NCBI RefSeq assembly: GCF_025960875.1
Contig: NZ_JAODLR010000003.1
Coordinates: forward strand, 62,001 to 126,000
DNA length: 64,000 nucleotides
Source: Crystallibacter permensis
Lineage (GTDB): Bacteria; Actinomycetota; Actinomycetes; Actinomycetales; Micrococcaceae
Reading direction: 5' to 3'
Numbering within the stretch: the stretch's first letter is position 1; every line of letters starts with the position of its first letter. The notes below the pieces were generated by a model. That model ran no database searches, was not told the DNA's origin, and saw only the letters and a program-made list of their open reading frames with translations. The translations under genes were made by a program, and so were the position numbers. Shown here piece by piece: positions 1 through 64,000 of this stretch.

Positions 1-1080
1 CAGCGGCGGGACGGCCAGGGCAGCGAATTCAGTGTCCGGACGGCCCTGCAGCACGGCAATGATGCCGGCCATCAAACCCACGGCTCCGAGCACGCCGATG
101 ACGGAGGCCACAACGCCCACCAGCAGCGCCTCCACCAGCACCGAGCGGCGGATCTGACCGCGGCCGGCACCGATGCAGCGCAGCAGCGCCAGCTCCCGGG
201 TGCGCTGGGCGATCAGCACCGAGAAGGTGTTGGCAACCACCAGGGCGGACACCAGGACCGCCACCAGGGCGAACGCCAGCAGCACAATGGTCAGCTGGTC
301 CGTGCCCCCGGTGAAGCCGGCCACGACTTCCTTGGTCTGCTCGGCCGCGGTGTTGACAGTCGATTCCGCGAATCCGGCGGCGGTCAGGGCAGCGGCGACG
401 GCGTCCTTCGCCGCGGCGGTGTCGGTGCCGGCGGCCAGATCCAGCTGGATGCTGCGCACCTGGACCGGAGCTTGTTCGTCGGCGAGCGCGGCGATGAATC
501 CGCTTGTGCCGAAGAACTGCGGCTGGCCCATCATGAGCGGGTCCTTGGACGCCTTCACGATGGCTGAGACGGTGGCGGGGATGCCGCTGGCCGCCACGTC
601 CTCGGCGGCCGCCATGCCGGCGCCCGGGGCGAATTCGAGCTTGCTGCCGACGGTCAGGGCGAGGCGTTCGGCGGTGGCGTCATCCACCGCCACTTCGCCA
701 CTGCCGGGCAGCGCACCTTCGATCAGTTCCAGGTTGTCCAGGCCGGCCGACGGCGCGGTGTTCTGCAGCGCGCCGTAGCCGGCTTCACCTGCCGTGCCGA
801 AGGCGACGTGGGTCTGCTGCTGGACGTAAACCTCGGCGACGCCGTCAGCGTCCGCAACGGCCTCGGCGGCCTGCTCATCCAGCGGCTTGTCCGGACCGGA
901 GCTGAGCACCAGGTCGGCGTTGCGGAAACCGGCCCCAACGCTGTTGCCCAGCGAGGCCTCGGTGGAGGCGTTGACCATCAGGGTGGCGGTGAGGAAGCCG
1001 ACGGCCATCACCACGGCCAGTGCCACGGCGATGAACCGCCGCGCATGCTGCTTCACCTGTGCGAGTGCTACTTGCAGCAT
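1..1080 (-). CDS. ABC transporter permease, FtsX/MacB type (3' end outside window)
   Basis: This is the membrane subunit of an ABC exporter or lipoprotein/peptide-handling transporter. It starts at ATG 1080 (MLQVALAQVKQH) and stays open to the window edge, so about 360 residues are visible. A hydrophobic segment lies at about residues 16-38, followed by a long extracytoplasmic domain. A second hydrophobic block then leads into the FtsX-like motif with RTRELALLRCIGA, typical of MacB/FtsX permeases, and a further membrane segment. The start lies 3 bases after the stop of the ATPase gene, so the two are translationally linked. The co-transcribed kinase and regulator upstream suggest a stress- or antimicrobial-peptide-sensing module. 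The substrate is unknown, and the C-terminal end is cut off. Confidence 0.85.
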   Translation of the reverse strand, partial: MLQVALAQVKQHARRFIAVALAVVMAVGFLTATLMVNASTEASLGNSVGAGFRNADLVLSSGPDKPLDEQAAEAVADADGVAEVYVQQQTHVAFGTAGEAGYGALQNTAPSAGLDNLELIEGALPGSGEVAVDDATAERLALTVGSKLEFAPGAGMAAAEDVAASGIPATVSAIVKASKDPLMMGQPQFFGTSGFIAALADEQAPVQVRSIQLDLAAGTDTAAAKDAVAAALTAAGFAESTVNTAAEQTKEVVAGFTGGTDQLTIVLLAFALVAVLVSALVVANTFSVLIAQRTRELALLRCIGAGRGQIRRSVLVEALLVGVVASVIGVLGAVGLMAGIIAVLQGRPDTEFAALAVPPL

Positions 1081-1083
1081 GGT

Positions 1084-1866
1084 TCAGGCCCCCAGCTTTG
1101 CCAGCGCGGCCAGGATCTGCTCGGTGCCCGGGCGCTCGAGCTCGCCCACCAGCGCGCCGTCGTTCATCAGGACTACGCGGTCCGCGTACGACGCGGCGAC
1201 CGGATCGTGGGTGACCATGATGATGCTCTGGCCCATCTCGGTAGCGGAGCGGCGCAGCAGGGAGAGTACTTCGGCGCCGACCTTGGAATCGAGGTTTCCG
1301 GTGGGCTCGTCGCCGAAGATGACATCGGGCCGGGTGAGCAACGCCCGGGCTACGGCCACGCGCTGCTGCTGGCCGCCGGATAGCTCGTGCGGGCGGTGCG
1401 TGAGCCGGTCGGCCAGGCCCAGGGTGGAGGTCACGTAGCGGAACCATTCCTTGTCCACGGTGCCGCCGGCCAGTGCGATCGGCAGCGTGATGTTCTGTTC
1501 GGCCGTCAGGGTGGAGACCAGGTTGAAGGCCTGGAAGACGAAGCCCACGCGCTCGCGGCGCAGCTTGGTCAGCTGGTTGTCGTTCAGGGCGGTGATCTCG
1601 GTGCCGCCGATCCAGATCTTTCCCGAATCGGCGGTGTCCAAGCCGGCCAGGCAGTGCATCAGCGTGGATTTGCCGGAGCCGGACGGGCCCATGATGGCTG
1701 TGAACTTGCCGCTCTGGAACGCCACATCCACATTCTTGAGGGCATGGACGCGGGTATCGCCCGTGCCGTAGGTCTTGTTGAGGGCCTGTGTGGCCGCCGC
1801 GGCGGTGGAATTCCCGGAGCCGTTCGGGGCCCCGGAGGCGAGTGATTGCTCAGTGCTGGTTGTCAT
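1084..1866 (-). CDS. ABC transporter ATP-binding protein, MacB/LolD type
   Basis: This 260-residue nucleotide-binding subunit should power the adjacent FtsX-type permease. It has a Walker A motif (GPSGSGKST, about residues 60-68), a Q-loop (FQAFNLVSTLT), an ABC signature (LSGGQQQRVAVARAL), Walker B with the following Glu (VIFGDEPTGNLDS) and an H-loop (VTHDP). The TGNLDS stretch after Walker B is characteristic of the MacB/LolD/FtsE subgroup rather than importers. A low-complexity N-terminal tail of about 28 residues precedes the domain. The gene lies 88 bases downstream of the response regulator on the same strand and 3 bases ahead of the permease. The partner assignment is inferred from context; the transported substrate cannot be read from the sequence. 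Confidence 0.93.
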   Translation of the reverse strand: MTTSTEQSLASGAPNGSGNSTAAAATQALNKTYGTGDTRVHALKNVDVAFQSGKFTAIMGPSGSGKSTLMHCLAGLDTADSGKIWIGGTEITALNDNQLTKLRRERVGFVFQAFNLVSTLTAEQNITLPIALAGGTVDKEWFRYVTSTLGLADRLTHRPHELSGGQQQRVAVARALLTRPDVIFGDEPTGNLDSKVGAEVLSLLRRSATEMGQSIIMVTHDPVAASYADRVVLMNDGALVGELERPGTEQILAALAKLGA

Positions 1867-1954
1867 ACTCCAACGCTACGTACGCAGGTCGCCCCGGCGG
1901 ATCGGCCCCCGGTCTGGTGTTCTGCAGCCCCGTCTCATACCCAGGGTTGAGAAG

Positions 1955-2689
1955 TCAGGGGCTGACAATCCCGGTTTCGTAGGCGATGACCACGGCCTGC
2001 ACCCTGTCCCGGGCGTTGAGCTTGGCCAGGATGTGCCCCACGTGCGTCTTCACCGTGGCCTCGGAGAGGAACAGGGTGGTAGCGATCTCCGGGTTGGACA
2101 GCCCCTGGGCAATCAGCGTGAACACCTCGCGCTCGCGGACCGTAAGCGTGTCCACCGCGGCGGCATGGCGGCTGACCTCGGGACTCGGAGCGCGCAGCAG
2201 CGGGGCAACGTGGTCCAGCAGCCGGCGGGTGGTGGACGGCGCGATCACGGCGTCGCCCCGGTACACCGTCCGGATGGCTTCGAGGAGTTCCTCCGGCGGC
2301 GCGTCCTTGAGCAGGAAGCCGCTGGCCCCGGCCTGGATGGCCGAAAGCGCATACTCATCGAGATCGAAGGTGGTGAGCACCACGACCTTCAGGTCCTGCC
2401 CCTCCGGTGCACCGTTCCGGGCGGCCCGCGCCAGCAGTTGGCGGGTGGCCTCGATGCCGTCCATGCCCGGCATCCGGACATCCATAAGAACGACGTCGGC
2501 ACGAACCACCGCGAGTGCGTTCACCGCTTCCTGTCCGTTGCCGGCTTCTGCCACCACTTCAAGGTCAGGCTGGGAATTGATCAGCATTTTGAAGCCGCCG
2601 CGGACCAGCTGCTGGTCATCGACCAAGGCCACGCGGATCGGTGCCTGGCCGGCGCGGCTGGTTTCGGCTTCGGCAGCTGGAAAGCTCAC
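1955..2689 (-). CDS. two-component response regulator, NarL/LuxR family
   Basis: This is a 244-residue DNA-binding regulator. The receiver domain (about residues 18-140) has acidic-pocket residues D24/D25, the probable phospho-acceptor D70 in VVLMDVRMPGMDG, and the conserved Lys in GFLLKDAPPEELL. The C-terminal LuxR-type helix-turn-helix reads LTVREREVFTLIAQGLSN and continues to EATVKTHVGHILAKL. It follows the kinase gene by 3 bases and is therefore its cognate partner. The likely target is the ABC transporter operon immediately downstream, as in other kinase/regulator/ABC modules; that is an inference, since I could not define an operator. Confidence 0.94.
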   Translation of the reverse strand: MSFPAAEAETSRAGQAPIRVALVDDQQLVRGGFKMLINSQPDLEVVAEAGNGQEAVNALAVVRADVVLMDVRMPGMDGIEATRQLLARAARNGAPEGQDLKVVVLTTFDLDEYALSAIQAGASGFLLKDAPPEELLEAIRTVYRGDAVIAPSTTRRLLDHVAPLLRAPSPEVSRHAAAVDTLTVREREVFTLIAQGLSNPEIATTLFLSEATVKTHVGHILAKLNARDRVQAVVIAYETGIVSP

Positions 2690-2692
2690 TCT

Positions 2693-3874
2693 TTAGGCCT
2701 CCGTGTAGGGAATGAATGCGTGGACGCGGAATCCACCGCCGGGCTTCGGGGCGGCTTCCACCGTCCCATCGTAGAGCGACAGGCGTTCGGCCATGCCGGT
2801 GATGCCCTGTCCGCTGCCCGCGGTGGCAGGATCCGCGCCGGCGCCGCGTCCGTCGTCGTCAATCCGGATCTGCAGGCCACGGCCGGTCCATTCAAGCAGC
2901 ACCTGTGCCGAGGCGTTCGGCCCGGCATGCTTGAGGACATTGGTCAGGCCCTCCTGCACCACGCGGTAGCCGGTGAGTTCCGCTCCGCTTGGCATTGCAC
3001 GCCGCGGTTCGCCCGCCCGCTCCAGCGCAACTTCCAGGCCGGAGCGGCGGACCGTGTCCACCAGTGTCTCCACGTCCGCCAGCGTGGGGAGCGGGCGGAC
3101 GGAGGCGACGTCGTCCCTACGCAGCACGCCGAGCAGCCGTCGCATGTCCCGCAGCGAGGCGCGGCCGGTTTCCGCGATGGTGCCCAGGGTCTCGGTCGCC
3201 ACCGCCGGATCCTGCGCGCTCGCATACCGTGCGCCGTCGGCCTGGGTGATGATGACCGAGAGCGAGTGCGCCACGATGTCATGCATCTCGCGGGCGATGT
3301 GGCTCCGCTCGTCGGCGGCGGCCAGATCGCGTTCCTGCTGCCGCTCGATCTCCAGCCGGTGCGCCCGGTCCTGCAGCGCCTGCACGGTCAGCCGGCGGTT
3401 GCGCACCAGATCGCCCAAAGTCCAGGAAACCAGCACCACGGCGTCGATCGCCACCAGCGTCATCAGGAAGGCGGAGATGCTGCCGGCAGGGCCGTTGGGA
3501 ATGAACGAGAAGCGGACAACGAACATGGCGCCGCCCAGCAGGGCCAGCACCAGACCGCCCAGGCTGGCCCAGCGCGGGGCGTAGGCGGCCAGCGAAAACA
3601 CCATGACCAGCACCAGGGATTGCGCGGGGACGGGCACGGACAGGAAGACAACATTGAGCAGTGCCGCCACTGCCATCGCCGCGCCGGACTGCCACGGATG
3701 CGTGCGCCGCCATGCCAGCGGGATGATCAGCAGGGCCGAGAGTGCAAAGGCCGGCAGATCCGCGGCGGCAACATAGGGCAGGGCAGAGACGGCGAAGGCC
3801 GACAGCATAATGATGAGGTCTACCTTGCCGGGATTCTCCTGGAACCAGTTGTAGATCCTGTGGTGCACGCGCAT
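2693..3874 (-). CDS. sensor histidine kinase, HisKA_3 (NarL-partner) type
   Basis: This is a 393-residue membrane sensor kinase. The N-terminal half contains about five hydrophobic segments (roughly residues 20-155) with short connecting loops and no large extracellular domain, as in intramembrane-sensing kinases. A short coiled region precedes the dimerisation/phosphoacceptor motif EMHDIVAHSLSV, with H198 the expected phosphorylated His. The ATPase domain shows an N-box (GLTNVLKHAGPNA) and a G-box (DDDGRGAG, then GQGITGMAERL). It is the first gene of a kinase-regulator-ABC-permease run, all on the minus strand and divergent from leuB. The signal is unknown; in related modules it is often a cell-envelope-active compound. 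Confidence 0.93.
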   Translation of the reverse strand: MRVHHRIYNWFQENPGKVDLIIMLSAFAVSALPYVAAADLPAFALSALLIIPLAWRRTHPWQSGAAMAVAALLNVVFLSVPVPAQSLVLVMVFSLAAYAPRWASLGGLVLALLGGAMFVVRFSFIPNGPAGSISAFLMTLVAIDAVVLVSWTLGDLVRNRRLTVQALQDRAHRLEIERQQERDLAAADERSHIAREMHDIVAHSLSVIITQADGARYASAQDPAVATETLGTIAETGRASLRDMRRLLGVLRRDDVASVRPLPTLADVETLVDTVRRSGLEVALERAGEPRRAMPSGAELTGYRVVQEGLTNVLKHAGPNASAQVLLEWTGRGLQIRIDDDGRGAGADPATAGSGQGITGMAERLSLYDGTVEAAPKPGGGFRVHAFIPYTEA

Positions 3875-3954
3875 GATTCAAAACTCTATGCCGCGGCCGC
3901 TGCTGCCCGCGTCATGCCCAGGTCTGATTTACGGTGTTCACAAAGTGAGATGGC

Positions 3955-3985
3955 TTGCTCAAGATGTGGGATCGTTCCCTAGACT
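3955..3985 (+). promoter_or_regulatory. candidate leaderless promoter of leuB
   Basis: TTGCTC (3955-3960) and TAGACT (3980-3985) are separated by 19 bases. The leuB ATG begins 7 bases after the -10-like box, and no Shine-Dalgarno sequence precedes it, which would fit a leaderless transcript. The -35 spacing is long, so this is tentative. Confidence 0.35.
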
Positions 3986-3991
3986 GGACGC

Positions 3992-5059
3992 ATGAACGCA
4001 GCAGAGTCACAGGCATTTTCACTGGCAATCATCCCCGGAGACGGAATCGGTCCGGAGGTGGTGGCCGAAGGAGTCAAGGTGCTCAAAGCGGCGACCGCCA
4101 ACGAAGACGCCACCTTTGAGTTGACGGAGTACAAGCTCGGTGCCGAGCACTGGCTGGCCACGGGGGAGACCCTGCCCGAGGACACGCTGGACAAACTGCG
4201 CAGCCACGACGCCATTCTGTTCGGTGCCGTCGGTGCCGCCCCGGGGGACACCCGCATTCCCTCCGGCATCATCGAACGCGAGATGCTGCTCAAGCTGCGC
4301 TTCAGCCTGGACCACTTCGTCAACCTGCGCCCGTCCAAGCTCTTCCCCGGCGTGCCCAGCCCGCTGGCCAACCCCGGCGAGGTGGATTTCGTCGTCGTAC
4401 GTGAAGGCACCGAAGGCCCGTACGTCGGCAATGGCGGCGCCCTGCGCGTAGGCACGCCGCACGAGATCGCCACCGAAGTCTCGGTCAACACCGCCCACGG
4501 CGTGGAGCGCGTGGTCCGCGACGCCTTCCGCCGCGCATCGGCCCGCCGCAAGAAGCTGACGCTGGTCCATAAGCACAATGTGCTCGTCCACGCCGGCCAC
4601 CTGTGGCGCCGCCAGGTCGAGGCAGTGGGACGCGAATTCCCGGAGGTCGCCGTCGACTACCTGCACATTGATGCGGCCACCATCTTCATGGTCACCGACC
4701 CGGCCCGCTTCGACGTTATCGTCACGGACAACCTCTTCGGCGACATCATCACCGATCTGGCCGCCGCCATCACCGGCGGCATCGGGCTCGCCGCGTCGGG
4801 CAACATCAACATGGACCGCACCGCACCGTCCATGTTCGAACCGGTCCATGGCTCAGCCCCGGATATTGCCGGCCAGCAGAAGGCAGATCCGACCGCCGCC
4901 ATTCTGTCCGTGGCCCTGCTGCTGGAGCACCTGGGCATGGACGCTGCGGCCGCCCGGGTGCAGGATGCGGTGGAGAAGGACATCGCCGGCCGCGGCACCG
5001 AACCGCGTACGACGTCGGAGATCGGCGATGCGATTGCCTCACTTTTGGCAGTAGGCTAG
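3992..5059 (+). CDS. leuB: 3-isopropylmalate dehydrogenase
   Basis: This cytoplasmic enzyme of leucine biosynthesis oxidatively decarboxylates 3-isopropylmalate with NAD+. The 355 residues are typical for the family. The N-terminal [12 protein letters not shown] and the C-terminal signature region ([24 protein letters not shown], in two parts), with GSAPDIAG near the NAD site, are clear. The substrate-binding stretch EREMLLKLR and the catalytic Tyr region [12 protein letters not shown] are present; EGPY fits actinobacterial LeuB rather than tartrate or isocitrate dehydrogenase. ilvE follows 54 bases after the stop, so branched-chain synthesis and transamination are coupled. leuCD lies 13 kb away under an IclR-type regulator. 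Confidence 0.96.
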
Positions 5060-5113
5060 TTAATAGCCCTTAACTCGAATCACAACGGCGTGCCCAAAGA
5101 CCGTGGAGGAACC

Positions 5114-6217
5114 ATGACCCAAACGCTGGAATTCACCCAGCAGCTCTCGGACCATCCGAAGAGCGCCGAAGAACGTGCTGCCATTCTGGCCGACCCGGGT
5201 TTCGGCAACTACTTCACGGACCACACGGCCGTCGTCGATTACAAAGTCGATGCAGAAGGCAACGGCGGCTGGTCCGGCGCGCGGATCGAGCCTTACGGGC
5301 CCATCGCCCTCGATCCCTCCGCCGCCGTGCTGCACTACGGCCAGGAAATCTTCGAGGGGATGAAGGCCTACAAGCACGCGGACGGCTCGGTCTGGACCTT
5401 CCGCCCTGAGGCCAACGCGAAGCGGATGAACCGCTCCGCCCGCCGGCTGGCGCTGCCGGAGATTCCCGAGGAGACGTTCCTGGAATCCCTGCGGCAGCTG
5501 GTGGAGGTGGACAAGGACTGGGTACCCAACGGCGACGGCGAAGCGCTCTACCTGCGCCCGTTCATGATCGCCACGGAGGCGTTCCTCGGTGTGCGGCCGG
5601 CGCGGGAAGTTTCCTTCCGTGTCATCGCCTCGCCGGTCGGCAACTACTTCGGCGGCGAGCTGAAGCCGGTGTCGATCTGGCTGTCCGAACAGTATGCCCG
5701 GGCAGGCCGCGGCGGTACCGGGGAAGCCAAATGCGGCGGCAACTATGCGGCCTCGCTGGCCCCGCAGATGGAAGCCGAGGCGCACGGCTGCAAGCAGGTA
5801 TTGTTCCTGGACCCCTTCAATGACAATGCCGTGGAAGAGCTCGGCGGAATGAACATTTTCTTTGTGTTCAAGGACGGCAGGCTGGTCACGCCCGAGCTGA
5901 ACGGGAACATTCTGCACGGCGTCACGCGCTCCTCCATCATCCAGCTGGCCAAGGACCGTGGCCTGGATGTCCAGGAACGCAAGATCACCATCGATGAGTG
6001 GCGCGACGGCGTTGCTTCCGGCGACATCACGGAGGCGTTCGCCTGCGGCACGGCAGCGGTCATCACGCCCATCGGGGAACTCAAGACCAAGGACGGCTCC
6101 ATCGGCTCCCCGGGCAGCAACGCCGGTGAAGTATCGATGTCCATCCGCAAGCAGCTGCTGGGTATCCAGACCGGTGCCGTGGAGGACACGCACGGCTGGC
6201 TGACCCGCCTAGCGTAA
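5114..6217 (+). CDS. ilvE: branched-chain amino acid aminotransferase
   Basis: This PLP enzyme (class IV fold) catalyses the last transamination in valine, leucine and isoleucine synthesis. I chose ATG 5114 (MTQTLEFTQQ, 367 residues) because GGAGGA lies directly upstream at 5105-5110. An in-frame GTG at 5090 would add 8 residues but has no ribosome binding site. The PLP lysine is K206 in GEAKCGGNYA. Other family marks are LHYGQEIFEGMKAY, YLRPFMIATEA and EELGGMNIFFV. The gene ends just before a strong terminator, closing a leuB-ilvE unit. Confidence 0.96.
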   Translation: MTQTLEFTQQLSDHPKSAEERAAILADPGFGNYFTDHTAVVDYKVDAEGNGGWSGARIEPYGPIALDPSAAVLHYGQEIFEGMKAYKHADGSVWTFRPEANAKRMNRSARRLALPEIPEETFLESLRQLVEVDKDWVPNGDGEALYLRPFMIATEAFLGVRPAREVSFRVIASPVGNYFGGELKPVSIWLSEQYARAGRGGTGEAKCGGNYAASLAPQMEAEAHGCKQVLFLDPFNDNAVEELGGMNIFFVFKDGRLVTPELNGNILHGVTRSSIIQLAKDRGLDVQERKITIDEWRDGVASGDITEAFACGTAAVITPIGELKTKDGSIGSPGSNAGEVSMSIRKQLLGIQTGAVEDTHGWLTRLA

Positions 6218-6250
6218 GCACAGCCACAGCCTGCCCGGATCAGGTTTCCA

Positions 6251-6288
6251 GGGCCCCGTTCGCACAGCGCGGACGGGGCCCTTTGCTT
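6251..6288 (+). terminator. rho-independent terminator after ilvE
   Basis: GGGCCCCGT (6251-6259) pairs perfectly with ACGGGGCCC (6273-6281) and is followed by TTTGCTTT. It lies 34 bases after the ilvE stop. Confidence 0.85.
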
Positions 6289-6419
6289 TGCATGCGCCCC
6301 TGGCGTTGAGGAGATTTGGGTCTGGAGGGGCGGTTTTGATCGTTTAACCTACCGCTCCGCGGCGTGGGCGGATAGCTTGCAAACATCACCCGCACATCGA
6401 ACCAGGAGGAACCTCGTCC

Positions 6420-7451
6420 GTGAGAAAACCACTTGCCGCAGCAGCCCTAGCCGGAGCCCTCGCCCTGACCGCCGTCACTGCACCCGCCGCGGTAGCAGCC
6501 GGCGAAGGGCCTAACTACGGGGGCAACGAAACCGTTAACACTTCCATTCTCCATACCTATGAGGAACTGGCGGCTGAGCTCAAGGTGCAGGACGCCAAAC
6601 AGCCCCGGCTGGACGTTGACGTCATCGGCCAGACCGTCAAGGGCCGCGACATCTTCCTGGCGAAGTACATCACCAACCCGGAGAACCCCACGGTCCTCTT
6701 CCTCACGCAGCAGCATGGCAACGAGCAGCTGACCACGGAAGGCGCCCTGGAATTCATCAAGCATCTGGGCACGGGCAAGACCAAGGGCGTGCTGGACGGG
6801 GTCAATGTCCTGATCGTGCCGATGCTCAACGCGGACGGTGCCATGGGGGACGTCAACTTTCCGCTGGACGATTACATTGCCGCCGGAGACCGACATCTGA
6901 CCCGCTACAACGCCAATGAAGCGGACATCAACAGGGATCACATCACCAGGATCCAGCCGGAAACCCAGGCCCTGCACGACAATGTCCTGGGCAAGTACAA
7001 CATCGACTACATGATCGACCTGCACCACCAGGGTGCCCAAAGTGAACGTGACGGGCAGCTCGTGTCCGGCTCCATCCTGTACCCGACCACAGAGAACGTG
7101 GATGCGGACGTGCTGGAAGGCTCGAAGAAGCTTGGCGCCGTCGTCTTCAACGCCGTCGACTCCACGGGCTGGGGCCACTTGGGCAAGTACGTCGGCGGGA
7201 CCGCCGAGACCATCAGCCGCAACGGCATCGCCGTCGAATACGGCATCTCTACGCTGCTGTTCGAGATGCGCGGCATGAGCGATCACTTCTACGAGGACTA
7301 CGTGCTGGGCCAGAAGTCGAACGGCTACTTGATCAAGCAGACCGTGACCACGCTCGACGCTGCCGTCCGAGCCATTTCGGACCGCTCCATCGACGATGCG
7401 GACACCTCCTTCTGGGATTCACTCGCCGAGCAGAACACCCGCAGCGAGTAA
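6420..7451 (+). CDS. secreted M14-family zinc carboxypeptidase
   Basis: This is a secreted metallopeptidase of 343 residues. The GTG start at 6420 is supported by AGGAGGA nine bases upstream. A signal peptide (MRKPLAAAALAGALALT, cleavage probably near AAVAAG at 25-28) precedes the catalytic domain. Zinc ligands appear as H99 and E102 (QQHGNE) and a His in DLHHQG (202/203). DINRDH (169-174) matches the substrate-binding Asn-Arg region of the M14 fold, and E282 in LLFEMRG is a plausible catalytic Glu. It may release C-terminal residues from peptides or act on peptidoglycan stems; specificity cannot be judged. It stands alone between two terminators. Confidence 0.85.
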   Translation: MRKPLAAAALAGALALTAVTAPAAVAAGEGPNYGGNETVNTSILHTYEELAAELKVQDAKQPRLDVDVIGQTVKGRDIFLAKYITNPENPTVLFLTQQHGNEQLTTEGALEFIKHLGTGKTKGVLDGVNVLIVPMLNADGAMGDVNFPLDDYIAAGDRHLTRYNANEADINRDHITRIQPETQALHDNVLGKYNIDYMIDLHHQGAQSERDGQLVSGSILYPTTENVDADVLEGSKKLGAVVFNAVDSTGWGHLGKYVGGTAETISRNGIAVEYGISTLLFEMRGMSDHFYEDYVLGQKSNGYLIKQTVTTLDAAVRAISDRSIDDADTSFWDSLAEQNTRSE

Positions 7452-7484
7452 CCCCGGCCGGCATGTAGGCAACATCGTAAAGTC

Positions 7485-7526
7485 CGACGGCGGTGCCCGG
7501 CTTGTGGGAGCCGGTCACCGCCGTCG
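7485..7526 (+). terminator. terminator hairpin after the M14 peptidase
   Basis: CGACGGCGGTG (7485-7495) and CACCGCCGTCG (7516-7526) form a perfect 11-bp stem. An inner CCGGC/GCCGG stem extends it, separated by a single mismatch. A T/C-rich tract (GTTGCTCC) follows. Confidence 0.75.
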
Positions 7527-7592
7527 TTGCTCCTCGTTCCTTGATCCCGTCGGAAATCCCGGTTCCGGTGCCCGGGATGCAAGGATAGGGAC

Positions 7593-8396
7593 GTGAACGC
7601 AGCATCGAATCCGAACCTGGTCCGCAGCAGCACGCTCACGCGCTACCGGCTGGCGCCGAATCCGGGGCCGATGAGCCTGGAGGGGACCCAGTCCTACCTG
7701 ATCAGTGCTCCGGGCGAGCCGGGCGTCGTCGTCGTGGATCCGGGGCCGCTCGACGAGACGCACCTGCAGGAACTGGCCGCCGCCGGCAATGTCGAGCTGG
7801 TACTGATTACGCACCACCACATCGACCACACCGAGGCCAGTACCCGCTTCCGCGAGCTGACCGGAGCACCCGTGCGCGCCTTGGACCAGGCGCAGTGCCA
7901 TGGCGGCGATCCGCTCACCGACGGCGAAACCATCCGCGCCGCCGGCGTGGACATCTCGGTTCTCGCCACTCCCGGGCACACGGCAGACTCCGTGTCTTTC
8001 CACCTTCCCGAGGACGGTCCGGACGGGTCCGTGCTGACCGGCGACACCATTTTGGGCCGGGGGACAACCATCATCGCCTACCCGGACGGGAGGCTGGGAC
8101 CTTATCTTGAATCACTGGAGAAACTGGCCGCGCTCGGCCCGGCGAAAGTCCTGCCGGCCCATGGCCCTCTCCTGCCTGATCTCTCAGCCATCTGCCGCGA
8201 ATATGCGGAGCACCGCCAGCTGCGGCTGGACCAGATCCGCGCCGCCCTGAAAGAACTCGGCGAGCAAGCCGGCGTCGGCGCGGTCACCGACCACGTCTAC
8301 AACGACGTCGATCCGTCCGTGCGCGGGGCCGCCGAAGCATCCGTCGCGGCACAGCTGGATTATCTGCGCTCCGGAAACCAGCGCCCGAGCCGATAG
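7593..8396 (+). CDS. metallo-beta-lactamase fold hydrolase
   Basis: This is a 267-residue cytoplasmic MBL-fold enzyme starting at GTG 7593. The dinuclear metal motif HxHxDH is present as H74, H76, D78 and H79 in LITHHHIDHTEA. Further ligands are the His in TPGHTADS, the Asp in LTGDTILGRG and the His in LPAHGPLL. A helical C-terminal region with YAEHRQLRLDQIRAAL resembles the LACTB2/RNase-type subgroup of MBL proteins, which have a substrate-recognition helix-loop there. The substrate is unknown; a nuclease or glyoxalase II-like thioesterase role is possible. The next gene starts 10 bases downstream, so they are probably co-transcribed. Confidence 0.85.
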   Translation: MNAASNPNLVRSSTLTRYRLAPNPGPMSLEGTQSYLISAPGEPGVVVVDPGPLDETHLQELAAAGNVELVLITHHHIDHTEASTRFRELTGAPVRALDQAQCHGGDPLTDGETIRAAGVDISVLATPGHTADSVSFHLPEDGPDGSVLTGDTILGRGTTIIAYPDGRLGPYLESLEKLAALGPAKVLPAHGPLLPDLSAICREYAEHRQLRLDQIRAALKELGEQAGVGAVTDHVYNDVDPSVRGAAEASVAAQLDYLRSGNQRPSR

Positions 8397-8406
8397 GGTA
8401 GTTCCT

Positions 8407-9180
8407 ATGCGTATCGCCCGATTTGTACTTGACTCTGACCCTGCTTTCGGCATCGTCGAAGGTGACGAAGGAAATGAAGAGGTTGCGGTCATCGCCGGTG
8501 ACCCGTTCTTCTCCGGAATCCAGCTCACCGGCGCCCGCCACAAGCTCGAGGACGTGCGGCTGCTGGCCCCCATTATTCCGCGCAGCAAGGTGGTCGGCAT
8601 CGGCCGCAACTACGCCGAACACATCAAGGAAATGGGCAACGAAACCCCGGCCGCACCGCTGATGTTCCTGAAGCCCAACACCTCGGTCATCGGTCCGAAT
8701 GAGCCGATGGTGCTGCCGGAATTCTCCGAAGAGGTGTCCTACGAGGCAGAGCTGTGTGTAGTGATCGGCCGCATCTGCAAGGACGTCCCCGCCGAGCGGG
8801 TCGACGACGTGATCTTCGGCTACACCTGCGGCAACGACCTGACCGCCCGCGATGCCCAGCGCACGGACAACCAGTGGGCCCGCGCCAAGGGCTTCGACGG
8901 CTCGGCGCCGATCGGACCGTGGATCGAGACCGAACTGGACACCGAAGACCTTGCGGTCAAGGGGTGGCTCGACGGCGAACTGAAGCAGGATGGCAACACG
9001 GCCCAGATGATCTGGAGCGTCAAGGAGCTCGTCTCCTACGTCTCCCAGGCCTTCACCCTGCTGCCGGGCGACATCATCATGACCGGCACCCCGGCCGGCG
9101 TCGGGACGATCGAGGCCGGGCAGCGGTACGAGGTCGAGATCGAGGGCATCGGACGGCTGTCCAACACCGCGCGCCGCTAG
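8407..9180 (+). CDS. fumarylacetoacetate hydrolase family protein
   Basis: This 257-residue protein belongs to the FAH superfamily, whose members cleave or decarboxylate acylpyruvate-type diketo acids with a divalent metal. The core contains VVGIGRNYAEHIKEMG, the metal ligands in YEAELCVVIG (E-x-E) and the downstream Asp in GNDLTARDAQ. The closing motif LLPGDIIMTGTPAGVG is typical. Overall layout matches the acylpyruvase/YcgM (FAHD1) group. There are no aromatic-catabolism genes next to it, so a housekeeping oxaloacetate decarboxylase or acylpyruvase role is as likely as a pathway-specific one. Confidence 0.9.
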   Translation: MRIARFVLDSDPAFGIVEGDEGNEEVAVIAGDPFFSGIQLTGARHKLEDVRLLAPIIPRSKVVGIGRNYAEHIKEMGNETPAAPLMFLKPNTSVIGPNEPMVLPEFSEEVSYEAELCVVIGRICKDVPAERVDDVIFGYTCGNDLTARDAQRTDNQWARAKGFDGSAPIGPWIETELDTEDLAVKGWLDGELKQDGNTAQMIWSVKELVSYVSQAFTLLPGDIIMTGTPAGVGTIEAGQRYEVEIEGIGRLSNTARR

Positions 9181-9192
9181 CCGATACGCACG

Positions 9193-9789
9193 ATGACGAC
9201 GACGGCGCCACGCGGCCCGGCCGCTGCCCGCACCATCACAGCGATGCTGCCGCCCGCCGTCGTCTGGGCCGTGGTCCTGATCTTGAGCCCTGTGCTCGAG
9301 TACGGTCTCGGCCGGCTGGCCTGGTGGGGAGCCGGGGCGGCGTTCCTGCTCTGTCTCGTGCCGTGGGCCATCGTCACGTGGCTGGACAAGCGAGGGGACC
9401 TGCACCGGGGCATTAAACGGCTCGGCTTAGGCCCGCTGATGATCTGCACCGGGGTGTTGATGTACGGGACACTGCGTGCCATCCAGTGGCTGAACGGTCC
9501 GCTGGGTCTGGCCGCCGTAATCTTCGCCATCTACGGCGGCTTTGCCCTGCTGCTGATCTTCCACCGAGCCGGCCCGGATTGGACCTGCATGACCTATGGC
9601 GGAGCCGCGGTCATCCTGGTCCTGATGGCTGGAATGCCCGGCCTGATCGGGGCTGCGCTCCTCGCCCTCGGCGTCTGGGCCCAGACGGCTCTGCGACCCC
9701 GGCGGGCCGGGCGTTTCGTGGTTTCGGCGCTGGCCGGAGCGGCGGTCTGCGGCGGAATCTACGCTCTTCTTGAGCAGGCAGTGCCCTAG
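9193..9789 (+). CDS. predicted integral membrane protein, unknown function
   Basis: The product has 198 residues with about six hydrophobic segments (around residues 20-38, 43-64, 79-97, 102-120, 126-160 and 172-192) and short charged loops ([23 protein letters not shown]). No catalytic motif or known family signature is evident. The start codon is 12 bases after the FAH gene stop, so it is likely the last gene of that transcript. The layout resembles small PAP2-like or DUF membrane proteins, but the phosphatase motifs are absent. Confidence 0.65.
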
Positions 9790-9841
9790 CGTCGGGTGTG
9801 CCGGAGGCGGCGTTCCTGCACGGGCTAAACTGGTGTCCATC

Positions 9842-11356
9842 ATGACTAATGCATCTGCGCTTCCCGCTGACCTGCCCACTGTCGATGCCGAAACACCCGT
9901 CCGGGTACGGTTCTGCCCGTCGCCCACGGGAACCCCGCACGTCGGCCTCATCCGCACCGCCCTGTTCAACTGGGCCTATGCCCGGCACACCGGCGGCACC
10001 ATGGTCTTCCGGATCGAAGACACGGACGCCGCCCGCGACAGCGAGGAAAGCTACCAGCAGTTGCTGGAAGCGATGAAGTGGCTCGGGATCACCTGGGACG
10101 AGGGCGTCGAAGTCGGCGGTCCGCACGAGCCCTACCGCCAGTCCCAGCGTGCCGACATCTACCAGGATGTCATCAGCAAGCTGAAGGAAGCCGGCCACAT
10201 CTATGAGTCCTACTCGACGCCGGAAGAGGTCGAGTCCCGGCACAAGGCCGCCGACCGCGACGCCAAACTCGGTTACGACAACTTCGACCGGGACCTGACC
10301 GAGGAACAGGTCGCCGCGTTCAAGGCAGAGGGACGCGAGCCCGTGCTGCGTGTGCGGATGCCGGACGAGGACCTGACCTTTAACGATCTGGTCCGGGGCG
10401 AAATCACGTTCAAGGCCGGGACCGTACCGGACTTCGTCGTTGTCCGCGCCAATGGCAAGCCCCTCTACACACTGGTGAACCCGGTGGATGATGCGTTGAT
10501 GGGCATCACCCATGTCCTGCGCGGCGAGGATCTGCTCTCCTCCACGCCGCGCCAGATCGCCCTGTACAGGGCGCTGGTGGACATCGGCGTGGCGCGCTAC
10601 ATGCCGCTGTTCGGCCACCTGCCCTATGTCATGGGCCAGGGCAACAAAAAGCTATCCAAGCGTGATCCGGAGTCCAACCTCTTCCTGCACCGCGAACGCG
10701 GCTTCATCCGCGAGGGGCTGCTGAACTACCTGTCGCTGCTGGGCTGGAGCCTGTCCGCGGACGAAGACATCTTCACGGTGGACCAGTTGGTGGAGAACTT
10801 CGACATCCACGATGTGCTCTCCAACCCTGCGCGCTTCGACCTGAAGAAGGCCGAGGCCATCAACGGAACCCACGTGCGGCTGCTGGAACCGGGGGACTTC
10901 AGGCTGCGTCTGGTCCCGTACCTGCAGCATGCCTCCCTGATTGGGGAGACCCTCACCGAGCGGGACCACATGGTTCTGGCCGAAGCCGCCCCGCTGATCC
11001 AGGAACGCATCACCTTGCTGGGGGAGGCCCCGGACATGATCGCCTTCCTGTTCAAGAAGGACGACGAAATCGACATCGCGGATGACGCCCGCAAGGGACT
11101 GCCGGAAAATCTGGCCGAAGTCCTGGACGCGGCGCTGGCTGCCTTGGAGCCAATCGAGGAGTGGACCGCGGAGAACATCCAGACTGCGCTGCGTACCGCG
11201 CTGGTGGAAGAACTCGGGCTCAAGCCGCGGCTGGCCTTCGGACCGGTCCGGACCGCTGTTTCCGGCCGCCGGATTTCCCCGCCGTTGTTCGAGTCCATGG
11301 TCATCCTCGGCAAGAACTCCTCGCTGGCCCGCATCAAGGCTTTCCAGAACGCCTAG
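9842..11356 (+). CDS. gltX: glutamyl-tRNA synthetase
   Basis: This class I aminoacyl-tRNA synthetase charges tRNA-Glu. In actinobacteria that use GatCAB it also often mischarges tRNA-Gln. The chosen start, ATG 9842 ([10 protein letters not shown]), gives 504 residues, in the normal range; an upstream in-frame extension from 9770 runs through the end of the preceding gene and is unlikely. The HIGH-type motif is HVGL (33-36) within [24 protein letters not shown] (270-274) is complete. The anticodon-binding C-terminal domain ends in the family-typical [16 protein letters not shown]. tRNA-Gln and tRNA-Glu genes follow directly, so enzyme and substrates are encoded together. Confidence 0.96.
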
Positions 11357-11412
11357 AACAGGCACTTTCGGGCGATGTGACGGACGCCTCAGCAGGTAAC
11401 CGGCAAACCGTT

Positions 11413-11441
11413 TTGTGTAAACGGGGGACCTCCGGTAAAGT
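11413..11441 (+). promoter_or_regulatory. candidate promoter of tRNA-Gln
   Basis: TTGTGT (11413-11418) and TAAAGT (11436-11441) are separated by exactly 17 bases, a good sigma-70-type match 65 bases ahead of the tRNA-Gln gene. Confidence 0.6.
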
Positions 11442-11506
11442 AATTACTCGTGCTGAGGCGCTGAGGAAGCAAGCAAGAAGCTTCCCGCAAGGCCCGAAAG
11501 TACCTT

Positions 11507-11578
11507 TGGGATATGGTGTAATTGGCAACACAACGGTTTCTGGTACCGTCATTCTAGGTTCGAGTCCTGGTATCCCAG
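11507..11578 (+). tRNA. tRNA-Gln (anticodon CUG)
   Basis: A complete cloverleaf can be drawn. The acceptor TGGGATA (11507-11513) pairs with TATCCCA (11571-11577). The anticodon arm is CGGTT/TACCG, with loop TTCTGGT giving CTG. The T arm contains GGTTCGAGTCC. CCA is not encoded (GCG follows). Confidence 0.93.
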
Positions 11579-11694
11579 CGCTAAGGATTGCGTTGTTTAG
11601 CGCGCAAATCCGGCCAAATAATGAATTTGGCAGCCGGGCAAAGTGTGTGAAATACTCATGAAGCTCGATCGGCGGAAGCCGATAAAAAGTGCAA

Positions 11695-11770
11695 GGCCCC
11701 ATCGTATAGCGGCCTAGTACGCCGCCCTCTCACGGCGGTAACGCGGGTTCGAATCCCGCTGGGGTCACCA
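11695..11770 (+). tRNA. tRNA-Glu (anticodon CUC)
   Basis: The acceptor GGCCCCA (11695-11701) pairs with TGGGGTC (11760-11766), followed by discriminator A and an encoded CCA (11768-11770). The anticodon stem CCGCC/GGCGG encloses loop CCTCTCA with anticodon CTC. The T arm GCGGGTTCGAATCCCGC is perfect. It lies 116 bases after tRNA-Gln and just before a terminator. Confidence 0.95.
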
Positions 11771-11772
11771 AT

Positions 11773-11809
11773 AACCGGTCCCGGACATCTTGTCCGGGAC
11801 CGGTTTTTT
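11773..11809 (+). terminator. strong rho-independent terminator after tRNA-Glu
   Basis: AACCGGTCCCGGACA (11773-11787) and TGTCCGGGACCGGTT (11791-11805) form a 15-bp perfect stem with a 3-base loop, followed by a T run. It ends the tRNA transcript. Confidence 0.93.
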
Positions 11810-11890
11810 CATGTCACGTTCCGGTCCTGTTCCGCCAACTCTTTATCGCAGTATTCCCATGTCAGCGGCAACAGCCCACGGAGTGCTGGC

Positions 11891-13687
11891 ATGATGGAAT
11901 CTGTGACAGGTACAACAGAGAGGCGCCCGGAGCATGCCTCCGACGGGTTGGCACTGGCGGAGGCGGTCCGCGATGCGCTCGGCGGGCTGACGCTTCCGCT
12001 TCATCTGCCCGGAGCCGCACAGGCCCGCCAGGATATCCACGCAGCGCTCGACCAGCTGGAGGACTATGTCCTGCCGCGCTACCGCAGCCTGGACGCGCCA
12101 CTGCTGGCAGTCGTTGGCGGATCCACCGGCGCCGGCAAATCAACGCTGGTCAACGCGCTGGCAGGCCGCCCGGTCACCCGCACGGGTGCCATCAGGCCGA
12201 CCACGCGCCAACCTATCCTGCTGCACAACCCGCGTGACCGTTCATGGTTTGCGGACCAGCGCATCCTGCCCGCCCTGAACCGCATCACCTCAGCTGCGGA
12301 GACTGCCGGTGCACTGCCGGCGGAGCGGGCCGGTGCCGACCCGGATCCGCGCGCCATGTCCTCCCTGGTCCTCGTCTCGGAAACCACGATCCCGCCCGGC
12401 ATCGCCCTGCTGGACGCACCCGACGTTGACTCTATTTCGGACGATAACCGCAAGCTGGCCGGGCAGCTGCTGTCGGCGGCAGACCTGTGGCTGTTCGTGA
12501 CCACTGCCAACCGCTATGCGGACGCCGTGCCGTGGAAGCTGCTGCTGGAAGCCGCCGGGCGGGACATCCTCGTCGCCGTCGTGCTGGACCGCGTTCCGGC
12601 CGGCGTCGTGGACGAGGTCCAGGCGGACCTTGCAGGGCTCCTGAACCGCGAAGGATTGGGCAACGCGCGGCTCTTCGTCGTCCCCGAGTCGCCCCTGGAC
12701 GAGCTGGGGATGCTGCCGCATGCTGCAGTGACGGACATCCGCGGCTGGCTGCTGGAGATTTCCGCAGATGCCGCGGGCAGGGCCGCCATCGCGCGGCGGA
12801 CCCTCAGCGGGGCAGTGGCATCGTTGGCCGCCACGACCGCGTCGGTGGCGGATGCGCTGGACGCCCAGTCCGTCGCGGCGGCCAGGCTGCGTGACGACGT
12901 GCTGGACGCCTATAACAGTGCAGCCCGGCGGACGCTCGACTCCACCCAGGACGGCACGCTGCTGCGCGGCGAGGTGCTGGCCCGCTGGCAGGACTTCGTG
13001 GGAACAGGTGAGTTCTTCCGCTCGATCGAGAGCGGGGTGGGCCGGTTGCGGGACCGGATCGGTGCCTTTTTCAGCGGTAAGCCGGCACCCTCGGTCACCG
13101 TTGAGGCCGCAATCGAATCGGGACTGCAGGCCGTGATCGTGGACGAGGCAGCCAAGGGCGCCGAGGACGCCGATGCACGGTGGCGCAACGATCCGGCAGG
13201 GCGGCAGCTGCTGGGCAGCAAGGATATGTCTACCGTCAGCGACGGTTTCAGCGACAAGGCTTCGGCCGAAATCCGCGCCTGGCAGGGTGACCTGCTGGCG
13301 ATGATCCAGACGGAGGGCGCCAGCAAGAGGCTGACCGCCAGGATGCTTTCCTTCGGCGTGAACGGTCTGGGCGTGGCGTTGATGGTTGTGGTCTTCGCCG
13401 CCACCGGGGGCTTGACCGGCATCGAGATCGGCGTTGCCGGCGGAACAGCCGTGGTCGGGCAAAAACTGCTGGAGGCCGTTTTCGGTGAGGACGCGGTCCG
13501 CCGTCTCGCCCGCAAGGCGCGGGAAGGGCTGAGGGAACGGACGGAAAACCTGATGCGTGAGGAAGCAACGCGTTTCCTGTCCCTGATCGATGACGAGGAC
13601 GCCGCGGCGCTGGCCGCCGGACTGCGCGGACAGGCGGCGCAGCTGTCCGCGCTGGCCCGACGGACCGGAGCGGAGGGCGCGGCATGA
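11891..13687 (+). CDS. dynamin-like membrane GTPase, first of a pair
   Basis: This is a 598-residue P-loop GTPase with dynamin-like layout. Walker A is GGSTGAGKST (76-85), a PTT switch I lies near 103-105, and the G3 motif is DAPD (175-178). At the expected G4 position the sequence reads VVLDRVPAG rather than NKxD, so base specificity is doubtful. A long helical region follows. A glycine-rich hydrophobic hairpin (ALMVVVFAATGGLTGIEIG, near 495-520) is a probable membrane-insertion paddle, and the C-terminus is helical. The gene overlaps the next GTPase gene by 4 bases (ATGA), implying stoichiometric synthesis. Paired bacterial dynamins (DynA/DynB, IniA/IniC) act in membrane remodelling; that role here is inferred from architecture. 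Confidence 0.75.
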   Translation: MMESVTGTTERRPEHASDGLALAEAVRDALGGLTLPLHLPGAAQARQDIHAALDQLEDYVLPRYRSLDAPLLAVVGGSTGAGKSTLVNALAGRPVTRTGAIRPTTRQPILLHNPRDRSWFADQRILPALNRITSAAETAGALPAERAGADPDPRAMSSLVLVSETTIPPGIALLDAPDVDSISDDNRKLAGQLLSAADLWLFVTTANRYADAVPWKLLLEAAGRDILVAVVLDRVPAGVVDEVQADLAGLLNREGLGNARLFVVPESPLDELGMLPHAAVTDIRGWLLEISADAAGRAAIARRTLSGAVASLAATTASVADALDAQSVAAARLRDDVLDAYNSAARRTLDSTQDGTLLRGEVLARWQDFVGTGEFFRSIESGVGRLRDRIGAFFSGKPAPSVTVEAAIESGLQAVIVDEAAKGAEDADARWRNDPAGRQLLGSKDMSTVSDGFSDKASAEIRAWQGDLLAMIQTEGASKRLTARMLSFGVNGLGVALMVVVFAATGGLTGIEIGVAGGTAVVGQKLLEAVFGEDAVRRLARKAREGLRERTENLMREEATRFLSLIDDEDAAALAAGLRGQAAQLSALARRTGAEGAA

Positions 13688-15330
13688 GCCGGCACCGGGG
13701 AGAGAAGGAACGCTCGCCGCTGCGCAGCCGGCTGGAGGCCCTGAATACGGCGCGCGAACTTGCCGAGGAACGCCTGCCCGATGAGACGCTGGCACCCGTC
13801 ACGGAGGTGCTGAGCCGGGCCAGTACACGGCGCTCGTTGTCGGCCGAACACACCGTGGTCGGTTTCTTCGGTGCCACGGGCAGCGGCAAGTCATCGCTGT
13901 TCAACGCGGTTGCCGGACAGGAAGTAGCGACCGCTGCCGCCCGCCGCCCGACGACTTCCGAGCCGTTGGCAGGCGTCTGGAATCCAGCCGGAAGCGAGCC
14001 GCTGCTCGATTGGCTTCAGGTCAAAAAACGGCACCTGATGGACGCTCCTCCGGCGAGCAGCCGCCAGGACCATGCCGGCGAGGACGGCTACGGCGGACTG
14101 ATCCTGCTTGATCTTCCTGACTTTGACTCCACCGCCGTCGAACACCGGCAGATCGTGGAGCGCCTTGCCGGCCAGGTAGACGTCCTCGTGTGGGTGCTTG
14201 ACCCGCAGAAATATGCCGATGCCGCCCTGCACCAGGGCTTCCTGCGCCCGCTTGCCTCCTACGGAGCGGTCACCATGGTGGTGCTCAACCAGATTGACCG
14301 GCTGGCCACGCGGGAGGTCCGGCCGGTGCTGGACTCGCTGAAGCAGATTCTGGCGCAGGACGGACTCGACGGTGTGGCGGTCTACCCGGCCTCCGCGATG
14401 ACCGGCGCGGGAATCGAAGAACTGCGCACGGCCATCCGCACCGTGGTGGACCGGCGCCGCGCCAGCACCGAACGCCTCCTGGCCGATATCGACGCTTCTG
14501 CCGCCGCACTGGCGGACGGCTCGTCCGGCCCGGCACTGCCGGCCGTGCCGAAGGAAGCCAAGCAGACTCTCTCGGAGCACCTGGCCCAGTCGGCGAGCGT
14601 GGACGTGGTGGCGGACGCGGTACGCAAGTCCTACCGCAGGCAGTCGCATGCCAACACCGGCTGGCCGGTCACCCGGTGGCTGGGCAAACTCCGCCGCGAT
14701 CCGTTGAAGCGGCTCAACCTCGACCGCCGGGACGTCAATCCCGCGGTCAACCGGTCTTCCCTGCCTGAGCCCGGCCCCGCCCAGCGGGCACAGTCGGATT
14801 CCGCGGTCAGGACCTTCGCCGATGCGGCCGCCGGCCGGGCACCGGAAGTGTGGCGCGGCTCCATCCGCAGGGTGGCCCGTGCCAGTGCACCCGAGCTGCC
14901 CGATGCGCTCGACCAAGCCATCGCCGGTACGGACCTGGGCTCAAACCGGAAGTCGTGGTGGTGGCCGGTGACCGGCATTCTCCAGTGGATCGCCCTGGCC
15001 GCGGCGGCAGCCGGCGCGCTCTGGCTCCTGGGACTGGCCGTCATGGGCTACTTCCAGTTCGACGTACCTCCGGCGCCGCGGGTCGAGGGCTTCCCCCTGC
15101 CCACGCTCCTGCTGGCGGCCGGCGTGCTGCTTGGCATTGTGCTGGGGCTGGCTTCGGGCCTGGTGGCCCGGGTGGCAGCGGCCACAAGGGCAGCCAAAGC
15201 ACGACGGCGGCTGCGGTCCGCGGTGGCTCAAGTGGCCGAGAGGAAAGTGGTGGTCCCGGTGGAGGAAGAGATCCGCCGGTACAACAGCTTCCGGGAGGCC
15301 CTGGCGGCCGCGCGCGGCGGCACGGGCTAG
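13684..15330 (+). CDS. membrane-anchored GTPase (Era/YfjP-like), second of the pair
   Basis: This is a 548-residue GTPase with Walker A GATGSGKS (63-70), G3 DLPDFDS (near 141-147) and a G4-like NQID in VVLNQIDRLA, so it is closer to a functional G domain than its partner. After a helical, basic linker with several Arg/Lys clusters, two strong transmembrane segments appear (about 418-450 and 468-495), followed by a basic cytoplasmic tail. The start overlaps the upstream gene by 4 bases. The two proteins probably form a heteromeric GTPase at the membrane. A general guess is septation, membrane repair or envelope stress; nothing nearby shows which. Confidence 0.75.
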   Translation: MSRHRGEKERSPLRSRLEALNTARELAEERLPDETLAPVTEVLSRASTRRSLSAEHTVVGFFGATGSGKSSLFNAVAGQEVATAAARRPTTSEPLAGVWNPAGSEPLLDWLQVKKRHLMDAPPASSRQDHAGEDGYGGLILLDLPDFDSTAVEHRQIVERLAGQVDVLVWVLDPQKYADAALHQGFLRPLASYGAVTMVVLNQIDRLATREVRPVLDSLKQILAQDGLDGVAVYPASAMTGAGIEELRTAIRTVVDRRRASTERLLADIDASAAALADGSSGPALPAVPKEAKQTLSEHLAQSASVDVVADAVRKSYRRQSHANTGWPVTRWLGKLRRDPLKRLNLDRRDVNPAVNRSSLPEPGPAQRAQSDSAVRTFADAAAGRAPEVWRGSIRRVARASAPELPDALDQAIAGTDLGSNRKSWWWPVTGILQWIALAAAAAGALWLLGLAVMGYFQFDVPPAPRVEGFPLPTLLLAAGVLLGIVLGLASGLVARVAAATRAAKARRRLRSAVAQVAERKVVVPVEEEIRRYNSFREALAAARGGTG

Positions 15331-15351
15331 CGGGGCCGAGGGCAGCTCTTG

Positions 15352-15879
15352 CTAGCCGGCGGCGGCCAGAACCTTGAGCATCGTACGGAGGTTGCGTGTC
15401 GTCGTCGTACTTTTGAATCTCTTGTGTGCCACCAGCTTGTTCACCGGGCTGTCCAGCGTGCCGCCCTTGGCCGCCGTCCAGGCCATCGCTTCGGGCCCCA
15501 GCAGGATGCCGTCCCCTTCTGCGGCAGCGGCGGCCTTGTGCAGTTCCTGCAGCTCGGCCGGATCCGACGTGACGGTGACGTAGGCGTGGACGCCGGCGTT
15601 GTCGGCCGGGTAGGGGCAGGCCGCCACCAGTTCGTGCAGCCGCTCAGTACTGAGCACCACGACCCAGGCGTCGTAGCCGAAACGCTCGCGCAGTTTCGCC
15701 TCGACCAGTTGCTTCACCTCTTCGGCCGAGCAATCGCTGGCGCACACGATGTTGCCGCTGGCCAGCAGGGTCCTTACATCGTGGAGGGGCAGCTCGGCCA
15801 TGGCCGCCTTCAGCTCCGCCATCTTGATGTTGATGCCGACGACGTTGATTCCGCGCAGGAAGATGGCATAGGTGGTCAT
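15352..15879 (-). CDS. DUF1697 family protein
   Basis: This 175-residue protein begins MTTYAIFLRGINVVG, the diagnostic opening of DUF1697 proteins (YAILLRGINVGG), followed by the usual MAELKAAMAELPLHDVRTLLASGNIV with the characteristic ASGN. The fold is alpha/beta and the biochemical role is unknown. It is convergent with the GTPase pair (21 bases between stops) and divergent from thiL. The C-terminal TRNLRTMLKVLAAAG is also family-typical. Confidence 0.85.
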   Translation of the reverse strand: MTTYAIFLRGINVVGINIKMAELKAAMAELPLHDVRTLLASGNIVCASDCSAEEVKQLVEAKLRERFGYDAWVVVLSTERLHELVAACPYPADNAGVHAYVTVTSDPAELQELHKAAAAAEGDGILLGPEAMAWTAAKGGTLDSPVNKLVAHKRFKSTTTTRNLRTMLKVLAAAG

Positions 15880-15985
15880 GGGTGCAGATTACCGGTTGGC
15901 GCGGCGGTAGTGAATGATCTAGTCAGGACCAAACGCAAACAAGGCCGCGCAGGAATTTCCGGGGCCGGAACGGGGAAGCGGAGAA

Positions 15986-16990
15986 GTGGCGGAACATCTC
16001 ACGGTGGCTCAACTGGACGAGCGGGCCGTCCTGGAACGGATTTTCCCGCGGCTGGGTACTGCCGACGTGCCGGTGGGCCCCGGGGACGATGCCGCGGTGA
16101 TCGAGGCTCCCGACGGGCGTACCGTGATCTCCATCGACACCCTGGTCCAGGACCAGGACTTCCGGCTCGAATGGGCCAGCGGCTACCGGACTTCAGGGTT
16201 CGACGTCGGGTGGAAATGCGCTGCGCAGAACGTATCGGACATCAATGCCATGGGTGCCGTGCCCACGTCGCTGGTCATCAGCCTGACCCTGCCCGGGGAC
16301 ACACCGGTGCGCTGGGTGGAGGACATGGCGGACGGACTCCGCACGGCGCTGCATGAACTGGGCGCGGAGCGGTGCGCCGTGGTGGGCGGCGACCTGGGCC
16401 GGGGCGCCGTCCTGGTGGTCACGGCAGCGGTTACCGGGGATCTGCAGGGCAGGGCACCGGTTCTGCGGTCCGGGGCGCGAGCGGGAGACCTGGTGGCCGT
16501 CGGCGGATCGTTGGGCAGGGCGGCCGCCGGACTGGCGCTGCTTGAGGGAACTTCGGGTTACGGCGGGATGCCGCCCGAGCTGCAGGCTCTGGCCACCGCG
16601 CAGTCACGGCCGTTGCCGCCGCTGGCACTGGGGCCGCGGGCTGCGCAAGCCGGCGCGCACGCCATGATGGACATCTCCGACGGACTGATCCGCGACGCCG
16701 GGCGGCTGGCCCGGGCGAGCGGCGCCGCCTTGGCCCTTGACTACCAGCGGCTGGACCATTTCGAGGTCCCGCTTCGGCAGGCGGCGCGCATGCTGGACGC
16801 GGATCCGCGGCACTGGGTGCTGGGCGGGGGAGAGGACCACGGGCTGCTCGCGGTTTTCCCGCCCGGCGCGGGGCTGCCCGAGGGGTTCGTGCACATCGGG
16901 AGCGTTGCCGAAGCGGCAGCCGGTGCCGCCGAGGTGACCGTGGACGGCGAGGTGCCGGACGTGCTCGGCTGGGATCATTTCAGGGGTTGA
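15986..16990 (+). CDS. thiL: thiamine-monophosphate kinase
   Basis: This enzyme phosphorylates thiamine monophosphate to thiamine diphosphate with ATP. It has 334 residues from GTG 15986, preceded by GGAGAA. The family motifs are clear: VGPGDDAAVI near residue 35, STDTLV-like SIDTLVQDQDF, the Mg-binding NVSDINAMGAVP, GGDLGRG, and the C-terminal MMDISDGLIRDAGRLA and LGGGEDHGLLAVFP. In several relatives thiL sits just after the DUF3515 gene; here it lies about 8 kb upstream of that gene, between DUF1697 and the IclR regulator, with which it is convergent. Confidence 0.93.
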   Translation: MAEHLTVAQLDERAVLERIFPRLGTADVPVGPGDDAAVIEAPDGRTVISIDTLVQDQDFRLEWASGYRTSGFDVGWKCAAQNVSDINAMGAVPTSLVISLTLPGDTPVRWVEDMADGLRTALHELGAERCAVVGGDLGRGAVLVVTAAVTGDLQGRAPVLRSGARAGDLVAVGGSLGRAAAGLALLEGTSGYGGMPPELQALATAQSRPLPPLALGPRAAQAGAHAMMDISDGLIRDAGRLARASGAALALDYQRLDHFEVPLRQAARMLDADPRHWVLGGGEDHGLLAVFPPGAGLPEGFVHIGSVAEAAAGAAEVTVDGEVPDVLGWDHFRG

Positions 16991-17001
16991 TCCCGGCGTG
17001 T

Positions 17002-17721
17002 TCAGTCGGTGGTCTTGCGCAGCGCGTCGGTCAACTGCTGTGCGGCCTGGACTACCACTTCTGCGTGGATGCGGCCGGGCTGGCGGCTGAGCCGTTCGAT
17101 CGGGCCGGAAATGGAGACTGCTGCTATCACCCGGCCGGAGGGCCCTCGCACGGGCGCGGAAACGGAGGCGACGCCGGGTTCCCGCTCGCCCAGGCTCTGG
17201 CCCCAACCACGGCGACGGACTCCGGCGAGTACCGTCGGCGTAAAGCGGGCGTTCTTCAGCCCCTCCAGGAGGCGTTCATGGTCCTCCCACGCCAGCAGGA
17301 CCTGGGCGGCCGAGCCGGCCTTCATGGAGAGCTGGGTGCCTACCGGGATGGTGTCGCGCAGGCCGATCGGCCGCTCCGCCGAGGCCACGCACACACGCCA
17401 TTCGCCCTGCCGGCGGAAGACCTGCGCGCTCTCGCCGGTGGCATCGCGCAGGGCAAGCAGCACCGGGCCGGCGGACGCGATCAGTCGGTCTTCACCGGCG
17501 GCCGAAGCCAGTTCCACCAGCCGGCTGCCCAGGACAAACCGGCCCTGGATGTCGCGGCTGACCAGCCGGTGGTGGACCAGGGCCAGCGCCAGGCGGTGGA
17601 CGGTAGGCCTCGCGAGGCCGGTAGCGGCCACCAGCTGGGCTAATGTTGTGGGCCCGGCCTCCAGCGTATCCAGCACCATGGCTGCCTTATCGATGACTCC
17701 GACGCCGCTTGATTTGTCCAT
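17002..17721 (-). CDS. IclR-family regulator of leucine biosynthesis (LtbR/NdgR type)
   Basis: This 239-residue regulator starts at ATG 17721 (MDKSSGVGVIDKAAMVLDTL); an in-frame extension to 17805 would run through the divergent promoter and is not favoured. It has an N-terminal winged helix-turn-helix (TLAQLVAATGLARPTVHRLALAL, in two parts) and a C-terminal IclR effector domain with SVSAPVRGPSGRVIAAVSISGP. Its position, divergent from leuCD with 158 bases between, is the arrangement known for Corynebacterium LtbR and Streptomyces NdgR, which control leucine and other amino-acid genes. The name is assigned by synteny plus family. A palindrome in the shared promoter is the likely operator. Confidence 0.88.
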   Translation of the reverse strand: MDKSSGVGVIDKAAMVLDTLEAGPTTLAQLVAATGLARPTVHRLALALVHHRLVSRDIQGRFVLGSRLVELASAAGEDRLIASAGPVLLALRDATGESAQVFRRQGEWRVCVASAERPIGLRDTIPVGTQLSMKAGSAAQVLLAWEDHERLLEGLKNARFTPTVLAGVRRRGWGQSLGEREPGVASVSAPVRGPSGRVIAAVSISGPIERLSRQPGRIHAEVVVQAAQQLTDALRKTTD

Positions 17722-17730
17722 AAGTTGATA

Positions 17731-17756
17731 TTGCCGTCTCATTATCTGAGATGCAA
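17731..17756. promoter_or_regulatory. candidate operator in the IclR regulator/leuC intergenic region
   Basis: TCTCA (17737-17741) and TGAGA (17747-17751) form an inverted repeat around TTATC. Outer TTGC (17731-17734) and GCAA (17753-17756) extend the symmetry with a one-base offset. On the minus strand the centre reads GATAAT, a -10-like box for the regulator, so binding would give autorepression. It is 10 bases from the regulator start and 124 from leuC. Confidence 0.55.
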
Positions 17757-17879
17757 GTCGGAAAACTAGCGAGCAGCGATGCGGGCTGGGAGAGTTGAAG
17801 TACATACTTCTGCGGGCGCCGATGGCAGCCGAATACCGGTTGAAACGGCCCGCGCTGTCACTGATGGAGGGAGCTGGCT

Positions 17880-19358
17880 ATGGCCGGTACAACTGCGGGC
17901 AAGACGCTCGCTGAAAAGGTGTGGAATGCACACGTGGTGCGCAAGGGCGACGGCGAAGGAGCCGCGCAGCAGCCTGACCTGCTCTACATCGATCTCCATC
18001 TTGTACACGAAGTCACGTCCCCGCAGGCGTTCGAAGGCCTGCGCCTGGCCGGCCGCCCGCTGCGCCGCCCGGATCTGACCATCGCCACGGAGGACCACAA
18101 CACTCCGACGCTGGACATTGACAAGCCGATCGCGGATCCGACCAGCCGCACCCAGATCGAGACCCTGCGGACCAACTGCAAGGAGTTCGGCGTCCGGCTG
18201 CATTCGCTGGGCGACGCCGAGCAGGGCATTGTGCACGTTGTCGGCCCCCAGCTGGGGCTAACCCAGCCGGGCCTCACCGTGGTCTGCGGCGACTCGCACA
18301 CGTCCACGCACGGCGCCTTCGGCGCGCTGGCCTTCGGCATCGGCACCTCCGAGGTCGAGCACGTCATGGCAACGCAGACCCTGTCGCTGAAGCCGTTCAA
18401 GACCATGGCGATCAACGTCGAGGGCACCCTGCGTCCGGGCGTGACCTCGAAAGACATCATCCTGGCCGTCATCGCCAAGATCGGCACCGGCGGCGGACAG
18501 GGCTACGTGCTGGAGTACCGCGGCTCGGCCATCCGGGACCTGTCGATGGAAGCGCGGATGACCATCTGCAACATGTCCATCGAAGCCGGTGCCCGCGCCG
18601 GCATGGTGGCGCCGGACGAGACCACCTTCGAATACCTGAAGGGCCGGCCGCACGCACCCGAGGGTGCGGACTGGGACGCCGCCGTCGAGTACTGGCAGAC
18701 ACTGCGCACCGAGGACGACGCCGAATTCGACGCCGAGGTCTTCCTCGACGCGGACACGCTGGAACCGTTCGTCACATGGGGCACCAACCCGGGGCAGGGC
18801 GTCTCCCTCTCCGGGGCCGTCCCTTCGCCCGAGGACTTCGCGGACGAGAACGCAAAGGCCTCGGCAGCGCGCGCCCTGACCTACATGGATCTCAAGGCCG
18901 GCACGCCGATGAAGGACATCCGGGTGGATACGGTGTTCCTAGGGTCCTGTACCAACAGCCGCATCGAGGACCTGCGCATTGCTGCGGACATCATCCGCGG
19001 CCGCAGCAAGGACCCGAACATCCGCATGATGGTGGTGCCCGGCTCTGCCCGCGTCCGGCTGGAGGCCGAGGCCGAGGGCCTGGACCAAGTCTTCAAGGAC
19101 TTCGGTGCCGAGTGGCGCTTCGCCGGCTGCTCCATGTGCCTGGGCATGAATCCGGACCAGCTGGCTCCGGGCGAACGATGCGCCTCAACGTCCAACCGCA
19201 ACTTCGAGGGGCGCCAGGGCAAGGGCGGCCGCACACACCTCGTGTCGCCGGTGGTGGCAGCGGCTACCGCAGTACGCGGCACCTTGAGTTCGCCGTCGGA
19301 CTTGGATCCTGTTGACGAGGGCCAGGCTCGCCGCCTGAGCGAAACCAGCGCAGCTTAA
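17880..19358 (+). CDS. leuC: 3-isopropylmalate dehydratase, large subunit
   Basis: LeuC carries the [4Fe-4S] cluster of isopropylmalate isomerase and works with LeuD in leucine synthesis. The 492 residues include the opening [12 protein letters not shown], the histidine motif [13 protein letters not shown], and the cluster ligands in [13 protein letters not shown] and in [13 protein letters not shown] (two Cys). The C-terminal [21 protein letters not shown], split over two conserved blocks, is also intact. ATG 17880 is preceded by GGAGGGAG. leuD follows after 18 bases. Expression should depend on the divergent IclR regulator. Confidence 0.97.
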
Positions 19359-19376
19359 CGCGGATTAGGGGAAACA

Positions 19377-19982
19377 ATGACCATGGAAAAATTCACCACC
19401 CACACCGGTATCGGCGTTCCGCTGCGGCAGTCAAATGTGGACACGGACCAGATCATTCCTGCCGTGTACCTCAAGCGCATCACCCGTACCGGATTCGAAG
19501 ACGCGCTGTTTTCGGCCTGGCGGAAGAAGGATGACTTCATCCTGAACCAGGAGCCGTTCAACCGTGGTTCGGTGCTGGTGGCCGGCTCCGATTTCGGCAC
19601 CGGCTCCTCCCGCGAGCACGCGGTATGGGCACTGAAGGATTACGGCTTCAGGGTGGTTCTCTCGTCGCGCTTCGCGGACATCTTCCGGGGCAACTCGGGC
19701 AAGCAGGGCCTGCTGGCCGCGCAGGTCGCCCAGGACGACATCGAGTTGATCTGGAAGGAACTGGAGAACCATCCGGGCACCGAAATCACGGTGGATCTGA
19801 ACTCGAAGACGGTGGTCTGCGGAACCCTCACGGCGCCGTTCGAGATCGATGACTACACGCGCTGGCGCCTGCTCGAAGGGCTGGACGACATCGGGCTGAC
19901 GCTCCAGCACGAAGAGGAGATCACCAGCTACGAGGCAACCCGTCCGTCCTGGAAACCGAAAACGCTTCCGGCCCGGTCATAA
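19377..19982 (+). CDS. leuD: 3-isopropylmalate dehydratase, small subunit
   Basis: This 201-residue protein (195 if the second Met at 19383 is used) completes the isopropylmalate isomerase. It has the LeuD swivel-domain motifs [39 protein letters not shown] (the substrate-binding loop) and [11 protein letters not shown]. It lies 18 bases after leuC with GGGG ahead of the start, so the two subunits are co-translated. The C-terminus THEATRP-like stretch [11 protein letters not shown] is normal for actinobacteria. Confidence 0.96.
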
Positions 19983-20092
19983 CTCCGGCGTGGCTAATCG
20001 CACTTTATTTCGGGATGGTCACGGTAGCTTCTATGCTTAGCTGAGGCCTTCGCGAAGTTTGGAGGCGTTGCAGATCGAGGAAACAGGTGTAT

Positions 20093-21409
20093 ATGGCAAG
20101 CGTTCTGACCATCCGCGGAGGAGTCCCTCTTAAGGGAAAGGTATCCGTCCGGGGAGCCAAGAACCTCGTACCAAAAGCCATGGTTGCCTCCCTGCTGGGC
20201 AACGATCCTTCGCTGCTGCGCAACGTTCCGGAGATCAAGGACGTCGAGGTAGTGACGAGCCTGCTGCGCCTCCATGGCGTCGAGGTCACCAAGGATCCCG
20301 TCACCGGTGACCTGTCCCTGGACCCCACCAAGGTCAAGACGGCCCAGATGAAGGACATCGACGCGCATGCCGGTGATTCCCGCATCCCGATCCTTTTCTG
20401 CGGGCCGCTGATCCATGCCATCGGGGAAGCATTCATCCCTGACCTGGGTGGCTGCAAAATCGGCGACCGCCCGATCGACTACCACCTGGAGGTGCTGCGC
20501 CAGTTCGGCGCCGTGGTGGAGAAGCGCGAGGGCGGTATCTCCATTTCCGCTCCCAAGGGTCTGAAGGGCGCCAAGCTCTCGCTGCCCTACCCCAGTGTCG
20601 GCGCCACCGAGCAGGTGCTGCTGACCGCCACCCGCGCCGAGGGCATCACCGAGCTCAGCGGGGCGGCGATCGAGCCGGAAATCATGGACCTGATCGCGGT
20701 CCTGCAGAAAATGGGCGCCATCATCTCGGTGCAGACTGACCGGGTCATCCGGATCGAGGGCGTTCCGCACCTCAGCGGCTTCAACCACCGCGCGCTGGCG
20801 GACCGCAACGAGGCAGCATCCTGGGCCTCGGCCGCGCTGGTCACCCAGGGTGACATCTATGTTGAGGGCGCGAACCAGCCGGATCTGACCGCGTTCCTGA
20901 ACACCTACCGCAGAATTGGCGGCGCCTTCGATATCGACGACGAAGGCATCCGCTTCTACCACACCGGCGGGAAGCTCTCGCCGCTGGTCCTCGAAACGGA
21001 CGTGCATCCGGGCTTCATGACGGACTGGCAGCAGCCTCTGGTGGTCGCCCTGACCCAGGCAGCCGGCGTGTCCATCGTCCACGAAACGGTCTATGAAAAC
21101 CGCTTCGGCTTCACCCAGGCCCTGATCCGGATGGGCGCCAGCATCCAGGTGCACCGCGAGTGCCTGGGCAGCATCCCGTGCCGCTTCGGCCAGCGCAATT
21201 TCCTGCATTCGGCCGTCATCTCGGGGCCCACCCAGCTGCAGGGCACGGACATCGACATTCCGGATCTGCGCGGCGGCTTCAGCCACCTGATTGCGGCGCT
21301 GGCAGCCAACGGCACATCCCGCGTGACCGGTATCGAGCTGATCAACCGGGGTTACGAGCGGTTCCAGTCCAAACTGGAAAACCTCGGCGCGGACTTCGAC
21401 ATTGCCTGA
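20093..21409 (+). CDS. murA: UDP-N-acetylglucosamine 1-carboxyvinyltransferase
   Basis: MurA transfers enolpyruvate from PEP to UDP-GlcNAc, the first committed step of peptidoglycan synthesis. The protein has 438 residues from ATG 20093 (MASVLTIRGG). An in-frame GTG at 20087 is better spaced from GAGG at 20077-20080 and would add two residues, so the start is not certain. Conserved blocks include VRGAKNLVPKAMVA, the catalytic-Cys loop DLGGCKIGDRPIDYH, DWQQPLVVALTQA and DIPDLRGGFSHLIAALAA. The Cys is kept, so fosfomycin sensitivity would be expected; mycobacterial MurA has Asp there. It starts a run murA-plsC-gpsA-ddl with overlapping ends. Confidence 0.94.
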   Translation: MASVLTIRGGVPLKGKVSVRGAKNLVPKAMVASLLGNDPSLLRNVPEIKDVEVVTSLLRLHGVEVTKDPVTGDLSLDPTKVKTAQMKDIDAHAGDSRIPILFCGPLIHAIGEAFIPDLGGCKIGDRPIDYHLEVLRQFGAVVEKREGGISISAPKGLKGAKLSLPYPSVGATEQVLLTATRAEGITELSGAAIEPEIMDLIAVLQKMGAIISVQTDRVIRIEGVPHLSGFNHRALADRNEAASWASAALVTQGDIYVEGANQPDLTAFLNTYRRIGGAFDIDDEGIRFYHTGGKLSPLVLETDVHPGFMTDWQQPLVVALTQAAGVSIVHETVYENRFGFTQALIRMGASIQVHRECLGSIPCRFGQRNFLHSAVISGPTQLQGTDIDIPDLRGGFSHLIAALAANGTSRVTGIELINRGYERFQSKLENLGADFDIA

Positions 21410-21425
21410 AGCGGCGGGACGAAGG

Positions 21426-22211
21426 ATGAAGCCGGCCATGAAGGAACGGGCCACGCTCAACACCTTGGCCGCCTTGGTGCGCCCGGTGCTGAACCTGCTC
21501 CTCCGGCGTAAGTGGGAGGGGACGGAGAACCTGCCGCAAGGCGGTGGGATCATCGTCTGCCCCAACCACAATACGGAAATAGACCCCCTGGTGGTTGGCC
21601 ATTTCGTTTACAACCAGGGTTTCTTCCCGCACTTCCTGGCCAAGGCCTCCCTGTTCAAGATCCCCGTGGTCGGCGCCATCCTGTCGGCCGCCAAGCAGAT
21701 CCCCGTGGAGCGCAGCAGTGCCGGCGCAAACCGCTCCCTCAGCGTGGCCCGGGAGGTGATGGATCAGGGCGGTGCCGTGATCATCTACCCGGAAGGCACG
21801 CTGACCCGGGATCCGGACCTGTGGCCCATGCGCGGCCGGACCGGCGCGGCCAGGCTGGCGCTCCAGACCGGGGTTCCGGTTGTTCCGGTAGCCCATTGGG
21901 GCGCCAACGAGTTGTTCCCGCGCTACGCGAAGAAGCTCCATATCTTTCCGCGCAAGACGGCAAGAGTGGTTGCCGGACCGCCGGTGGACCTGAGCGAATT
22001 CATCGGCCAGCCGCTGACGAAAACCGTGCTCGAGGAGGCGACGACCAGGATTCTGGACGCCGTGACGGATTTGCTGGCCGGACTCCGCGGCGAGCAGCCC
22101 CCGGCCCAACGCTGGGACCCGGCCGTGCGCGGCCAGAACGCCACCGGCCGGAACTTCGAAGTGTCTCCGCCCGCCGACCTGCCACCCACATCACCGGAGG
22201 AAAAGCCGTGA
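21426..22211 (+). CDS. plsC: 1-acyl-sn-glycerol-3-phosphate acyltransferase
   Basis: This enzyme acylates lysophosphatidic acid to phosphatidic acid in membrane phospholipid synthesis. The product has about 261 residues from ATG 21426; ATG 21438 and an upstream TTG at 21402 are alternatives. It carries the HX4D catalytic motif in CPNHNTEIDPL, the block IPVERSS, the FPEGT-type motif as IIYPEGTLTRDP, and VPVVPVAHWGANE. A Pro-rich tail follows the catalytic domain. The stop overlaps the gpsA start by 4 bases, coupling two steps of glycerophospholipid synthesis. Confidence 0.9.
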   Translation: MKPAMKERATLNTLAALVRPVLNLLLRRKWEGTENLPQGGGIIVCPNHNTEIDPLVVGHFVYNQGFFPHFLAKASLFKIPVVGAILSAAKQIPVERSSAGANRSLSVAREVMDQGGAVIIYPEGTLTRDPDLWPMRGRTGAARLALQTGVPVVPVAHWGANELFPRYAKKLHIFPRKTARVVAGPPVDLSEFIGQPLTKTVLEEATTRILDAVTDLLAGLRGEQPPAQRWDPAVRGQNATGRNFEVSPPADLPPTSPEEKP

Positions 22212-23245
22212 GCTCCCACCAGGAACTGCCCGCCGCAGTGGCTGTTCTGGGCGCCGGCAGCTGGGGCACAACGTTTGCCAAGGTCGTGGCTGATGCCCAT
22301 CCGGGCATCCAGGTGCGGCTGTGGGCGCGGCGGCCGGAAGTGGCGGAGGAAATCAACCGCAGCCACCTGAACAGCCAGTACCTCAACGACATCCGCCTGC
22401 CGGATAACCTGACCGCCTCAGGTGACGTGGCCGAGGTCATGGACGGGGCGGAGCTGGTGGTTCTTGCCGTTCCGGCGCAGACGCTGCGGCCTCAGCTGGC
22501 GGCCTTGAAACCGCTGCTGGGGGACACCGCCGTCGTTGTTTCCCTCATGAAGGGCCTGGAACGCGGCACCGACTCGCGGATGAGCGAAGTCATCAAGGAA
22601 GAACTCTCGCTGCCAGATTCGCGGATCGCGGTGATTTCCGGCCCCAACCTGGCCATGGAGATCGCGCGCAAGGAACCCACCGCCTCGGTGGTGGCCTGTA
22701 CGGACCGCGACGTGGCGCAGTGGATTGCCAACACCTGCACCGCCCGGTACTTCCGCCCGTACACCAACACGGATGTTGTGGGTGTGGAGATCGGCGGGAT
22801 CGTCAAGAATGTCATCGCCTTGTGCGTGGGCATCTGCGATGGCAAGCACATGGGTGACAACACCAAGGCCTCCGTCATCACCCGCGGACTGGCGGAGACC
22901 ACGCGGCTCACGCTGGCGTTGGGCGGCGAGCTGGAAACGATGGCGGGACTGGCCGGGCTGGGGGACTTGGTGGCGACCTGTTCGTCCCCGCTCTCGCGCA
23001 ACCGCACCGCTGGCCGCCTGCTCGGCGAAGGCCTGACGCTGGACGAAGTCAGCCAGCGCATGACGCAGACCGCGGAGGGCATCAAGTCCGGGCGCGCGGT
23101 GCTCGACCTGGCCACCCAGGTAGGTGTGGAAATGCCGATTACCGAAAGCGTGGTCGCCGTTCTCGAGGGAGAAATTTCCGTCGAGGACCTGGCCCCGCGA
23201 CTGCTCACCCGTGAGCTCAAATCCGAAGGCGAACAGGAACAGTGA
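22208..23245 (+). CDS. gpsA: glycerol-3-phosphate dehydrogenase [NAD(P)+]
   Basis: GpsA reduces dihydroxyacetone phosphate to sn-glycerol-3-phosphate for phospholipid synthesis. The real start is GTG 22208 (MSSHQELPAAVAVLG, 345 residues), with GGAGG at 22197-22201; longer extensions run through plsC in another frame. The Rossmann motif VLGAGSWGTTFA, the block KGLERGTDSRMSEV, SGPNLAMEIA, the catalytic-Lys region GIVKNVIALCVGICDG, and GLAGLGDLVATC with SRNRTAGRLLGEG are all present. It overlaps plsC upstream and ddl downstream by 4 bases each. Confidence 0.96.
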   Translation: MSSHQELPAAVAVLGAGSWGTTFAKVVADAHPGIQVRLWARRPEVAEEINRSHLNSQYLNDIRLPDNLTASGDVAEVMDGAELVVLAVPAQTLRPQLAALKPLLGDTAVVVSLMKGLERGTDSRMSEVIKEELSLPDSRIAVISGPNLAMEIARKEPTASVVACTDRDVAQWIANTCTARYFRPYTNTDVVGVEIGGIVKNVIALCVGICDGKHMGDNTKASVITRGLAETTRLTLALGGELETMAGLAGLGDLVATCSSPLSRNRTAGRLLGEGLTLDEVSQRMTQTAEGIKSGRAVLDLATQVGVEMPITESVVAVLEGEISVEDLAPRLLTRELKSEGEQEQ

Positions 23246-24390
23246 AAAAAGAACCGAACAGTCCCAATGCCCCGGAGACCGGGCGGAAACCGCGTGTCGC
23301 CGTCCTTTTCGGCGGCCGTTCCAGCGAGCACTCGGTCAGCTGTGTGACGGCTGCAGGCGTTCTGGCGGCCATTGACCAGGAAAAGTACGACGTCGTTCCG
23401 ATCGGCATCGCCGCCAACGGCCAGTGGACGTTGGTCTCCGATGATCCTGCCCGCTGGTCCCTGACCTCGGCGACCCGGCCGGAGGTCACCCCTGCAGCGG
23501 AATCGGTGCTGCTGGCCGCCGGAGACTCCGCCACGGAACTGGTTGTCCGTTCTGCTTCCGACGCCCTCCGTAGCCTGGGACAGGTCGACGTTGTGCTGCC
23601 GCTGCTGCACGGACCTTTCGGCGAAGACGGCACGCTGCAGGGCCTGCTGGAAATGAACGACGTGCGCTACGTGGGCGCCGGCGTCCTGGCCTCCGCCGTC
23701 GGCATGGACAAGCACTACATGAAGGTGGTCTTCGAAGCCGCGGGGCTTGAAGTCGGGCCGTACGAGGTCATTACCGACCGCCAGTGGCAGCAGGACCCGG
23801 ACTCGGCCCTGGCACGCGTGGCGGGACTGGGCTTCCCGGTCTTCGTGAAGCCGGCCCGCGCCGGCTCATCGATGGGCATCAGCAAGGTTTCCGACGCAGC
23901 GGGACTACGGGCCGCCATCGAAGCCGCACGGGAGCACGATCCGAAGATCGTTGTCGAAGCGGGGATTGTCGGCCGCGAGATCGAAGTGGCCGTCTTGCAG
24001 GGGCGGGGCTTTGCTGACCCGCGCACCAGCCTCCCAGGTGAGATCGCGGTGCAGCCCGGCGAGCACGATTTCTACGACTTTGAAGCCAAGTACGTTGACG
24101 GCGCGGCCGCCGCACTCAGCTGCCCGGCGGACCTGCCTTCGGAAGCCACGGACCGGGTCCGCGAACTTGCCGGCAAGGCGTTCGATGCCGTCGCGGGAGA
24201 GGGCCTGTCCCGGGTGGACTTCTTCTACACACAGGACGGCCGTCTCGTCATCAACGAGATCAACACCATGCCCGGGTTCACCCCGATCAGCATGTACCCG
24301 CAGATGTGGGCCAAGTCAGGCCTGCCCTACACCGAACTCATTGACGAACTGATCTATCTCGCGCTGAACCGCAAAACCGGGCTGCGCTGA
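23242..24390 (+). CDS. ddl: D-alanine-D-alanine ligase
   Basis: Ddl joins two D-Ala residues for the peptidoglycan stem. The 382 residues begin at GTG 23242, overlapping gpsA by 4 bases. ATP-grasp ligase motifs include VAVLFGGRSSEHSVS, LPLLHGPFGEDGTLQG, GMDKHYMK, FVKPARAGSSMGISKV and the metal-binding INEINTMPGFTPISMYPQ. The YPQMW ending before the last helix marks an ordinary D-Ala-D-Ala ligase; I see no reason to think D-lactate or D-Ser is used. It is the last gene of the murA-ddl run and is convergent with the DUF3515 gene. Confidence 0.95.
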   Translation: MKKEPNSPNAPETGRKPRVAVLFGGRSSEHSVSCVTAAGVLAAIDQEKYDVVPIGIAANGQWTLVSDDPARWSLTSATRPEVTPAAESVLLAAGDSATELVVRSASDALRSLGQVDVVLPLLHGPFGEDGTLQGLLEMNDVRYVGAGVLASAVGMDKHYMKVVFEAAGLEVGPYEVITDRQWQQDPDSALARVAGLGFPVFVKPARAGSSMGISKVSDAAGLRAAIEAAREHDPKIVVEAGIVGREIEVAVLQGRGFADPRTSLPGEIAVQPGEHDFYDFEAKYVDGAAAALSCPADLPSEATDRVRELAGKAFDAVAGEGLSRVDFFYTQDGRLVINEINTMPGFTPISMYPQMWAKSGLPYTELIDELIYLALNRKTGLR

Positions 24391-24423
24391 CCGCAGGTGC
24401 GGTTGCCGCTCGGCGTCCCGTGT

Positions 24424-24912
24424 CTACGAGGCGTCGAGCGTGTCCGTCGGGTTGATGCATTCGTTGGTCTGCGGAACCTCCGCGGCCGCGTCGGCCAGAT
24501 CCACCAGAATGGTGGATTCGGCCACCTCGTCCGGATCAAAAATAAGCTCCGTGGCCGGTTCGCGGCCATAAGTGGTGGCCGTCCAGGTCTCTTCGCCCTC
24601 GTGCAGGACCCAGTCGATGCCGTTGACCGTGACACACCGGTCCGTGGTCGGTCCCGGCACCGGGACACCGCAGCGCAGGATGACTTTGGACGGGTCGCCC
24701 CAGGCAGCAGTTGCCTGGCTGGAGGTCTCGCGGCGCTCAGCATCGGCCACGAACTCCGGCAGGATCACCATCATCGGAGCGCAGGCGGGATTGGCGGCGT
24801 CTTCGGCGGCATCAACCTGCACGATAGGAGAGCAGGCCGTTGCCGCGAACACTATCCCTGCCCCCAGCAACGAGGCAGGCAGGTATCGGCTCAGGGCGTT
24901 CATCCGGGACAT
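24424..24912 (-). CDS. DUF3515 family putative lipoprotein
   Basis: This 162-residue protein has an N-terminal signal with a lipobox-like ending (GAGIVFAATACSPIV, Cys about residue 27). It should therefore be exported and lipid-anchored. The mature part has four Cys, in PACAPMM, LRCGVPVPGPTTDRC and TNECI, giving possible disulfides. The motif WGDPSKVILRCGVPVPG and the GIDWVLHEG block are typical of DUF3515, a protein found next to ddl and thiL in many actinobacteria. Function is unknown. It faces the LCP gene with 148 bases between starts. Confidence 0.82.
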   Translation of the reverse strand: MSRMNALSRYLPASLLGAGIVFAATACSPIVQVDAAEDAANPACAPMMVILPEFVADAERRETSSQATAAWGDPSKVILRCGVPVPGPTTDRCVTVNGIDWVLHEGEETWTATTYGREPATELIFDPDEVAESTILVDLADAAAEVPQTNECINPTDTLDAS

Positions 24913-25060
24913 GGATCCAGCCTATCCGCTTGCCGGTGCGGACAATAATGGATGCCCGGGAGCGCCCGCGCACCCGGACTCGCTGCGCGGCACCCCTTGC
25001 AGGAACCGTCCAGTTTCGGCCACTATGCTCGTCCGTGGCCCGTTTCAAGAAAGTGAATGA

Positions 25061-26086
25061 ATGACGTCTGACTACGACTATGACTACGCCCCTCCCCGCC
25101 GCCCCAAGCGCCGGCCCTTGCCCAAGGTGCTGGCCGTACTGGCTGCGCTGGTGGCAGTGGCCATCGTCATCGGCGGTAGCTACGTCTTTTACCTGGCCAA
25201 CGTCTTCGACAATAATTCGCAGAAGATTGAGAATGCGTTCCCGCAGAACCGCATCAGCAAGGTAGCCGGTGATGGCTCCAAGAACATCCTGCTGATGGGA
25301 ACCGACGCCGACGGCGGAAGCGGCGAGGGCGAAAACCTCGCAGGCGTGCCCAACGGCGGCCGGACGGACACGATGATGCTCGTGCACCTTCCGGAAAACC
25401 GCGACAAGGTCTACGTCATGTCGATCATGCGCGACACCTGGACCACGATCCCCGGATACGGAGAGCACAAGATCAACTCCGCCATGGCATTCGGCGGCAC
25501 CCCGCTGGTGGTCGAAACGGTGGAGACATTGTTCAACGCGCGCATCGACCATGTTGCCAGCGTCGACTTTGCCGGCTTCCGGGCGCTGACGGATGCCCTT
25601 GGCGGAGTTCAAATCGATAACCCTGCCGCCTTCCAGATCACCGGAGGCAACGGCGAATCCTTCCCCGAAGGTGTGCAGACCCTCGACGGCGAGTCCGCGC
25701 TGAATTTCGTTCGGGAGCGCAAGTCGTTCACCAACGGCGACTACCAGCGAGTGGCCAACCAGCAGTTGTTCGTGAAAGCCCTGGTGTCCGAAATCCTCTC
25801 ACCGGCGACACTGGTCAATCCGCTGCGGATGAGTGGCGTGGTCTCGGAGTTCTCGCCTTACATCAGCGTTGATTCGGAGTTCAGCGGCCCGGCGGCAGCC
25901 TTCCTCGGCGCCAGCCTGTGGAAGGTGCGCGGCAACGACATCGAAATGTTCACGCTCCCGTCACTGGGCACCGGCATATCCGCCGACGGCCAGTCCATTG
26001 TGCTCAAGGATCAAGCGGCCATCGCCGAAATATCCAAGGCAATGAGCAATGGCTCGATGGCCGACTATCTCGCTTCGGCCGGGTAG
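25061..26086 (+). CDS. LytR-CpsA-Psr (LCP) family cell-wall glycopolymer ligase
   Basis: LCP enzymes transfer lipid-linked teichoic-acid, arabinogalactan or capsule-type polymers to peptidoglycan outside the cell. The 341 residues have a short cytoplasmic Pro/Arg-rich N-terminus, one transmembrane helix (about 22-46) and an extracellular LCP domain. Catalytic and lipid-phosphate-binding residues are visible as GRTDTMMLVHL, SIMRDTWTTIPG, HKINSAMAFGG, and FVRERKSFTNGDYQRVANQQ (split). The place near peptidoglycan precursor genes fits a wall role. The polymer attached is not known. Confidence 0.92.
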   Translation: MTSDYDYDYAPPRRPKRRPLPKVLAVLAALVAVAIVIGGSYVFYLANVFDNNSQKIENAFPQNRISKVAGDGSKNILLMGTDADGGSGEGENLAGVPNGGRTDTMMLVHLPENRDKVYVMSIMRDTWTTIPGYGEHKINSAMAFGGTPLVVETVETLFNARIDHVASVDFAGFRALTDALGGVQIDNPAAFQITGGNGESFPEGVQTLDGESALNFVRERKSFTNGDYQRVANQQLFVKALVSEILSPATLVNPLRMSGVVSEFSPYISVDSEFSGPAAAFLGASLWKVRGNDIEMFTLPSLGTGISADGQSIVLKDQAAIAEISKAMSNGSMADYLASAG

Positions 26087-26203
26087 AAGTCCGGAAACTG
26101 CTCCTGATTTGCCGGCCATCCCCTAAACGTTACCCACTCCCGGGCTCCGGCTACGGTAGGCTCGGTTAACGCTGGAGAACTGTAAGAGTCCGTTGGCCCG
26201 TTT

Positions 26204-27199
26204 GTGCCGCGGCAGCGGGATTGGAACACCTTGCACGCAAAGATAGCCGCGAACACACAGGCGCTCAAGCGCTGGCTGGCGAAGGCGGAAGAAGTGCTCG
26301 GCAACCATAGCGACCGGCTCAATGCCATCAACATTTTCCCCGTAGCGGACGGGGATACGGGCACCAACCTGTACCTGACGGTGAGGGCAGCTTCCCAAGC
26401 GGCCGCCGAAGCGGAGACCGCGGATGTCGGCGAACTGCTGGCGGTGAGCGGGCAGGCTGCCATGGAGGAAGCTCGTGGAAACTCCGGCACCTTGTTCGCG
26501 GTGTTCCTCTCGGCGATGGCGGAACCTCTGAAAGGCACCACCAGGATGACAGGGCCGCTGCTGGCTGCGGCACTCCAGCGGGCAGAAATCCGCTGTTGGT
26601 CCGCGTTGAGCGATCCGGTGCCCGGCACCATGCTCTCGGCAATGGAAGCAGTCTCACAGGCTGCCAATTCCCACGGAGCCGCACACAACGGGGACGATTC
26701 AAACCATGGTCTGGCAGTCACGCTGGAAGCGGTGGTGGAGGCTGCCCTCGATGCCGTCGTGCAGACCGAAGACCAGCTCGGTATGCTGGCAGCCGCACAG
26801 GTGGTGGACGCCGGAGCCGTGGGTTTCCTGCTGATCATGGACACGTTGCGCTCCAGCGCCCTCGGGGTGGAACTGCAGCCGGAACTGCTGGACGGGCTGC
26901 ACGGCTACAACCTGCAGGATCCGCACATCCATCTGGGGCAGGCGCACGAAGGCGTGGAAGTCATGTGCACTATCAACCTGAGTCCGCTTGATGCGGCCAC
27001 CCTGCGACTGCAGTTGGACGAGTTGGGCGATTCCGTGATCCTGAGTGCGGTTACCGAGTCCGAGGTCGGCTACCGCTGGCGGGTCCACGCCCATGTCCCG
27101 GAAGCGGAGCCCGCCTTGGCCGCGATCCGGGCCTTCGCCGAACCATCCAATCTGTCCGTGACCGATCTTTCCGCCCCGGTGTACGAGGCCCATGACTGA
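26204..27199 (+). CDS. DAK2 (DhaL-type) domain protein, FakA-like
   Basis: The protein has 331 residues from GTG 26204. The N-terminal DhaL nucleotide-binding domain (about 10-215) shows the metal-binding NIFPVADGDTGTNLYLT (Asp 49 and 51) and EEARGNSGTLFAVF. It ends with AAQVVDAGAVGFLLIMD. The following region, VMCTINL to VHAHVPE, matches the start of the middle domain of fatty-acid kinase FakA. The protein then stops, so the roughly 200-residue C-terminal part of full-length FakA-type proteins is missing. It overlaps recG by 8 bases, a common actinobacterial arrangement. It may bind a DegV/FakB-like partner, but kinase activity is an inference. Confidence 0.85.
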   Translation: MPRQRDWNTLHAKIAANTQALKRWLAKAEEVLGNHSDRLNAINIFPVADGDTGTNLYLTVRAASQAAAEAETADVGELLAVSGQAAMEEARGNSGTLFAVFLSAMAEPLKGTTRMTGPLLAAALQRAEIRCWSALSDPVPGTMLSAMEAVSQAANSHGAAHNGDDSNHGLAVTLEAVVEAALDAVVQTEDQLGMLAAAQVVDAGAVGFLLIMDTLRSSALGVELQPELLDGLHGYNLQDPHIHLGQAHEGVEVMCTINLSPLDAATLRLQLDELGDSVILSAVTESEVGYRWRVHAHVPEAEPALAAIRAFAEPSNLSVTDLSAPVYEAHD

Positions 27200-29399
27200 A
27201 CATCTGCCGGCAGAAGTTGAACTCGAACTGAAGCGGCGGCTCGGACAACGCAGCGCTTCGGCGCTGGAGAAGCACCTTGGCCTGACCACCGTCGGGGAAC
27301 TGCTGAATTATTTCCCGCGCCGCTATCTCAAGCGCGGTGAGCTGACCAGCATTGCCGAGCTTCCCCTGGACGAAAACGTGACCCTGGTGGCCCGCGTTGT
27401 CAGCTGCACTACACGCCGGATGCGTGCACGGAAAGGTATCCTGACCGACGTCGTCGTTAGCGATGATTCCGTACGCGGGTTGAACCAGGTGCACCTGACG
27501 TTCTTCAACACGTACCGTGCGGACAAGGAACTGCTGCCGGGCACAATGGCCATGTTTGCCGGCAAGGTCACCACGTACCAACGCCAGCTGACGCTGACCA
27601 ATCCTGACTACGTGCTGCTTGAGGACGAGAATGGCTTTGACGCCGAGGAAGCCCGGCGTCCCGTCCCGCTGTATCCGGCCACCGCGAAGCTGAGCAGCTG
27701 GCGGATCAAAGCCGCCGTCGAAGCTCTGCTCGACGTCGTGGACTTCAGCCGGATCGAGGACCCGGTGCCGGCCGATATCGCCATCCGCGACCGGCTGTAT
27801 TCGCTGGAGGACGCGTACCAGCAGATCCACCGCCCCCAGGACTTGGAATCGGTGGCCAAAGCCCAGGAGAGGTTCAGGTACCAGGAAGCGCTGATACTCC
27901 AGACGGCGCTGGCCCGGCGCAGGGCACAAGCGGCTGCCGAGGAAGCAACCGCAAGGCCGCACCACCGGGCCGGATTGCTGGAGCGTTTCGACGCCTCGCT
28001 GCCCTTCACCCTTACCGGCGGCCAGCAGGAGGTCGGAGCCACCATTGCCGCGGAGCTCGCGGAGAACCACCCGATGAACCGGCTGCTGCAGGGGGAAGTG
28101 GGGTCCGGCAAGACACTTGTTGCCCTGCGCGCCATGCTCCAGGTCATCGACGCCGGCGGCCAGGCCGTCATGATGGCACCAACAGAGGTGCTGGCCGGTC
28201 AGCACTACGAATCGATCCGGCGGATGCTGGGGCCGCTGGCCGAGGGCGGCATGCTTGGCGGCGACGAAAACGGGACCAGAGTCGTGCTGTTGACCGGTTC
28301 CGTGGTCGGTTCCGCCCGCCGCAGCGTCCTGCGGGATATCAACAGCAACGAGGCGGGCATCGTCATAGGCACCCACGCCCTGCTCTCCAAAGAGGTCGAG
28401 TATTACGATCTGGGCCTGATCGTGGTGGATGAGCAGCATCGGTTCGGCGTCGAGCAGCGCGACCAGTTGCGTGCGCAGGCTATCAAGCCGCCCCACCTGC
28501 TGGTCATGACCGCCACACCGATCCCGCGCACCGTTGCCATGACCGTGTTCGGCGATTTGGAAACGTCGGTGCTGCGGGAACTGCCAGCCGGCCGCGCCCC
28601 GATCCGTACCCATCTCGTGGGACTGGTGGAGAACCCGGGGTGGGCTGACCGGATCTGGGCCAGGGCACGCGAGGAAGTCGATGCCGGCAGGCAGGTGTAC
28701 GTGGTCTGTCCCAAGATCGGCGACGACGAAGGCGAGGACCCGGCCAGTTTTGAGCCGACTGCCGACACCGGAGAGGAAAGCCGTCCGCTGGCTTCCGTCC
28801 AACGGATGGCAGAGTTTCTGGCGGAACTGCCGGTCTTGTCCGGAGTGCGCATCGGTGTCCTCCACGGAAGACTGGACTCGGGGGAAAAGAATGCCACCAT
28901 GGCAGCCTTCACCGAGGGGCGGCTGGACCTGCTCGTTTCCACCACCGTGATCGAAGTCGGTGTGGACGTCCCCAACGCCACGATGATGGTGATCCTTGAT
29001 GCGGACCGGTTCGGCATATCGCAGCTGCACCAGCTGCGAGGACGGGTGGGCCGCGGCTCGCTGCTGGGCACGTGCCTGCTCGTCACAAGCCTGGAGCCGG
29101 GCCACCCCAGCCGGGAGCGGCTGCAAGCGGTGGAGGCGACCACGGACGGATTCCGGCTCGCCCAGGATGACCTGAAGCTGCGCCGCGAAGGCGACATTCT
29201 GGGGTCTTCCCAGTCCGGCGGCAAGTCCACGCTGAAGCTGCTGCGCGTCATCAAGGACGAAGCCGTGATCGAACACGCGCGCAAGGACGCCGCGGCGATC
29301 ATCGAACATGACGCCCAGCTGGGGGACTACCCGGAATTGGCCGAAGCCATCGAGCAGTATCTCAACCCGGAGAAAGAGGCGTTCCTTGAACGGGGATAG
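27192..29399 (+). CDS. recG: ATP-dependent DNA helicase RecG
   Basis: RecG regresses stalled replication forks and branch-migrates recombination intermediates. The 735 residues show an N-terminal wedge/OB domain (with VTLVARVVS) and the helicase core. Motif I is GEVGSGKT (about 301-308), motif II is DEQH in VVDEQHRFGVEQR (about 413), and motif III is TATPIPRT. The C-terminal motifs are VSTTVIEVGVDVP and HQLRGRVGRG, and the RecG-specific tail contains GDILGSSQSG. It overlaps the DAK2 gene by 8 bases, and rsmD begins 3 bases after its stop. Confidence 0.97.
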   Translation: MTEHLPAEVELELKRRLGQRSASALEKHLGLTTVGELLNYFPRRYLKRGELTSIAELPLDENVTLVARVVSCTTRRMRARKGILTDVVVSDDSVRGLNQVHLTFFNTYRADKELLPGTMAMFAGKVTTYQRQLTLTNPDYVLLEDENGFDAEEARRPVPLYPATAKLSSWRIKAAVEALLDVVDFSRIEDPVPADIAIRDRLYSLEDAYQQIHRPQDLESVAKAQERFRYQEALILQTALARRRAQAAAEEATARPHHRAGLLERFDASLPFTLTGGQQEVGATIAAELAENHPMNRLLQGEVGSGKTLVALRAMLQVIDAGGQAVMMAPTEVLAGQHYESIRRMLGPLAEGGMLGGDENGTRVVLLTGSVVGSARRSVLRDINSNEAGIVIGTHALLSKEVEYYDLGLIVVDEQHRFGVEQRDQLRAQAIKPPHLLVMTATPIPRTVAMTVFGDLETSVLRELPAGRAPIRTHLVGLVENPGWADRIWARAREEVDAGRQVYVVCPKIGDDEGEDPASFEPTADTGEESRPLASVQRMAEFLAELPVLSGVRIGVLHGRLDSGEKNATMAAFTEGRLDLLVSTTVIEVGVDVPNATMMVILDADRFGISQLHQLRGRVGRGSLLGTCLLVTSLEPGHPSRERLQAVEATTDGFRLAQDDLKLRREGDILGSSQSGGKSTLKLLRVIKDEAVIEHARKDAAAIIEHDAQLGDYPELAEAIEQYLNPEKEAFLERG

Positions 29400-29402
29400 G
29401 GC

Positions 29403-29969
29403 ATGAGCCGGGTGGTGGCCGGGACCGCCGGCGGCATGACGCTGGCCAATGTCCCGGGCACCGCGACGAGGCCGACGACGGATCGGGTCAAGGAAGCGTT
29501 GTTCTCACGGCTCGAGTCGTACGACGTCATTCATGACGCCGTCGTTCTTGACCTCTTCGCGGGCTCGGGCGCGCTGGGGGCCGAATGCGCCAGCAGGGGG
29601 GCGGCCCGCGTCGAGCTGGTCGAATTGGCGGAGAAGGCCGCGGCCGTGTGCCGCCGCAACGCCGAGATGATCAACTCTGTGCTGCGCCGGGCCGTCGTGC
29701 AGGTCCACCGCACCAGCGCCGAGGGATTCCTGGGCAGGCTGCAGGAGGGCAGGCATTACAACCTGGTGCTGATCGATCCGCCGTACCCGCTCGCCGAAGA
29801 CAAGCTGGCCGAGATCCTGGCGTTGCTGGAGCCGTTCCTGGTCGAAGGTGCGGTGGTCGTCGTCGAACGCTCCTCGCGTTCGCCGGAACCACGTTGGCCG
29901 GCCGGGCTGGAGTGTTTTTCCGGCCGGAAGTACGGTGAGACGCAGTTGTGGTTCGCGGAGCCGGTCTAA
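29403..29969 (+). CDS. rsmD: 16S rRNA (guanine(966)-N2)-methyltransferase
   Basis: This SAM-dependent enzyme of 188 residues methylates G966 of 16S rRNA during 30S assembly. Family marks are the opening SRVVAGTAGGMTLANVPG, RPTTDRVKEALFSRLE, the SAM motif VLDLFAGSGALGAECASRG, and the catalytic DPPYPL. It directly follows recG. In many actinobacteria coaD comes next; here two minus-strand genes lie between, and the first overlaps the rsmD stop by 4 bases tail to tail. Confidence 0.94.
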   Translation: MSRVVAGTAGGMTLANVPGTATRPTTDRVKEALFSRLESYDVIHDAVVLDLFAGSGALGAECASRGAARVELVELAEKAAAVCRRNAEMINSVLRRAVVQVHRTSAEGFLGRLQEGRHYNLVLIDPPYPLAEDKLAEILALLEPFLVEGAVVVVERSSRSPEPRWPAGLECFSGRKYGETQLWFAEPV

Positions 29970-30736
29970 GCCAGCACGAATGATTCCAGCTCGGCGCCCG
30001 TGAGCACCTGCGCCGGATGCGGACCGGCGGCGAGCAAGGACTGCGTCCAGTCCTCCGGCCACGAATCCCGTCTCGCCGCGAGCACCAGATTGCCGGCATA
30101 GCGGCTGGTGAACATGCCAGCTTCGCCCAGCACAGCCACCGCTGGTGTGCAGTCCGACAGCTCGGAGATCTGACGTTTGGCAAAGGCCAGCGGAGGGTCG
30201 TCGCCGACGTTGACCAGCAGGACTCCGCCGGGTGACAGCAGTTCGAGCAGCTCGCTGTAGAAACCGCCAGTGGCCAGATGTTCCGGGGCATCCTCGCCGG
30301 CGAAGACATCGAGCACGACGACGTCGAACTCACCGTCGATATCCCCGAAGGTCACTTCCTGGCGGGCATCGCCAATATAAACGGTCAGGTCCGTGCCTTC
30401 GGGTAGCGGCAGCTGGTCGATGACGTAGTCCAGCAGCTCCCGTTCCAACTCCACGGCGTGCTGTTCGGAGCCCGGCCTGGTGGCCTGGATATAGCGCGCG
30501 AGCGTGAGCGCACCGGCACCCAGATGCAACGAGCGCAGCGGCTGGCCAGGTTCGCCGGCAAGATCCACAACGTTGGCGATCCGGCGCAGGTACTCGTAGA
30601 AGACATGCTCCGGGTGCTTCAGGTCCACATGGGACTGTTCGGCGCCGCCGATACTCAGGATGTACGCTCCCGGCACCCTGCTGTCCGGGTCAAGGGAGGC
30701 ATGCAGGCCGCTGCCGCGCAGAAAACGATTCTGCAC
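29966..30736 (-). CDS. spermidine synthase-like methyltransferase-fold protein
   Basis: The 256-residue protein has the spermidine/spermine synthase-like Rossmann domain: LRSLHLGAGALTLARYI (nucleotide loop), HAVELERELLDYV (acidic residue at the end of strand 2), IGDARQEV, and FDVVVLDVFAGEDAPEHLAT, where Asp replaces the usual polyamine-site pattern. It lacks the N-terminal strand domain of true spermidine synthases, and such short actinobacterial homologues are generally of unknown function. It is two bases from the aminotransferase gene upstream on the same strand, so the two are probably co-transcribed. Confidence 0.75.
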   Translation of the reverse strand: MQNRFLRGSGLHASLDPDSRVPGAYILSIGGAEQSHVDLKHPEHVFYEYLRRIANVVDLAGEPGQPLRSLHLGAGALTLARYIQATRPGSEQHAVELERELLDYVIDQLPLPEGTDLTVYIGDARQEVTFGDIDGEFDVVVLDVFAGEDAPEHLATGGFYSELLELLSPGGVLLVNVGDDPPLAFAKRQISELSDCTPAVAVLGEAGMFTSRYAGNLVLAARRDSWPEDWTQSLLAAGPHPAQVLTGAELESFVLA

Positions 30737-30738
30737 CG

Positions 30739-31980
30739 CTAGAGCCGGTCCTTCAAAGTGGCGAGCCTCGACGCCGCTTCCTCCAGCACATCCACACGTT
30801 TGCAGAAGGCGAAGCGCAGCAGCGACTTGGTCCGTTCCGCACCTGCCGGGTGGCAGAACACCGGAACCGGTATGGCTGCCACGCCGACCAGTTCAGGGAG
30901 CCGGCGGGCCAACGCCGTTGCATCGGTAACGCCCAGCGGCGCCGCATCTACGTTGACGAAGTAGGTGCCTTGGGGCGTGAAGACGTCCAGACCCGTTGCC
31001 CGCAAGCCCTCGCTGAGGATGTCCCGCTTGCGCTGCAGCGTGTCCGCTACGTCTTGGTAGAAGGAACCGTCCAGCGCGAGACCGGCCGCCACGGCCGCTT
31101 GGAAGGGGGTGCCGGAGGAATAACTGAGGAATTGCTTGACGGTCCGAGCCGCCGCTACCAGCTCGGACGGCCCGCTCATCCAGCCGATTTTCCATCCGGT
31201 GAGCGAGAACGTTTTGCCCGCGGAGGAAATGGTGAGGGTGCGCTCCGATGCGCCGGGCAGCGTGGCCACGGGTATGTGGGCAACGCCGAAGGTGAGGTGC
31301 TCGTAGACTTCGTCCGTAATGATGATGGCATTGTGGCGGTTGGCCAGCTCCACGATGCGTGTCAGCGCCTCCCGCGTGAAGACACTGCCCATCGGATTGT
31401 GCGGGTTGTTGACCAGGATGACGCGCGTCCTCGCGGAAAAAGCCGCCTCAAGCGCGACCAAGTCCGGCTGGAACTCGGGCGCCAGCAAGGGCGCCGTGAC
31501 GTGGGTTGCGCCGCTGAGCGCGATCACAGCACCGTAGGAGTCGTAGAACGGCTCGAAGGTCAGGACCTCGTCGCCGGGGCCGGTCAGGGCAAGCAGGGCG
31601 GCGGCCAAGGCTTCCGTAGCCCCTGTGGTCACGATGATTTCCGTCTCCGGATCCGGCGTCAGTCCATAGAAACGCCGCTGATGGTCGGAGATCGCTTCGC
31701 GCAGCGCGGGGATTCCCTTGCCCGGCGCATACTGGTTTGCGCCGGCCGAGATGGCGTCACGGGCAGCCTCCCGCATCAGTTCCGGCCCGTCCTCGTCAGG
31801 AAACCCCTGGCCTAGGTTGATCGCGCCGGCGTGAACGGCCAGCGTTGTGATCTCCTCGAAGATGGTCACACCCAGATGGCCGTCGGCGCCCAGCAGGTTG
31901 GCGCCTTCGGCCGTGCGCAGCCATGGTGCGCGGTTCCCCGAGGCGGACCCTTGGGCCAGGTTTTCGTCCGTTCTGCTCAT
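30739..31980 (-). CDS. PLP-dependent class I aminotransferase
   Basis: The 413-residue protein starts at ATG 31980 (MSRTDENLAQG); a longer in-frame extension would cross coaD. It is a fold-type I aminotransferase with GQGFPDEDGP, NQYAPGKGIPALREAI, VTTGATEALAAAL, NNPHNPMGSVFT, TDEVYEHLTF and the PLP lysine in SSAGKTFSLTGWKIGW. The combination resembles the N-succinyldiaminopimelate (DapC), methionine and kynurenine aminotransferase group; the substrate cannot be settled from sequence. It is divergent from coaD, with 75 bases between starts. Confidence 0.88.
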   Translation of the reverse strand: MSRTDENLAQGSASGNRAPWLRTAEGANLLGADGHLGVTIFEEITTLAVHAGAINLGQGFPDEDGPELMREAARDAISAGANQYAPGKGIPALREAISDHQRRFYGLTPDPETEIIVTTGATEALAAALLALTGPGDEVLTFEPFYDSYGAVIALSGATHVTAPLLAPEFQPDLVALEAAFSARTRVILVNNPHNPMGSVFTREALTRIVELANRHNAIIITDEVYEHLTFGVAHIPVATLPGASERTLTISSAGKTFSLTGWKIGWMSGPSELVAAARTVKQFLSYSSGTPFQAAVAAGLALDGSFYQDVADTLQRKRDILSEGLRATGLDVFTPQGTYFVNVDAAPLGVTDATALARRLPELVGVAAIPVPVFCHPAGAERTKSLLRFAFCKRVDVLEEAASRLATLKDRL

Positions 31981-32055
31981 ATCTCCCAGTAATATCACTA
32001 CAACCGCGGCCTCACGTGCTGTGACTTGTGCTGTGAATGGATTAGATTCATAGAT

Positions 32056-32538
32056 ATGCGCCGAGCCGTCTGCCCTGGATCCTATGACCCGCTGCACAAC
32101 GGGCACGTTGAAATTATTGCCCGTGCCGCCAGCATGTACGACGAAGTGATCGTCGCCGTCTCCACCAACTATGCGAAGAAATACAGGTTCTCCCTGGACG
32201 TGCGTCTGGATATGGCGCGCCAGACCCTGTCCTACCTGCGGGGGATCACCGTGGAGCCGATGGGCGACGGGCTGCTGGCGGAATTTTGCCGCAGCCATGG
32301 TGCAGGTGTCATCATCAAGGGACTGCGTTCCACGCAGGATTACCACTACGAACTGCCGATGGCCCGGATGAACCGCCATCTCACTGGCGTCGAAACGGTG
32401 TTCCTGCCGGCGGAGAACAGTTACACACATCTCTCATCCACTTTGATTAAGGAAGTGGCGGCGCTCGGCGGTGATATCGCGGACTTTGTTCCCAAAGCCG
32501 TGCTGCAACGTTTCCAGCAGGACGAACAAGGACAATAG
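32056..32538 (+). CDS. coaD: phosphopantetheine adenylyltransferase
   Basis: CoaD makes dephospho-CoA from 4'-phosphopantetheine and ATP. ATG 32056 (MRRAVCPGSYDPLHNGH) gives 160 residues, the usual size. The nucleotidyltransferase motif is HNGH (14-17), followed by NYAKKYRFS, IIKGLRSTQDYHYEL and the C-terminal THLSSTLIKEVAALGGDI, in place of the common FLSSSLVKEVA. The first motif has CPGSYDP where YPGSFDP is usual. Both are mild variations. The gene leads into the DUF177-rpmF-rnc-mutM run. Confidence 0.93.
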   Translation: MRRAVCPGSYDPLHNGHVEIIARAASMYDEVIVAVSTNYAKKYRFSLDVRLDMARQTLSYLRGITVEPMGDGLLAEFCRSHGAGVIIKGLRSTQDYHYELPMARMNRHLTGVETVFLPAENSYTHLSSTLIKEVAALGGDIADFVPKAVLQRFQQDEQGQ

Positions 32539-32555
32539 TCCTGCGGAGCGTCCAT

Positions 32556-32585
32556 TTGAGAGTATGGGCAACTTCGCGCTAAGAT
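32556..32585 (+). promoter_or_regulatory. candidate promoter of the DUF177-rpmF-rnc-mutM run
   Basis: TTGAGA (32556-32561) and TAAGAT (32580-32585) are 18 bases apart. They lie 40 bases ahead of the DUF177 gene start, in the gap after coaD. Confidence 0.5.
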
Positions 32586-32624
32586 AATACGTCGGTCATA
32601 TGTTCTATAGGAGTTCTCATCGTT

Positions 32625-33230
32625 GTGATCATGAATCATGATCAAAAATCGCCCCTGGCTATTTCGGTCAAGGATCTCGGGCGCAGCCCGGGTACTATGC
32701 GGACCCTGAACGAGCATGTACCTGCACCGGATCAGTTCGGTGCAGCACTCATTGGCGTGCAGGAAGGCTCTGATATGGAGCTGGATCTGCGGCTTGAGTC
32801 CGTACACGAAGGCATTCTGGTTTCCGGCACTGCCACCGTTGATGTAACGGGGGAGTGCGGGCGCTGCTTGGATGCAATCGAGTATGATCTCTCCGTCAGG
32901 GTGCAGGAACTCTTCTACTACGAGGGCTTCGATCCGCAGGATCAGGGTCCGGATGATGAAGAGGCTGACGAGCAGCGGCGGGTAGAGCGCGATTCAATCG
33001 ATCTCGAACCGGTGTTGCGGGACGCAGTGGTAACCGCCCTGCCGTTCCAGCCGGTGTGCCGGGAAGACTGTAAAGGCCTTTGTCCTGAATGCGGGATGCG
33101 CCTTGAAGAGGATCCGGGCCACCAACATGAGGTTTTGGATCCTCGCTGGGCAGCCCTCGCCGGGTTGGCTGGCACAGCTGCCGATGAGGCAGCAACACGT
33201 ACAGAGTCAGACGAGAGAGAAGAGAGTTAG
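32625..33230 (+). CDS. DUF177/YceD family protein
   Basis: The protein has 201 residues from GTG 32625 (ATAGGAG lies at 32607-32613; ATG 32631 is the alternative). YceD-type proteins precede rpmF in most bacteria and are linked to 23S rRNA or L32 biogenesis. The domain has [13 protein letters not shown] (C78, C81) and [13 protein letters not shown] (C145, C149, C153, C156), giving a probable zinc site, and the central acidic linker [14 protein letters not shown]. rpmF starts 2 bases after the stop. The Cys-rich site here contrasts with the Cys-free L32 next door. Confidence 0.9.
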
Positions 33231-33232
33231 TC

Positions 33233-33436
33233 GTGGCTGTTCCCAAGCGGAAAATGTCCCGCTCGAATACGCGCGCACGCCGGTCCCAGTGGAAGGCAAC
33301 TGCGCCCAACCTGGTTAAGACCGTTGAGAACGGCCGTGTCACCTACAGCCTGCCTCACCAGGCCAAAGTCGTCACCGACTCGGCAGGCACTGCGCTGTTC
33401 CTTGAGTATAAGGGCCGCAAGGTAGCCGACGTTTAA
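33233..33436 (+). CDS. rpmF: 50S ribosomal protein L32
   Basis: This is a 67-residue ribosomal protein from GTG 33233. The opening [20 protein letters not shown] is diagnostic. The C-terminal half ([16 protein letters not shown]) contains no cysteine, so this is a zinc-independent (C-minus) form rather than the four-Cys zinc-ribbon form. It sits between DUF177 and rnc, the standard order. The Cys-free form is common in actinobacteria, so it does not by itself imply a second copy. Confidence 0.96.
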
Positions 33437-33446
33437 TAGCGTCCGC

Positions 33447-34142
33447 ATGCCTTCAACTGAAGAGCTTTTGAAGCGTCTCGGCGTCGAAATCGACGCCGAG
33501 ACGCTTCGTCTTGCTCTGACACATCGCTCCTACGCGTATGAACACGGCGGCCTGCCGACCAATGAGCGCCTCGAATTCCTGGGCGATTCCATTCTCGGCT
33601 TTTCCGTCACTGATGCGCTCTACCGCGACAATCCTGACCTGCCTGAGGGCGAGCTGGCCAAACGCCGTTCCGCCGTCGTCAGCACCCGTGCGCTGGCAGG
33701 AGTTGCCCGCGACCTGGATCTGGGCCAGTACATTCTGCTCGGCCAGGGCGAAAAGCTGACTAACGGCGCGGACAAGTCTTCCATTCTGGCGGACACCGTC
33801 GAAGCGCTGATCGGCGCTACCTACCTTGTTAACGGCATCGAAACCGCGCGCGGGATGGTCATGCGCCTCATTTCCCCGCTGCTCGCGGATGCCGAGGCGC
33901 TGGGCGCAGGCACTGACTGGAAAACGAGCATCCAGGAACTGGCCGCCGCCCGCAAGATGGGCAGCGTCGAATATGCCGTCCAGGGCTCCGGACCGGACCA
34001 CGCCAGGACGTTCGTGGCAACGCTGCGCATCGGCGGCACCGCTTACGGCCAGGGCACCGGCCACTCCAAGAAGGAAGCCGAGCAGGAAGCTGCCGCCGTC
34101 TCGTGGCGCCAGCTGCGTTCCGTCGAACCCGCAGATGCCTGA
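33447..34142 (+). CDS. rnc: ribonuclease III
   Basis: RNase III cleaves double-stranded RNA in rRNA maturation and mRNA decay. The 231 residues comprise the catalytic domain, with signature [13 protein letters not shown] (40-52) and the second acidic site [15 protein letters not shown], and a C-terminal dsRNA-binding domain ([15 protein letters not shown] to [15 protein letters not shown]). ATG 33447 is 10 bases after rpmF. mutM overlaps the end by 8 bases. The first 20 codons contain an 18-bp inverted repeat described separately; RNase III autoregulation by cleaving its own mRNA is known in E. coli. Confidence 0.96.
33470..33507 (+). promoter_or_regulatory. long perfect inverted repeat inside the start of rnc
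   Basis: GAAGCGTCTCGGCGTCGA (33470-33487) is the exact reverse complement of 33490-33507, with only AA between. The RNA would form an uninterrupted stem in codons 8 to 21 of rnc. An outer GAGC (33462-33465)/GCTC (33513-33516) pairing extends it across an internal loop. It is a possible RNase III substrate or translation-coupled control element. Confidence 0.6.
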
Positions 34143-35100
34143 ACTGCCTGAAGTCGAGGTGGTACGCCGCGGCCTGGCCCAGTGGGTCCGCGGCCGCACC
34201 ATCACCGGCGTCGAGGTCCTCGACGAGCGTTCCATCCGCCGCCATGCGCTCGGCGCCGAGGACCTGCGCGGCAACCTCGAAGGCACCAGGGTGGAAGACG
34301 TGGTGCGCCGCGGCAAGTTCCTTTGGCTGCCGCTGCGCGAAGAAACCAACGACGACGGCGGGGCGCCACGGCTTGCGCTGATGGCCCACCTCGGGATGAG
34401 CGGGCAACTGCTGGTCGAGGATTCCGTCCAGCCTGACGAAAAGCACTTGAAGGTCCGCCTCACCCTAAGCCCTGCCTCGAATGCCGACGGCACGTCCATG
34501 CCGGCCGAACTGCGCTTCGTCGACCAGCGGATCTTCGGCGGAGTTTTCCTGGCGGACCTGGTGCCGACGGCTGACGGGCACGCGGGAGGGCTGTCGGAAA
34601 GCGGCCTGCCACTGGTGCCGGTGGAGGCCACGCATATCGCCCGTGATCCGTTGGATCCTGCGTTCTCGTTCGATACTTTTTACCGCCGCCTGCGTGCCCG
34701 CCGCACCGGAATCAAACGCGCCATTCTGGACCAAGGTCTGGTCTCCGGGATCGGAAACATCTACGCCGACGAAGCCCTTTGGGCAGCTAAGCTGCACTAT
34801 GCCCGGCCCACCGATACGATGCGGCGAAAGGAAGCGGAAAGGCTGGTCGAAGCCTGCCGCGACGTCATGAACCGCGCATTGGACGCCGGGGGCACTAGCT
34901 TTGACTCCCTGTACGTGAACGTCAACGGTGCCTCAGGGTACTTCGCCCGGTCGCTGAACGCCTACGGGCGCGAGCGGGAAAACTGCAACCGCTGCGCAGC
35001 GCTGGGACTGGAGACCAAGATCCGGCGGGATGTCTTCATGAACCGTTCCTCCTACTCCTGCCCGGTGTGCCAGCCGAGGCCGCGCAACGCCCGCTGGTAG
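34135..35100 (+). CDS. mutM: formamidopyrimidine-DNA glycosylase
   Basis: This base-excision enzyme removes 8-oxoguanine and formamidopyrimidines and cuts abasic sites. From ATG 34135 it has 321 residues, starting [14 protein letters not shown]; after Met removal Pro1 is the nucleophile and Glu2 a catalytic acid. The helix-two-turn-helix has [18 protein letters not shown]. The C-terminal zinc finger [12 protein letters not shown] ends in SSYSCPVCQ, with all four Cys. An insert of about 30 residues (NDDGGAPR and [10 protein letters not shown] to [11 protein letters not shown]) makes it longer than the 270-residue E. coli enzyme, common in this group. It overlaps rnc by 8 bases. Confidence 0.96.
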
Positions 35101-35249
35101 CCTGAGCGTCGCCGCTGTCCTTTCCGGTAACGGCAATAAGCCCATGCCATAGGGTTTTCCCAAGGTCTGCCATTGACCTGGGCAACCAAGGAACGCTAGC
35201 TTTAGCCCATACCCGTTCGTAGTTCCACTTCCTTTGCGATGAGGCAAAT

Positions 35250-35891
35250 ATGGCTAGTGCCGGACTGTTATACGTAGGCGCAATTCTTTTCATCAACGGG
35301 CTGATGCTGCTCGGCCGGATTCCCGGAAAATCAGCCGCAATACTCAATCTCTTCGTGGGTGCCCTGCAGACCGTGGTGCCTCTCGTCCTGCTATCGCAGG
35401 CCCAAGGCGAATTGGCCCCGACGTTTGCGGCAGCCGGTCTGTTCCTGTTCGGCTTTACCTACCTCTATGTAGGCATCCTGCAGCTGACCGGCATCAGTGC
35501 CGAGGGACTCGGCTGGTTCAGCCTCTTCGTGGCTGTCGTCGCGATAGTTATCGGCGTCCTCAGTTTCACCCTGATCTCGGATCCGCTGTTCGGCGTCATC
35601 TGGATCACGTGGGCCGTGCTGTGGTTCATGTTCTTCCTCCTCATGGCCCTGGGCAAGGACTCCATCACGGCGGCCACAGGGTGGTTTGCCATCTTCTGCG
35701 GCTGGTTGACCTGCACCATTCCCGCGCTGCTGCTGCTCAGCGGCAGCTTTATCTCGACGGCCACCACTGCCTGGACCGGTGCGCTGATTTTCGCCGCATC
35801 CTTTGCCGCCTCATTGTTCCTGGGGCGGCCGCGACAAAAGAGCGACGCAGACCAGGTAGGGCCGGCAACAACACAAGGAGCGGCTTCATGA
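35250..35891 (+). CDS. amiS: AmiS/UreI family amide or urea channel
   Basis: The product has 213 residues with six strong hydrophobic segments and an opening GLLYVGAILFINGLMLLG typical of AmiS/UreI proteins. These form pores for short-chain amides or urea. GFTYLYVGILQLTGIS and WFMFFLLMALG are characteristic. The next gene overlaps by 4 bases and encodes an FmdB zinc ribbon, followed by formamidase, so the channel most likely admits formamide or acetamide. The 149 bases upstream hold an imperfect hairpin (CCCAAGGTC/GACCTGGG near 35159-35182) but no recognised operator. Confidence 0.9.
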   Translation: MASAGLLYVGAILFINGLMLLGRIPGKSAAILNLFVGALQTVVPLVLLSQAQGELAPTFAAAGLFLFGFTYLYVGILQLTGISAEGLGWFSLFVAVVAIVIGVLSFTLISDPLFGVIWITWAVLWFMFFLLMALGKDSITAATGWFAIFCGWLTCTIPALLLLSGSFISTATTAWTGALIFAASFAASLFLGRPRQKSDADQVGPATTQGAAS

Positions 35892-36172
35892 CTCTTTACG
35901 AATACCGCTGTGCCCAATGCGACGCGGTCGAGATGAATTTCGCGATGGGGCAGGCACCGCAGAGCACCGAATGTCCTGGCTGCGGACGGGAGGCCCGCAG
36001 GGTCTTCAGCGCGCCGAGACTCTCCATCGCCGGGACCAGCGCTTACAAACTGCTGGACAGCACGGCGAGGAGCGCTCACGAGCCGGACGTAGTCTCCGGG
36101 TTGCCCGGCAAGAAGACGCCCAAGCAACGTTATACGCACAATCCGCTGCACCAGAAGCTTCCGCGGCCCTGA
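35888..36172 (+). CDS. fmdB: FmdB-type zinc ribbon protein
   Basis: This is a 94-residue protein starting at ATG 35888, overlapping amiS by 4 bases. It has the FmdB zinc ribbon MTLYEYRCAQC with C8, C11, C29 and C32. FmdB is a putative regulatory or accessory protein named from the Methylophilus formamidase operon; its mode of action is not established. Its position between the channel and formamidase genes supports one nitrogen-scavenging unit. The C-terminal half is basic and probably flexible. Confidence 0.9.
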   Translation: MTLYEYRCAQCDAVEMNFAMGQAPQSTECPGCGREARRVFSAPRLSIAGTSAYKLLDSTARSAHEPDVVSGLPGKKTPKQRYTHNPLHQKLPRP

Positions 36173-36211
36173 TCCGACAGGGCAGCAGAAACATAAGAGG
36201 AGTAGAGAATA

Positions 36212-37468
36212 ATGCCAGAAGTCATTTTCCCGCTCGACTCGAGCAAGAAATTCGAAGACCAGGAAAAAGTCGGACACAACCGCTACCACCCGGAGATCCC
36301 GCCCGTTGCGACCGTAAAGCAGGGGGTGTCCGTCCGGGTCGACTGCCGTGAATGGTTCGACGGTGCCATCGTCAATGATGACTCGGCGGACGACATCCTC
36401 AATGCCCCGCTGCTAACGGTACACAAACTCAGCGGGCCGTTTGCCATCGAAGGAGCCCAGCCGGGGGACCTGCTCGTCGTCGACATTCTGGATGTCGGAC
36501 CGATTCCGCAGGAGGACTCCGGGCCGCTGGCCGGCCAGGGCTGGGGCTACACGGGCATTTTTGCGAAGACCAACGGCGGCGGTTTCCTCACGGAGCAGTT
36601 CCCCGATGCGTACAAGGCCGTCTGGGACTTCACCGGGCAGAAAGCGACCTCACGCCACGTGCCGAGTGTGTCCTTCAACGGCATCATCCACCCGGGACTG
36701 ATGGGTACCGCTCCCTCGGCAGAGCTGCTGGCCAAGTGGAACAAGCGCGAAGGCGACCTGATCGCGACGGATCCGGATCGGGTGCCGCCGCTGGCACTGC
36801 CGCCGGAGCCGCAGCACGCACTTCTCGGTGGTGTACCGGACTCGGATTTCGACCGTGTGGCAGGGGAAGCCGCCCGCACAGCGCCGCCACGAGAGAACGG
36901 CGGAAACCAGGACATCAAGAATCTGACCAAGGGGTCGCGGATCTTCTATCCGGTGTTCGTTGATGGTGCCAACTTCTCGCTCGGAGACCTGCATTTCTCC
37001 CAAGGCGACGGCGAGATCACCTTCTGCGGGGCCATCGAGATGGGCGGGTTCATCGACCTGCGCTTCGAAGTGATCAAGGGCGGGATGGACACCTACGGCG
37101 TCAGCGAGAACGCTATCTTCATGCCCGGCACCGTGGACCCACAGTTCAGTGAGTGGATTGCATTCTCCGGAACCTCGGTCACCTTGGATGGCAAGCAGCA
37201 CTATCTGGACTCGCATCTGTCCTACCAGCGCGCCTGCCTCCACGCCATCGACTACCTGACCAAGTTCGGCTACAGCCCCGAGCAGGCCTACCTGCTGCTG
37301 GGCGCCGCACCGATCGAGGGCCGGCTGTCCGGGGTGGTCGACATCCCGAACTCTTGCTCGACGGTGTATCTGCCGACGTCGATCTTTGACTTCGATGTGC
37401 GGCCATCGGCGAACGGACCGTTCCAGATAGACCCCGGCATCGGCGCCCCCAAGGCTTCTGCGGGCTGA
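36212..37468 (+). CDS. fmdA: formamidase (FmdA/AmdA acetamidase-formamidase family)
   Basis: This enzyme hydrolyses formamide (and often other short amides) to the acid and ammonia. The 418-residue length is normal. The AmdA-type fold shows HNRYHPEIPPVATV, LSGPFAIEGAQPGDLLVVDILDVGP (in parts), GIIHPGLMGTAPS, SRIFYPVFVDGANFSLGDLHFSQGDGE (in parts) and DIPNSCSTVYLPTSIFDFD. AAGAGGAGTAGAG precedes the ATG. It is the last gene of the amiS-fmdB-fmdA run, and a 13-bp stem follows its stop. The product would feed ammonia to the cell, in keeping with the ammonium genes later in the window, although no shared regulator site was seen. Confidence 0.94.
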   Translation: MPEVIFPLDSSKKFEDQEKVGHNRYHPEIPPVATVKQGVSVRVDCREWFDGAIVNDDSADDILNAPLLTVHKLSGPFAIEGAQPGDLLVVDILDVGPIPQEDSGPLAGQGWGYTGIFAKTNGGGFLTEQFPDAYKAVWDFTGQKATSRHVPSVSFNGIIHPGLMGTAPSAELLAKWNKREGDLIATDPDRVPPLALPPEPQHALLGGVPDSDFDRVAGEAARTAPPRENGGNQDIKNLTKGSRIFYPVFVDGANFSLGDLHFSQGDGEITFCGAIEMGGFIDLRFEVIKGGMDTYGVSENAIFMPGTVDPQFSEWIAFSGTSVTLDGKQHYLDSHLSYQRACLHAIDYLTKFGYSPEQAYLLLGAAPIEGRLSGVVDIPNSCSTVYLPTSIFDFDVRPSANGPFQIDPGIGAPKASAG

Positions 37469-37484
37469 GCAGAGACTACAGCGG

Positions 37485-37520
37485 TGCCGCGGACGTCGCT
37501 ACAGGCAGACGTCCGCGGCA
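37485..37520. terminator. bidirectional terminator between fmdA and the serine hydrolase
   Basis: TGCCGCGGACGTC (37485-37497) pairs perfectly with GACGTCCGCGGCA (37508-37520). Genes on both sides converge on it. There is no T run. Confidence 0.65.
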
Positions 37521-37543
37521 TTGCACTGGCGGGCAAGCTTGGC

Positions 37544-38359
37544 TCAGGTGGCCAGATCGGCCAGCGCCGCATCGGTGAAAGCCGGCCAGGCCTCGGCCGC
37601 CCAGGGGCCGAAGTCACGGTCCGTGAGCGTGACACATGCGGCGCCGGCTTCCGGATCCGCCCAAAGGAACGTCCCGGACTGGCCGAAATGGCCGAAAGTG
37701 CGGGGTGAACTGTTCCCGCCGGTCCAGTGCGGCTGCTTGCCGTTGCGGATTTCGAAGCCCAGGCCCCAGTCATTGTCCTTCTGCCGACCGAAGCCGGGGA
37801 GCACGCCCGCCAGCCCGGGGAAAACCACCGAGGTGGCTTCGGACAGCGTGGACGGATCCAGCAGCCGGGGTTGCTGCAGCTCTGCTGCGAAGCGCGACAA
37901 ATCGGCGACGGTCGAGGTAGCTCCGGCGGCGGGGGAGCCCTCCAGCGAGGTCCGCTGCATGCCCAGGGGTAGCAGGACGCCGTCGCGCAGGTAGTCGGCG
38001 AAGGCCATTCCGGTTGCGTGTTCCACGGTTTCGCCGAGGACCTCGAATCCGGCATTGGAGTACAGCCGGCGTTCGCCCGGCGTATAGCGCACGGAGCGGT
38101 CGCCGAAGTCGTAACCGCCGCTGTGTGCCAGCAGATGCCGGACGGTCGAACCCTCCGGTCCTGCAGGCTGGTCCAGCTCCAAGGCGCCCTCTTCCACAGC
38201 CAGCAACACGGCATAGGCACTGAGCAGTTTGGTGACGGAGGCCAACGCGTAATGGCGGTCCTGGTCTCCGTGGGAGCCCAGCAGGCCGCCGTCCTTTCCG
38301 ATCACGGCGGTCGACGCATTCGGGACCGGCCAGTCGGCGATATGTTTCAGGCTCTGCAT
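37544..38359 (-). CDS. beta-lactamase-fold serine hydrolase
   Basis: The 271-residue cytoplasmic protein (no signal peptide) has the class C beta-lactamase/DD-peptidase residues: S41 and K44 in ASVTKLLSAYA, Y100 in RLYSNAGFEVLG, and HFG in FGHFGQSGTFLWADP. Lack of an export signal argues against a role in antibiotic resistance and for an esterase. ATG 38359 is preceded by AGGAG and lies 10 bases after the oleD stop, so it is very likely the fourth gene of the olefin operon. Whether it takes part in hydrocarbon metabolism is unknown. Confidence 0.85.
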   Translation of the reverse strand: MQSLKHIADWPVPNASTAVIGKDGGLLGSHGDQDRHYALASVTKLLSAYAVLLAVEEGALELDQPAGPEGSTVRHLLAHSGGYDFGDRSVRYTPGERRLYSNAGFEVLGETVEHATGMAFADYLRDGVLLPLGMQRTSLEGSPAAGATSTVADLSRFAAELQQPRLLDPSTLSEATSVVFPGLAGVLPGFGRQKDNDWGLGFEIRNGKQPHWTGGNSSPRTFGHFGQSGTFLWADPEAGAACVTLTDRDFGPWAAEAWPAFTDAALADLAT

Positions 38360-38369
38360 GCTGATTCTC

Positions 38370-39416
38370 CTACGGGTGGTGGTTAAGCGCGACGGCGGAC
38401 CGGCCGAGGTAGTGCTCCGCGAGCCGGTCCAGGCCCTCTTCGATGCTGACCGCAGGGGACCAATCCAGCACCTCGCGCGTGCGGCGTTGGTCGAACCAGT
38501 GCGCGGTGGAGAGCTGTTCGGCCAGGAACCTTGTCATCGGTGGTTCGTCGCGGACCAGGCCGCGTTTACCGGCTGCGGTCCAGGCGCGCTCGATCACACT
38601 GCCGGCGCCCCGGGCCAGCCAGCCCGGCACATTCCAGGCAGGAGGCCTCACGCCGGCAGCCGCGCAGATGCCGGCCAGCAGTTCGCCTACCGGCCGCGGC
38701 TGGCCGTTGGTGACCACCAGCGCCTGCCCGTGGGCGTGGTCCATCCGTTCCAGCGTCCGAGCAATGGCGGCGGCGGCGTTGTCGATGTAGGTGCTGTCGA
38801 TCAGCGCTGTGCCATGGTCCAGCAGGGGCAGTCTGCCAGCCCGTGCCCGCGCCACCACCCGCTCCACCAGCTGGGTATCCCCGGGTCCCCAGACGACGTG
38901 CGGACGTACGGCGGCCACCCGGAATGCGGGGGAGTCTTCCGCCAAGGCGAGCAGCTCGGCCGCGGCCTTGGACCTGGCATAGTTTCCGTGTGCCCGTTCG
39001 GGATCCGCAGTTCCTGCGCCTGCGCCGGCAATGGCGGTACCGAAATGGGCGACCGACGGCGAAGAGACGAACACGAAGTCCCGTACGCCGGCAGCACGGG
39101 CTGCCTTGAGCAGAGCCCGCGTCCCTTCGATATTGGTGGCGACAAAGTCGCTCCATTCGCCGGTGAAGGAAACCTTCGCGGCCAAATGCACGACGGCGTC
39201 AACGCCCGTAACTGCGCGGGCCACGGCGAGCTCGTCGGTCAGTGACCCTTGAACCGTTTCTGCCTGTGCCCCATCTTGGGCGAAGGCAGCAGGGCGCCGT
39301 TGGAAGGTGCGTACGTGGTGGCCTTGCTCCATCAGCAGCCGGGCGACGGCACCGCCAAGCATGCCGCTGGCGCCAGTGACCAGGATGTTCCGGCCTTGGG
39401 CCGTTCCGGTGCTCAT
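38370..39416 (-). CDS. oleD: OleD: NADPH-dependent 2-alkyl-3-ketoacid reductase
   Basis: In long-chain olefin synthesis OleD reduces the 2-alkyl-3-ketoacid made by OleA to the hydroxyacid. The 348 residues from ATG 39416 form an extended SDR/3-beta-HSD-like protein with ILVTGASGMLGGAVARLL (nucleotide motif), VHLAAKVSFTGEW, SSPSVAHFG and the catalytic Y146xxxK150 in NYARSKAAAELL. Overlap with oleBC by 4 bases (ATGA) and the oleA-oleBC context support the name over generic NAD-epimerase. The reaction order OleA, OleD, OleC, OleB is known from studied systems. Confidence 0.88.
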   Translation of the reverse strand: MSTGTAQGRNILVTGASGMLGGAVARLLMEQGHHVRTFQRRPAAFAQDGAQAETVQGSLTDELAVARAVTGVDAVVHLAAKVSFTGEWSDFVATNIEGTRALLKAARAAGVRDFVFVSSPSVAHFGTAIAGAGAGTADPERAHGNYARSKAAAELLALAEDSPAFRVAAVRPHVVWGPGDTQLVERVVARARAGRLPLLDHGTALIDSTYIDNAAAAIARTLERMDHAHGQALVVTNGQPRPVGELLAGICAAAGVRPPAWNVPGWLARGAGSVIERAWTAAGKRGLVRDEPPMTRFLAEQLSTAHWFDQRRTREVLDWSPAVSIEEGLDRLAEHYLGRSAVALNHHP

Positions 39417-42112
39417 GGCTGGCCCATCCGTCCTCCGGCCAGCGCCTTCGCTGCCCACTGTGCCAATGCGGCCCGGTCGATCTTGGAATTGTGCCGGATA
39501 TCGGTAGGCAGCTCGGGCACCAGCAGGACGGAGGCAAGATCCAGACCTGTTTCTGCCGCTACTGTCTCGCGCACCTTGGCACTGAGCTTCCAAGCGGCAG
39601 GGGCGGGCTTCCGTGCCTTCGGCTGCGTTTCGACAACGGCGACCGGAACCTGGGCGCCAGCGGGGCCGACGCCCACCACGGCTGCCCGGGCAACTTGGGG
39701 GACCGATTCGGCTGCCTGCTCGGCGGCCACGGGCGTCTTGACGCCGTGGGCGGTGGTCAGGATGTGTGCCAGCCGTCCCTCAACCCAGAGGCGTCCTGCC
39801 TCGTCGAGATGCCCCACGTCGCCGGTGCGGTGCCAGCCGGGGACGGATCTGCTGCGCGATTCGGTGATCCACAACCGGTCATAGCGGTCCTTCACGTGCG
39901 GAGCACTGACCAGGATCTCGCCGGTAACACCGGGCCGGGTGATGGGGTCATCGGTGCTGCTGCCATCCGGGTTCAGGGCGGTGACGGCAACCTTGGCGCC
40001 GGCGACGGGAGTGCCGACGCACACGCCGTTGCCCTTACCAGCTGACCGGATTTCCTCGAGGCTGATGTCGGTGACGGGCAAGGCCTCGGTCATCCCGTAC
40101 GGCGTGTGCAGGGATGCGTTTGGGACCAGCCGCTGGACTTTGGCCAGCAGCGGCTCCGGGATCGGCGCGCCGGCGGAGAGGAGCAGTTCAACCTCTCCCA
40201 AAGCGCCGCGTTGCGGGCCGGACAGCTCGGCGGCGGTAGCCACAACGTTGTTTAATGCTGCCGGGGACGCGAAAACGGCGGTCGCCTGTACTGCTGCCGC
40301 GGCTTCGGCCAGTGCCGCCGCGGTCAGGGTCTTGGGCGCCGTGACATCCATGTCGGGGGTGACCGAGGTGGCCCCCAAAGCGGGCCCCAGCAAGGCAAAG
40401 GGGGCGAAACCGGCAACCAGTGCGGTGCCGGCCTGCAGCTTGTACGTATCCTTCAGGGTGTCCCGCATGGCGGCCAACTGCCGGTGCGTGTAGACCACGC
40501 CCTTCGCCGGTCCGGTGGAGCCGGAGGTGAACAGGATAGCGGCATCCGCGTCCGGATCCGGATCCGTTGTGACTGCTGCGGTACCGGGCTCGCCCGGGAT
40601 CGACTGCAGCAGGTCCTCCACCGTGTGGCTGACGCCGTACAGCGCGCGTTTGGGTGCGCTCATGGCCGTGGCGCTGATCTTCACGCCAGGCCATTGGAAG
40701 AGCCGGGCGGCGACGAAGGCGCGTTCGATTCCGATGATGAACTTCGGGCCTGCGCCCTTGATGGCACGGCTCAGGCCGGTGGCGCCCAGGCCGGCGTCGG
40801 CCACCACGATCACGGCCCCGAGCTTCAGGCACGCGTAGATCAGGCTCGTTAGCTCGATGCCGGGGGGAACCAGCAGGTTGACCCGGTCTCCGGCCTTGAC
40901 ACCGATGGACGACAAGCCTGCCGCCAGGCGGTCCACAACGGCGGCGAGTTCGGCCCATGACAACGTCCGCGGGCCGGTTCCCGGCTCGGCGTCGAGCGGG
41001 GCCATGTCCACCACGGCGGGCGAAGTGTCCCCGGCCCGCTCGGCCAGTTCGGCCAACATGGGGCGGAACGAACCCGTGCCTACCACCGGCGCCGTCGATG
41101 TGGCTTCAGTTGAGCCGGTTTCCGGAGTGCTGGCATCTGCCATTGCATGGCCCGGTGCGCTTTCGCCGCTACGGAGCTCCACGCCGGTCTTCAGCCGGTC
41201 CAGCCAGCCGAAGACGGGCGTGGCGATGTCTGCGTCTTCGGGGAGCAGATGGCCGGCACCCTCGAAACGGTGCACGTCGGCCTGCGGCAGGCGCTGCAGC
41301 AGATCGCGCAGGTAACGGTCGGAGAAGATCGGATCCTTAGGCCCCCACAGGACCAGGGCCGGAACGTCCAGGGAACGGATGCCATCGGCTACCCCGGTGA
41401 GCGTGCCCCAGCTGGGGGCAGCCGGGTCCGCGGGGATGTCGGCGACGAAGTTGCCCACCCCGGATCTCCGCCCGGCGCTGCGGTACGGTGCCATGAACGC
41501 TTCGCGGACGTCCTTGGCCAGCGGGGGATGCGCCAACGCATGTGTCACGCGGAGGAAAGCGGCCGACGTCGTCGTTCCCCAGCTGTGCACGGCCGGGTGC
41601 AGTGCGAGCTGCAGCGGGGCGGGGACGGAGTAGCCGGCCGGATGTACTGCGGTGTTCGTTAGTACGACGGCGGCGAGCTGCTGCCGGTGGCGTGTGGCCC
41701 AGCCGAGGGAGATCAGGCCGCCCCAGTCGTGGCCGACGGTGACGACCGGGCCCGTCAGGTCCAGCTCCCGGGTCAGGTCGCCCAGATCCGTGATGCGGTC
41801 CTCAAGCCGGCGGAACGTACCGGTGCGGGCGGAGAAGCCCATGTCCAGCTGGTCGACGGCGACCACCCGCCAGGGCTGCTCCGCGTCGGTTGCTGCCGCC
41901 AGCAGGCTGCGCCAGAGGTAGGACCAGGTGGGATTGCCGTGCACGCAGAGCAACGTGCCGGCGGGCGTGATCCCGCGTTCTTCCAGCTGGGGTCCGTTGT
42001 CGAGCAGATGCCAGGTGTGCGTGCTGCCGTCCGGGTCCGCTGCCGCCGTCGAAGGTACGTTGACGCGGCGGGACCAGACAGCCCGGACGCCTGGCCACAG
42101 CTCAGTTACCAC
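39413..42112 (-). CDS. oleBC: OleBC fusion: beta-lactone decarboxylase plus beta-lactone synthetase
   Basis: This is a fusion of 899 residues. The N-terminal OleB part (about 1-310) is an alpha/beta hydrolase with oxyanion motif HGNPTWSYLW, nucleophile D129 in VGHDWGG and His288 in GAGHLL. It decarboxylates the beta-lactone to the cis-olefin. After a linker (about 311-350), the OleC part (350-899) is an ANL ligase with AILFTSGSTGPAKGVV (near 526-540), TPYGMTEA, and TGDVGHLDEAGRLWVEGR. It activates the hydroxyacid and closes the lactone. I chose GTG 42112 because GGAG precedes it by 5 bases; it overlaps oleA by 7 bases. Separate oleB and oleC occur in Xanthomonas and Shewanella; the fusion is typical of actinobacteria. 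Confidence 0.9.
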   Translation of the reverse strand: MVTELWPGVRAVWSRRVNVPSTAAADPDGSTHTWHLLDNGPQLEERGITPAGTLLCVHGNPTWSYLWRSLLAAATDAEQPWRVVAVDQLDMGFSARTGTFRRLEDRITDLGDLTRELDLTGPVVTVGHDWGGLISLGWATRHRQQLAAVVLTNTAVHPAGYSVPAPLQLALHPAVHSWGTTTSAAFLRVTHALAHPPLAKDVREAFMAPYRSAGRRSGVGNFVADIPADPAAPSWGTLTGVADGIRSLDVPALVLWGPKDPIFSDRYLRDLLQRLPQADVHRFEGAGHLLPEDADIATPVFGWLDRLKTGVELRSGESAPGHAMADASTPETGSTEATSTAPVVGTGSFRPMLAELAERAGDTSPAVVDMAPLDAEPGTGPRTLSWAELAAVVDRLAAGLSSIGVKAGDRVNLLVPPGIELTSLIYACLKLGAVIVVADAGLGATGLSRAIKGAGPKFIIGIERAFVAARLFQWPGVKISATAMSAPKRALYGVSHTVEDLLQSIPGEPGTAAVTTDPDPDADAAILFTSGSTGPAKGVVYTHRQLAAMRDTLKDTYKLQAGTALVAGFAPFALLGPALGATSVTPDMDVTAPKTLTAAALAEAAAAVQATAVFASPAALNNVVATAAELSGPQRGALGEVELLLSAGAPIPEPLLAKVQRLVPNASLHTPYGMTEALPVTDISLEEIRSAGKGNGVCVGTPVAGAKVAVTALNPDGSSTDDPITRPGVTGEILVSAPHVKDRYDRLWITESRSRSVPGWHRTGDVGHLDEAGRLWVEGRLAHILTTAHGVKTPVAAEQAAESVPQVARAAVVGVGPAGAQVPVAVVETQPKARKPAPAAWKLSAKVRETVAAETGLDLASVLLVPELPTDIRHNSKIDRAALAQWAAKALAGGRMGQP

Positions 42113-43131
42113 GCAATCTCCATCATGGCCGTGTTCAATCCGGAGCCCACTCCCATGCACAGCACACGGTCGCCGGCGTTGAGGCTCTGCGCTTCCTGGG
42201 CCAGGGTCATCGGTAGCGACGCCGGACCCACGTTGCCCCATTTCGGGAAGGTGATCGGCACTCTGTCCTTCACGAGGTTGACGGCCTTGATGATGGCGTT
42301 GGTGTAGGAGTTGGAGACCTGGTGGGTGACGTAGCGGTCCATGGACCGCCAGTTCCAGCCGTTGTCATGCGCCTCGTGCCACGCAGTGACCACCAGTTCC
42401 AGCCCGCCCTCCAGCAGCCCCTTGGTATCGGTAAACATACCGTCCTGTCCGCCCACGCACAGCCCGTGGTGTTCGGTTCCGGCGCGGGAAACGCCGCCGA
42501 TGATCCGGTGCGAGCCCGGGTGCAGGTCCGCCGGGCCGATTACGGCTGCGGCGGCGCCGGAGCCCAGCGTCAGCGTGGCGAATTCGCGCAGGTAATCCTC
42601 CCGGGAGGAATCCGGATCGTTCAGCCGTTTGAAGGTGGTTTCCTGGGTTTGCTGCGCATCTTCCCCGGCGACGATGAGCGCGTATTTGATCTGGCCGGAG
42701 TCAATCATGTTGGCTGCCAGCGTAATCCCGTTGACGAACCCGAGGCAGGCATTGGCCAGGTCGAAGTTGATGGCCGACGACGGCAAACCCAGGCTGTGGT
42801 GGATCTTCACCGCCACGGAAGGCTCGAGGTTCTTGCGGGTCACCGAAGTATTGATCAGCAGGCCGATTTCGTCGGGCTCGATGCCGGCCTCGGCCATGGC
42901 TTTGGCGCCGGCTTCGATGGCGGCGTCGTCGAAACTTGTGCCCGGCGACCACCAGCGGCGTTCGGACACTCCGGCGACACGCTCGAGCAGACGCTTGGAA
43001 AGGCGCAGACGCTTGAGGCTGGGGGCCAGGCGCTCGTCGAACTCCGCGGAACTGACGACTACCGGCGCCTCCACACTTGTGACGGCCAGCAGTGCCGTGT
43101 TGTCATGTCGAAACGTCGCGTTACCGATCAA
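42106..43131 (-). CDS. oleA: OleA: thiolase-like acyl-CoA condensing enzyme
   Basis: OleA joins two long-chain acyl-CoAs head to head to a 2-alkyl-3-ketoacyl product, the first step of long-chain olefin synthesis. The 341 residues are FabH-like. The catalytic set matches Xanthomonas OleA in spacing: E103 in NLEPS, nucleophile C129 in NACLGFVNG, H270 in VTHQVSN and N300 in WGNVGPASLP. The Glu before Pro-Ser, 26 residues ahead of the Cys, separates OleA from ordinary FabH. The start is TTG 43131 (MIGNATFRHDN). It is the first gene of oleA-oleBC-oleD-hydrolase and diverges from smc across 248 bases. Confidence 0.92.
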   Translation of the reverse strand: MIGNATFRHDNTALLAVTSVEAPVVVSSAEFDERLAPSLKRLRLSKRLLERVAGVSERRWWSPGTSFDDAAIEAGAKAMAEAGIEPDEIGLLINTSVTRKNLEPSVAVKIHHSLGLPSSAINFDLANACLGFVNGITLAANMIDSGQIKYALIVAGEDAQQTQETTFKRLNDPDSSREDYLREFATLTLGSGAAAAVIGPADLHPGSHRIIGGVSRAGTEHHGLCVGGQDGMFTDTKGLLEGGLELVVTAWHEAHDNGWNWRSMDRYVTHQVSNSYTNAIIKAVNLVKDRVPITFPKWGNVGPASLPMTLAQEAQSLNAGDRVLCMGVGSGLNTAMMEIAW

Positions 43132-43379
43132 TATCCAGCCTTTATTCGTGTTTCTGTCCGCGGCACCGGTCCGCGCCTGTGATGCACCCCGAAACCTTAA
43201 CTATGCACCTAATGCGGCTGTTCCCGCACATGCACCGTCCGGCATGCATATGTGATTAACCGCTCCTCCACAGCAGACCCGGAACACCTGGTTGCGCACA
43301 TTAGCGCCCCTTTGTGCCGCGATCCGCATAGGAAACACGATAGATTGTTTCAAGGAAAAAGTGCTGCGGGAGACACAAT
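43132..43379. other. divergent intergenic region between oleA and smc
   Basis: These 248 bases must hold both promoters. I see AT-richer stretches near 43248-43258 and 43326-43350 and a CATGCATATG run near 43242, but no convincing paired -35/-10 boxes or operator. Confidence 0.4.
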
Positions 43380-46300
43380 TTGCATCTGAAATCTCTGACT
43401 GTGCGCGGCTTCAAGTCTTTTGCGTCTGCCACGACCTTCGATTTCGAGCCCGGTGTCACGGCCGTCGTCGGTCCCAACGGGTCCGGCAAGTCCAACGTCG
43501 TCGACGCTCTGGCCTGGGTCATGGGCGAACAAGGTGCCAAGACCTTGCGCGGCGGCAAGATGGAAGACGTCATCTTCGCAGGCACTTCTGGCCGTTCGCC
43601 GCTGGGCCGCGCCCAGGTCTCCTTGACCATCGATAACGCCGACGGCGCCTTACCCATCGAATACACCGAAGTCACCATTTCGCGCACGCTTTTCCGTACC
43701 GGCGGCTCCGAATATGCCATCAACGGCAGCAACTGCCGCCTGCTGGACATCCAGGAACTGCTCAGCGATTCCGGCCTCGGCCGCGAAATGCACGTGATCG
43801 TGGGCCAGGGCCAGCTGGACCGTATCCTGCACGCCACTCCGGATGACCGCCGGGGTTTCGTCGAGGAAGCCGCGGGAATCCTCAAGCACCGGCGGCGCAA
43901 GGAAAAGACGGTCCGGAAGCTTGAGTCGATGCAGGCCAATCTCGCCCGCCTGACCGATCTCACCGGCGAGCTCCGCCGCCAGTTGACCCCGTTGGGCAAA
44001 CAGGCCGAGGTGGCCCGCCGCGCCCAGCAGGTGCAGTTCGAGGTCCGGGATGCGCGGGCGCGCCTGCTCGCAGATGACTTGGTCCAGCTGACCGCTGCCC
44101 TGGCGCAGGAAGTGGCGGATGAAGCGGCGATGAAAGCCAGGCAGGCGGAGGTGGAACGAACGCTGGAGGCAGGACGGCGGCGGCTCGCGGAACTGGAACG
44201 GCTGGCGGCAGAGGCTACACCGAGGCTGAACGCCGCCCGGGATGCCTGGTACCAGCTTTCTTCCGCCCGTGAACGGTTCAGATCGCTGGGCAACCTGGCC
44301 AATGAACGACGGCGGCTGCTCGGCAATGCGGATGCGGAACCGGAAACCGGACGGGATCCGGACCAGCTGGAACAGCAGGCCGCACAGGTGCGCGAAGAAC
44401 AGGCGGAACTCGAGTTCGAGCTGGAGGACCGCAGGGAAGCCCTGGAGGACGCAGTCCAGACCCGCGCCGAAGCGGAAGCCAGTGCCGTTGCCGAAGACCA
44501 ACGCCTGACCGCCATCCTGCGGGCCGCGGCAGACCGCAGGGAAGGTCTCGCCAAACTGGCCGGTCAGGTGGCGGCGGCCCGCTCGCGGGTGGAGGCGGCG
44601 GAAGCTGAGCTGGGACGCCTACGTGCCTCGATCGGTGAGGGCGAGGAACGCCGCCGGAAAGCGCAGACCGAGTTCAGCGCGCTGGAATCCCAAGTCGCGG
44701 GAGTGGAAGAAGGCGAAGAGGGCCTCGACGCCGAATACGAGCAGGCATCGCAGGAACTGGACGCGATCGAAGAAGAACTCGAATCCCTCGTCGCGGAGGA
44801 ACGCGAAGCCGAACGTGAGCGCGATGCCTTGTCGGCGCGAAAGGAAGCACTGGAAGTAGGCCTCGACCGCCGGGACGGCAGCGAGGCTCTGCTGGCCTCC
44901 GGTTCAGAGGGAGTCCTGGGGCCGCTGGCAGAGCTGATCACGGTGGAACCCGGCTATGAGCCCGCGATAGCCGCGGCGCTGGGCAATAGCGCCGAAGCGG
45001 TAGTCGTTGCGGGCCGGGATGCCGGGGTACAGGCTCTGGAGCTGATGAAGAGCGAGGACTCCGGCCGGATTGAGCTTGTCTTTGCCCGGACAGCAGATCC
45101 TGCCCCTGCGGGTCAGGCCCCGGCGGATCAGGCCGCGGCTGATCAGTCCGAGGGGGACCTGGCCCTGCCCGGTGGCGCGGTCCCTGCCCTCGCCCTGGTC
45201 ACGTTGAAGGAAGAAGCCGCAGCCGTACGCGCCTTGCTGGCTTCCGTCGTCGTTGTTGAGGATCTTTCCGGGGCAGCGGAAGCTGTTTCCGCCCGCCCGG
45301 AGCTGACCGCGGTGACCAGGGACGGCGAGGTCTTCAGCGCCTATAGCGCCCGTGGCGGATCGGCCGGCCGGCCGAGTCTGCTGGAAGTGCAGGCTGCGGT
45401 GGAGGAAACCGCCCAACGGTTGGCACACGCCACGGCCAGGGCAGAACGGGCCAAGTTTGCGATCGCGGCCGCAACGGCACGCCGTGCAGAGACCGCCGCC
45501 CGGGCAGAGGCCGCGCTGGAACAGCTGAACGAATCGGACGCCCGGCTGGCGGCTGTGGCTGAGCGGCTGGGCCATCTTGGCTCGACGTTGCGCTCAGCCG
45601 TGGGGGAGAGCGAGCGGATCGCCAGGCTGGTTGAAGCTGCCGAAGCCAACGTTGCCACTGAGCAGCAGAAACTGGCGGAGATCACCCAGCGTCTCGGCGC
45701 CGCCCAGGAAGCTCCTGCAGAAGTCGAGCCCTCAACCGAACAACGCGATGCGCTCGCAGCCGCCGCCACCAGGGCACGCCAGAGCGAGATGGAAGCCAGA
45801 CTGGCTCTGCGCTCGGGGGAGGAGCAGCTGAACGCGATCGGCAACCGCGCCGCATCATTGGAAAGGGCAGCGGCGACGGAACGGCACGCCCGGGCGCAGG
45901 CAGCCGAGCGGGCACGCAAGCGCCAGGTACAGGCGGCCAAAGCCGCCGCCGTCGGACGGGGCGTCAAGCAGGTGCTGGCCTGGCTGGACGTGTCAGTTGA
46001 CCTGGCTGAACGCGAACGTGATGCTGCCGAGGAGGTCCGGGCAGCACGGGAGCGCGAACTGGCCACCGTCCGTACCTCGACCGACGCGCTCGCCAACGAG
46101 CTGCGGGAACTGACGGATTCCGTACACCGCGATGAGATGGCCCGAGCCCAGCAGCGGCTGCGCATTGAGTCCCTTGAGACAAAGGCGATTGACGAGCTGG
46201 GTCTGACGCCGGACCATCTGGTGGCTGAATACGGGCCGGACCAGCCTGTTCCAGTGGCCACGGCGGCGTCGAACGATAAGTGGGCGGCCCTGCGTGAGGA

Positions 46301-47003
46301 GGTGGACGAAGACGGCAACCCCGTGATCGAGGGAGTGCCGTTTGTCCGTGCGGAGCAGGAGAAGCGGCTGAAGAAGGCCCAACGGGACCTATCCTCCTTG
46401 GGCAAGGTGAATCCCCTGGCACTGGAAGAGTTTGCGGCGCTGGAGGAACGCCACCAGTATCTCAGCGGCCAGCTGGAAGACCTCAAGGCCACGCGCAAGG
46501 ACCTGCTGGACATCATCAAGGAGGTCGATGAGCGGGTGGAACGCGTCTTCACGGAGGCCTACCACGACACGGCGGCACAGTTCGAACGCGTCTTCGGCCG
46601 GTTGTTCCCCGGTGGCGAAGGACGACTGGTGCTCACGGATCCGGACGACATGCTCACCACGGGTATCGAAGTCGAGGCACGCCCGGCCGGCAAGAAAATC
46701 AAGCGCCTCTCGCTGCTCTCCGGCGGCGAGCGCTCCTTGACCGCCGTGGCCCTGCTGGTGGCGATCTTCAAGGCGCGGCCATCGCCCTTTTACGTGATGG
46801 ATGAGGTAGAGGCGGCCCTGGATGATACGAACCTGGGGCGGCTGATCACCATTTTCGAGGAACTGCGCGAGTCCAGTCAGCTCATCGTCATCACCCACCA
46901 GAAGCGCACCATGGAGGTCGCCGACGCACTCTACGGCGTGACCATGCGGGGTGACGGCGTCTCCACCGTCATATCCCAGCGTCTTGCCACCGCAGAGGTC
47001 TAA
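43380..47003 (+). CDS. smc: chromosome segregation protein SMC
   Basis: SMC organises and helps segregate the chromosome with ScpA and ScpB. The 1207-residue protein starts at TTG 43380 with GGGAG upstream. Walker A is GPNGSGKS (31-38). Long heptad-rich coiled coils occupy about 160-500 and 690-1030, separated by a hinge (about 510-670). The C-terminal ABC signature LLSGGERS begins at 1112, with Walker B FYVMDE at about 1137. An Ala/Pro/Gln-rich insert with a small repeat (GQAPADQAAADQ, about 575-590) interrupts the hinge. The position between rnc/mutM and ftsY is standard, apart from the amide and olefin operons inserted here. Confidence 0.96.
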   Translation: MHLKSLTVRGFKSFASATTFDFEPGVTAVVGPNGSGKSNVVDALAWVMGEQGAKTLRGGKMEDVIFAGTSGRSPLGRAQVSLTIDNADGALPIEYTEVTISRTLFRTGGSEYAINGSNCRLLDIQELLSDSGLGREMHVIVGQGQLDRILHATPDDRRGFVEEAAGILKHRRRKEKTVRKLESMQANLARLTDLTGELRRQLTPLGKQAEVARRAQQVQFEVRDARARLLADDLVQLTAALAQEVADEAAMKARQAEVERTLEAGRRRLAELERLAAEATPRLNAARDAWYQLSSARERFRSLGNLANERRRLLGNADAEPETGRDPDQLEQQAAQVREEQAELEFELEDRREALEDAVQTRAEAEASAVAEDQRLTAILRAAADRREGLAKLAGQVAAARSRVEAAEAELGRLRASIGEGEERRRKAQTEFSALESQVAGVEEGEEGLDAEYEQASQELDAIEEELESLVAEEREAERERDALSARKEALEVGLDRRDGSEALLASGSEGVLGPLAELITVEPGYEPAIAAALGNSAEAVVVAGRDAGVQALELMKSEDSGRIELVFARTADPAPAGQAPADQAAADQSEGDLALPGGAVPALALVTLKEEAAAVRALLASVVVVEDLSGAAEAVSARPELTAVTRDGEVFSAYSARGGSAGRPSLLEVQAAVEETAQRLAHATARAERAKFAIAAATARRAETAARAEAALEQLNESDARLAAVAERLGHLGSTLRSAVGESERIARLVEAAEANVATEQQKLAEITQRLGAAQEAPAEVEPSTEQRDALAAAATRARQSEMEARLALRSGEEQLNAIGNRAASLERAAATERHARAQAAERARKRQVQAAKAAAVGRGVKQVLAWLDVSVDLAERERDAAEEVRAARERELATVRTSTDALANELRELTDSVHRDEMARAQQRLRIESLETKAIDELGLTPDHLVAEYGPDQPVPVATAASNDKWAALREEVDEDGNPVIEGVPFVRAEQEKRLKKAQRDLSSLGKVNPLALEEFAALEERHQYLSGQLEDLKATRKDLLDIIKEVDERVERVFTEAYHDTAAQFERVFGRLFPGGEGRLVLTDPDDMLTTGIEVEARPAGKKIKRLSLLSGGERSLTAVALLVAIFKARPSPFYVMDEVEAALDDTNLGRLITIFEELRESSQLIVITHQKRTMEVADALYGVTMRGDGVSTVISQRLATAEV

Positions 47004-47084
47004 TGCGCGGCGCCCCGACACCCCTGTGGCCCGGTGATCCGGGGCCCGGCGGCACGGCGGCCCGAGCCGGTCCAGCCGGCATCG

Positions 47085-47819
47085 CTAGTCCCGCCGGTAG
47101 CGGCGCACGAAATTGCGCAGCACGTGCTGGGGCTCGGTGACCACGCTTCCACGGACACTTTCCATCACCCTCGCCGCCTCGGCCGGCGGGAAATACCCGG
47201 CAAAACGGTAGATGGAGATCCGGGTCAGCAGCCCGTCGATGTCGAGTTCGGGGTGGAACTGTGTGGCATACAGGTTCGATTTCAGCCGGAACATCTGGAT
47301 CGGGCAGGTAGCCGAGCCGGCCAGCCGCACGGCACCAGCCGGCAGCGTCGAACACGCTTCCTTGTGTCCCACAAAAGCCCGGAACTGGTCCGGCACCCCT
47401 GCCAGCAACGGATCCTTTCTGCCATCATCGGTCAGGACTATCTCCACTTCGCCGATCGGCTCGCCGTGGGTCCTGTCGACCACACCGCCCTGGTGCAGGC
47501 CCAACGTGCCGACGCCGTAGCAGGCCCCGAAAAACGGGAAATCCGTGGCGATGACCTGATCGAGCAGGCGGCCGAGTTCGCGTTCTACCCGGTGCTGCAC
47601 CGCCGATTTGTCCGCGGGCGCATCACTGGAGTTGAACGGACTGCCGCCCAGGATGATCCCGCTGTAGGAATCAAGATCAATGTCCGGCAGCGGGGCGGCC
47701 TCCAGCCGGACCCGGTGCAGTTCCCCGTCCACTAGGCCGCCGAAGCGCATGAACGCCGCATACTCTTCGTCGGCTGCTTTGTCTTGGGCCCGGGTAGCCA
47801 GGAGCAGGAACGGCTTCAT
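47085..47819 (-). CDS. class I glutamine amidotransferase-like protein
   Basis: The 244-residue protein has the triad of class I amidotransferases: C100 in FPFFGACYGVGTLG, H189 and E191 in ATQFHPELDI. The family includes the GuaA-like amidotransferases that act without a fused synthetase. No synthetase partner is nearby. It starts inside the end of the CHAD gene (4-base overlap), so the two proteins are likely made together. The substrate is unknown; gamma-glutamyl hydrolysis is one option. It is convergent with smc. Confidence 0.85.
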   Translation of the reverse strand: MKPFLLLATRAQDKAADEEYAAFMRFGGLVDGELHRVRLEAAPLPDIDLDSYSGIILGGSPFNSSDAPADKSAVQHRVERELGRLLDQVIATDFPFFGACYGVGTLGLHQGGVVDRTHGEPIGEVEIVLTDDGRKDPLLAGVPDQFRAFVGHKEACSTLPAGAVRLAGSATCPIQMFRLKSNLYATQFHPELDIDGLLTRISIYRFAGYFPPAEAARVMESVRGSVVTEPQHVLRNFVRRYRRD

Positions 47820-49336
47820 GGCTTGATGCTAGTGGAAGGGAACCCTTCCCATTCACGGCGGAAGGTTGCCTCCGCGTTTTCGGCCGCAAACTGCTCCAGC
47901 GCGTGCAGGCGCCCGTAGCTGAAGCCGTTTTCATTCTGCAGGACGGACCCGGCGCCCAACCGGCGCAGCAGCCCGCGCGTCAGGACGGTGTCCTGGTGCA
48001 CGCCGAGCGATTGCTGCACCCGTTGCGCCGCCTCGGCGAGCCGCTGTGCGCGTTTCCCGCCCACCGGGAACGCAGCTTCCGCTGCATACCGCAGCCGCTT
48101 GGCACGGATGCGGACCTCGTGCAGGGCGCGTGCATCGGTGGCGCCGCCGGGAGGCTGCTCCGCAGCCGTGACGGCCCTGCGCAGCCGTTTGGCCTCTCGC
48201 TTAACGCGCCTGCCGATCACTTGGCGCGCAGGCTCCGAGGCCAGTGCCGTCAGCGGGGGATCGGAAAGTAACCCATCCAGCGCATCGAGCAGGCGGAAGT
48301 ACCGTTTCGTATCGAGCGCCCGCAATATCTTGGCCCGCGCTGCCTTCAGATCGGTGGTGAGCTGCTCATCGATCCTGCGGGCAACGGGCCCCAGCACCAG
48401 TTCCGTGGGCTCCCCGGCAAGTATGTCCCGGAGCCGGTCCTGCATTACCTGGGCGTCACGGGCCTCGCCCAGCAGACCCGCGAGCCACTTCAGCTCGCCC
48501 CGCAGCTCACCGGCTGTATCCCCGGCCAGCAGTTTGCGGTAAGTGGCCAGGCACGAGCGCAGCCGCCGGGAAGCCACGCGCATTTTGTGTATCGCTTCAG
48601 GCTCACCCGACCGCACCAGCGGATCCTGTTCCTTCACGCTGCCGACCTGCTGATGCAGAAAGAAGAGTACGACGGCGGCCGCCTCACCTTTGCGCTTCGC
48701 GCGGGGCGCGGCCGGCTCCGGCTGGCGCGAATGTCGCGACAATTCCGACCGCAGTGTGGAGTTGCGGGATCCGGGTTGCGCACCGGAGCCGTCGCACAGG
48801 GCGTCACAAGCGTCCAGCAAGTCCTGATTGCCCTCGACCAGTTCAATCGACCATTCCCGCCACCGGCTGCCCCCGGAGGGACTTCCCAGCTGCTCGGACC
48901 GCAGATGGTCATCCAGCATGTCGGCCAGCACCTCATCCCCGGAGCCGCGGAGCCGGTGCAAAACCCGTCTGGTCAGGACCCGGGCAACGGGAACCAACGG
49001 CTTGTCCCGCACGTGCACACGCACCAACTGCAGCAGTGGCTTCGGCAATCCACCCTTACCTCGGTCGGGAGGCGAAGAGCTGACCCGGCGCTCGCCGTCG
49101 TCGGTTGGCTGCTCCAGTTGCCAACCGGCTTGAGCGCCGGTGCGACGTTCAAGCGTGATGCCCCGTGCGGCCAGCACGAGATCGTCGGTATCGAAGTACA
49201 CCGCCTCGAACTCGGCTTCCGCGCCTTGTTCCACACGTCTCACGCCCGGCAAAGTATGCAGCGCGGGCAGCGGCGCCAACTCCTCGACGTCGTAGGCGCG
49301 TCCAGGCTTTGCCGCGTCCCCAGAATCACTGGCCAT
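47816..49336 (-). CDS. CHAD domain protein with degenerate CYTH domain
   Basis: I start this protein at ATG 49336 (MASDSGDAAKPGRA, 506 residues); an in-frame start at 49420 would add 28 poorly supported residues. The N-terminal third resembles a CYTH triphosphate-tunnel domain (VYFDTDDLVLAARGITLERRTG), but the usual ExExK opening is absent and the LKLP-type strand reads LEQP. The C-terminal half is a CHAD domain with histidine/arginine helices (AIHKMRVASRRLRSCLATYR, LHEVRIRAKRLRYAAEAAF), known to bind polyphosphate. It is therefore a probable polyphosphate-binding protein with an inactive CYTH part. It overlaps the amidotransferase gene and diverges from ftsY. Confidence 0.85.
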   Translation of the reverse strand: MASDSGDAAKPGRAYDVEELAPLPALHTLPGVRRVEQGAEAEFEAVYFDTDDLVLAARGITLERRTGAQAGWQLEQPTDDGERRVSSSPPDRGKGGLPKPLLQLVRVHVRDKPLVPVARVLTRRVLHRLRGSGDEVLADMLDDHLRSEQLGSPSGGSRWREWSIELVEGNQDLLDACDALCDGSGAQPGSRNSTLRSELSRHSRQPEPAAPRAKRKGEAAAVVLFFLHQQVGSVKEQDPLVRSGEPEAIHKMRVASRRLRSCLATYRKLLAGDTAGELRGELKWLAGLLGEARDAQVMQDRLRDILAGEPTELVLGPVARRIDEQLTTDLKAARAKILRALDTKRYFRLLDALDGLLSDPPLTALASEPARQVIGRRVKREAKRLRRAVTAAEQPPGGATDARALHEVRIRAKRLRYAAEAAFPVGGKRAQRLAEAAQRVQQSLGVHQDTVLTRGLLRRLGAGSVLQNENGFSYGRLHALEQFAAENAEATFRREWEGFPSTSIKP

Positions 49337-49512
49337 TTCCGGCCTTTCGCTTTCGCCCTGGAATCCGCCTCGGAGCACGGCACGGACACCGGCCCAGCGC
49401 GGCGGGGGAGGTGACGCCATGATAAGCCCGCACGCCGGATTCGCCCAGCTCCGGTTCTTGTCCCGACTGCGGCCGTGCGTCCGAAGGTAGGGGCTGTGAG
49501 AAGCTAGGGATT

Positions 49513-50718
49513 GTGAACGACGTAACCATGATCCTTATATACGCTGTCATCGCGATCGCCGTGATCGGTACGGTTGCCATCCTCCTGGTCAAGGGCCGCA
49601 AGACTCCTCCTGGAACCTACCCCACCACTCGGGACGCCAACGACCCGGGGCGCGGCGGCGGTACCGATACGTTGGAAGCGCCACCTGCGCCGGCTGAACC
49701 CCGTGTGGCGGTTCCCGAGGAAGAACTGCCCGAGACTGACGTCGAAGTTGCCGATGATGCGGCGGGCATCGAGACGGTACCGGTCGAGACCCCTGCTCCG
49801 GTTGAGGGCAGGCTGGCCCGCCTGCGTGCCCGCCTGATCAAGTCCAACAACGCCCTGGGCAAGGGCCTGCTGGCGCTGCTCTCCCGGGACAAGATCGACG
49901 AGGACGTCTGGGACGAAATCGAGGAAACCCTCCTCATGGCGGACCTCGGCACCGAGCCAACGATGGAGCTGGTCGACGCCCTGCGTGCCCGCGTCAAGGT
50001 CGCTGGCAGCCAGGACCCCGAACACGTCAAGGCGATGCTGCGCGAAGAACTCATCAAGCTCGTTAACCCGGAGATGGACCGTTCGTTGGCCGTCGAGCGC
50101 CATGCGGACCGCCCATCTATTGTCATGGTTGTGGGCGTCAACGGCGTGGGCAAGACCACCACCGTTGGCAAGCTGGCCCGCGTGCTGGTCGCCGAAGACA
50201 AGGATGTGCTGCTGGGCGCGGCGGATACCTTCCGTGCCGCGGCAGCCGAGCAGCTGGCAACCTGGGGCCAGCGCGTGGGTGTGCCTACCGTAAAGTCCGA
50301 CGTCGATGGCGCGGACCCGGCGTCCGTCGCATTCGAAGCAGTGAAGGCCGGCATCGACCAGGAAGTCGACGTCGTCATGATTGATACGGCCGGCCGCCTG
50401 CAGAACAAGGTGGGCCTGATGGACGAGCTCGGCAAGGTCAAGCGCGTCATCGAGAAGCAGGCGATGGTTGACGAGGTCCTGTTGGTTCTGGATGCCACCA
50501 CCGGACAGAACGGACTGAACCAGGCCAAGGTCTTCTCAGAGGTCGTCAATATCACGGGCATTGTGCTGACCAAGCTGGACGGAACTGCTAAGGGCGGAAT
50601 CGTCGTCGCTATTCAGCGTAGCCTCGGCGTTCCGGTCAAGCTGATCGGCCTCGGTGAAGGCGCGGACGATCTGGCTCCGTTCGAAGCCGAAGCTTTTGTG
50701 GATGCCCTCCTGAACTAA
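49513..50718 (+). CDS. ftsY: signal recognition particle receptor FtsY
   Basis: FtsY docks SRP-ribosome complexes at the membrane. The 401 residues from GTG 49513 begin with a transmembrane helix (about 6-26), then a Pro/acid-rich linker and the NG domain: N domain with LSRDKIDEDVWDEIEETLL, G1 GVNGVGKTTTVGKLA, DTFRAAAAEQL, G3 DTAGRL, G4 TKLDGTAKGG, and closing GLGEGADDLAPF. A membrane-spanning N-terminus rather than a soluble A domain is usual in actinobacteria. It is followed by two hairpins and a convergent gene. ffh is 8 kb downstream. Confidence 0.96.
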   Translation: MNDVTMILIYAVIAIAVIGTVAILLVKGRKTPPGTYPTTRDANDPGRGGGTDTLEAPPAPAEPRVAVPEEELPETDVEVADDAAGIETVPVETPAPVEGRLARLRARLIKSNNALGKGLLALLSRDKIDEDVWDEIEETLLMADLGTEPTMELVDALRARVKVAGSQDPEHVKAMLREELIKLVNPEMDRSLAVERHADRPSIVMVVGVNGVGKTTTVGKLARVLVAEDKDVLLGAADTFRAAAAEQLATWGQRVGVPTVKSDVDGADPASVAFEAVKAGIDQEVDVVMIDTAGRLQNKVGLMDELGKVKRVIEKQAMVDEVLLVLDATTGQNGLNQAKVFSEVVNITGIVLTKLDGTAKGGIVVAIQRSLGVPVKLIGLGEGADDLAPFEAEAFVDALLN

Positions 50719-50730
50719 GGGCGCTCAATC

Positions 50731-50756
50731 GTCCTGCGGGCCTTTGCCGGCAGGAC
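50731..50756 (+). terminator. hairpin just after ftsY
   Basis: GTCCTGC (50731-50737) pairs with GCAGGAC (50750-50756), with an inner GGC/GCC. It lies 12 bases after the ftsY stop and is followed by CTTCG, not a T run. Confidence 0.45.
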
Positions 50757-50771
50757 ACTTCGATGACCAAA

Positions 50772-50809
50772 GCCGAAGGGCGGACGTGATATCACGTCCG
50801 CCCTTCGGC
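50772..50809. terminator. 38-bp perfect palindrome between ftsY and the HNH pseudogene
   Basis: GCCGAAGGGCGGACGTGAT (50772-50790) is followed directly by its exact reverse complement (50791-50809). It lies between convergent genes and is flanked by ATTT and AAA stretches. It is probably a two-way terminator. Confidence 0.8.
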
Positions 50810-50842
50810 GCATTTAGGGCGCCTGCGTTGGCCTAAATCTTG

Positions 50843-52530
50843 TCACGCTGCTTGGCGGTAGATGAAGTCGATGCGGCCCAGGGCCTGCTCGAAGACTGAC
50901 AACGGCTCCAGGGGCTCGTCCGCCTGTTCCATCGCCGGTGGGGTGCCGGGCAGGGCTGGTGCGGTTGACACGTAGGTGTGTCCGGTCGGGGTGGTCGTTT
51001 CGACGGTGTGCCGCGGTCCGGGGATCCTTTGGGCGTGCCAGCCTTCAGTTTCCTTCGCCAGGTTACACGCTTCACAAAGCCCTTGCCCATTGAGCTCGCT
51101 GGTCGCCCCGGCGTCACGCCAGGGCACAACATGGTCGTGGTGGCGGATCGGTGCATCGCACCACGGTGTGCGGCAGAGCTGGTCCCTCGCCTGGATCATG
51201 CGCTGCATCCCGGCCGGCATCAACCGCGCCCGCGAATCCATGCCGAGCAGCTGCCCAGTGCCCGGCGCGGTGTAAAGCCGGCGCACCCACACTTCCACCT
51301 CGGACTCATCGATTGCGTTTCCGGAGGCTATTCGTTCCGAACCCGGCGGCCCGGTCGCCGTACCGGTGGTTCCGGTGTCTGCCGAATCTGCACCTGCATC
51401 GTTGGCCGGTATCGGTTTGCCAGTGGCTGGCGGGCCGGATACCGTAGCGCCGTCCCCATTGCCAAGATCAGCTGCGCCGGCAACGGCTTCGTCTTCCCTG
51501 GCGCCCCTTACCGGACTGCCGGCCGCCGGGTGATCTGTGCTGCCGTTCCCGGCGTCGATGTTGTCCGTGCCGACGCCGCCGTTCCCGTTGTCGGTGCCGG
51601 CCTCTTTGTCGGTGTCGCCGGTGCGGAGGAGGTCGCGGGGACGATGCCGTACCCGGCCAGGTGAGCCGGTTCGGAATCGCCTTGGAACAGGGTGCGGTCG
51701 GTCATGACCAGCTGGACTTCGATTTTTGCGGGGTTTTCCGCGGGCTGGCCGGTGACGCGTTCGACGAGGATGTCGGCCATCAGCTGGCCCCGGCCTCGTT
51801 CATCGCCCTGCGCCTTCAGCCGGTCGGCCTCCTTCACCAGGGCCGCGAGGACGGCCACGCCCTGCACCACCGGCAGCAGGCAGCTCACCTGGGCCATGGT
51901 GTCCGGCGCGGGACGGCAGGAGACATGGCGTTCGGTTTCGGCTTTCGCGGCCCGGCGGACCACCGACAGCGGGTCCAGCCGCAGCGCGGCCTGCTTCGCC
52001 AACGCCCCGATCCGCTTGTCCCCGCAGCCGCGCAGCGTCTTCGGATCCGAACACAATTCCTCATCGATGCGGGCGCGGTCTTCCACGCTCAGGCACGCGG
52101 TCTCGCGGACCAGGATGGTCGCCCGCCACTCATTCAGCCGGCCCTCGGCCAGCGCCTTATACGTGTGCGGCATTTCCCTGATCAGCGTGGTGGCCATACC
52201 CAGGTGCTTGCCGCCGCGATTCGGGGAGTCCTTGCGCGCGAGGCCGATCTCCTTGGCCAGGCCCCGCCCCCGCTTCTCCGCCGCGACCCCGGCCGCGGCC
52301 CGGGTCTCCTTACGGGAGGCGACAAACGCCTCCGTCTCGCGTGCCTGCGCGGCAGCGGCGGCGGATTTAAGTTCCTCCAGCGCGGTGATCCGGTCAATCC
52401 GCACCCCCTCGGAGACGTCCTGGTCCATATCCGCCAGTTCCACAATCGCGGCACGGACCAGCCCCGCACCCGGATCACCGGGAACCGGCTTCACCGGATC
52501 CATCTCTGCTGGAACGATTGACTCGAACAT
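50843..52530 (-). pseudogene. DUF222/13E12-type HNH endonuclease, frameshifted
   Basis: Read from ATG 52530 (MFESIVPAEMDPVKP), the first frame encodes a DUF222 domain up to [10 protein letters not shown], then turns into low-complexity sequence and stops at 51508. A second frame, open from beyond 51640 to its stop at 50843, gives the linker [17 protein letters not shown] and then the end of a normal family member: [19 protein letters not shown] and the HNH domain [19 protein letters not shown] with LCEACN. One base gained near the GGGG run at 51637-51640 would join the halves (VPRDLL). DUF222-HNH proteins are multicopy in actinobacteria, often called 13E12 repeats. This copy is a pseudogene or carries a sequencing error. 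Confidence 0.8.
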
Positions 52531-52588
52531 ACTTTCTATTCTACCGTCGTGTGATGAAGCACACAAGGCATCTTCGAGGCTGTGGAGA

Positions 52589-52611
52589 AACCGCCGTTTT
52601 GGCCGGCGGTT
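52589..52611. terminator. small GC hairpin upstream of the HNH pseudogene
   Basis: AACCGCCG (52589-52596) pairs with CGGCGGTT (52604-52611). It lies in the 198-base gap between the DODA dioxygenase stop and the HNH gene start and may end the dioxygenase transcript. The rest of that gap shows nothing else clear. Confidence 0.35.
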
Positions 52612-52728
52612 GTGGGATTGTCCGACTCACGGCCGGTCTCGACATTCATGCACAGCACCTGATTTGAGTAGGCCGAGCCCAATGCCGCAAAATGCGCCTT
52701 GTCGCTTTCCCGTCTTCGGGGGTGGGGC

Positions 52729-53526
52729 TTAAGTCAGCGTCCAGGAGCGCTTGGACAGGCCAAACCAGAAGCCGTCGATAGCGGTTTTCGCTTCGATCCC
52801 ACCCGAGCCGTAAGCGGCGCCGAGTGCTACATAAAGTGGCGCCCAGTGCTCGCTGCGCGGGTGGGCTTCCTGGGCTGCCGGCGCCTTGTTGAGGAAGTCC
52901 AAAATCGAGTCCACATCGCCGCGGGCCATTGCTTCTTCTGCCCAATGGTCGAATTCACTTGAGGCGGCCGGCGGTGTGGTGTTCGGGCCGGCGGCAGGGT
53001 TGAACCAGCGAAGATTGTGTGTAGTGAAGCCCGAGCCGACTATCAATGTGCCGCGGTCACGCAAAGGCGCCAAGGATTTGCCGAGCTCGAAGAGCCCCTG
53101 CGGTTCGAGCGTCGGCATGGACATCTGGACCACCGGCACGTCGGCGTCAGGGAACATTTCCACCAGCGGGACATAGGCGCCGTGGTCCAGCCCGCGGGTC
53201 TCATCCTGCTCGACGTGGTGGCCACGGTCTCCTACGAGCCTGGATACTTCTCCGGCCAGTTCGGGGGCCAATGGCGCGTCGTACGTGACGTCATAGTACT
53301 TCTGCGGGAATCCCCAAAAGTCGTACACCAGTCCGGTCTTCTGCTTGGTGGCGCTTAACGTCACCGGCGCATTCTCCCAGTGAGCCGACACCATCAGGAT
53401 GTCCTTTGGCTTTTCAAAAGTGCTTGACCAGTCCGCGAGTTGGGTGGTCCAACGCTCGTCGTCGGCAAGCGGGGGAGCGCCATGGCTGAGGAACAGAACC
53501 GGAGGCTGGGTCATCGTGTGCGTCAT
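52729..53526 (-). CDS. DODA-type extradiol aromatic ring-opening dioxygenase (YgiD-like)
   Basis: The 265-residue protein belongs to the LigB/DODA superfamily. Metal-binding His are H15 in FLSHGAPPL, H49 in VSAHWEN and another in GLDHGAYVPL; H in FTTHNLRWF is conserved in the plant DODA/YgiD group. Closest in layout is E. coli YgiD, a 4,5-DOPA extradiol dioxygenase. A catechol or quinol substrate is likely. A perfect 16-bp palindrome lies 22 bases ahead of the start, and a near-identical one precedes the VOC protein at 62.9 kb, suggesting shared control, perhaps by a MarR-type sensor of quinones. Confidence 0.88.
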   Translation of the reverse strand: MTHTMTQPPVLFLSHGAPPLADDERWTTQLADWSSTFEKPKDILMVSAHWENAPVTLSATKQKTGLVYDFWGFPQKYYDVTYDAPLAPELAGEVSRLVGDRGHHVEQDETRGLDHGAYVPLVEMFPDADVPVVQMSMPTLEPQGLFELGKSLAPLRDRGTLIVGSGFTTHNLRWFNPAAGPNTTPPAASSEFDHWAEEAMARGDVDSILDFLNKAPAAQEAHPRSEHWAPLYVALGAAYGSGGIEAKTAIDGFWFGLSKRSWTLT

Positions 53527-53547
53527 GAGTCCACCGTACCGCCATTT

Positions 53548-53563
53548 ACTTGAAGGTTCAAGT
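53548..53563. promoter_or_regulatory. operator-like palindrome upstream of the DODA dioxygenase
   Basis: ACTTGAAGGTTCAAGT is a perfect 7-bp inverted repeat around GG. It lies 22 bases before the dioxygenase start codon. It matches the site at 62854-62869 in 14 of 16 positions. Confidence 0.65.
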
Positions 53564-53605
53564 TAGAGTTGCGTCTCAGCTTCTAGGGCAGATGGTATCC
53601 TGGGC

Positions 53606-53703
53606 GGACGCCGGACGCCGGACGCCGGACGCCGGACGCCGGACGCCGGACGCGGGACGCCGGACGCGGGACGTCGGACGCGGGGCGTCGGACGCTGGAA
53701 GCC
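53606..53703. repeat. 7-bp minisatellite, consensus GGACGCC, 14 units
   Basis: Six exact GGACGCC units (53606-53647) are followed by eight drifting ones (GGACGCG, GGACGCC, GGACGCG, GGACGTC, GGACGCG, GGGCGTC, GGACGCT, GGAAGCC). The array fills most of the 222-base gap between the dioxygenase start and the MFS gene stop. An open frame across it encodes only a repeating DAGRRTP-like string and is not considered a gene. Confidence 0.95.
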
Positions 53704-53748
53704 GGCAGCCAGAGACGGGTCTGGCCTCCTTGCTTCAAGCCGCGGAAA

Positions 53749-55029
53749 TTAGGAGCGGGATCCGTCCGCAGAGGGTTCCGATTGTTGGACGGCGAGGGTC
53801 TCCCGGCCGAAAAACAGCCAGAACAGGGCCGCGAGGATGGTCACGCAGCCGGTGACTGCGAAGGCCCAGCCATAGTCCAGTCTGTCCGCGAGGGCGCCGG
53901 CGAGGACGGGCCCGACAATGGCGCCGGCATCTGTAGACATTTGGAACACAGCGAGAACTTTTCCACCGCTGCGTTGATTGCCGATGATGTCCGCGACCGC
54001 TGCCTGCTGGGCAGGTCCAAGCAGGCCTGATCCGAAACCGGCGATCACGGACACGGCGACAAATACCGGGACCGAGTCGGTAAAACCGATGGCGGCGATC
54101 GCCAGCCCTGCAACGGCAAGTCCGGAAATCACCATCGGCCGGCGTCCTATGGTGTCCGAGAGCTTGCCCGAAAACGTCAGCGCCAGCGCGTTGCCCACGG
54201 CAAACACTGCCAGGGCCAGTCCGGCGGTTTCCGGCCCTGCGCCCAGGACGGCACCCGCAAAGAGCGGAATCAACGACATGCGTACACCAAACGTGGCCCA
54301 GCCATTGGCGAAGGCGGATGCGATGGCGGCCCTGTACCCGGGATCCTTCATCGCTTCGCTCAACGGCATCGGCTGGATAGGGGAGTCCGTGCCGTCAGCG
54401 GAGCTGCGTTCGGGCTTCTTCAGCATGACAGCGACGACGGCCGCAGCCACCAGAAGTGCGACGGCGTACACCACGAAGGGAACGCGCAGGCCGAGACCGG
54501 CCAACAGTCCGCCCACAACCGGTCCGAGGATGCCGCCCATCAGGAATGTTGCAGCGTAGAGCCCGGAAACTCGTCCACGGCTGTCGGGTGGCGCGAGCCG
54601 GAGGATCAGCGCGGTGGCGGAAACGGTGAACATCGTGGAGCCCAGGCCGCCGAGCCCGCGGAACAGCAGCAACTGCCAGTAGCCCTGCGCCAGGGCACAG
54701 GCGCCGGTGGAGGCGGCAACGATCAGCAGTCCGGTGAGATAGACCCGTCGTTCACCCCAACGGCCCACGAGTGCCCCGCCCGCCGGGGCGAAGATCAGCC
54801 GGGTGAAGGCGAAAACGCTGACAATGATGGACGCTGCCGCGACGCCGACGTCAAAACTCGCCGCAAACTGCGGCAGTACCGGAGCCACGAGGCCGTAACC
54901 CAGTGCGATTACGAAGGCGGCTGCCACCAGTACTTTGATGTCGCGGGGGATGGGTGTGGGGCGCGGGCGTGCCGACCGGGGGCGGGCGGGCTCGGCCGAG
55001 GAACGGGCCAAGCGGCGGAAGAGGGGCAT
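53749..55029 (-). CDS. MFS efflux transporter
   Basis: This is a 12-helix major facilitator of 426 residues from ATG 55029 (MPLFRRLARSS). An in-frame ATG at 55059 would overlap the proposed GlnR sites, so I prefer the shorter form. A basic cytoplasmic N-terminus is followed by the motif A copies GALVGRWGERRVYL (loop 2-3) and GKLSDTIGRRPM (loop 8-9), and by a motif C-like GILGPVVGGLLAG in helix 5, which marks drug/H+ antiporters. The substrate is unknown. It diverges from amtB. Confidence 0.88.
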   Translation of the reverse strand: MPLFRRLARSSAEPARPRSARPRPTPIPRDIKVLVAAAFVIALGYGLVAPVLPQFAASFDVGVAAASIIVSVFAFTRLIFAPAGGALVGRWGERRVYLTGLLIVAASTGACALAQGYWQLLLFRGLGGLGSTMFTVSATALILRLAPPDSRGRVSGLYAATFLMGGILGPVVGGLLAGLGLRVPFVVYAVALLVAAAVVAVMLKKPERSSADGTDSPIQPMPLSEAMKDPGYRAAIASAFANGWATFGVRMSLIPLFAGAVLGAGPETAGLALAVFAVGNALALTFSGKLSDTIGRRPMVISGLAVAGLAIAAIGFTDSVPVFVAVSVIAGFGSGLLGPAQQAAVADIIGNQRSGGKVLAVFQMSTDAGAIVGPVLAGALADRLDYGWAFAVTGCVTILAALFWLFFGRETLAVQQSEPSADGSRS

Positions 55030-55052
55030 GGCATCAAGCCTATCCGTGCTGC

Positions 55053-55090
55053 GAAACATGGCTGAAACATGGTCGTGACACCGGATTTAC
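55053..55090 (+). promoter_or_regulatory. candidate GlnR box 1 upstream of amtB (four half sites)
   Basis: GAAAC (55053), GAAAC (55064), GTGAC (55075) and TTTAC (55086) recur with exactly 11-bp spacing (n6 gaps). This is the arrangement of the actinobacterial GlnR consensus gTnAc-n6-GaAAc repeated twice. Confidence 0.65.
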
Positions 55091-55105
55091 GGTGGCCTCG
55101 TCCTT

Positions 55106-55121
55106 GTAACGCCCCTGAAAC
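55106..55121 (+). promoter_or_regulatory. candidate GlnR box 2 upstream of amtB (perfect a-b site)
   Basis: GTAAC-GCCCCT-GAAAC is a perfect match to GTnAC-n6-GAAAC, 86 bases ahead of the amtB start. The pair of boxes fits nitrogen control of amtB-glnK. Confidence 0.7.
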
Positions 55122-55206
55122 GAAGTGCCGGATCCGCGGAAACAATCGACCGGCAATCTGGAAACCAGATGCGGGATGGTCCCGCCTCGGACGAGAGGAC
55201 GCGAAA

Positions 55207-56505
55207 ATGGATCTGTCAGCAGGTCACGTCTGGGTGATGATTTCCGCGGCACTGGTGCTGCTCATGACGCCAGGCCTTGCATTCTTCTATGGCGGCATGA
55301 CCCGTGCAAAAGCCGCCCTGAACATGATGATGATGAGCTTCATTTCCATCGGCCTGGTCGCCGTCGTCTGGGTCCTGTGGGGTTACTCCATGAGCGGCGG
55401 CGAGGGGATCGGCCAGCTCTTCGGCAACCCGTTCGCGGCATTCGGCATGCAGACACTGCTGAACACAGAGGACCTGATCGGCGCCGGCTACGGAGCTACC
55501 TTCGCGATCATCACCGTGGCACTCATTTCCGGCGCCATCGCCGACCGCGCGAAATTCGGCGCCTGGGCGGTCTTTGTTCCGGTGTGGGTCACCCTGGTGT
55601 ACTGCCCGCTGGCTTTTATGGTGTGGGGCGGCGGCCTCCTGAGTGCAGAAGGTGCTGTCGGTGCCTGGGCCGGGGAGGCCATTGACTTCGCCGGCGGCAC
55701 TGTGGTCCACATAAATGCCGGCATTGCTGGCCTGATCCTGGCCCTGATCCTGGGCAAGCGCAAAGGGTTCGGCAAGGATCCGGCCCAGCGTCCGCACAAC
55801 ATCCCGTTCGTCATGCTCGGTGCTGCACTGCTATGGTTCGGCTGGTTCGGCTTCAACGGTGGCGCCGCCGGTACTGCGGAGGAAGCGGGGCTCATCTGGG
55901 TCAACACCATGGTGGCGCCCGGTGCCGCGATGCTCGCCTGGCTCGTTGTCGAGCGCATCCGTGATGGTCGGCCGACTTCCCTCGGCGCCGCTTCCGGCGT
56001 CGTCTCCGGCCTGGTTGCGATCACTCCGGCCTGCGCGAATGTCTCTCCCATTGGCGCCATCGGTCTAGGCGTCGTTGCCGGTGCACTGGCCGCCCTCGCT
56101 GTGGGGCTGAAGTACAAGTTCGGCTATGACGACTCCTTGGATGTCGTTGGCGTCCACCTCGTCGCCGGACTGGTCGGCACGCTGGCCCTTGGCTTCCTCG
56201 CCCTCCCAGCGGACGGGGTCGGCGGCGGACTGTTCTACGGCGGCGGACCCGGCCAGCTAGGGGCCCAGACGGTGGCAGCGGTTGTGTCCGTTGTGTTCAC
56301 CGCGATCATGACGATTGTCATCGGGCTGGCAGTGCACAAGACGATTGGCTTCCGCGTCACCGAGGACCAGGAGGTCATCGGCGTGGACCTGACGCAGCAC
56401 GCCGAAACCGCGTACGAGTTCGGCGGGCTGGGCACCGGAGGCACTTTTGTGCCGCATCCGGCCACGGACCGCAGCGCGCATATCAAGGAAGAGGTCAAGG
56501 CATGA
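55207..56505 (+). CDS. amtB: ammonium transporter
   Basis: This Amt-family channel takes up ammonium when nitrogen is scarce. ATG 55207 (MDLSAGHVWVMIS, 432 residues) is preceded by GAGAGGACG; longer forms run into the promoter. Eleven membrane helices are expected, with the pore twin-histidines H168 (GGTVVHINAG) and H317 (VVGVHLVAG), plus AFFYGGMTRAKAALN and WFGWFGFNGG. No signal peptide is evident. glnK overlaps by 4 bases, the usual PII pairing in which GlnK plugs AmtB. Candidate GlnR boxes lie upstream. Confidence 0.95.
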   Translation: MDLSAGHVWVMISAALVLLMTPGLAFFYGGMTRAKAALNMMMMSFISIGLVAVVWVLWGYSMSGGEGIGQLFGNPFAAFGMQTLLNTEDLIGAGYGATFAIITVALISGAIADRAKFGAWAVFVPVWVTLVYCPLAFMVWGGGLLSAEGAVGAWAGEAIDFAGGTVVHINAGIAGLILALILGKRKGFGKDPAQRPHNIPFVMLGAALLWFGWFGFNGGAAGTAEEAGLIWVNTMVAPGAAMLAWLVVERIRDGRPTSLGAASGVVSGLVAITPACANVSPIGAIGLGVVAGALAALAVGLKYKFGYDDSLDVVGVHLVAGLVGTLALGFLALPADGVGGGLFYGGGPGQLGAQTVAAVVSVVFTAIMTIVIGLAVHKTIGFRVTEDQEVIGVDLTQHAETAYEFGGLGTGGTFVPHPATDRSAHIKEEVKA

Positions 56506-56840
56506 AACTGGTAACCGCTATCATCCGTCCCGAGAAGCTCGACGAGGTCCGCGGGAGCCTGGAAAGTTACGGGGTGCAGGGACTCACGGTCAGCCAGGCC
56601 AGTGGCTACGGCCGCCAGCGGGGCCACACCGAGGTGTACCGCGGCGCTGAGTACACCGTTGATCTGCTGCAGAAGGTGCGAGTGGAGGTCCTGGTCGCCA
56701 AGGAATGGGCCAACGACATCGTCGATGTCCTGGTTGCCACGGCCAACACGGGACGGGCCGGCGACGGCAAAGTATGGCTTATCGACGTCGAGGAAGCCGT
56801 GCGGGTACGCACCGGCGAGCGTGGGGAAGCCGCTATCTAG
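56502..56840 (+). CDS. glnK: nitrogen regulatory protein PII (GlnK)
   Basis: This is a 112-residue PII trimer protein sensing ATP/ADP and 2-oxoglutarate and controlling AmtB. MKLVTAIIRPEKLDEVR, the T-loop with Tyr51 (GHTEVYRGAEYTVDL) and the closing AVRVRTGERGEAAI are standard. Tyr51 is the residue adenylylated or uridylylated by GlnD in actinobacteria. No glnD follows; a strong terminator and a convergent gene do. It overlaps amtB by 4 bases. Confidence 0.96.
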   Translation: MKLVTAIIRPEKLDEVRGSLESYGVQGLTVSQASGYGRQRGHTEVYRGAEYTVDLLQKVRVEVLVAKEWANDIVDVLVATANTGRAGDGKVWLIDVEEAVRVRTGERGEAAI

Positions 56841-56864
56841 CCGGACGGCGAGGGGAAACGCTCA

Positions 56865-56918
56865 CTGCACCTCCGGGAGCTGGAATCGAATCATCGGAGC
56901 CAGCTTTCGGAGGTGCAG
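56865..56918. terminator. terminator between glnK and the G6PDH gene
   Basis: CTGCACCTCCG (56865-56875) pairs with CGGAGGTGCAG (56908-56918), and inner AGCTGG (56878-56883) pairs with CCAGCT (56900-56905). The genes on each side converge on it. Confidence 0.85.
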
Positions 56919-56943
56919 CTTTGTGTGGTCCAGTGCCCTCCCA

Positions 56944-58419
56944 TCAGGCCTCCGTGTCCACGGTCCGCATCGGCGTATCGTCCCTCGATGTTTCCCAGCC
57001 AGCCGGTCCGTTCGATCCTGCAGCGTACTCCTCCAGCGGCACTTCGTTGGCCTCCCATGCTTTCAGGACCGGCTCGACAATCCGCCAGCAATCCTCCGCG
57101 ATGTCCCCGCGGACCGAGAGCATCGGGTCCCCGGTCAGGATGCCGTCCAGCACTTCCCCATACGGCAAGAGATCCGCGGAGTGCAGGTTGGTCTCCATCA
57201 CCTCGCGGTCGAGCGTGAAGATGTCGCCGGGCCCGTTCACATCGATCTCCAGCCGGAGGGTGTCGGGGCCGAAACCGATCCGCAGGCGCGTGGGCGCATC
57301 CACGCCCTTAAACCCGGTGGGCAGATGGTTAACGGGTTTAAAGGTGACAATGGCTTCCTTCTGCTTCTTGCCCAACGCTTTGCCCGAACGCAGGATAAAC
57401 GGAACCCCGGTCCAGCGGCTGTTGTTGATCGAGACCTCGATCTCCGCCAACGTCTCCGTGTTCCGCGCGGGATCGATCCCCTCTTCGGCCACGTAGTCGG
57501 GGATTTTCCGTCCGTCTACCTCGCCGGCCGTGTACCGGGCACGTCGCGTGCTCTTGGCGAAGTCCGGTTTGACCGAACTGGCGCGCAGAACACTGCCGAT
57601 GTGGTCGCGCAGGTCGCGTTCGTGCAGCGTTGCGGGGGCGTTCAGCGCGATGAGCGCCATGATCTGCAGCAGATGGCTCTGGATCATGTCCCGCAAGGCA
57701 CCGGCCTTGTCGTAGTACCGTGCCCGTCCTTCCAATGCCAGCGACTCGTCGTAGAAGATTTCGACCTTCTGCACATGCTCATTGCTGAACAGCGGCTCGA
57801 GCAACCGGTTGGCAAAGCGCAGGCCCAGGATGTTGAAGACGGTGGCTTTGCCCAGGAAGTGGTCCACCCGGTGGATGTGGTCCTCGGGGACCAACCGCAG
57901 CAGCGTCCCGTTCAGCGAGGCAGCCGAAACGCGGCTGGAGCCGAACGGCTTCTCCATCACCAGGCGCGTGCCTTCGGGCACGTCCTCGGGCTTGAGGACC
58001 TCGCAGGCCTGCTGGCTGACGGCCGGCGGTAATGCAAAATAGACCGCGGCCGGCCCCTTGACCGAGCTGAGCAGTTCCGCCAGAGCCCCCTCGGCGGTTA
58101 CGTCCACCATGTGGTACTCGGTGTTTTCCTGTACTTTGCGCAATTCCCGCAGGCCGGCGTCGTTAGCTCCCTGAGTGCAGGACCCGAAGGCTTCGTCGAC
58201 GCGTTCGCGCCACCGGTCCTGGTCCCAGTCATCGGATCCTGCCCCCACGAGGCTCAGGCCCTGGGTCCGCCCTTGGGCAATGAGCTTTCCGAGTCCGGGC
58301 AGCAGCAGCCGTCCGGTCAGGTCCCCGGAAGCGCCCAAAATGAGCAAGGTCCGGATTTCCACGTCTCCGCTGGTAGTTTCTGCGGATTCTGTCCCGGTTG
58401 AGGTCTGTTCGGCAGTCAC
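56944..58419 (-). CDS. glucose-6-phosphate dehydrogenase paralogue
   Basis: The 491-residue protein starts at GTG 58419 (MTAEQTSTGTE) with AGGAAAG upstream; the longer open frame to 58593 would cover the ffh promoter. It has the nucleotide motif GASGDLTGRLLLPGL (29-43), EKPFGSS and the active-site stretch RVDHFLGKATV, where classical G6PDH has RIDHYLGKE: His is kept, but Tyr and the Glu after Lys are changed. Other G6PDH features (QSHLLQIMALIAL, PFILRSGKALGKK) are present. No tkt, tal or opcA is nearby, so this is probably a second, stand-alone G6PDH with possibly altered specificity. Confidence 0.85.
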   Translation of the reverse strand: MTAEQTSTGTESAETTSGDVEIRTLLILGASGDLTGRLLLPGLGKLIAQGRTQGLSLVGAGSDDWDQDRWRERVDEAFGSCTQGANDAGLRELRKVQENTEYHMVDVTAEGALAELLSSVKGPAAVYFALPPAVSQQACEVLKPEDVPEGTRLVMEKPFGSSRVSAASLNGTLLRLVPEDHIHRVDHFLGKATVFNILGLRFANRLLEPLFSNEHVQKVEIFYDESLALEGRARYYDKAGALRDMIQSHLLQIMALIALNAPATLHERDLRDHIGSVLRASSVKPDFAKSTRRARYTAGEVDGRKIPDYVAEEGIDPARNTETLAEIEVSINNSRWTGVPFILRSGKALGKKQKEAIVTFKPVNHLPTGFKGVDAPTRLRIGFGPDTLRLEIDVNGPGDIFTLDREVMETNLHSADLLPYGEVLDGILTGDPMLSVRGDIAEDCWRIVEPVLKAWEANEVPLEEYAAGSNGPAGWETSRDDTPMRTVDTEA

Positions 58420-58509
58420 CTTTCCTACCTTGCCATCTATGGCGCCCGATGTCGCCGGTTCGCTGCCATCAAGTGGTCCGGTCGCCGTCGTCGTCCGGAA
58501 ATTGGGACA

Positions 58510-58538
58510 TTGCCCGCCCGCAGTTGCTACCCTAGATA
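58510..58538 (+). promoter_or_regulatory. candidate promoter of ffh
   Basis: TTGCCC (58510-58515) and TAGATA (58533-58538) are 17 bases apart and about 60 bases ahead of the ffh start. Confidence 0.55.
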
Positions 58539-58598
58539 GTTGAACTCCGGCGCGGCCGGGGACTGTGAGCCTAGATCGACGAAAGAAGTACACGGCGC

Positions 58599-60185
58599 GT
58601 GTTCAATTCACTCTCTGACCGGTTGGCCTCGACCTTCAAGAATCTGCGCGGCAAGGGACGTCTCTCGGAGGCGGATGTCGACGCCACTGTCCGCGAGATC
58701 CGGCGTGCCCTGCTGGACGCGGACGTCGCCGTACCGGTGGTGCGTGAATTCGCCGCGCATGTCAAGGAACGTGCACTCGGCGAGGAAGTCTCCGGTGCGC
58801 TGAACCCGGGCCAGCAGATCGTCAAGATCGTCAACGACGAACTTGTCAACATCCTCGGCGGCGAGACCCGGCGCATCCGCCTGGCCAAGAACCCGCCCAC
58901 CGTGATCATGCTGGCCGGCCTGCAGGGTGCAGGTAAGACCACGCTCGCCGGAAAGCTCTCCAAGTGGCTTAAGGGACAGGGCCACAGCCCGCTGCTGGTC
59001 GCCGCGGATCTCCAGCGGCCCAACGCCGTCACCCAGCTGCAGGTCAACGGCCAGCGCGCCGGGGTGCCGGTATTTGCACCGCACCCGGGCGTGCAGTCGG
59101 AATTTGAATCAGCCACGGGCGATCCGGTCGCCGTCGCCCGCCAGGGTGTGGAGGAAGCCCGCCAGAAGCTGCACGACGTTGTCATTGTGGACACCGCCGG
59201 CCGCCTGGGTGTGGACACGGAAATGATGCAGCAGGCCGCGGACATCCGCGCAGCCATCAACCCGGACGAGGTCCTCTTCGTCATCGACGCCATGATCGGC
59301 CAGGACGCGGTCAACACTGCCCAGGCGTTCAACGAAGGTGTGAACTTCACCGGCGTCGTGCTTTCAAAGCTCGACGGCGATGCCCGCGGCGGCGCCGCGC
59401 TCTCCGTCGCGTCCGTGACGGGCAAGCCGGTCATGTTTGCTTCCACCGGTGAGAGCCTGGACGATTTCGAGATCTTCCACCCGGACCGGATGGCCAACCG
59501 CATCCTGGACATGGGCGACATCCTCTCCCTGATCGAGCAGGCGGAGAAGTCCTGGGACAAGGGCGAAGCCGAGCGCATGGCGCAGAAGTTCGCCGACCAG
59601 GAAGACTTCACGCTCGATGACTTCCTCGCGCAGATGCAGCAGATCCGCAAGATGGGATCGATGAAGAAGATGCTGATGATGATGCCCGGCGCCGCCGGCA
59701 TGCGTCAGCAGCTGGAGAACTTCGACGAGCGCGAAATCGACCGCGTCGAGGCGATTGTCCGCTCCATGACCCCGCACGAGCGGGTCGCGCCGAAGATCAT
59801 CAACGGCTCCCGCCGTGCCCGCATCGCCAAGGGATCGGGCGTCCACGTCTCCGAGGTCAACGGCCTGCTGGAGCGGTTTGGCCAGGCCCAGAAGATGATG
59901 AAGAAGATGGCCCAGGGCGGCGGCATCCCGGGCATGCCCGGCATGGCTGGCCCGGGCGGCTTCAGCGGCGGCGCCCGCAAGGGCAAGCAGGTCTCGAAGG
60001 GCAAGAAGAAGGCGCGTTCGGGAAATCCGGCCAAGGCCGCGCAGGAACTGCGCGAAGCCGAGGAACGCCGCGCCAACGCCAAAAAGGCGTTGCCCACCGG
60101 CGCAGCTTTCGGCCAGCAGCAGGAAGACTTCGATCCGTCCGCACTGAACCTGCCCAAGGGGTTCGAAAAGTTCCTGGGCAAGTAG
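58599..60185 (+). CDS. ffh: signal recognition particle protein Ffh
   Basis: Ffh binds 4.5S RNA and signal sequences and targets ribosomes to FtsY. The 528 residues from GTG 58599 have an N domain (FNSLSDRLASTFKNLRGKG), G1 GLQGAGKTTLAGKLS, DLQRPNAVTQL, G3 DTAGRLGVD, G4 SKLDGDARGGAALS, and a Met-rich M domain (KMGSMKKMLMMMPG, with SGVHVSEVNGLLERF for RNA binding). A Gly/Met-rich stretch and a basic Lys/Ala-rich tail of about 80 residues extend the C-terminus. I do not see the SRP RNA gene in the window. Confidence 0.97.
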   Translation: MFNSLSDRLASTFKNLRGKGRLSEADVDATVREIRRALLDADVAVPVVREFAAHVKERALGEEVSGALNPGQQIVKIVNDELVNILGGETRRIRLAKNPPTVIMLAGLQGAGKTTLAGKLSKWLKGQGHSPLLVAADLQRPNAVTQLQVNGQRAGVPVFAPHPGVQSEFESATGDPVAVARQGVEEARQKLHDVVIVDTAGRLGVDTEMMQQAADIRAAINPDEVLFVIDAMIGQDAVNTAQAFNEGVNFTGVVLSKLDGDARGGAALSVASVTGKPVMFASTGESLDDFEIFHPDRMANRILDMGDILSLIEQAEKSWDKGEAERMAQKFADQEDFTLDDFLAQMQQIRKMGSMKKMLMMMPGAAGMRQQLENFDEREIDRVEAIVRSMTPHERVAPKIINGSRRARIAKGSGVHVSEVNGLLERFGQAQKMMKKMAQGGGIPGMPGMAGPGGFSGGARKGKQVSKGKKKARSGNPAKAAQELREAEERRANAKKALPTGAAFGQQQEDFDPSALNLPKGFEKFLGK

Positions 60186-60192
60186 GCTCGCT

Positions 60193-60221
60193 GTGGTCTG
60201 CGCCGGCACCGGCCGGACCAC
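60193..60221 (+). terminator. hairpin after ffh
   Basis: GTGGTC (60193-60198) pairs with GACCAC (60216-60221) around an inner GCCGG/CCGGC pairing. It sits just after the ffh stop. Confidence 0.5.
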
Positions 60222-60276
60222 GGCAGCATACCGTTCCGCATCCTGGTAAGAGTTGGGGCTTCTACGAAGGGCTTTT

Positions 60277-60810
60277 GTGAGCAGGCACGATCTGAGTGGA
60301 TTCTATGGTTCCCAATGGAAGCGCCCTGCCAACGTGGCGGTGGTGGTACGCACCGTCAGCGGCTCCATTCTGCTCAGCCCCGATGCCGAAGGCCAGGCAT
60401 CGTTGCCGGCGGGAATGGTGAAATCGGGGGAGGACCCGCGCTCAACGGCCGGACGCGTCCTGCAGGCAACCTCGCTGTCGCTGCCGCTGGGGCGCATTCT
60501 GGCTATTGATTACCAGCAGACGCCGGCCTCCCCGGCGGAAGCCATCACGTTTATTTACGACGGCGGAACCTACGACGGCGGTTCGCTCGCCGCAGTGGCG
60601 GGCGGGCAAGCCGAGTTCCTCGCGGCGGACTTGGCGCTGGCCGGACTGGGCTGTCCCCAAGCGGCCCAGCTGAAAGCCGCCCTCGACGCCCATGAATTGC
60701 TCTCGGTGCTTGAGCTGCGTGATGGCCAGCGGATCGATACGGTCCAGCGGGACGTGCCGCCACGCGAGCTGCTGCCGGACTTCGACAATACAGTCAGCTC
60801 CGGATCCTAG
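60277..60810 (+). CDS. degenerate Nudix-like protein, function unknown
   Basis: The product has 177 residues from GTG 60277 (GAAGGG five bases upstream; TTG 60253 is an alternative). The middle resembles a Nudix box, with PAGMVKSGEDPRSTAGRVLQATSL in two parts. The Gly and first Glu positions fit Gx5E, but the catalytic REUxEExGU core is replaced by RVLQATS, so hydrolase activity is unlikely. The flanks (VAVVVRTVSGSILLS, ITFIYDGGTY) look like the surrounding Nudix strands. It is followed after 9 bases by an alpha/beta hydrolase gene. It may act as a ligand-binding protein. Confidence 0.6.
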   Translation: MSRHDLSGFYGSQWKRPANVAVVVRTVSGSILLSPDAEGQASLPAGMVKSGEDPRSTAGRVLQATSLSLPLGRILAIDYQQTPASPAEAITFIYDGGTYDGGSLAAVAGGQAEFLAADLALAGLGCPQAAQLKAALDAHELLSVLELRDGQRIDTVQRDVPPRELLPDFDNTVSSGS

Positions 60811-60819
60811 ACTGCCCTC

Positions 60820-61530
60820 ATGCAGCGCAGCCGCCCCAAGCCCCGTGTGGTCTTTGTACACGGAACCGGTCGCTTCGGCATCGCCGCCTGGCCGTACCAG
60901 CACCGTCTCGCCAGCGCCTACGACTGCCTGTTTGTCCGGCGGCACGGTTTCGCGCCGGATACCGCTCCACTGCGGACGGATTTCGCGGCAGATATGCAAA
61001 TAGTCGTGGAAAACCTTGGCGACGGCGGCCATCTCGTCGCGCATTCCCAAGGGGCCGTTGCGGCCATGATGGCGGCGGTGGAACGGCCGGAACTGGTGGC
61101 CTCCCTGACCCTGTTCGAACCTGCGTGTTTGTCGCTGACCGCGGACCTGCCGGCAACAAAGGCACATCGGACGCGGCTTGAGCCTCTGTTCGCCGCGAGG
61201 GATGAGTTGGATGACGAGCAATATCATCGTGAGTTCTCGCGCCTCGTCCTTGGCACGGCGGCGAAGCCTCTGGCCTCGGCTGCGGACCGCCTGCAGGCCA
61301 GCCGGCTCCGGCTGCAGGATCCGCCTTGGACCGCCCCGCTGCACATTGTTCCCGGCGTCCGCACCCTCGTCGTGACCGGCGGCTGGGAGCCGCTGTATGA
61401 AGAAGTCGCGGAATATCTGGCTACCACCGGCGCGGTGCATCGCCATGCTGCCAACAACCACCGCCCGCAGGACACGCCGGAAGGCCATGGATTGTTGGTC
61501 GACTTCCTGGCCACTGGACAGCACAGCTAG
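60820..61530 (+). CDS. alpha/beta hydrolase
   Basis: The 236-residue protein has the alpha/beta hydrolase oxyanion motif VVFVHGTGRFG, the nucleophile elbow in LVAHSQGAVAAMMA (AHSQG) and a likely catalytic His in NNHRPQD. There is no signal peptide, so it is cytoplasmic, and the substrate is unknown. It is 9 bases downstream of the Nudix-like gene and 23 bases upstream of the next gene, all on the plus strand, so a small operon is plausible. Confidence 0.8.
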   Translation: MQRSRPKPRVVFVHGTGRFGIAAWPYQHRLASAYDCLFVRRHGFAPDTAPLRTDFAADMQIVVENLGDGGHLVAHSQGAVAAMMAAVERPELVASLTLFEPACLSLTADLPATKAHRTRLEPLFAARDELDDEQYHREFSRLVLGTAAKPLASAADRLQASRLRLQDPPWTAPLHIVPGVRTLVVTGGWEPLYEEVAEYLATTGAVHRHAANNHRPQDTPEGHGLLVDFLATGQHS

Positions 61531-61553
61531 CGGGACTTGCTAGCGTTGATGCC

Positions 61554-62783
61554 ATGAGTGAATCAGCCTGGGAGCCCATAACCGGTGAACTTTGGTGGCC
61601 CTGGCCACTGGACGAGGCTGGTGTAGCGGCCCTGATGCAAGAGATCACGGACCGTTCGCTGCTCGGTGCTTTCGCGGCAGGCCAGCCGGAGGCGGGCCAA
61701 ACAGTCATCGAAATGCTGCTCGCCCGAAATGCTGCCGGACGCGTCGCTGTCCTGGATCAGGGCGGCGAAGCCGCTCCCGGCCCCGACTACCGCATGCTGG
61801 CCCAAAGTTTCTCGCTGGCCCTCGGCGCGGCAGCGGACGTGGATGGCTTCAGCTACCAAGCCCCCGCAGCAGAGGCCGCGTTCCGGCTGGCCGAGGAGCC
61901 TGAGCTGGGAGAATCCGGTGGGACGGATGTGGAAGATCCAATGGTGCTGCGCACTGTGCTCGTGGGGAATATGCGCCACGAAGATCTGATCATGTTTGGA
62001 ACGCTGAACCGCGTCGAACTCCAGGTGCTGGACGACAAAACCGTGCCCGGCCGCTCTGTGGTGGTTGTGGAAGGGGAAGCCGCGCCCGGGCTCTACAACT
62101 GGCCGGCCGAAACCAAGCCATTGGTCGCGTTAATGAATCTGGACGGACTGCGGGCCGTTGAAGTTTGGCTTCCCGGTGCGGTGAACGACCCGAGCAACAA
62201 CTTGTGGCACGCATGGCAGCCGCAGCCGAAGCCGTTCGCAACCACCGATAAGGCCTCGGCAGAAGCTCTGCGATTGCTCGGAACATTGGTCCGATCCACG
62301 GAGCCGAGCACCGCCGGCATCGCCCAAGCCCTCGATCTGGATGCTGAGGCTGAGTCCCGGCTCAGGGACCTGATGCAGGGGCCGGAGGATGGCGAGGTCC
62401 TGGCCCGGACAGCGGTGGCCCTGGGGCTGCCGGAACTGGCCGGCCGGCTGGCCGAAGCGCCGGTGGCTGCCGTGGGTCAGCCGGTCATCGTGATGCCCCC
62501 GCTGCCGATGGCCAAGGCCTTGCTCGAAGTCATCGCTACTCCCACCTCCGGGCATTCTCCCTTCGCCAAATGGCACCGGACCGTGCTGGCGCACCCGGAG
62601 CTGCTGGCCGGAAGCGCGGCCGTGGCAGCCGGCGCCGCAGCAGTACTCTTCCGCGCGGCGGCCAGACACCGAAGTCCCCGCAACGGAATCATGCGCGCGG
62701 GAGCGCTGTCGCTGGTCACCGAGGCGGCAGGCGAACTCGTTTTCTACAGCTTCCTCAAGTCCCGGCGGAACCGCCGCCGCTGA
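61554..62783 (+). CDS. hypothetical protein with C-terminal hydrophobic segment
   Basis: I do not recognise this 409-residue protein. The first 230 residues are mixed alpha/beta with many acidic residues (GPDYRMLAQSFSLAL, MVLRTVLVGNMRHEDLIMFGTLNR). The region near 270-300 is helical (EAESRLRDLMQG). Residues about 350-372 form an Ala-rich hydrophobic stretch (AGSAAVAAGAAAVLF), followed by a basic tail ending RRNRRR, so it may be tail-anchored. No catalytic motif is visible. The start ATG 61554 has no clear Shine-Dalgarno sequence. Confidence 0.6.
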   Translation: MSESAWEPITGELWWPWPLDEAGVAALMQEITDRSLLGAFAAGQPEAGQTVIEMLLARNAAGRVAVLDQGGEAAPGPDYRMLAQSFSLALGAAADVDGFSYQAPAAEAAFRLAEEPELGESGGTDVEDPMVLRTVLVGNMRHEDLIMFGTLNRVELQVLDDKTVPGRSVVVVEGEAAPGLYNWPAETKPLVALMNLDGLRAVEVWLPGAVNDPSNNLWHAWQPQPKPFATTDKASAEALRLLGTLVRSTEPSTAGIAQALDLDAEAESRLRDLMQGPEDGEVLARTAVALGLPELAGRLAEAPVAAVGQPVIVMPPLPMAKALLEVIATPTSGHSPFAKWHRTVLAHPELLAGSAAVAAGAAAVLFRAAARHRSPRNGIMRAGALSLVTEAAGELVFYSFLKSRRNRRR

Positions 62784-62853
62784 TCCTGGCCAGGGGCACA
62801 GCCGCGCCAGGTGGATGCAGTAGCCGGACCGCAAGCGGCTGGGACTGGAATAA

Positions 62854-62869
62854 ACGTGAAGCTTCAAGT
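62854..62869. promoter_or_regulatory. operator-like palindrome upstream of the VOC protein
   Basis: ACGTGAAGCTTCAAGT has TGAAGCTTCA as a perfect centre and one mismatch in the arms. It ends 11 bases before the VOC gene ATG. It matches the site at 53548-53563 in 14 of 16 positions. Confidence 0.6.
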
Positions 62870-62880
62870 ATTCTTTATAC

Positions 62881-63768
62881 ATGAACTTTCAAGCAAAGAA
62901 CCAGGATCTGTTGGCAGGCGACCTCACCATGGGCACCGTAATGCTCAAGGTGGGGGATATGGCGAACATGACCAAGTACTACCAGGACGCCCTGGGCTTG
63001 GATCCTGTTGCAGAAGGTCTCGGCGGTGTGTATCTGGGCCGCGGCACCACGCCGCTGGTCCACCTGGCGCCCGCCGCCGGACTCCAGCTGCCGTCGCGCG
63101 GCGAAGCGGGGCTGTTTCATACCGCGTTCCTGTTCGACAATCAGTCGGACCTTGCCGCGACTGTCGCCTCTGCGGCCCAAACCGACCCCACGCGTTTCGT
63201 CGGCAGCGCCGATCACTTGGTGAGCGAAGCCTTCTACTTCACCGATCCCGAAGGCAACGGCATTGAGCTGTACTATGACCGGCCCCGTGAGCAGTGGGAA
63301 TGGAATGAGACCGCCACAGGCAAGGAGGTCCACATGGACAGCCTGGCCTTGAACCCCCAGTCCTACCTGCAGAGCCACCTCACCGAGGACTCCGTCCGCC
63401 AGCAGCACGACGCTGGCGCGGCCATCGGCCACGTCCACCTGCAGGTTGGCGACACCTCGCTGGCGGAGCAGTTCTACGTCAACACCCTCGGATTCGAGCG
63501 CACGGCCGGCTGGCATGGCCAGGCGTTGTTTGTCTCCGCCGGCGGCTACCACCACCATATGGCGATGAACGTGTGGAACAGCCGCGGCGCCGGCCCGCGC
63601 AAGGACACCCTGGGCCTGGGGGAGGTGCTGATCCATGTTCCGAACGAGGACGAGGTCGGCGCCCTGGCCCAGCGGCTGGGGAGTGCCGGCGTCAGCCATC
63701 ATCACACCGGTGCCGAGCTTCGGTTCGAGGATCCCTGGCGCAACCAGCTGCGCGTCGCCGTCTCCTGA
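62881..63768 (+). CDS. two-domain VOC (glyoxalase/extradiol dioxygenase) protein, CatE-like
   Basis: The 295 residues carry two vicinal-oxygen-chelate repeats, about 15-135 and 180-294, as in Bacillus CatE/YfiE catechol-2,3-dioxygenase-like proteins. Candidate metal ligands are the His in GLFHTAFLF and Glu in NGIELYYDRP of the first half, and His in AIGHVHLQVGD and GYHHHMAMN in the second. The usual first His of domain 1 is Val here (MGTVMLKVGD). The protein may act on catechols or quinols. A palindrome shared with the DODA gene lies upstream, so both may respond to the same effector. Confidence 0.82.
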   Translation: MNFQAKNQDLLAGDLTMGTVMLKVGDMANMTKYYQDALGLDPVAEGLGGVYLGRGTTPLVHLAPAAGLQLPSRGEAGLFHTAFLFDNQSDLAATVASAAQTDPTRFVGSADHLVSEAFYFTDPEGNGIELYYDRPREQWEWNETATGKEVHMDSLALNPQSYLQSHLTEDSVRQQHDAGAAIGHVHLQVGDTSLAEQFYVNTLGFERTAGWHGQALFVSAGGYHHHMAMNVWNSRGAGPRKDTLGLGEVLIHVPNEDEVGALAQRLGSAGVSHHHTGAELRFEDPWRNQLRVAVS

Positions 63769-63842
63769 TCCTGCGCAGTTTGGCCGCGGCCCCGCGCAGG
63801 ATAGGGTGAAACCAAATGCATCCAATCCGAGGCGGAGGCGCT

Positions 63843-64000
63843 ATGTCCGGAATTACTGAAGTTTTTGTGGCCACCCACGACGCGGCGGTGCAGCGCGCCG
63901 CCGCACTTGATAAGGCGCTGGAGGCTGTTGGCGAAGGCGGAGCCCAGGTGGAAGTTCCGGATGCTCCGCACACGCGGATCAATGGCATCACGGATTGGGA
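63843..64000 (+). CDS. hypothetical protein, truncated at the window edge
   Basis: ATG 63843 is preceded by GGAGG at a 5-base spacing and opens a frame that continues past the window end. The visible 52 residues begin MSGITEVFVATHDAAVQRA and end with HTRINGITDW, with no recognised domain. It is probably a new gene after the VOC protein, with 74 bases between. Confidence 0.6.
   Translation, partial: MSGITEVFVATHDAAVQRAAALDKALEAVGEGGAQVEVPDAPHTRINGITDW

Follow-up and report, generated by a model that had tools for sequence, protein, structure and literature searches.

The rnc gene of C. permensis and its hairpin

The window analysed here, a 64-kb stretch of Crystallibacter permensis DNA, carries yceD, rpmF, rnc and mutM in this order, with the start of mutM overlapping the end of rnc. 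rpmF (33233..33436, plus strand) encodes ribosomal protein L32 (PF01783) and lies 5' of rnc. The rnc gene (33447..34142, plus strand) encodes a ribonuclease III of 231 aa that matches the TIGR02191 equivalog as well as PF14622, PF00636 and PF00035. In the profile search its product scored 221.6 bits with TIGR02191, against a cut-off of 166.25. The gene encodes a true RNase III.

An earlier note on this DNA had claimed a perfect inverted repeat of 18 bp, with 2 nt between the arms, in codons 8-21 of rnc. This description was exact, and the arms are 100% complementary. On the plus strand, the 5' arm (33470..33487) runs from the last base of codon 8 to the second base of codon 14 and the 3' arm (33490..33507) from the second base of codon 15 to the first base of codon 21, both supported by complementarity, predicted fold and covariation. 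The hairpin spans nucleotides 24-61 of the reading frame. In the RNA fold prediction the innermost pair, around the 2-nt loop, stays unformed, which gives 17 Watson-Crick pairs and a 4-nt loop (33487..33490). An extra outer pair, U33469-G33508, was predicted below the stem. The fold also has a predicted lower helix between AGAGC (33461..33465) and GCUCU (33513..33517) that is conserved in part only. A conserved lower stem of the form AGAGC/GCNCU was rejected: it was predicted in many single folds, yet other species pair differently. A long-range helix of CUUGC (33510-33514) with an upstream GCAAG was also dropped, being inconsistent and present in few of the 45 sequences displayed (of 102).

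The 141-nt stretch with the hairpin was predicted to fold at -70.3 kcal/mol, compared with -42.1 ± 4.1 kcal/mol for shuffled sequences (z -6.9), and none of 200 shuffles folded as well. When 80-nt segments were folded in steps of 20 nt from 31900 to 35300, the hairpin was the strongest (z -8.9), and the best non-overlapping segment reached z -3.6. Synonymous recoding of codons 4-27 of the C. permensis rnc gave z -5.2, again with 0 of 200 recoded sequences folding as well. When the 64-kb window was shuffled 30 times with dinucleotides preserved, the longest perfect arm (loop of 2-12 nt) reached at most 13, with a median of 10. The rnc hairpin is thus not a chance product.

The window contains other long hairpins. 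A second perfect hairpin of 18 bp (50772-50809) lies 3' of ftsY (49513-50718, TIGR00064); it looks terminator-like, without a long T run. At 11773-11805, directly after the tRNA-Glu gene (11695-11770), a 15-bp hairpin precedes a T run and looks like an intrinsic terminator. Both are outside every listed ORF of at least 100 aa, so the description of the rnc stem as exceptional in coding DNA stood for the coding DNA of this window but does not extend to the genome as such. An intrinsic terminator was rejected for the rnc hairpin, which lies inside an open frame and has no T run after 33507. The search of 31500-36000 against Rfam found no family at gathering score, and at E values up to 1 it gave only ten matches, far below gathering and mostly to microRNA hairpin families.

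Compensatory changes keep the hairpin across the Micrococcaceae

The family was taken as Micrococcaceae from its named Arthrobacter relatives. A covariance model (R1) was built from 44 sequences. In C. permensis it delimits the whole element at 33459..33514 on the plus strand (G000:C3:95459-95514, 85.8 bits, E 6.4e-22); apart from this, it hit the genome only on the complementary strand at that position. The model matched 292 of 295 family genomes (E <=0.01) in 32 of 32 genera; the placement of the match inside rnc was checked for a subset of the 292. By protein match, rnc was found in 291 of the 295 genomes. The three genomes missed by the model (G073, G167 and G228) are ones where rnc was likewise not found, and the fourth without a detected rnc (G076) gave only a marginal model match (0.0084). 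A scan of named genomes for rnc gave 547 confirmed candidates, of which the best 80 were kept.

For pairing, 133 family loci were picked by protein match, of which 132 were anchored by motif and 102 were distinct in the 72-nt test stretch. In the C. permensis register, 13-18 of the 18 positions pair in the 132 anchored loci, and at least 16 pair in 124 of them (13 pairs in 2 loci, 14 in 1, 15 in 5, 16 in 39, 17 in 35 and 18 in 50). Among the outer 16 pairs, 12-16 form in the 102 distinct sequences and all 16 form in 81. The remaining locus (L285, G217:C3) could not be anchored because of an N gap shortly after the hairpin, flanked by a repeated stretch, but a hairpin is present; the gap is perhaps a misassembly. 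Two other records deserve mention. The rnc region of WNZI01000002.1 (L085), a record that bears the name Vibrio cholerae 35D, is Arthrobacter-like, and the record is mislabelled or contaminated; the rnc match at G755:C103:36074-36742 contains one in-frame TGA.

The folding strength of the hairpin stretch was compared with synonymous recodings in 101 of the 102 sequences (L097, which pairs at 18 of 18 positions, was omitted). The median z was -3.85, with z <=-3 in 87 and z <=-2 in 98 of the 101. Eight other stretches of rnc had medians from -0.62 to -0.05, and z <=-3 was reached in 0-4 of the 102 sequences. At the start of mutM, used as a control in 13 loci, the median z was -0.17 and the lowest -2.69.

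The earlier note had asked whether, in relatives, the arms still pair where third codon positions differ. Our results gave strong support for this. In 78 distinct sequences 97.5% of the cells were paired, and changes on both sides were seen in 7 of 17 pairs; when the partner was slid along, pairing fell to 31-48%. On four measures, none of 500 shuffles matched the observed covariation; on the fifth, which counts further pair types, 3 of the 500 did. Changes were also counted on a tree of the 102 sequences made from 540 nt of rnc itself (Fitch counts, mean of 20 random tie resolutions). About 31 double changes kept a pair and 4 broke one, while 58 single changes kept and 18 broke a pair; slid controls on this tree gave 0-2 kept double changes. 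Changes of both partners on the same branch were observed 24 times against 6.2 expected, with a maximum of 14 in 2000 simulations. There is thus good support for selection on an RNA stem in the rnc message.

The facing codons of the stem are mostly reverse complements in the 102 sequences, even where the residues differ. R10/T19 are encoded by CGT/ACG in 90 of the 102, and the other combinations at 10/19 are H/M by CAT/ATG (4), S/T by AGT/ACT (3), Q/L by CAG/CTG (2) and three others. At positions 9/20, K/L by AAG/CTT occurs in 72, E/L by GAG/CTC in 10 and K/F by AAA/TTT in 5, and the remaining 15 show a wobble or mismatch. L11/E18 are CTC/GAG in 61 sequences, and L11/G18 are CTC/GGG, with a G·U pair, in 41. 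The third base of Gly12 tracks residue 17: Pro17 is accompanied by GGG in 20 of 21 sequences, Ser17 by GGA in 7 of 8, Thr17 by GGT in 13 of 14 and Ala17 by GGC or GGT in 57 of 59. Elsewhere in rnc, GGC makes up 57% of the glycine codons.

The imperfect pairs bear on which molecule is under selection. In 75 distinct stems the outer 16 pairs contained 68 G·U combinations against 4 A·C, besides 27 mismatches of other kinds. Protein constraints could skew these counts, so the free third base of Gly12 offers a cleaner test. GGT facing Ala17, a wobble in the sense strand, was found in 35 of 59 cases, and GGC facing Thr17, a wobble in the opposite strand, in 1 of 14. Both asymmetries point to sense RNA rather than to DNA or an antisense transcript. 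In conclusion, compensatory changes have maintained the hairpin throughout the family, and they are of the kind expected for a sense-strand RNA.

Biased synonymous codons also occur next to the stem. In the 3' flank GUCUUGC (33508..33514, plus strand, codons 21-23), which lies almost wholly outside the stem, the rare codons CGT and CTT are kept: CGT makes up 0.96 of 83 Arg at codon 21 (background 0.14) and CTT 0.94 of 93 Leu at codon 22 (background 0.10). In the 5' flank (33450..33467, plus strand, codons 2-7), codons 2-4 carry 3.3-3.9 bits per sequence (measured in the 38, 50 and 66 sequences that have the most frequent residue), and at codon 7 CTT makes up 0.72 of 98 Leu (background 0.10). 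The bias peaks in codons 2-22 and is small in most of the later codons listed, with codon 25 as the main exception. Within 33508-33521, CGT21, CTT22 and ACA25 are over-used family-wide, codons 22 and 25 being outside the stem.

The stem beyond the family

At the level of the order, 34 loci were chosen without regard to the stem, and all except L324 could be anchored. Among these 33, z was <=-2 in 10 and <=-3 in 5. For the class, with Streptomycetaceae set apart, the corresponding numbers were 9 and 4 of 64 distinct sequences. Most other sampled families of the class have no clear stem, which counts against the cleavage reading discussed below. Two loci of one family of the order (L271 and L303, family f5) carry a different hairpin nearer the start of this stretch of rnc, with compensating differences between them.

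A further 40 regions were picked by the covariance model, a choice that is biased toward pairing. By motif, 29 of them were rnc, with 13-18 of 18 positions paired; the other 11 were not rnc and were dropped as other hairpins. The model-picked relatives build their stems from other codons, for example AAG/CTT for K10/L19 and CAG/CTG for Q10/L19. In some sister families, a stem is present at the same place of rnc.

One family of the class (f37) was taken as Streptomycetaceae, since two of its loci are identical here to Yinghuangia and others resemble Streptomyces. This set has 55 loci, from 30 of 61 genomes and 25 others, and 45 distinct sequences. All 45 fold, as judged by eye, into a strong stem in the corresponding part of rnc, and z was <=-2 in 21 of the 23 distinct sequences tested. 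In the C. permensis register, only 8-11 of the 18 positions pair in four Streptomyces or Yinghuangia loci and two other outgroups. The Streptomycetaceae stem re-forms in another register and does not share that of C. permensis.

Probable self-cleavage by RNase III and alternative functions

As the best explanation, we consider it probable that this hairpin near the start of the rnc coding region, maintained by selection as RNA, is a cleavage site for the encoded RNase III. The simplest interpretation is the feedback reported for other bacteria, here acting 24 nt into the frame. The earlier note had proposed the hairpin as a self-control element of this enzyme, and our results support this in part: the covariation speaks for selection on an RNA stem in the rnc transcript, for which self-cleavage would be the likeliest use. 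RNase III that is free and abundant, compared with its other substrates or with translating ribosomes, would bind and cut the stem at codons 8-21. The cut would part the start codon from the rest of the frame, the 3' piece would be degraded, and through this loss of message RNase III would lower its own level. The stem starts at nucleotide 24 of the reading frame, close to the edge of the region that a ribosome covers during initiation, so its folding and translation probably compete.

Autoregulation of absB/rnc in S. coelicolor was reportedly described by Xu, Huang and Cohen in 2008. According to a review (PMC10126417), RNase III of S. coelicolor cuts the polycistronic rnc message at two stem-loops, one of which is in the rnc cistron, and the half-life of the rnc message rises in an rnc point mutant. 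As in C. permensis, this is an actinobacterial rnc with a stem-loop in its own cistron, and for S. coelicolor self-cleavage is reported. The stem that we found in Streptomycetaceae differs from the Arthrobacter stem in register and sequence and is usually bulged, and its match to the mapped S. coelicolor site is putative. RNase III of S. aureus also cuts a stem-loop inside its own rnc coding sequence, for which feedback was proposed (PMC3386247); the main site there is U+296 in a long irregular helix, whereas the C. permensis stem is near-perfect and occupies nucleotides 24-61. The claim in the earlier note that E. coli RNase III cuts its own message in the 5' leader agrees with PMC8708148 and PMC7509114, in which the cut at this leader site (rncO) destabilises the message. 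rncO lies in the 5' untranslated region, unlike the C. permensis hairpin, which is in the coding region. Cleavage within a coding sequence was described for the E. coli arfA mRNA (PMC8708148), although this concerns another gene and another purpose than RNase III feedback.

A further conserved stem in the upstream part of the operon, of the kind reported for S. coelicolor, was considered but not retained. An 80-nt segment at 32720 of C. permensis had z -3.6, and in seven other loci upstream segments of the operon had z from -1.9 to -5.3, at places that differ between loci. In one of them (L110), the upstream segment at -680 (z -5.28) was nearly as structured as the stem itself (z -5.32), a point against the cleavage reading. 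In the titles and abstract starts of a literature that includes few subscription journals, we found no report of the element in Micrococcaceae and no papers on Arthrobacter with RNase III and rnc.

The selected RNA stem might instead act on translation, as a barrier shortly after the start codon that sets initiation or slows elongation, with or without binding of RNase III and not mainly through cleavage. The position of the stem, beginning at nucleotide 24 of the frame, fits such a role, as does the synonymous bias outside the stem. The cleavage stem alone does not explain the bias at codons 2-4, 7, 22 and 25, and this counts against the cleavage reading. Yet the gene that carries the stem encodes a double-strand-specific RNase, RNase III of other bacteria is reported to cut its own message, and 17-18 near-perfect pairs seem to be more than a barrier would need. 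We regard an action mainly on translation as unlikely, at roughly one chance in six. It is improbable that the inverted repeat works as DNA, in a cruciform or as the binding site of a dimeric protein, or within an antisense transcript. The opposite strand was matched by the model too, as it would be for any near-palindrome, and an antisense RNA to rnc was reported in Streptomyces (PMC5775266); against this stand the excess of G·U over A·C pairs, the common sense-type and rare antisense-type wobble at Gly12, and a sequence that is not fixed, its arms changing together.

Many arms are perfect and change together, which could also come from template switching between the near-palindromic arms, a mutational process that would keep the repeat going in place of selection. 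Such a process would not favour G·U over A·C, observed at 68 to 4, and the model matches in all 32 genera and the different register of the Streptomycetaceae stem further argue against it, which makes it highly improbable. Finally, the pairing might be a coincidence of protein sequence and codon bias, since CTC/GAG, GTC/GAC and similar codons are reverse complements in GC-rich genomes. The protein does account for part of the pairing: several sequences at the order level pair well and have a weak z (L168, z 0.8; L162, z -0.2), and this explanation may hold for some of the more distant families. For the Micrococcaceae it is contradicted by the 98 of 101 sequences with z <=-2 against synonymous recoding and by the use of the rare codons CTT and CGT where pairing requires them. 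As a general account, we give it almost no credence.

Returning to RNase III cleavage of the stem, a broader proposal would join two parts: a feedback operator for the enzyme in the opening two dozen codons of rnc in Micrococcaceae, some sister families and Streptomycetaceae, and RNA pairing, not protein contacts, steering the co-change of residues 9/20, of residues 10/19 and of residue 17 with the third base of Gly12. To this joint proposal we assign about even chances. The element suggests that self-control of RNase III is located at a shared part of rnc in two large actinobacterial groups, and it offers a directly testable site in the Arthrobacter group. As an example of RNA structure superimposed on a protein-coding sequence it is unusually clean, with silent and amino-acid changes that compensate each other. 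It is also a warning that RNA can cause co-variation of residues in protein alignments.
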